A DNA stretch of 21,026 nt from a virus. The notes under the pieces are model-generated. The model was not told where the DNA came from, did no database searches, and worked only from the letters and a program-made list of their open reading frames with translations. Made by a program: the position numbers and the translations under genes. Location of the stretch: the IMG/VR virus record IMGVR_UViG_3300001686_000035, positions 1 to 21,026 of that record. The stretch is one strand, 5' to 3'. This document shows positions 1 to 21,026 of this stretch, one piece after another; the stretch's first letter is position 1, and every line of letters begins with the position of its first letter.

Positions 1-7933: not shown

Positions 7934-8873
7934 GCCGACGTACAACAGCGTGATCTCACGCTCCGATGTGCAGGCGCTCGTCCCCGAGCAGGTGTCGACC
8001 GCCATGCTCGCGAGCGTCGCCTATCAATCGGCGGCGTTGTCGCTGTTTCGACGCGTGCCGATGTCGACGAACCAGACGCGCATGCCCGTGCTCGCCGCGC
8101 TGCCCATCGCGTACTTCGTCGGCGGCGATACCGGCCTGAAGCAGACGACGAAGGCCGCATGGGACAACAAGTTCCTCAACGTCGAAGAGATCGCCGCCAT
8201 CGTGCCCATCCCCGAGGCGGTGCTCGACGACGCGACGTTCGACGCGTGGGGTTCAGTGCAGCCACTGCTCGAGGCAGCGATCGCGCAGAAGCTCGACGCG
8301 GCCGTGCTGTTCGGCGTCACGAAGCCGGCGAGCTGGCCGACCGACATCGTCACCGCAGCACGAGCGGCCGGCAATGAGATCGACCGCGGCTCAGCGACAG
8401 CCGCTGAAGGCGGCATCGTCGAGGACTTCAACATGCTGTACGCCCTCGTCGAAGAGGGCGGCTTCACCCCGAACGGCGTGATCGCTCGCACCGCAGTCAA
8501 GGCGCGTCTGCGCGGCGCACGTGACACGACCGGCCAAGCGCTCGCTGATCTGTCAGCCGGCACGATCTGGGGCGACCCTCTGCGCTTCGTCGTCCCCGGC
8601 GGCTGGCCTACCGCAGCGAGCGGCGCAGCCGAAGCGATCGCCGGTGACTTCAATCAGGCGATCCTCGGCGTGCGCCAGGACATCACGTACAAGGTGCTCG
8701 ATCAGGCGTCGCTCACCGACGACGCCGGTGTCGTCATCTTCAACCTGCCGCAGCAGGACATGGTCGCGCTGCGCGTCGTCGCCCGCTACGCCTACCAGGT
8801 CGCCAACCCGATCAATTACGAGCAGCCGAGCGAGGCCGCCCGCTTCCCGTTCGCCGTTCTGTCGGCGCCCTGA
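7932..8873 (+). CDS. Major capsid protein (HK97 fold)
   Basis: The main shell protein, 313 residues, within the normal range for the HK97-fold family. The sequence has the family layout: an N-terminal arm ending in AALSLFRRVPM, a beta-rich E-loop area (residues 50-75, with MPVLAALPIAYFVGG), the spine-helix region beginning VPIPEAVLDDA, and a C-terminal P-domain with repeated beta strands. The GTG start at 7932 is supported by an AGGAGG eight bases upstream. No N-terminal scaffold is fused on, since a separate scaffold gene precedes it. Order portal, MuF, scaffold, capsid is standard. The chainmail cross-link residues cannot be judged from sequence alone. Confidence 0.93.
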   Translation: MPTYNSVISRSDVQALVPEQVSTAMLASVAYQSAALSLFRRVPMSTNQTRMPVLAALPIAYFVGGDTGLKQTTKAAWDNKFLNVEEIAAIVPIPEAVLDDATFDAWGSVQPLLEAAIAQKLDAAVLFGVTKPASWPTDIVTAARAAGNEIDRGSATAAEGGIVEDFNMLYALVEEGGFTPNGVIARTAVKARLRGARDTTGQALADLSAGTIWGDPLRFVVPGGWPTAASGAAEAIAGDFNQAILGVRQDITYKVLDQASLTDDAGVVIFNLPQQDMVALRVVARYAYQVANPINYEQPSEAARFPFAVLSAP

Positions 8874-8890
8874 CCGTTAGGAGCTGTGTC

Positions 8891-9124
8891 ATGAGCACCA
8901 ATGATCCGTACGACCCGAGCGTCGAGCAGGACGAGACCACGACGACGGGCGAGCCGCAGCCTGACGAGACGAGCGTCGAGCCGCAGCCTGACGAGACGAG
9001 CGTCGAGAGCGAGACGAGCGTCGAGCAGCAGAGCGAAGAGACGAGCGACGACGAGCGCGATCACATCGGGTTGACCCCTGACGAGCGACGCGCGGCCGAA
9101 GACGCTTCATCGAGCGAGACGTAA
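8891..9124 (+). CDS. Small acidic repeat protein of the head region
   Basis: A 77-residue, very acidic and low-complexity protein made almost only of Glu, Asp, Ser, Thr, Pro and Gln, so probably disordered. The block EPQPDETSV occurs twice in a row (21-29 and 30-38), followed by a shorter ETSV copy. The C-terminal third (about 55-77) is less repetitive and contains LTPDERRAAEDA, a likely helix. Start: ATG with AGGAG at 8879-8883. It sits exactly between the capsid and adaptor genes, where many actinophages carry a small head protein. I do not recognise a family and assign no function; head decoration or internal packing is possible. The coding call rests on the ribosome binding site and the snug fit between two genes. 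Confidence 0.7.
   Translation: MSTNDPYDPSVEQDETTTTGEPQPDETSVEPQPDETSVESETSVEQQSEETSDDERDHIGLTPDERRAAEDASSSET
8951..9022 (+). repeat. 27-bp tandem repeat inside the acidic protein gene
   Basis: Two perfect 27-bp copies lie head to tail at 8951-8977 and 8978-9004, each starting GAGCCGCAGCCTGACGAG. After six bases, a 12-bp partial copy (GAGACGAGCGTC) follows at 9011-9022. The unit is a multiple of three, so copy-number change would keep the frame and change only the length of the acidic domain. Confidence 0.95.
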
Positions 9125-9703
9125 ATGGCGGCGCTGGCGACGCTCGCGCAGCTCGAAGCGCGTCTCGGTCGGCAGATCAGCGATGTCGACGAGATGACGC
9201 GCGCCGAGGCACTGCTCGACGACGCCAGCGCAGCCGTGCGCTCGTACACCGGTCAGTACATCTCGTCAGCCAGCTCCAGTGAGCGCCTGGCAGCCCGGCA
9301 CGGCTACGTGCGACTGCCACAGCGTCCTGCGCTCAGCGTCGACGACGTCGTGAACGACGACGCTCTCGACGTGCCGTTCCGCTGGGCGCTCGGATCTGAA
9401 GAGGTGCAGCTCGACGCCGCGTTCTACTGCCCCCCGTCGCAGCGACGCGTGTACGTGACCGTCACCTACAGCCACGGCTACGCCGTCGTGCCCGATGACA
9501 TCGTCGCAGTGACATGCAACATCGCGGCTCGCAGTCTCGGCGTGCGCGCCGAGGACGCCGCGGTCACGAGCCAGACCATCACGAACTTCTCGGAGAGCTA
9601 CGGCCCGGTCGGTGCTGCCGGCCCGGTCGGGCTGTTCAGCTCCGAGACGATGGTGCTCGATCGCTACCGTCGCGTCGGTACGACCGCCTGGGCGGTGACA
9701 TGA
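9125..9703 (+). CDS. Head-tail adaptor (connector) protein
   Basis: Likely first ring of the neck, docking under the portal (gp6/gp15-type connector). The 192 residues begin with the usual helical segment: TLAQLEARLGR, then an ALLDDASAAVRSYTGQ helix near residues 29-44. A beta-rich middle contains RLPQRPALSVDDV, a frequent adaptor motif, and YVTVTYSHGYAVVPDDIVAVTCNIAAR follows as the last long helix. The tail end YGPVGAAGPVGLFSSE resembles the C-terminal insert that enters the portal clip in other members. ATG 9125 starts directly after the TAA of the acidic protein gene. Role assigned from pattern and position. Confidence 0.82.
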   Translation: MAALATLAQLEARLGRQISDVDEMTRAEALLDDASAAVRSYTGQYISSASSSERLAARHGYVRLPQRPALSVDDVVNDDALDVPFRWALGSEEVQLDAAFYCPPSQRRVYVTVTYSHGYAVVPDDIVAVTCNIAARSLGVRAEDAAVTSQTITNFSESYGPVGAAGPVGLFSSETMVLDRYRRVGTTAWAVT

Positions 9704-10045
9704 ATGGCGCTCGCCCGCTTCATGGTGCGCAACGTCGAGCACGCGCCCGCCGTGTTCGTGACCGATCGCTACGGCAACCAACAGCGACAAGCCCCGGTGT
9801 GGAGCGCAACAGCCCGGCCGATCTGGCTCGGTCGCAACAGCGCCAGCGAGACGCTCGGCGAGCGCAGCAGCGGGCTCGAATCCGAGTGGCTCGCGTTCAG
9901 CGACGACGTGCAGTGGCCGATCGTCGCCGCCGACCAGCTGCGACTCGACGGTCAGATCTACGAAGTCGACGGCTCGCCTCACGTCGCCTGGACGCCGCAC
10001 GGCGCACACCATCTGGAGATCCCGCTTCGACTCGTGGAGGGCTGA
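9704..10045 (+). CDS. Head-tail stopper
   Basis: Probable head-closure protein (gp16 type) that plugs the portal after packaging. It is 113 residues long, small and beta-rich. The C-terminal half has the characteristic run QLRLDGQIYEVDG followed by a Trp-Thr-Pro-His-Gly turn and HHLEIPLRLVEG, the pattern of actinophage head-closure proteins. ATG 9704 follows directly on the TGA of the adaptor gene. The order adaptor, stopper, gp10-like, terminator is conserved in siphoviruses and supports the assignment; the sequence alone would be weak. Confidence 0.75.
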   Translation: MALARFMVRNVEHAPAVFVTDRYGNQQRQAPVWSATARPIWLGRNSASETLGERSSGLESEWLAFSDDVQWPIVAADQLRLDGQIYEVDGSPHVAWTPHGAHHLEIPLRLVEG

Positions 10046-10047
10046 AC

Positions 10048-10290
10048 ATGGCGACGACGGTCGTGCTCAATCAGCGAGCAGTGCGAGCGTTTCTGCGCGG
10101 CGAAGAAGGGCGCATCGTCTCTGAGCTGTCTCGCCGAGCCGAGCGCGTGCTGCACGCGGCCGGCAAGGGCTACGAGACGGAGAATTACGTCGGTCGCAAC
10201 CGAGCGCGCTCTGAGGTGCGCTCGATCGCTCCGGTCGGCACACGAGCACAGCAGGCGCTCTCGGGCGCACTGCAGGCCGGACGTGCGTGA
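10048..10290 (+). CDS. Small neck protein, HK97 gp10-like
   Basis: An 80-residue basic, helical protein starting at ATG 10048 with GGAGG at 10036-10040. The N-terminal helix contains AVRAFLRGEEG and a SRRAERVLHAAGKG segment, and the middle has ENYVGRNRARSEVRSI. This is the outline of gp10-like neck proteins, in which a helix carrying Ala-Lys-Gly is followed by a beta hairpin rich in Arg. It is shorter than most relatives (usually above 100 residues), and no beta-strand C-terminus is obvious. Position between stopper and tail terminator supports a neck or tail-completion role. Its stop overlaps the next ATG by one base (TGATG). Confidence 0.6.
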   Translation: MATTVVLNQRAVRAFLRGEEGRIVSELSRRAERVLHAAGKGYETENYVGRNRARSEVRSIAPVGTRAQQALSGALQAGRA

Positions 10291-10688
10291 TGAGTGCACT
10301 GCCGACGCTCGTGTTCCCCGACGCTGTCGAGATCGTGCTCGAACAGGTCGCCCAGCAGCTCAGCCTGCCGACCGGCACGAAGGTCCCGAACCCGCGCCCT
10401 GACAGCTTCGTGCTCGCTCGTCGCACCGGCTCGGGGCGCGTGACGATGGTGACCGAAGCGGTGTCGATCGCCTTCGAGTGCTGGGCCGGTTCGCCCGGCG
10501 AAGCCGATGACCTCGCGCAACGCGTCAGCGCTCTCGTGCACTCGATGCAAGGCGGCACGTACAGCAACGTCCCGATTTACCGAGTCAGTGATGTCGGCGG
10601 TCCGCGTGACCAGCCTGACGAGCTGTCCGACCAACCGCGTTCGACGTTCACGCTCGAAGTGCACGTGCGCGGCAAGCAGCAGCCGTAG
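10290..10688 (+). CDS. Tail terminator protein
   Basis: Likely caps the tail tube at its head-proximal end. The chosen start is ATG 10290, overlapping the previous stop (TGATG); a GTG directly before it would add one residue. The protein is 132 residues. Pattern seen: KVPNPRPDSFVLARRTG near 30-46, then TEAVSIAFECWAGSPGEADDLAQRV, and a C-terminal GGPRDQPDELSDQPRSTFTLEVHVRG. This series (VPNPRP, ECWA, GGP, PR-TFT-RG) is typical of actinophage terminator proteins. It lies directly before the tail tube gene, as expected. Confidence 0.82.
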   Translation: MSALPTLVFPDAVEIVLEQVAQQLSLPTGTKVPNPRPDSFVLARRTGSGRVTMVTEAVSIAFECWAGSPGEADDLAQRVSALVHSMQGGTYSNVPIYRVSDVGGPRDQPDELSDQPRSTFTLEVHVRGKQQP

Positions 10689-10697
10689 GAGGACCCT

Positions 10698-11237
10698 GTG
10701 CCAGCGAACCTTGACGCCATCGTCGTCGGGCAATTCGGTCATGTGCTGTACGCACCTATCGGCACCGCCGCGCCGGTCGATGCCACCACCGCGTTCGGGG
10801 TCGGCTGGGTCGACCTCGGCACGATCTCAGAAGACGGTCTCGAAGTCGCCAGCAACGAGGACACGAGCGACATCAAGCAGTGGGGCGGCGGTGTCGTACG
10901 CAAGCTCATCACCTCGTCTGAGTTGACGTTCAAGTTCATCTGCTTGGAGTCGACGGTCGGCGCCGTCGAGCGCTACTTCAAGACGACGATCGACACCACC
11001 GCCGGCAGCATCGACGTCGGCCGCGCCGTGCGCGACCCGATGATGTGGGGCTTCGACATCATCGACGGGTCGACGCACTATCGCTACCTCGTCGACAACG
11101 GCGAAGTCAGCGCCCGCGAGAACATCACCTACAAGGCCGACACCGCAGCGTCGTTCGGGCTCACCGTCACCGCCTATCAGGACGACCAAGGCGTCGCCGC
11201 CGTGCTGCTGTCCGACGCGACGTACTGGGGGCCGTGA
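10698..11237 (+). CDS. Major tail protein (tail tube)
   Basis: Tube subunit, 179 residues. AGGAGG at 10687-10692 precedes the GTG start. The protein opens with a Val-Gly-Gln-Phe-Gly-His loop and has WVDLGTISEDGLEVASNED, the conserved strand-loop of actinophage tube proteins, and an ELTFKFICLESTVGAVERYF segment. YLVDNGEVSARENITYKADTAASFGLTVTAY is the usual C-terminal beta sandwich. There is no Ig-like C-terminal extension. Position between terminator and the G/GT chaperones and tape measure is canonical. Expected to be among the most abundant virion proteins. Confidence 0.92.
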   Translation: MPANLDAIVVGQFGHVLYAPIGTAAPVDATTAFGVGWVDLGTISEDGLEVASNEDTSDIKQWGGGVVRKLITSSELTFKFICLESTVGAVERYFKTTIDTTAGSIDVGRAVRDPMMWGFDIIDGSTHYRYLVDNGEVSARENITYKADTAASFGLTVTAYQDDQGVAAVLLSDATYWGP

Positions 11238-11239
11238 GC

Positions 11240-11683
11240 ATGAGCGACGAACCGACACCGGCTACGACAGAGCCGTACGTGCTCGACGCGATCGAGCGCG
11301 AGAACGACGCGAAAGCGTGGCCCTTCTCCTTCGGCGGGCAGACGTACTACCTGCCGAGCGACTTCGACATGCGCGCGATGGCCGCGTTCAGCGGCGGGCG
11401 ACTCGACGACGCCTTTCGCATCTTGATGGGAGAGCAGCAGTGGCTGCAGCTGCAAGAGCGCACAGACGTCATCTTCGGCTTCACCGACCTGCAGCGACTC
11501 ATGGATGCCTACAGCAAGGCGTTAGGCATCGACCTAAAAGCGCGGGCGGCGTCTTCGCGCTCGTCCAGCGACATGCCGACGCCGTCGAAGCCGACCTCGC
11601 CCGTTTCTACGGGCTACGACTCGCTGACCTCTTCGCTCCCCGCCGGGCTGGTGCGCCGATCGTCCTCAGCTGGCGCCGCCTAG
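11240..11683 (+). CDS. Tail assembly chaperone G
   Basis: The unshifted product, 147 residues from ATG 11240, two bases after the tube gene stop. It is thought to help tape measure folding and tube assembly and is not a virion component. The N-terminal part has KAWPFSFGGQTYYLPSDFD and FGFTDLQRLMDAYSKALGI, the usual chaperone domain. After residue 100 (Lys of CTA AAA) the frame continues as a Ser/Thr-rich tail without clear homology (residues 101-147), as expected for a frame that is mostly a by-product of the shift site. The downstream -1 frame encodes the T domain. Confidence 0.87.
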   Translation: MSDEPTPATTEPYVLDAIERENDAKAWPFSFGGQTYYLPSDFDMRAMAAFSGGRLDDAFRILMGEQQWLQLQERTDVIFGFTDLQRLMDAYSKALGIDLKARAASSRSSSDMPTPSKPTSPVSTGYDSLTSSLPAGLVRRSSSAGAA

Positions 11684-11973
11684 CGGTGTTGATCACGTAC
11701 CTGCCCCCCGAGGCGATCACGCGGCGCATAGCCGGCGACGAGAGCGCGGGCTGGGGACACAGCGAGCAACTGCTCGCCGCTGCCGTCGATGCCCTGCACG
11801 CCGCCAACTGGCAGCGCGGCGGGCGCGGCACGAGACCGAAGCCGATCGCTCGGCCGGGCGTGCGCCGCCCGACGCTGACACTGCGACACGGCAGCCCCGA
11901 ACAGCCCGAGCGCGCCGCGCAGTACCTCGCCCAGTTCCTGCCACCGTCGCCTGAGGTGGCCGATGGCAATTGA
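11240..11973 (+). CDS. Tail assembly chaperone GT (-1 frameshift product)
   Basis: Fusion made when ribosomes slip back one base near 11533-11539. The first 100 residues are those of G; reading then moves to the -1 frame at AGC 11539-11541 and runs to the TGA at 11971-11973, giving about 244 residues. The T part has GVFALVQRHADAVEADLARFYGLRLADL and SWRRLAVLITYLPPEA, the standard T-domain pattern (acidic helix, Tyr-Gly-Leu, Ser-Trp-Arg-Arg-Leu). No in-frame ribosome binding site and start is needed. The end overlaps the tape measure start. Frame logic is read directly from sequence; actual slippage is inferred. Confidence 0.88.
11533..11561 (+). promoter_or_regulatory. Programmed -1 frameshift site
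   Basis: The heptamer CCTAAAA (11533-11539) is read C CTA AAA in the G frame and CCT AAA A in the -1 frame. The A-site codon re-pairs perfectly (AAA to AAA), while the P-site moves from CTA to CCT, so it is not a classical X XXY YYZ site. AGCGCG (11539-11544) pairs with CGCGCT (11556-11561), a six-pair stem starting right at the slip. The position is set by where G-family similarity ends and T-family similarity begins. Confidence 0.7.
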
Positions 11974-14900
11974 GATCGGCACCGCGTACGTCACGATCGT
12001 GCCGAGCGCACGAGGCTTCAGCGCGAAGCTGCGCGCCGAGGTAGGCGGCGCGGCTGGTGCGGGAGGCGTCGGTGCCGCGGCCGGCGATGACTTCTCCGCC
12101 GGCTTCATGAGCAAGGTGGGCGGCATCTCGAAAGGCATCGGCGCCGCGCTCGTCGGCGCGGTGACAGCAGCCGGCGCGTTCGGCTTGAAGGTCGCTGCCG
12201 CGAACGAGACGGCGGCGATCAGCTTCGAGACGCTGCTCGGCTCAGCCGACAAGGCGCAGGCGTTCATGGGGCAGTTGAAGGACTTTGCGGCGAAGACGCC
12301 GTTCGAGCTGCCCGGCTTGCGCACGAGCGCGTCGCAGCTGCTCGCGGTCGGCACGAACGCCAAAGACGTCATCCCGATCATGACGACGCTCGGCGACGCC
12401 ACCTCCGCGTTCGGGACCGGCTCTGAGGGCATCCAGCGCGCCACGCGTGCGCTCACGCAGATGCAGCAGAAGGGCAAGGTGCAAGCGAGCGAGATGCTGC
12501 AGCTCGCCGAGGCCGGCGTGCCCGCGTGGGAGGCACTCGCCAGCGTGCTGGGTGTCGACATCCCGACGGCACAGAAGATGGTCACGAACGGCCAGGTGCA
12601 GGCGAACAAGGTCTTCCAGGCGATCGAGACCGCTGCCGGCCCGGCGCTCGGTCGCGTCAAGGGCATGATGGACAAGCAGTCGGCGTCGCTGACCGGCATG
12701 TTGTCGACGTTCAAGGACGTCATGTCGCAGGGGCTCGGCGAGGCTATGGGGCCGGCAGTCGTGCAGCTCAAGAGCGCACTGCCTGACGTGACGAACGTGC
12801 TGTCGGGGGCGTTGCAGTCGATCGCTCCGCAGCTCGGTGAAGTCGTCGGCGGCTTCGTCGCCGCGATCAAGGGCTTGCTGCCCGCTATCGCCCCTGTCAT
12901 CGGCACCGTCGCCAACATCTTGGGGTCGGGGCTCAAGGCGATCGCGCCGATACTCGAACAGGTCGGCCCCATCTTCGGGCAGATGGCTGCAGTCATCGGC
13001 GATCAGCTCGCGAGCTCAATCACGATCGTCGCCCCGTTGATCATCGAACTCGCACACGGCTTCGCTCAGCTGGCGCCGGTCATGGGTTTCGTCGGCACGA
13101 CGATTGGCGGGGCGCTGCTCGATCTGGCACGACAGGTGCTGCCGCTGCTCGTGCCGCTCGTGCGCGGTCTGGCGATCGTGTTCTACAGCCTCGCGCTCGC
13201 GGCCAAGCCGCTGATCGAGCAGCTCGGCCAGGGCTTGACGTACGCGCTCGTCACGCTCGCACTCGCGGCGACGCGCATCGTCGCCACGCTCGGACCGGTG
13301 CTCGTCGACGTGTTCCTCGCGTTGCTGCCGGTCGTGCAGCAGCTGCTCGATCGAGTGCCTGAGCTAGCCGACGCGTTCCTTGAGATCCTGCCCGACCTGC
13401 TCGGCGTCATCGTGGCGATCGTGCCGCTGCTGCCGCGTCTGTTCGATGTACTGCCGGGGATCGCTGACGCGTTCTTGCGCATCTTGTGGGCCGTGCTGCC
13501 GCTCGTGCCGCAGCTCGCTGAACTCGCCGTGTCGCTGGCACCGCTGCTCGCACAGCTCATCGAGCTGGCGGTCGTCGTGCTCTCGGACAAGGACGTGCTC
13601 GACGTACTCGTACCGGCGCTGCTGCTCTTCATCGGGGCGATGCAGGCGATGGAGGTCATCGGCCCCGTCGTGGCCGCCATCGGCGGCTTCGTCTCGGCCA
13701 TCGGTGGCATCATCACCGCAGCAGGCGCCGCTGAAGGGGTGTTCGCGACGCTCGGGGCGATCATCGCAGCGACACCGATCGGCTGGGTCATCGGGCTCGT
13801 CGTGCTGCTCGGTGCCGCGCTGTTCTTGGCGTACAAGAAGTTCCAGCCGTTCGCTGACGCCGTCGATGAGATCGGACGGGCACTCGCCGCCGCGTTCGGC
13901 TGGGCGAAGGATTTCGCCGGGGCGCTGTTCAGCTGGGACACCGAGAAGCTCACGGCGATGCTCTCGGAGCTAGGCAACACGATCAAGACGTTCTTCGTCG
14001 AGACACTGCCGAGCTTCATCGCCGAGCAGGGACCGAAGCTGCTCGCATCGCTGTGGGGGTGGCTGACCGATGCGCTGCCGCAACTGCTCTTGAAGCTCGG
14101 CGAGCTGATCGGCGGCTTCACGGTGTGGTACTACACCGTAGCGATTCCGTGGCTCGTCTCGAACGGTCTCAAGCTGCTCGGCGCCCTGCTCGGCTGGCTC
14201 GCTGACATCGTGCCCAAGGCGCTCGGCGCGCTCGGTGGCTTGCTGGCGGCGATCGGCGTATGGGTCGTCGAAGAAGCGATCCCGTCGCTCATCTCCAAAG
14301 GGCTCAGCCTACTGGCCACGATGTTGCTCTGGCTTGCGTTGCTCCCGATCGAGGTGCCGTTCTGGCTCGGCAAGTTCTTGATCGCCATAGGTGACTGGGT
14401 CATCTTCACCGCCGTGCCGTGGCTCGCTGAGAAGGTGGTCGAGCTGGGTAAGGCGCTGATCGGCTTCGTCGCGTGGGCGCTCATCGAGGGACCGAAGAAG
14501 CTCGAAGAATTCGCCGGCATGCTCATCGGCTTCATCCTCGGCCTGCCCGATCGCATGACGACGGCCGCCAAGGATCTGTTCATCGGGCTCGTCAAGGCGT
14601 TCATCGCCGCCGTCAACTGGATCGTGCGCGTGTGGAACGACCTCAAGCTGTCGATCGGCCCGGTCGACATCTTGGGCCAGAAGGTCGGCCCGTTCGAGCT
14701 TGAGACCCCGAACCTCAACGAGATACCGGGGATCGATCACTTCGCACTCGGCGGACGCCCGTCGATGGGTCGCCCGTCGCTCGTCGGTGAACGCGGCGCC
14801 GAGCTGTTCTGGCCTGACAGCGCGGGCACGATCATCCCGGCGGCAGCGCTAGCCGGTGCCGCGTCCGGCTCGTCGGGTGGGCTGTCGATCGGGTCGCTCA

Positions 14901-14989
14901 CCGTCACGGGCCAAGAGCGCCCGGCTGAGACGGCATTCACGATACGCAGCGAGCTGCGTTGGCTCTCGATGGCAGCGGGGGAGACATGA
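11963..14989 (+). CDS. Tape measure protein
   Basis: Sets tail length and sits inside the tube; 1008 residues would correspond to a tail of very roughly 150 nm at about 0.15 nm per residue. The N-terminus (AIEIGTAYVTIVPS) and the following GIGAALVGAVTAAGAFG hydrophobic stretch are typical. Residues about 75-220 form the conserved tape measure N-terminal domain: ISFETLLGS, FAAKTPFELPGL, and QMQQKGKVQASEMLQLAEAG. The middle (250-670) is rich in long hydrophobic helices. Residues 677-858 hold about four repeats of 45 residues. The C-terminus has the classic FALGGRP and PSLVGERGAELFWP signature (927-951). ATG 11963 overlaps the end of the T frame. Confidence 0.97.
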   Translation: MAIEIGTAYVTIVPSARGFSAKLRAEVGGAAGAGGVGAAAGDDFSAGFMSKVGGISKGIGAALVGAVTAAGAFGLKVAAANETAAISFETLLGSADKAQAFMGQLKDFAAKTPFELPGLRTSASQLLAVGTNAKDVIPIMTTLGDATSAFGTGSEGIQRATRALTQMQQKGKVQASEMLQLAEAGVPAWEALASVLGVDIPTAQKMVTNGQVQANKVFQAIETAAGPALGRVKGMMDKQSASLTGMLSTFKDVMSQGLGEAMGPAVVQLKSALPDVTNVLSGALQSIAPQLGEVVGGFVAAIKGLLPAIAPVIGTVANILGSGLKAIAPILEQVGPIFGQMAAVIGDQLASSITIVAPLIIELAHGFAQLAPVMGFVGTTIGGALLDLARQVLPLLVPLVRGLAIVFYSLALAAKPLIEQLGQGLTYALVTLALAATRIVATLGPVLVDVFLALLPVVQQLLDRVPELADAFLEILPDLLGVIVAIVPLLPRLFDVLPGIADAFLRILWAVLPLVPQLAELAVSLAPLLAQLIELAVVVLSDKDVLDVLVPALLLFIGAMQAMEVIGPVVAAIGGFVSAIGGIITAAGAAEGVFATLGAIIAATPIGWVIGLVVLLGAALFLAYKKFQPFADAVDEIGRALAAAFGWAKDFAGALFSWDTEKLTAMLSELGNTIKTFFVETLPSFIAEQGPKLLASLWGWLTDALPQLLLKLGELIGGFTVWYYTVAIPWLVSNGLKLLGALLGWLADIVPKALGALGGLLAAIGVWVVEEAIPSLISKGLSLLATMLLWLALLPIEVPFWLGKFLIAIGDWVIFTAVPWLAEKVVELGKALIGFVAWALIEGPKKLEEFAGMLIGFILGLPDRMTTAAKDLFIGLVKAFIAAVNWIVRVWNDLKLSIGPVDILGQKVGPFELETPNLNEIPGIDHFALGGRPSMGRPSLVGERGAELFWPDSAGTIIPAAALAGAASGSSGGLSIGSLTVTGQERPAETAFTIRSELRWLSMAAGET
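13991..14536 (+). repeat. Four ~45-residue repeats in the tape measure protein
   Basis: Protein residues 677-722, 723-767, 768-812 and 813-858 align as imperfect repeats. Each begins with two bulky residues, then a (V/T/E)(A/T)(I/L/V)P(W/S)(L/F) motif: TLPSF, AIPWL, AIPSL, AVPWL. Then come Gly or Lys and a Leu-rich helix, a Trp or Phe near position 22-24, and in the first three units a closing Gly-x-x-Trp type turn. The DNA copies have diverged, so the repeat is old rather than a recent expansion. Confidence 0.75.
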
Positions 14990-15450
14990 CCACGTACGTC
15001 ATCACGTCGCCTGAGTACATCGAGATCGATGACGTGCCGCTGTCGACGCCGGCATGGGAGACGTCGAACGCCGACGATCTGTGGTCGTCACCCGACGTCC
15101 GCGGCGACGATCTGCTCGTGCCCGGCGGCGACGGGGTACGCGCCTACCCGCGACGAGCGACGGTCACGAAGGCGTCGATCGAGCTGTCGGTGTACGGCGA
15201 TGTCGCCCCGGACGGCAGTGTGCAGTCCGACGAGCGCATCGGCATGGCGGCGAACTGCGATGCGCTGCGAGCGCTCACGACGTCGACAGGCGTCGCGGCA
15301 GACGGCACGAGGCTGTGTACGCTGCATCTGGCAGCAGGCGGTACGCGCAGCGGGCGAGCACACGTGCTGCGCATTCGCTTCGCTCGCAACGGGCGCAACC
15401 TCGCTGTCGCGCAGCTTGAGCTGTCGATCCCGTCGGGGGCGCTGCTGTGA
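14986..15450 (+). CDS. Minor tail protein (distal-tail position)
   Basis: A 154-residue protein. The chosen start is ATG 14986, overlapping the tape measure stop (ATGA); upstream in-frame starts would extend it into the tape measure gene. The pattern DDVPLSTPAWETSN, DVRGDDLLVPGGDGVRAYPRRAT and a late TRLCTLHLAAGG followed by a beta-rich LAVAQLELSIPSGALL is shared by small minor tail proteins of actinophages encoded just after the tape measure. In that position siphoviruses usually encode the distal tail hub. Function as hub is inferred from place; the family match is to a tail structural protein. Confidence 0.8.
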   Translation: MTTYVITSPEYIEIDDVPLSTPAWETSNADDLWSSPDVRGDDLLVPGGDGVRAYPRRATVTKASIELSVYGDVAPDGSVQSDERIGMAANCDALRALTTSTGVAADGTRLCTLHLAAGGTRSGRAHVLRIRFARNGRNLAVAQLELSIPSGALL

Positions 15451-15833
15451 ACGCGTTCTACGACGTCGCGGTCGACGCTCTGCTGTCAGGCACACTCGAT
15501 CTGCTGCACGACGACATCGTCATCGGCGCATACGACGTGCGCTACTTCGCGCCGACATGGGCGAACGTGAGCGATTTGTACGCACCGATCGCCGGTGTGC
15601 CGTACGAGACGCTGACCGGTCGCAGCATCGCCCAACGCTGGCTGAGCGCAGACGACGTGACGTTCGACGCGATCCCCGAGGTCGTGCTGCGCTCGCTCAG
15701 CGCTCATCGCGTCGGCGACGGCATGCTCGTGTTCTACATCGACACGCGCCCCGATCGCATGGCGCTCGATCTCACCGGCAACGGCGGTGCGATGATCATG
15801 CGTTGGTGGCAGGGGCGGGTGATCGGGCTGTGA
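15447..15833 (+). CDS. Small tail-associated protein A
   Basis: 128 residues, GTG start overlapping the preceding stop (GTGA). N-terminal NAFYDVAVDALLSGTLDLLHDDI, then YFAPTWANVSDLYAPI, SADDVTFDAIPE and a MLVFYIDT strand follow the layout of a small beta-rich structural family common among actinophage tail genes (a short opening helix with Leu-Leu-Ser-Gly, an F-L-x-D-I like turn, and a late Ala-Asp-Asp-Val-Thr-Phe). I give no enzymatic role. The neighbours are minor tail genes, so a tail-tip or fibre-associated role is likely. It shares an outline with the next gene product. Confidence 0.7.
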   Translation: MNAFYDVAVDALLSGTLDLLHDDIVIGAYDVRYFAPTWANVSDLYAPIAGVPYETLTGRSIAQRWLSADDVTFDAIPEVVLRSLSAHRVGDGMLVFYIDTRPDRMALDLTGNGGAMIMRWWQGRVIGL

Positions 15834-16282
15834 GCGGCTTCATGTACTTCAGCGGCTTTGACGCCTGGGCCGATTGGACGAGCGCGGCGCACGAGTGGCT
15901 GCTGCTCGGCGATATAGGGGCGTTCACCGCGACAGATGACAACGTGAGCGACATCGTCACGACTGAGCTGCTCGTCGCCGGGTATGCCCGCATCACGGTC
16001 GCCAACAAGGTCGACGACGATCAGGTCAGCACGTACTACAACAGCCGCAGCTACGGCGCCGACCCGCCCGTGTTCAGCGGGCTCGCGGCCGGCAAGTACA
16101 TACAAGCGCTCGTGCTCGCGGAGACAACAGGGCGCTTGCTCGCGTTCTGGGACGTGCAGCAGCCGAGTGACGTCGGCACGCTCGCGCTGAACTTCGCGAC
16201 GTACACCGCGGATAACGGTGACCCGCTGCCCAGCGCCGGGCCGAACACGCAGATGATCCACCAGCAGCAGGCGAGAGCGTGA
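15830..16282 (+). CDS. Small tail-associated protein B
   Basis: 150 residues, GTG 15830 overlapping the previous stop (GTGA). Features seen: aromatic N-terminus (GFMYFSGFDAWADW), then NVSDIVTTELLVAGYARITVANKV, a YGADPPVFSGLAAG segment and the YIQALVLAETTG strand. The NVSD turn, the AGY...TV strand and the ADxxxF step occur in the same order as in the preceding protein, so the two may be diverged duplicates. Its C-terminus is polar (Gln-rich). No catalytic motif. Probably a tail structural protein by position. Confidence 0.65.
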   Translation: MSGFMYFSGFDAWADWTSAAHEWLLLGDIGAFTATDDNVSDIVTTELLVAGYARITVANKVDDDQVSTYYNSRSYGADPPVFSGLAAGKYIQALVLAETTGRLLAFWDVQQPSDVGTLALNFATYTADNGDPLPSAGPNTQMIHQQQARA

Positions 16283-18159
16283 CGGCGATCAACGTCACGA
16301 CGCTGCGCACGTCGCTCGAACTGTATATCGGCACGACGGCGTACGCGCAGACGTTGTACGTCGCACCGGTCGAGCGTCGCCCCGATTTGCCGGGCGTGCT
16401 CATCACGAAGCCGGGCGAGGTCATCCCGCCGTTGCGGCTCACACTGCGACATCGTTACGACCCGTGGGCCGCCGTCGTCGAGTTCGATCAAGGCAAGGAC
16501 TATCGCTGGCAGGATCAGCTCAACGAAGCGGGCGCCGGTTCGCTCGTGCTGGCGAACGACGACCCTGATCTAGCGTTGGTGCAAGCAGGCGACGTCGTGC
16601 TCTTCGAGGTCGAAGGCTTCGGGGCGTTCACGCTGCTGGTGCGCGAGATCGATCGCACAACGATCGCGACAGGCGAAGAGGCCGCGCAGCTCTCGACGCT
16701 GTCAGGACCGGGCGGGCTGGCGTATCTCGAAGAAGCGCTCGTGTACCCAAGTCGAGGCGTCGGCGTCTGGCCGATCGAAGAAGACCGAGTGTTCTCATGG
16801 CCGAGCGTCGACTACGACGACAGCTGGTGGACGAGCGTGCACGCGTACGCATCGGTCTACGACTCGACACCGGCGTGGTACGGCATGATCGACGGCTGGC
16901 CGCTAGCGCTGCCGGCGCAGTGGATCGGCCCGAGCGTCGGATCGAGGCACTGGGCACCGGGCGGGACGTGCTATCTGCGCTCGACGTTCGACGCGTTCAC
17001 GACCGGCACCTACACGATTTATCTCGCTGCTGACGACTTCGCGACGCTGTATCTCGACGGGCAGCAGCTGTTGAGCACCGACGAGTGGAGCAACGACCCG
17101 AACGACGTCAAGAAAGAACAGGTCGACATCACGGCCGGCGAGCACAGTCTGGCGGTCGAGCTGCACAACGGCTTCGGTGAGATCATTTACGAAGGCGGAC
17201 GGTTCAACCCGGCCGCGATCGTCGTCGGCGTGGCAACGCTCGACGGTGCAGGTGCGATCGCTGAGGTCGCGACGGTCAGCGACAACAGCTGGCGCATCTT
17301 GGAGTATCCGCTCAACGCGCCGGGCATGACGCCGGGCGAAGCCATGCTCATCTGCATCAACGAAGCACGCGACCGCGGTGCACTGCCTGAGATCGGCGCG
17401 ACGTTCGATGCGCGCGTCGACTCGGCGGGCCAGCCGTGGCCGATCGTCGGTGACATCGCCACGAAGACCGGCTACGACCTGCTGACGTTCTTTCGTGAGC
17501 TGTCGCAGACGTACATCGATCTGGCGATGAGCCCCGCCGGCAACGTGCTGTACGCGTGGGCGAGCGGCACACGCGGCGAGCATCGCTCGATCACGCTGCA
17601 CGCGCCGAGCGACGCGAGCGACCCGAACAGCGGCAATCTCGTGCAGCTCACGCACAAGCGCGTCCTCGCGCCAGTCGAGCGTCTGCTCGTGCGCTGGAAG
17701 TCGGGGTGGGATCAGCTCGGCAACAACGGGCGCGAAGCGTGCTTAGGGCTCGGCGCTGATCAATCGCAAGGCGAGATCGAACGTGTCGGACAAGCGCAGC
17801 TCGACGACATCAACAACGTACGCACAGAGATCGCCGCGCAGATCGCCCCGATGGGACCCGACGACACACCGGTGCTGGCGTTCAACATCGGTGATTATCT
17901 CGACGTGCCTGACGTCGACAACATGTTCGTCGAGCGACGCGTGATCTCCCTGTCGGGGGCGCTCGACGACAACGGGCGGCTCAGCTGGGCGATCGAGCTA
18001 GGCGATCGCATACTCGACGTGCGCGAGCGCGTCGAGCAGGCAGCGAAGAAGATGATCAACGGCACGCTACGCGGCTCGTCGAAGGTCGCCACCCCGGTCG
18101 CGCTCGTGCCGAAGCGCAACGTGCCGATCGATCGCGGCGGAGGGGGTTGCGGAGGATGA
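16279..18159 (+). CDS. Minor tail (tail-tip) protein with carbohydrate-binding-like insert
   Basis: 626 residues; GTG 16279 overlaps the previous stop. Residues 1-160 and about 345-600 resemble the Siphovirus ReqiPepy6 gp37-like tail protein, probably part of the baseplate hub. Between them, about 165-345, is a jelly-roll domain like those of rhamnosidase-type enzymes: PAQWIGP at 212-218, YLRSTF at 232-237, YLAADDFATLYLDGQQL at 248-264, the TAGEHSLAVELHN strand near 285-297, then NPAAIVVGVATL and a SDNSWRI turn at 334-340. These are the known order of elements in galactose-binding-like modules. The likely role is adsorption to host glycans. The C-terminus is Gly-rich (DRGGGGCGG). Confidence 0.83.
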   Translation: MTAINVTTLRTSLELYIGTTAYAQTLYVAPVERRPDLPGVLITKPGEVIPPLRLTLRHRYDPWAAVVEFDQGKDYRWQDQLNEAGAGSLVLANDDPDLALVQAGDVVLFEVEGFGAFTLLVREIDRTTIATGEEAAQLSTLSGPGGLAYLEEALVYPSRGVGVWPIEEDRVFSWPSVDYDDSWWTSVHAYASVYDSTPAWYGMIDGWPLALPAQWIGPSVGSRHWAPGGTCYLRSTFDAFTTGTYTIYLAADDFATLYLDGQQLLSTDEWSNDPNDVKKEQVDITAGEHSLAVELHNGFGEIIYEGGRFNPAAIVVGVATLDGAGAIAEVATVSDNSWRILEYPLNAPGMTPGEAMLICINEARDRGALPEIGATFDARVDSAGQPWPIVGDIATKTGYDLLTFFRELSQTYIDLAMSPAGNVLYAWASGTRGEHRSITLHAPSDASDPNSGNLVQLTHKRVLAPVERLLVRWKSGWDQLGNNGREACLGLGADQSQGEIERVGQAQLDDINNVRTEIAAQIAPMGPDDTPVLAFNIGDYLDVPDVDNMFVERRVISLSGALDDNGRLSWAIELGDRILDVRERVEQAAKKMINGTLRGSSKVATPVALVPKRNVPIDRGGGGCGG

Positions 18160-18740
18160 TCCATCTCTTCTGGCACGACAACGCACCGAACGACGCGCTG
18201 AGGGACGCGGCCGTGCGCTGGGCTGAGCACAACCCGAGTGAGATCGTGCAGGTCTGGTCACTCGACGATCTGCCGGCGACGTTGCGCGCCGTTGCGCTCG
18301 GCTCGCTTGAACGCATCGACGAGCACGATCATCGGCGTCATCTCGGCAACATCGCTCGCTGGCACCTGCTGGCAACGTACGGCGGCGTCTGGGTTGACGT
18401 CGACACCTACCCGCTGAAGGCGTTGCCGCGTCACTACGTCGATCGAGCGCCACCGTGGAGCGCCGCACGCGGCACGACACCGACACCGTTCGTGTGCGGC
18501 GGTGCCCCGCACTCGCTCTGGCAGCGAGCACTCACGAGCGCACTCGCCGGTAGCGGGGCGAGCCCTGACGCGAGCGGCGGGCGCATGCTCGCTCGCATCG
18601 CTCATCCGACCGAGCTGCGACTCGTGCCGAACGCGTACTTCGCGTCGCACGACTCCGCTGGCCACCAGCTCGTCGCCCCGAGCGAAGGGCGCGTGTGCAC
18701 GCATCGTTGGGCGACATCATCGACGAGAGGACCTTCATGA
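18156..18740 (+). CDS. Glycosyltransferase with DXD motif (GT32-like)
   Basis: A compact 194-residue enzyme that probably transfers a sugar from a nucleotide-sugar donor. The N-terminus MIHLFWHDNAPND and the NPSEIVQVWSLDDL strand match the opening of the Gly_transf_sug family (IIHQIW..., nP..y.lW). NIARWHLLATYGGVWVDVD (65-83) contains the metal-binding DVD at 81-83. The C-terminal VPNAYFASHD and THRWATSS (182-189) match the family's end, where a His-x-Trp-x-x-Ser closes the fold, so the gene looks complete. ATG 18156 was chosen over a TTG nine bases earlier because it overlaps the preceding stop and begins at the family's conserved start. Acceptor unknown: tail proteins, host wall or intracellular targets. 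Confidence 0.88.
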   Translation: MIHLFWHDNAPNDALRDAAVRWAEHNPSEIVQVWSLDDLPATLRAVALGSLERIDEHDHRRHLGNIARWHLLATYGGVWVDVDTYPLKALPRHYVDRAPPWSAARGTTPTPFVCGGAPHSLWQRALTSALAGSGASPDASGGRMLARIAHPTELRLVPNAYFASHDSAGHQLVAPSEGRVCTHRWATSSTRGPS

Positions 18741-19909
18741 GCGACGGGTGGCTGCGCAACGGCAAGTACGAGCATCTGTCGATCGGCAGCTGCACCGGAC
18801 CGGGCACGCAGTACGACGGCTACGCGTGGAAGTTCGTGCTGCACAGCACCGAGTCGCCGCCTGGTTCGATCGCCGGCATCAATTCGCTGTTCAGGGCGCG
18901 CCCGTGCAGCGCACCGCACTTCACGATCGACCCGGCCGGCACGCAGCGACGCGTGCAGTACATCCCGTGGACGCAGGCCGCGTGCGCTCTCAAGGGCGCG
19001 CGCAACGGCTGGCAGACGAATCGGGGCCGCGCTGTGCAGATGGAGATATGTGGCTACGCCAACGATTCGCCGCACTGGGACGACGCGACGCTCTGGCAGA
19101 TCGCTGACGTCATCGCTGACGTCATACGCGACGGCTGTCCGATCAACCCGCACAACGTGCATGACTTCACGCAGTTCGAGGGCGTGCTCGCCACCGAGAC
19201 GGCGCGACAGCGCATGAGTCCGTCGGGTTACCAGCACTTCGACGGCATCACCGCACACCTTCAGGTCCCATTCAACGATCACTGGGACACGGGGCGCATG
19301 CGCTCGCTCGACGTCGCACGCATGACGCGGGAGATCCTCGGCGGCGCCGGCTACGTGCTCGGCCCGCCCGGCGCCGGCACGCCCGGCAGCTCGGGCGACG
19401 TGCAGGTCGACTTCATGCAACAGGGCATGGCGGGCGGCCAAGTGCAGCTGCTGCAGCAGGCGCTCATCGGGCTCGGCTACGACTGCGGCAGCTCAGGCGC
19501 TGACTCGATGTTCGGGCCGGCAACCGAGGGGGCCGTCAGAGCGTTCCAGAGCGCTTCTGGGCTCGCTGTCGACGGGATAGCTGGGCCAGTCACTCAACAA
19601 GCGCTGCAGAGCGCCTACGCCGCTCTGAGAGCGTCTCCGACCCCGCCGGCACCGCCCGGCCCCGGCAGCGACGTCCCGAACTGGCCGGGTCGCTTCCTCG
19701 TGCTCGCTCAGCCGATGCTCAGCGGCGACGACGTACGCACGTGGCAGCAGCGCATGAGCGATCGAGGCTGGCGTCTCGGCGTCGACAGCTGGTTCGGGCT
19801 GGAGAGCTACGGCGTCGCCAAGACGTTTCAAGCTGAGAAAGGTCTGACAATCGACGGCGTCGTCGGGCGACAGACCTGGAACGCGGCATGGACGGCGCCG
19901 ATCTCATGA
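18737..19909 (+). CDS. Endolysin: N-acetylmuramoyl-L-alanine amidase with two peptidoglycan-binding repeats
   Basis: Cuts the bond between muramic acid and the stem peptide to release progeny. 390 residues from ATG 18737, which overlaps the glycosyltransferase stop. Residues 25-200 are a type 2 amidase (PGRP fold): FVLHST with H36, APHFTID, AVQMEICG with E103, and ITAHLQVP with H174 plus HWDTG (D184) as the zinc ligand set. A glycine/proline linker follows (205-222). Two peptidoglycan-binding domains complete it: about 232-292 (LLQQALIGLGYDCG, FGPATEGAVRAFQ) and about 325-387 (DDVRTWQQRM, FQAEKGLTIDGVVG). No signal peptide is visible, so it should need a holin. No mycolylarabinogalactan esterase is in the window. 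Confidence 0.95.
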   Translation: MSDGWLRNGKYEHLSIGSCTGPGTQYDGYAWKFVLHSTESPPGSIAGINSLFRARPCSAPHFTIDPAGTQRRVQYIPWTQAACALKGARNGWQTNRGRAVQMEICGYANDSPHWDDATLWQIADVIADVIRDGCPINPHNVHDFTQFEGVLATETARQRMSPSGYQHFDGITAHLQVPFNDHWDTGRMRSLDVARMTREILGGAGYVLGPPGAGTPGSSGDVQVDFMQQGMAGGQVQLLQQALIGLGYDCGSSGADSMFGPATEGAVRAFQSASGLAVDGIAGPVTQQALQSAYAALRASPTPPAPPGPGSDVPNWPGRFLVLAQPMLSGDDVRTWQQRMSDRGWRLGVDSWFGLESYGVAKTFQAEKGLTIDGVVGRQTWNAAWTAPIS

Positions 19910-20133
19910 GCGCCCCGGCTGACGTGCGCGATCGCGTCATGTGGCTGTTCGCGCTCATCGCCGGTGTGCTGCTCGTGCTCGCTGTCGTCGCCATCGCGCT
20001 CATCGCCATACTGCAGCCCGAGGCTGATCTCAGCGAGCTGGGCAAAGCCGTCAGCACGCAGCTGTCGTTGATCGTCGGCGCAGTGCTCGGCTACGCCGCT
20101 CGCGGCCCCTCGAGCGAGAGCGACCGCACATGA
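19906..20133 (+). CDS. Small membrane protein, holin candidate 1
   Basis: 75 residues from ATG 19906, overlapping the endolysin stop (ATGA); an in-frame ATG 18 bases earlier also exists but lies inside the endolysin gene. One strong transmembrane segment (about 12-36, WLFALIAGVLLVLAVVAIALI) and a second moderately hydrophobic stretch (about 50-65, LSLIVGAVLGYAA). Charged, basic N-terminus (DVRDR) and a polar, Ser-rich C-terminus. Gene position directly after the endolysin fits a holin or antiholin. No family signature separates these roles. Confidence 0.7.
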   Translation: MSAPADVRDRVMWLFALIAGVLLVLAVVAIALIAILQPEADLSELGKAVSTQLSLIVGAVLGYAARGPSSESDRT

Positions 20134-20339
20134 GTTGGCAGAGCGACGACACGCAAGAGCAGCCGATCCCGGTGCTCGTGACGTCGACCCCTGAGCGGCT
20201 CAGCGACCGACGCCTGTTCGTGCTCGTCATGCTCGTCACGTTCGTCGTCGGCTCGATCATCGTCTTCGTCGGCACCTACAGCATGGCGACGGCGTTCGAT
20301 CGAGTCTCGGTCACCCCCAATTGCCGGGAGGTCAAGTGA
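20130..20339 (+). CDS. Small single-pass membrane protein
   Basis: 69 residues, ATG 20130 overlapping the previous stop. Residues 1-28 are polar and carry LVTSTPERLSDRR, then one transmembrane segment at about 29-50 (LFVLVMLVTFVVGSIIVFVG), then a short tail with one Cys near the end. Positive charges just before the segment suggest an N-in orientation. It could be an antiholin, a holin partner or a spanin-like membrane factor, but nothing in the sequence decides this. Supported as a gene by overlaps on both sides. Confidence 0.68.
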   Translation: MSWQSDDTQEQPIPVLVTSTPERLSDRRLFVLVMLVTFVVGSIIVFVGTYSMATAFDRVSVTPNCREVK

Positions 20340-20590
20340 TGCCCGATGCCCCGTTCAGCGAGCGAGAACCGGTCGCCCTCGGCGTCGGCTCGATCGCGGC
20401 ACTCGTCGACGCGCTCGTCGTGCTGTGCGCCGCGTACGACTGGCTACCGATCGACGCCGGCCAAGCGACAGCGATCGTCGTCTTCATCACAGCACTGTGT
20501 GGCGTCGTCGGTACGCTCATGCGCGAACACGTCTGGTCGCCCGCCACTGTCGCTGCCCTCACCGGCCCCCGCCCCGTCGAGGAACCATGA
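20339..20590 (+). CDS. Two-pass membrane protein, holin candidate 2
   Basis: 83 residues. The ATG at 20339 (TGATG overlap) was chosen over a TTG at 20321 because GGGAGG at 20326-20331 lies seven bases before it. SEREPVALGVGSIAALVDALVVLCAAYDW forms one membrane helix, and IDAGQATAIVVFITALCGVVGTLMREHVWSP forms a second, with a short loop between. Arg-Glu-Pro before the first helix and an Arg-x-x-Val-x-x-Pro after the second are a pattern common in two-helix actinophage membrane proteins of the lysis module. It is the best holin candidate by topology. Confidence 0.75.
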   Translation: MPDAPFSEREPVALGVGSIAALVDALVVLCAAYDWLPIDAGQATAIVVFITALCGVVGTLMREHVWSPATVAALTGPRPVEEP

Positions 20591-20859
20591 TGCCTGTACG
20601 CACGATCGCTCTCACCGCAAGCACCGTGGCCCGCGTCAGCGCTAGCCCCGGCGGCTGGAATCACGTCGCGGTGTTCAACGTGAACGGCACTGCGCTCGTG
20701 TACGCCACGCTCAATGGCGTGGACCCCGTCGCCGGGGCCAATGATGTGTACGTCGTGCCGCCGGGCTCACGTCGAGAGATGCACTACACGACGCGCACCG
20801 GCAACGACGTGCGTCTCGTGTCGAGCGCAGCCGGCAGTGTGGAGGTCGAGTTCGCATGA
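20587..20859 (+). CDS. Small beta-rich structural protein
   Basis: 90 residues from ATG 20587 (followed by a second ATG, so the true start could be three bases later), overlapping the holin-candidate stop. The layout TIALTASTVARVS, HVAVFNVNGTALVYATLNGVDP, VYVVPPGS and VRLVSSAAGSVEVEF is that of a small beta-sandwich protein seen in many actinophage structural regions (N-x-(D/N)-G-T-A ... A-x-L/V-x-G-x-x-P ... V-x-P-x-G/A). Probably a virion accessory or fibre-associated protein. Placed between the lysis genes and a tail fibre. Confidence 0.68.
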   Translation: MMPVRTIALTASTVARVSASPGGWNHVAVFNVNGTALVYATLNGVDPVAGANDVYVVPPGSRREMHYTTRTGNDVRLVSSAAGSVEVEFA

Positions 20860-21026
20860 GCCTCTCCGAACTCATCACGGTCGTGCCTGCTGCGGGCGGT
20901 GGCGGCGGCATCGGCCCCGAAGGCCCGCCCGGCGCTGCCGGCCAGGGCGTCCCGGTCGGGGGAGCAACAAGCGAAGTGCTCGCCAAGGCGAGCCCCGCCG
21001 ACTACGACACCGAATGGGTAGCCGTC
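20856..21026 (+). CDS. Tail fibre with collagen-like segment (N-terminal part only)
   Basis: ATG 20856 overlaps the previous stop (ATGA); the frame stays open to the window end, giving the first 57 residues. SLSELITVVPAAG leads into a glycine run, a short collagen-like Gly-x-y stretch (GPEGPPGAAGQG), then VPVGGATSEVLAKASPADYDTEWV. This last segment is a typical adhesin hinge of phage fibres (G-x-x-x-Q/E-V-L-x-K-A-S-x-x-D-Y-D-T-x-W). Probably the start of a receptor-binding or side fibre. Its C-terminal domain lies outside the window. Confidence 0.85.
   Translation, partial: MSLSELITVVPAAGGGGGIGPEGPPGAAGQGVPVGGATSEVLAKASPADYDTEWVAV

What the first reader, a model, noticed from the sequence alone, without database searches (positions are those of the whole stretch)
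18156..18740. Glycosyltransferase in the late operon between tail tip and endolysin
A complete but compact GT32-like enzyme, overlapping its neighbours by four bases on both sides, is made with structural and lysis proteins. Timing points to glycosylation of virion proteins (for example tail or capsid) or late changes of the host surface that block re-adsorption. Next to a glycan-binding tail-tip gene, this suggests a sugar-based adhesion or escape system: the phage could alter the receptor its own tip recognises. This link is a hypothesis.
Basis: inference. Interest (0 to 1): 0.62.

Follow-up and report, generated by a model that had tools for sequence, protein, structure and literature searches.

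The report
Lone sugar-transfer gene in phage operon
An uncultured actinobacteria-type phage carries, wedged between its tail-tip and cell-wall-lysis genes, a full-length but very divergent sugar-attaching enzyme whose nearest phage relatives sit beside capsid genes in a recurring gene set that includes relatives of a proven virion-glycosylating enzyme.

Summary
Confirmed: 18156-18740(+) encodes a 194-aa glycosyltransferase (GT) with ATGA overlaps to the tail-tip gene upstream and the lysin downstream. Pfam PF04488 matches exactly at its cut-off; an HMM of 19 viral relatives built without it gives E 8e-25, and its AlphaFold model matches GT-A enzymes including Och1 (GT32). Closest phage relatives lack it, so it is accessory. 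It is not a textbook copy: longest branch in the family tree, three conserved positions changed. New context: GT32 relatives recur in actinophage-type contigs as a cassette of GT32, often an FkbM methyltransferase, and a Che8-gp110-like enzyme (gp110 is essential for capsid glycosylation). An independent gp110 search gave 80 loci, 49 with GT32, against 0 of 49 control loci. In 15 of 30 testable cassettes a major-capsid gene lies just upstream, and 16 of 20 cassette capsids end in Ser, as do Che8's capsid and tail tube. The window lacks the partners, and its capsid and tube end in Pro, so Che8-type capsid-end glycosylation is not expected there. Best reading: an orphaned, fast-evolving virion-glycosylation-type GT with another acceptor; host-surface change or decay remain open. 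The tip 'pairing' is not supported: GT-less relatives share the tip core.

The parts
18156..18740 (+). Glycosyltransferase, GT-A fold, PF04488/GT32-type, 194 aa; DXD = D81-V-D83, C-terminal His183-Arg-Trp185
18139..18159 (+). Junction: Gly codons of the tail gene (GGAGGGGG) form a Shine-Dalgarno-like sequence about 9 nt before the ATG; ATGA stop-start overlap 18156-18159
   Evidence: sequence read directly; no special RNA fold (z 0.39)
18737..18740 (+). ATGA overlap of GT stop and lysin start, with a GAGAGGA-type ribosome site before it
16279..18159 (+). Tail-tip/minor tail protein, 626 aa, sub-threshold PA14 match at residues 241-285; ends at a Gly-rich tail (GGGGCGG), where relatives continue with further C-terminal domains
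18737..19909 (+). Endolysin, amidase-like plus peptidoglycan-binding domains; 67% identical relative in L030, whose phage has no GT upstream
19888..20133 (+). Small membrane protein, holin candidate (by position and hydrophobicity only)
   Evidence: inference
20130..20339 (+). Small membrane protein, holin candidate (by position and hydrophobicity only)
   Evidence: inference
7932..8873 (+). Major capsid protein (HK97-type); ends in Pro, lacking the C-terminal Ser of most cassette phages and of Che8
10698..11237 (+). Probable tail tube protein (position; relatives in L005, L010, L049); ends in Pro
   Evidence: assignment by gene order is inference

Best explanation
The gene is an accessory, late-operon glycosyltransferase of the kind actinophages use to decorate their own particles. 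Late in infection ribosomes finishing the tail-tip gene probably restart at the overlapping ATG, so enzyme is made with virion and lysis proteins (overlap shown, coupling inferred). The GT-A enzyme would hold a metal-nucleotide-sugar through D81xD83 and probably H183 and pass one sugar to an acceptor (fold and residues shown, activity inferred). The most likely acceptor is a phage protein or a sugar already on it, because its relatives are built into cassettes with FkbM methyltransferases and homologues of Che8 gp110, an essential capsid glycosyltransferase. In this phage the enzyme is an orphaned, fast-evolving form. Since its capsid and tail tube lack the C-terminal Ser seen in cassette phages and in Che8, its acceptor is probably another virion protein, or it works with a partner encoded outside this 21-kb fragment.
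For: GT-A fold and family; PDB matches include fungal Och1 (9n3s, E 1.9e-5) and the PBCV-1 capsid glycosyltransferase (2p72, E 5e-4). Best protein matches of the window GT are mostly cassette GT32s (L049, L141, L050, L051; one plasmid enzyme outside the cassettes, L040, ranks among them). A tree holding it inside the cassette clade is as likely as the free tree (p-AU 0.50), while a control row held there fits 43.5 log units worse (p-AU 0.055). Cassette: 10 of 11 high-GC viral GT32 loci with enough flank (my count from the listing) have a gp110-like gene within about 6 kb. Independent search from the gp110 side: 49 of 80 loci with GT32 and 32 of 80 with FkbM, against 0 of 49 control loci. Dereplicated: 41 cassettes, GT32 upstream of gp110 on the same strand in all, FkbM in 24, major-capsid gene within 2.5 kb upstream in 15 of 30 testable. 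The partner is phrog_854 glucosyltransferase and matches Che8 gp110, E 4e-29; Che8 gp110 and Corndog gp38 are called essential for capsid glycosylation in PMC12363180. Cassettes near tail or lysis genes also exist: phiM2, N. salina, phiAsp2 without GT32.
Against: The window has no gp110-like or FkbM gene. Capsid and tail tube end in Pro. Conserved positions are changed: W29 to E (W in 19 of 19), D65 to N (D in 18 of 19), N111 to P (N in 14 of 18). It is the longest branch of the tree (3.13, median 0.48). Association is with the family, not with this gene; no expression or glycan data exist.
Confidence: 0.45

Rival explanations
1. Host-surface modification: the enzyme adds a sugar to a teichoic acid, glycolipid or other envelope glycan late in infection (or in lysogens), reducing re-adsorption of progeny or superinfection.
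For: PF04488 and Caps_synth-type enzymes often act on surface polysaccharides (general knowledge; sub-threshold Caps_synth match). N. salina prophages have a relative behind endolysin and holin near the end of the viral contig, a usual place for conversion genes. Position beside a host-contact gene. Capsid and tail tube lack the terminal Ser.
Against: No flippase or membrane-anchored partner seen in the window. The N. salina copy also has a gp110-like partner. High-GC relatives mostly group with gp110-like genes, often beside capsid genes.
Confidence: 0.25
2. Decaying or non-catalytic remnant: a cassette GT moved to this site by recombination, whose enzymatic activity is being lost; kept for lack of time or for spacing and translational coupling of the lysin.
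For: Substitutions at W29, D65 and N111, a shortened C-terminal part, the longest branch in the tree, no partners.
Against: Intact frame, DXD, R68 and HxW kept, normal codon usage, confident GT-A model. Asn at the D65 position also occurs in L065.
Confidence: 0.2
3. Tip-receptor system: the enzyme changes the very receptor glycan that the neighbouring tip recognises.
For: Adjacency and translational overlap; weak PA14 match.
Against: Same tip core in GT-less phages; family relatives are often next to capsid genes; PA14 below cut-off.
Confidence: 0.07

Closest known systems
Virion glycosylation of mycobacteriophages Che8 / Corndog / Myrna (Freeman et al. 2023, Cell Host Microbe 31:1216, read only through PMC12363180, PMC11256854, PMC11600133)
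   Same: Phage-encoded glycosyltransferase in an actinophage-type genome; family relatives of the window GT occur in operons with homologues of Che8 gp110
   Different: The window GT is PF04488-type, not gp110-type; Che8 gp108-110 do not match the GT32 HMM; no gp110-like partner in the window; capsid and tube lack the terminal Ser
PF04488 / GT32 glycosyltransferases (e.g. fungal Och1, PDB 9n3s)
   Same: GT-A fold, DXD, IHxxW start, GGV(Y/W)xDxD core
   Different: 194 aa, no membrane anchor seen; 9% identity to Och1 in the fold match; conserved Trp29, Asp65 and Asn111 changed
Microbacterium phage Magritte gp6 (annotated glycosyltransferase)
   Same: Nearest named isolate-phage relative (E 0.03 by tblastn, 29.6%); Magritte also has a related tail protein
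   Different: In Magritte it lies far from the tail genes, near the left end, with a UDP-glucose dehydrogenase and a second GT
Lysogenic-conversion glycosyltransferases (gtr-type)
   Same: Phage GT able in principle to alter host surface
   Different: No membrane GtrA/GtrB-like partners seen; GT is inside the late operon, not by an att site (inference from the window; fragment only)

Membership tests
PF04488 (Gly_transf_sug) | Score at or above the curated cut-off of 23 bits | tested here: met
   23 bits as printed, at the cut-off of 23; family HMM of relatives without the window protein 78 bits
GT-A fold, DXD glycosyltransferase | GT-A fold with metal-binding DXD | tested here: met
   pLDDT 80, Foldseek matches to GT-A enzymes; D81 and D83
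GT32-type catalytic core | Conserved Trp (HPxW), Asp of DxxR, Asn of NxxxG motif | tested here: not met
   E29, N65, P111 in the window; W 19/19, D 18/19, N 14/18 in relatives
Che8-type virion glycosylation | gp110-family (phrog_854) glycosyltransferase encoded | tested here: not met
   None in the 21-kb window; the contig is a fragment, so absence from the phage is not shown
Che8-type virion glycosylation | Capsid and tail tube ending in an acceptor-type Ser | tested here: not met
   Window MCP ends LSAP, probable tube ends YWGP; Che8 both end in GS. That Ser is the acceptor is inference
Che8-type virion glycosylation | Glycan shown on virion proteins | not testable with these tools
   Needs mass spectrometry
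GT32-FkbM-gp110 late cassette described here | GT32 next to a gp110-like gene | tested here: not met
   Window GT is solitary; tree placement inside the cassette GT32 clade not rejected, p-AU 0.50
Lysogenic conversion gene | Expression in the lysogen / position beside att site | not testable with these tools
   No integrase or att site recognised in this fragment

The most novel reading that the evidence does not exclude
The solitary GT has become a tail-tip-specific enzyme: the tip lost the distal domains that its relatives carry after a Gly linker, and the GT that took their place in the operon glycosylates the remaining tip (for example its Gly/Cys-rich end), so that a sugar replaces or masks a receptor-binding domain.
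Probability: 0.07. Interest if true: 0.75.

Novelty: new variant of a known kind. Interest (0 to 1): 0.5.

Why it matters
Glycosylation of phage particles is documented in few phages. The comparison forced by this gene gives a genomic signature that can be scanned for and tested: a GT32, often FkbM, and gp110-like cassette, often directly behind the major capsid gene, with capsids that mostly end in Ser. That predicts many uncultured actinobacterial phages with sugar-coated virions, relevant to phage recognition and phage therapy. The window gene itself is a useful outlier: a lone, diverged member at the tail-tip/lysis junction whose acceptor is unknown.

Tried and rejected
Single-sequence searches for relatives in viral contigs, genomes and phages found none. 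phmmer against PDB gave only chance hits. A -1 frameshift fusion of tip and GT was considered: the GT frame is open 81 codons upstream and there is a GGGGG run, but no strong slippery heptamer and no unusual RNA fold; rejected as unsupported. Recent foreign import by codon usage: not seen. C-terminal Ser as a marker that separates cassette from non-cassette capsids: 16/20 against 5/8, not significant (p 0.37), so it marks capsids against other proteins of the same loci (6/163, p 8e-15) but not cassette presence. Overall Ser/Thr content of capsid ends: no clear difference (0.215 against 0.182). Corndog and L5 records under the accessions tried were not held. The structural-gene seeds used came partly from GT32 loci, so the lower structural counts in GT32-less gp110 loci are biased and not used.

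Full report
WHAT IS THERE. The window is the whole of a 21,026-base uncultured viral record, probably a fragment. All main genes are on the + strand: terminase small subunit, ParB-like, large terminase, portal, capsid, connectors, probable tail tube, chaperone, tape measure, small tail genes, tail tip, GT, lysin, two small membrane proteins. Structural relatives are actinophages: portal relatives in Nocardia, Rhodococcus, Gordonia and Mycobacterium phages, tip relatives in Microbacterium, Arthrobacter and Curtobacterium phages. The ORF 18156-18740 is real, 194 aa, with ATGA overlaps on both sides. The Gly codons at the end of the tip gene supply a GGAGGGGG sequence about 9 nt before the GT start.

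WHAT THE PROTEIN IS. Pfam PF04488 is hit exactly at its cut-off. A profile made from 19 viral relatives without the window protein scores 78 bits, E 8e-25. The AlphaFold2 model (pLDDT 80, pTM 0.80) matches GT-A glycosyltransferases in PDB: SetA, YeGT, Och1, glycogenin, the PBCV-1 capsid GT. In the viral library the best hit is a DXD glycosyltransferase of an uncultured Caudovirales phage, E 6e-11, TM 0.75. Kept: H3, W6, W22, P27, W34, R68, G76-G77-V78, D81, D83, G115, G141, F162, H183, W185. Changed: W29 to E, D65 to N, N111 to P. Donor and acceptor cannot be told from this.

IT IS ACCESSORY. The 67%-identical lysin in L030 has another small gene before it. The longest close relatives (contigs of 29-37 kb behind L006, L010, L011) have no PF04488 and no match. 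In the relative G009/L035 the tip continues after its Gly linker with a further domain and then runs straight into a different, GH25-like lysin (lysin type read by eye). Huwbert gp52, KellEzio gp35 and Shrew gp64 are also longer than the window tip (953, 1704 and 1170 against 626 aa). So the GT stands where relatives encode distal tail-tip domains. The tip core that carries the weak PA14 match is common to these GT-less phages, which speaks against a dedicated tip-GT pair.

A RECURRING CASSETTE. A profile search gave 23 viral GT relatives. Most of the high-GC ones share a block: GT32, an FkbM or other SAM methyltransferase, and a third protein without Pfam match. The third protein is phrog_854 'glucosyltransferase' and is homologous to Che8 gp110 (E 4e-29). 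PMC12363180 states that Che8 gp110 and Corndog gp38 are essential for capsid glycosylation. To avoid searching from one side only, I searched viral contigs with the gp110-like alignment: 80 loci kept, 49 with GT32, 32 with FkbM; 49 control loci (relatives of the window portal and tip) had none of the three. After dereplication there are 41 cassettes; GT32 precedes gp110 on the same strand in all; a major-capsid gene lies within 2.5 kb upstream in 15 of the 30 where it could be seen. Cassettes near tail or lysis genes also exist: Streptomonospora phage-plasmid phiM2 and Nocardiopsis salina prophages, in the order tail, endolysin, holin, GT32, gp110-like. Actinoplanes phage phiAsp2 has tail genes followed by a GT2-like gene, a methyltransferase and a gp110-like gene, without GT32.

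CAPSID ENDS. Che8 capsid ends FNKTGS and its tail protein SDGS; from memory, Freeman et al. placed the glycans at the C terminus of these proteins. Of 20 dereplicated capsids in cassette loci 16 end in Ser, against 6 of 163 other proteins in these loci (p 8e-15). Capsids of GT-less window relatives also often end in Ser (5 of 8), so the sign is not specific to loci with a visible cassette. Muddy's capsid and tail protein do not end in Ser. The window capsid ends LSAP and its probable tube YWGP; the close relatives L005 and L010 also lack the Ser. This predicts that the window phage is not decorated in the Che8 manner.

WHERE THE WINDOW GENE BELONGS. In an 84-protein tree nearly all cassette GT32s group together (42 of 43 rows, SH-aLRT 91), and the window GT is the longest branch, 3.13 against a median of 0.48. 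Holding it inside the cassette clade costs nothing (p-AU 0.50), while forcing a control row in costs 43.5 log units (p-AU 0.055). Descent from a cassette GT is allowed, not shown.

CONCLUSION. Shown: intact late-operon GT-A/PF04488 gene, accessory, divergent, solitary in this fragment; family-level association with a capsid-glycosylation enzyme. Inferred: translational coupling, activity, virion acceptor. I give 0.45 to virion-directed glycosylation with a non-Che8 acceptor, 0.25 to host-surface change, 0.2 to decay, and 0.07 to the tip-receptor system.

Noticed in passing
2447-5086 (+), insert about 2684-3661: Large terminase carries an intein of about 325 aa inserted in the Walker A motif (GWGK / S): starts AGALDTPVPTPQGW (Ala first), contains LAGLIDADG_3 (E 1.6e-5), ends THN before Ser. 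Relatives L003, L005 and L010 have the uninterrupted region. An Ala-start intein is unusual.
   Followed up: partly
L049, L050, L051, L054, L055, L056, L068-L071, L085, L092, L113-L191: GT32, FkbM/SAM methyltransferase and Che8-gp110-like cassette, often directly behind the major capsid gene, in many uncultured viral contigs.
   Followed up: yes
capsid genes of L049, L055, L069, L071, L085, L120-L177 and others; Che8 L192:5051-5872: Major capsid proteins end in Ser (often -GS or -AS) far more often than other proteins of the same loci (16/20 against 6/163): possible C-terminal glycan acceptor signature.
   Followed up: partly
L056:236-6429 and L092:1-5357: Nocardiopsis salina prophages: tail phosphodiesterase-like protein, endolysin, holin, GT32 and gp110-like gene near the end of the viral contig; could be conversion genes.
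   Followed up: partly
L074:2909-8366: Gaiellaceae metagenome bin contig with four GT32-like genes in a row.
   Followed up: no
L035:5137-7439 (- strand): Tip gene of the close relative G009 is split over two frames near 6171-6192, possibly an assembly error.
   Followed up: no
1008-2450 (+): ParB-like N-terminal domain protein between the terminase subunits (sub-threshold ParB_N); phiM2 also has a ParB-like gene upstream of its structural genes.
   Followed up: no
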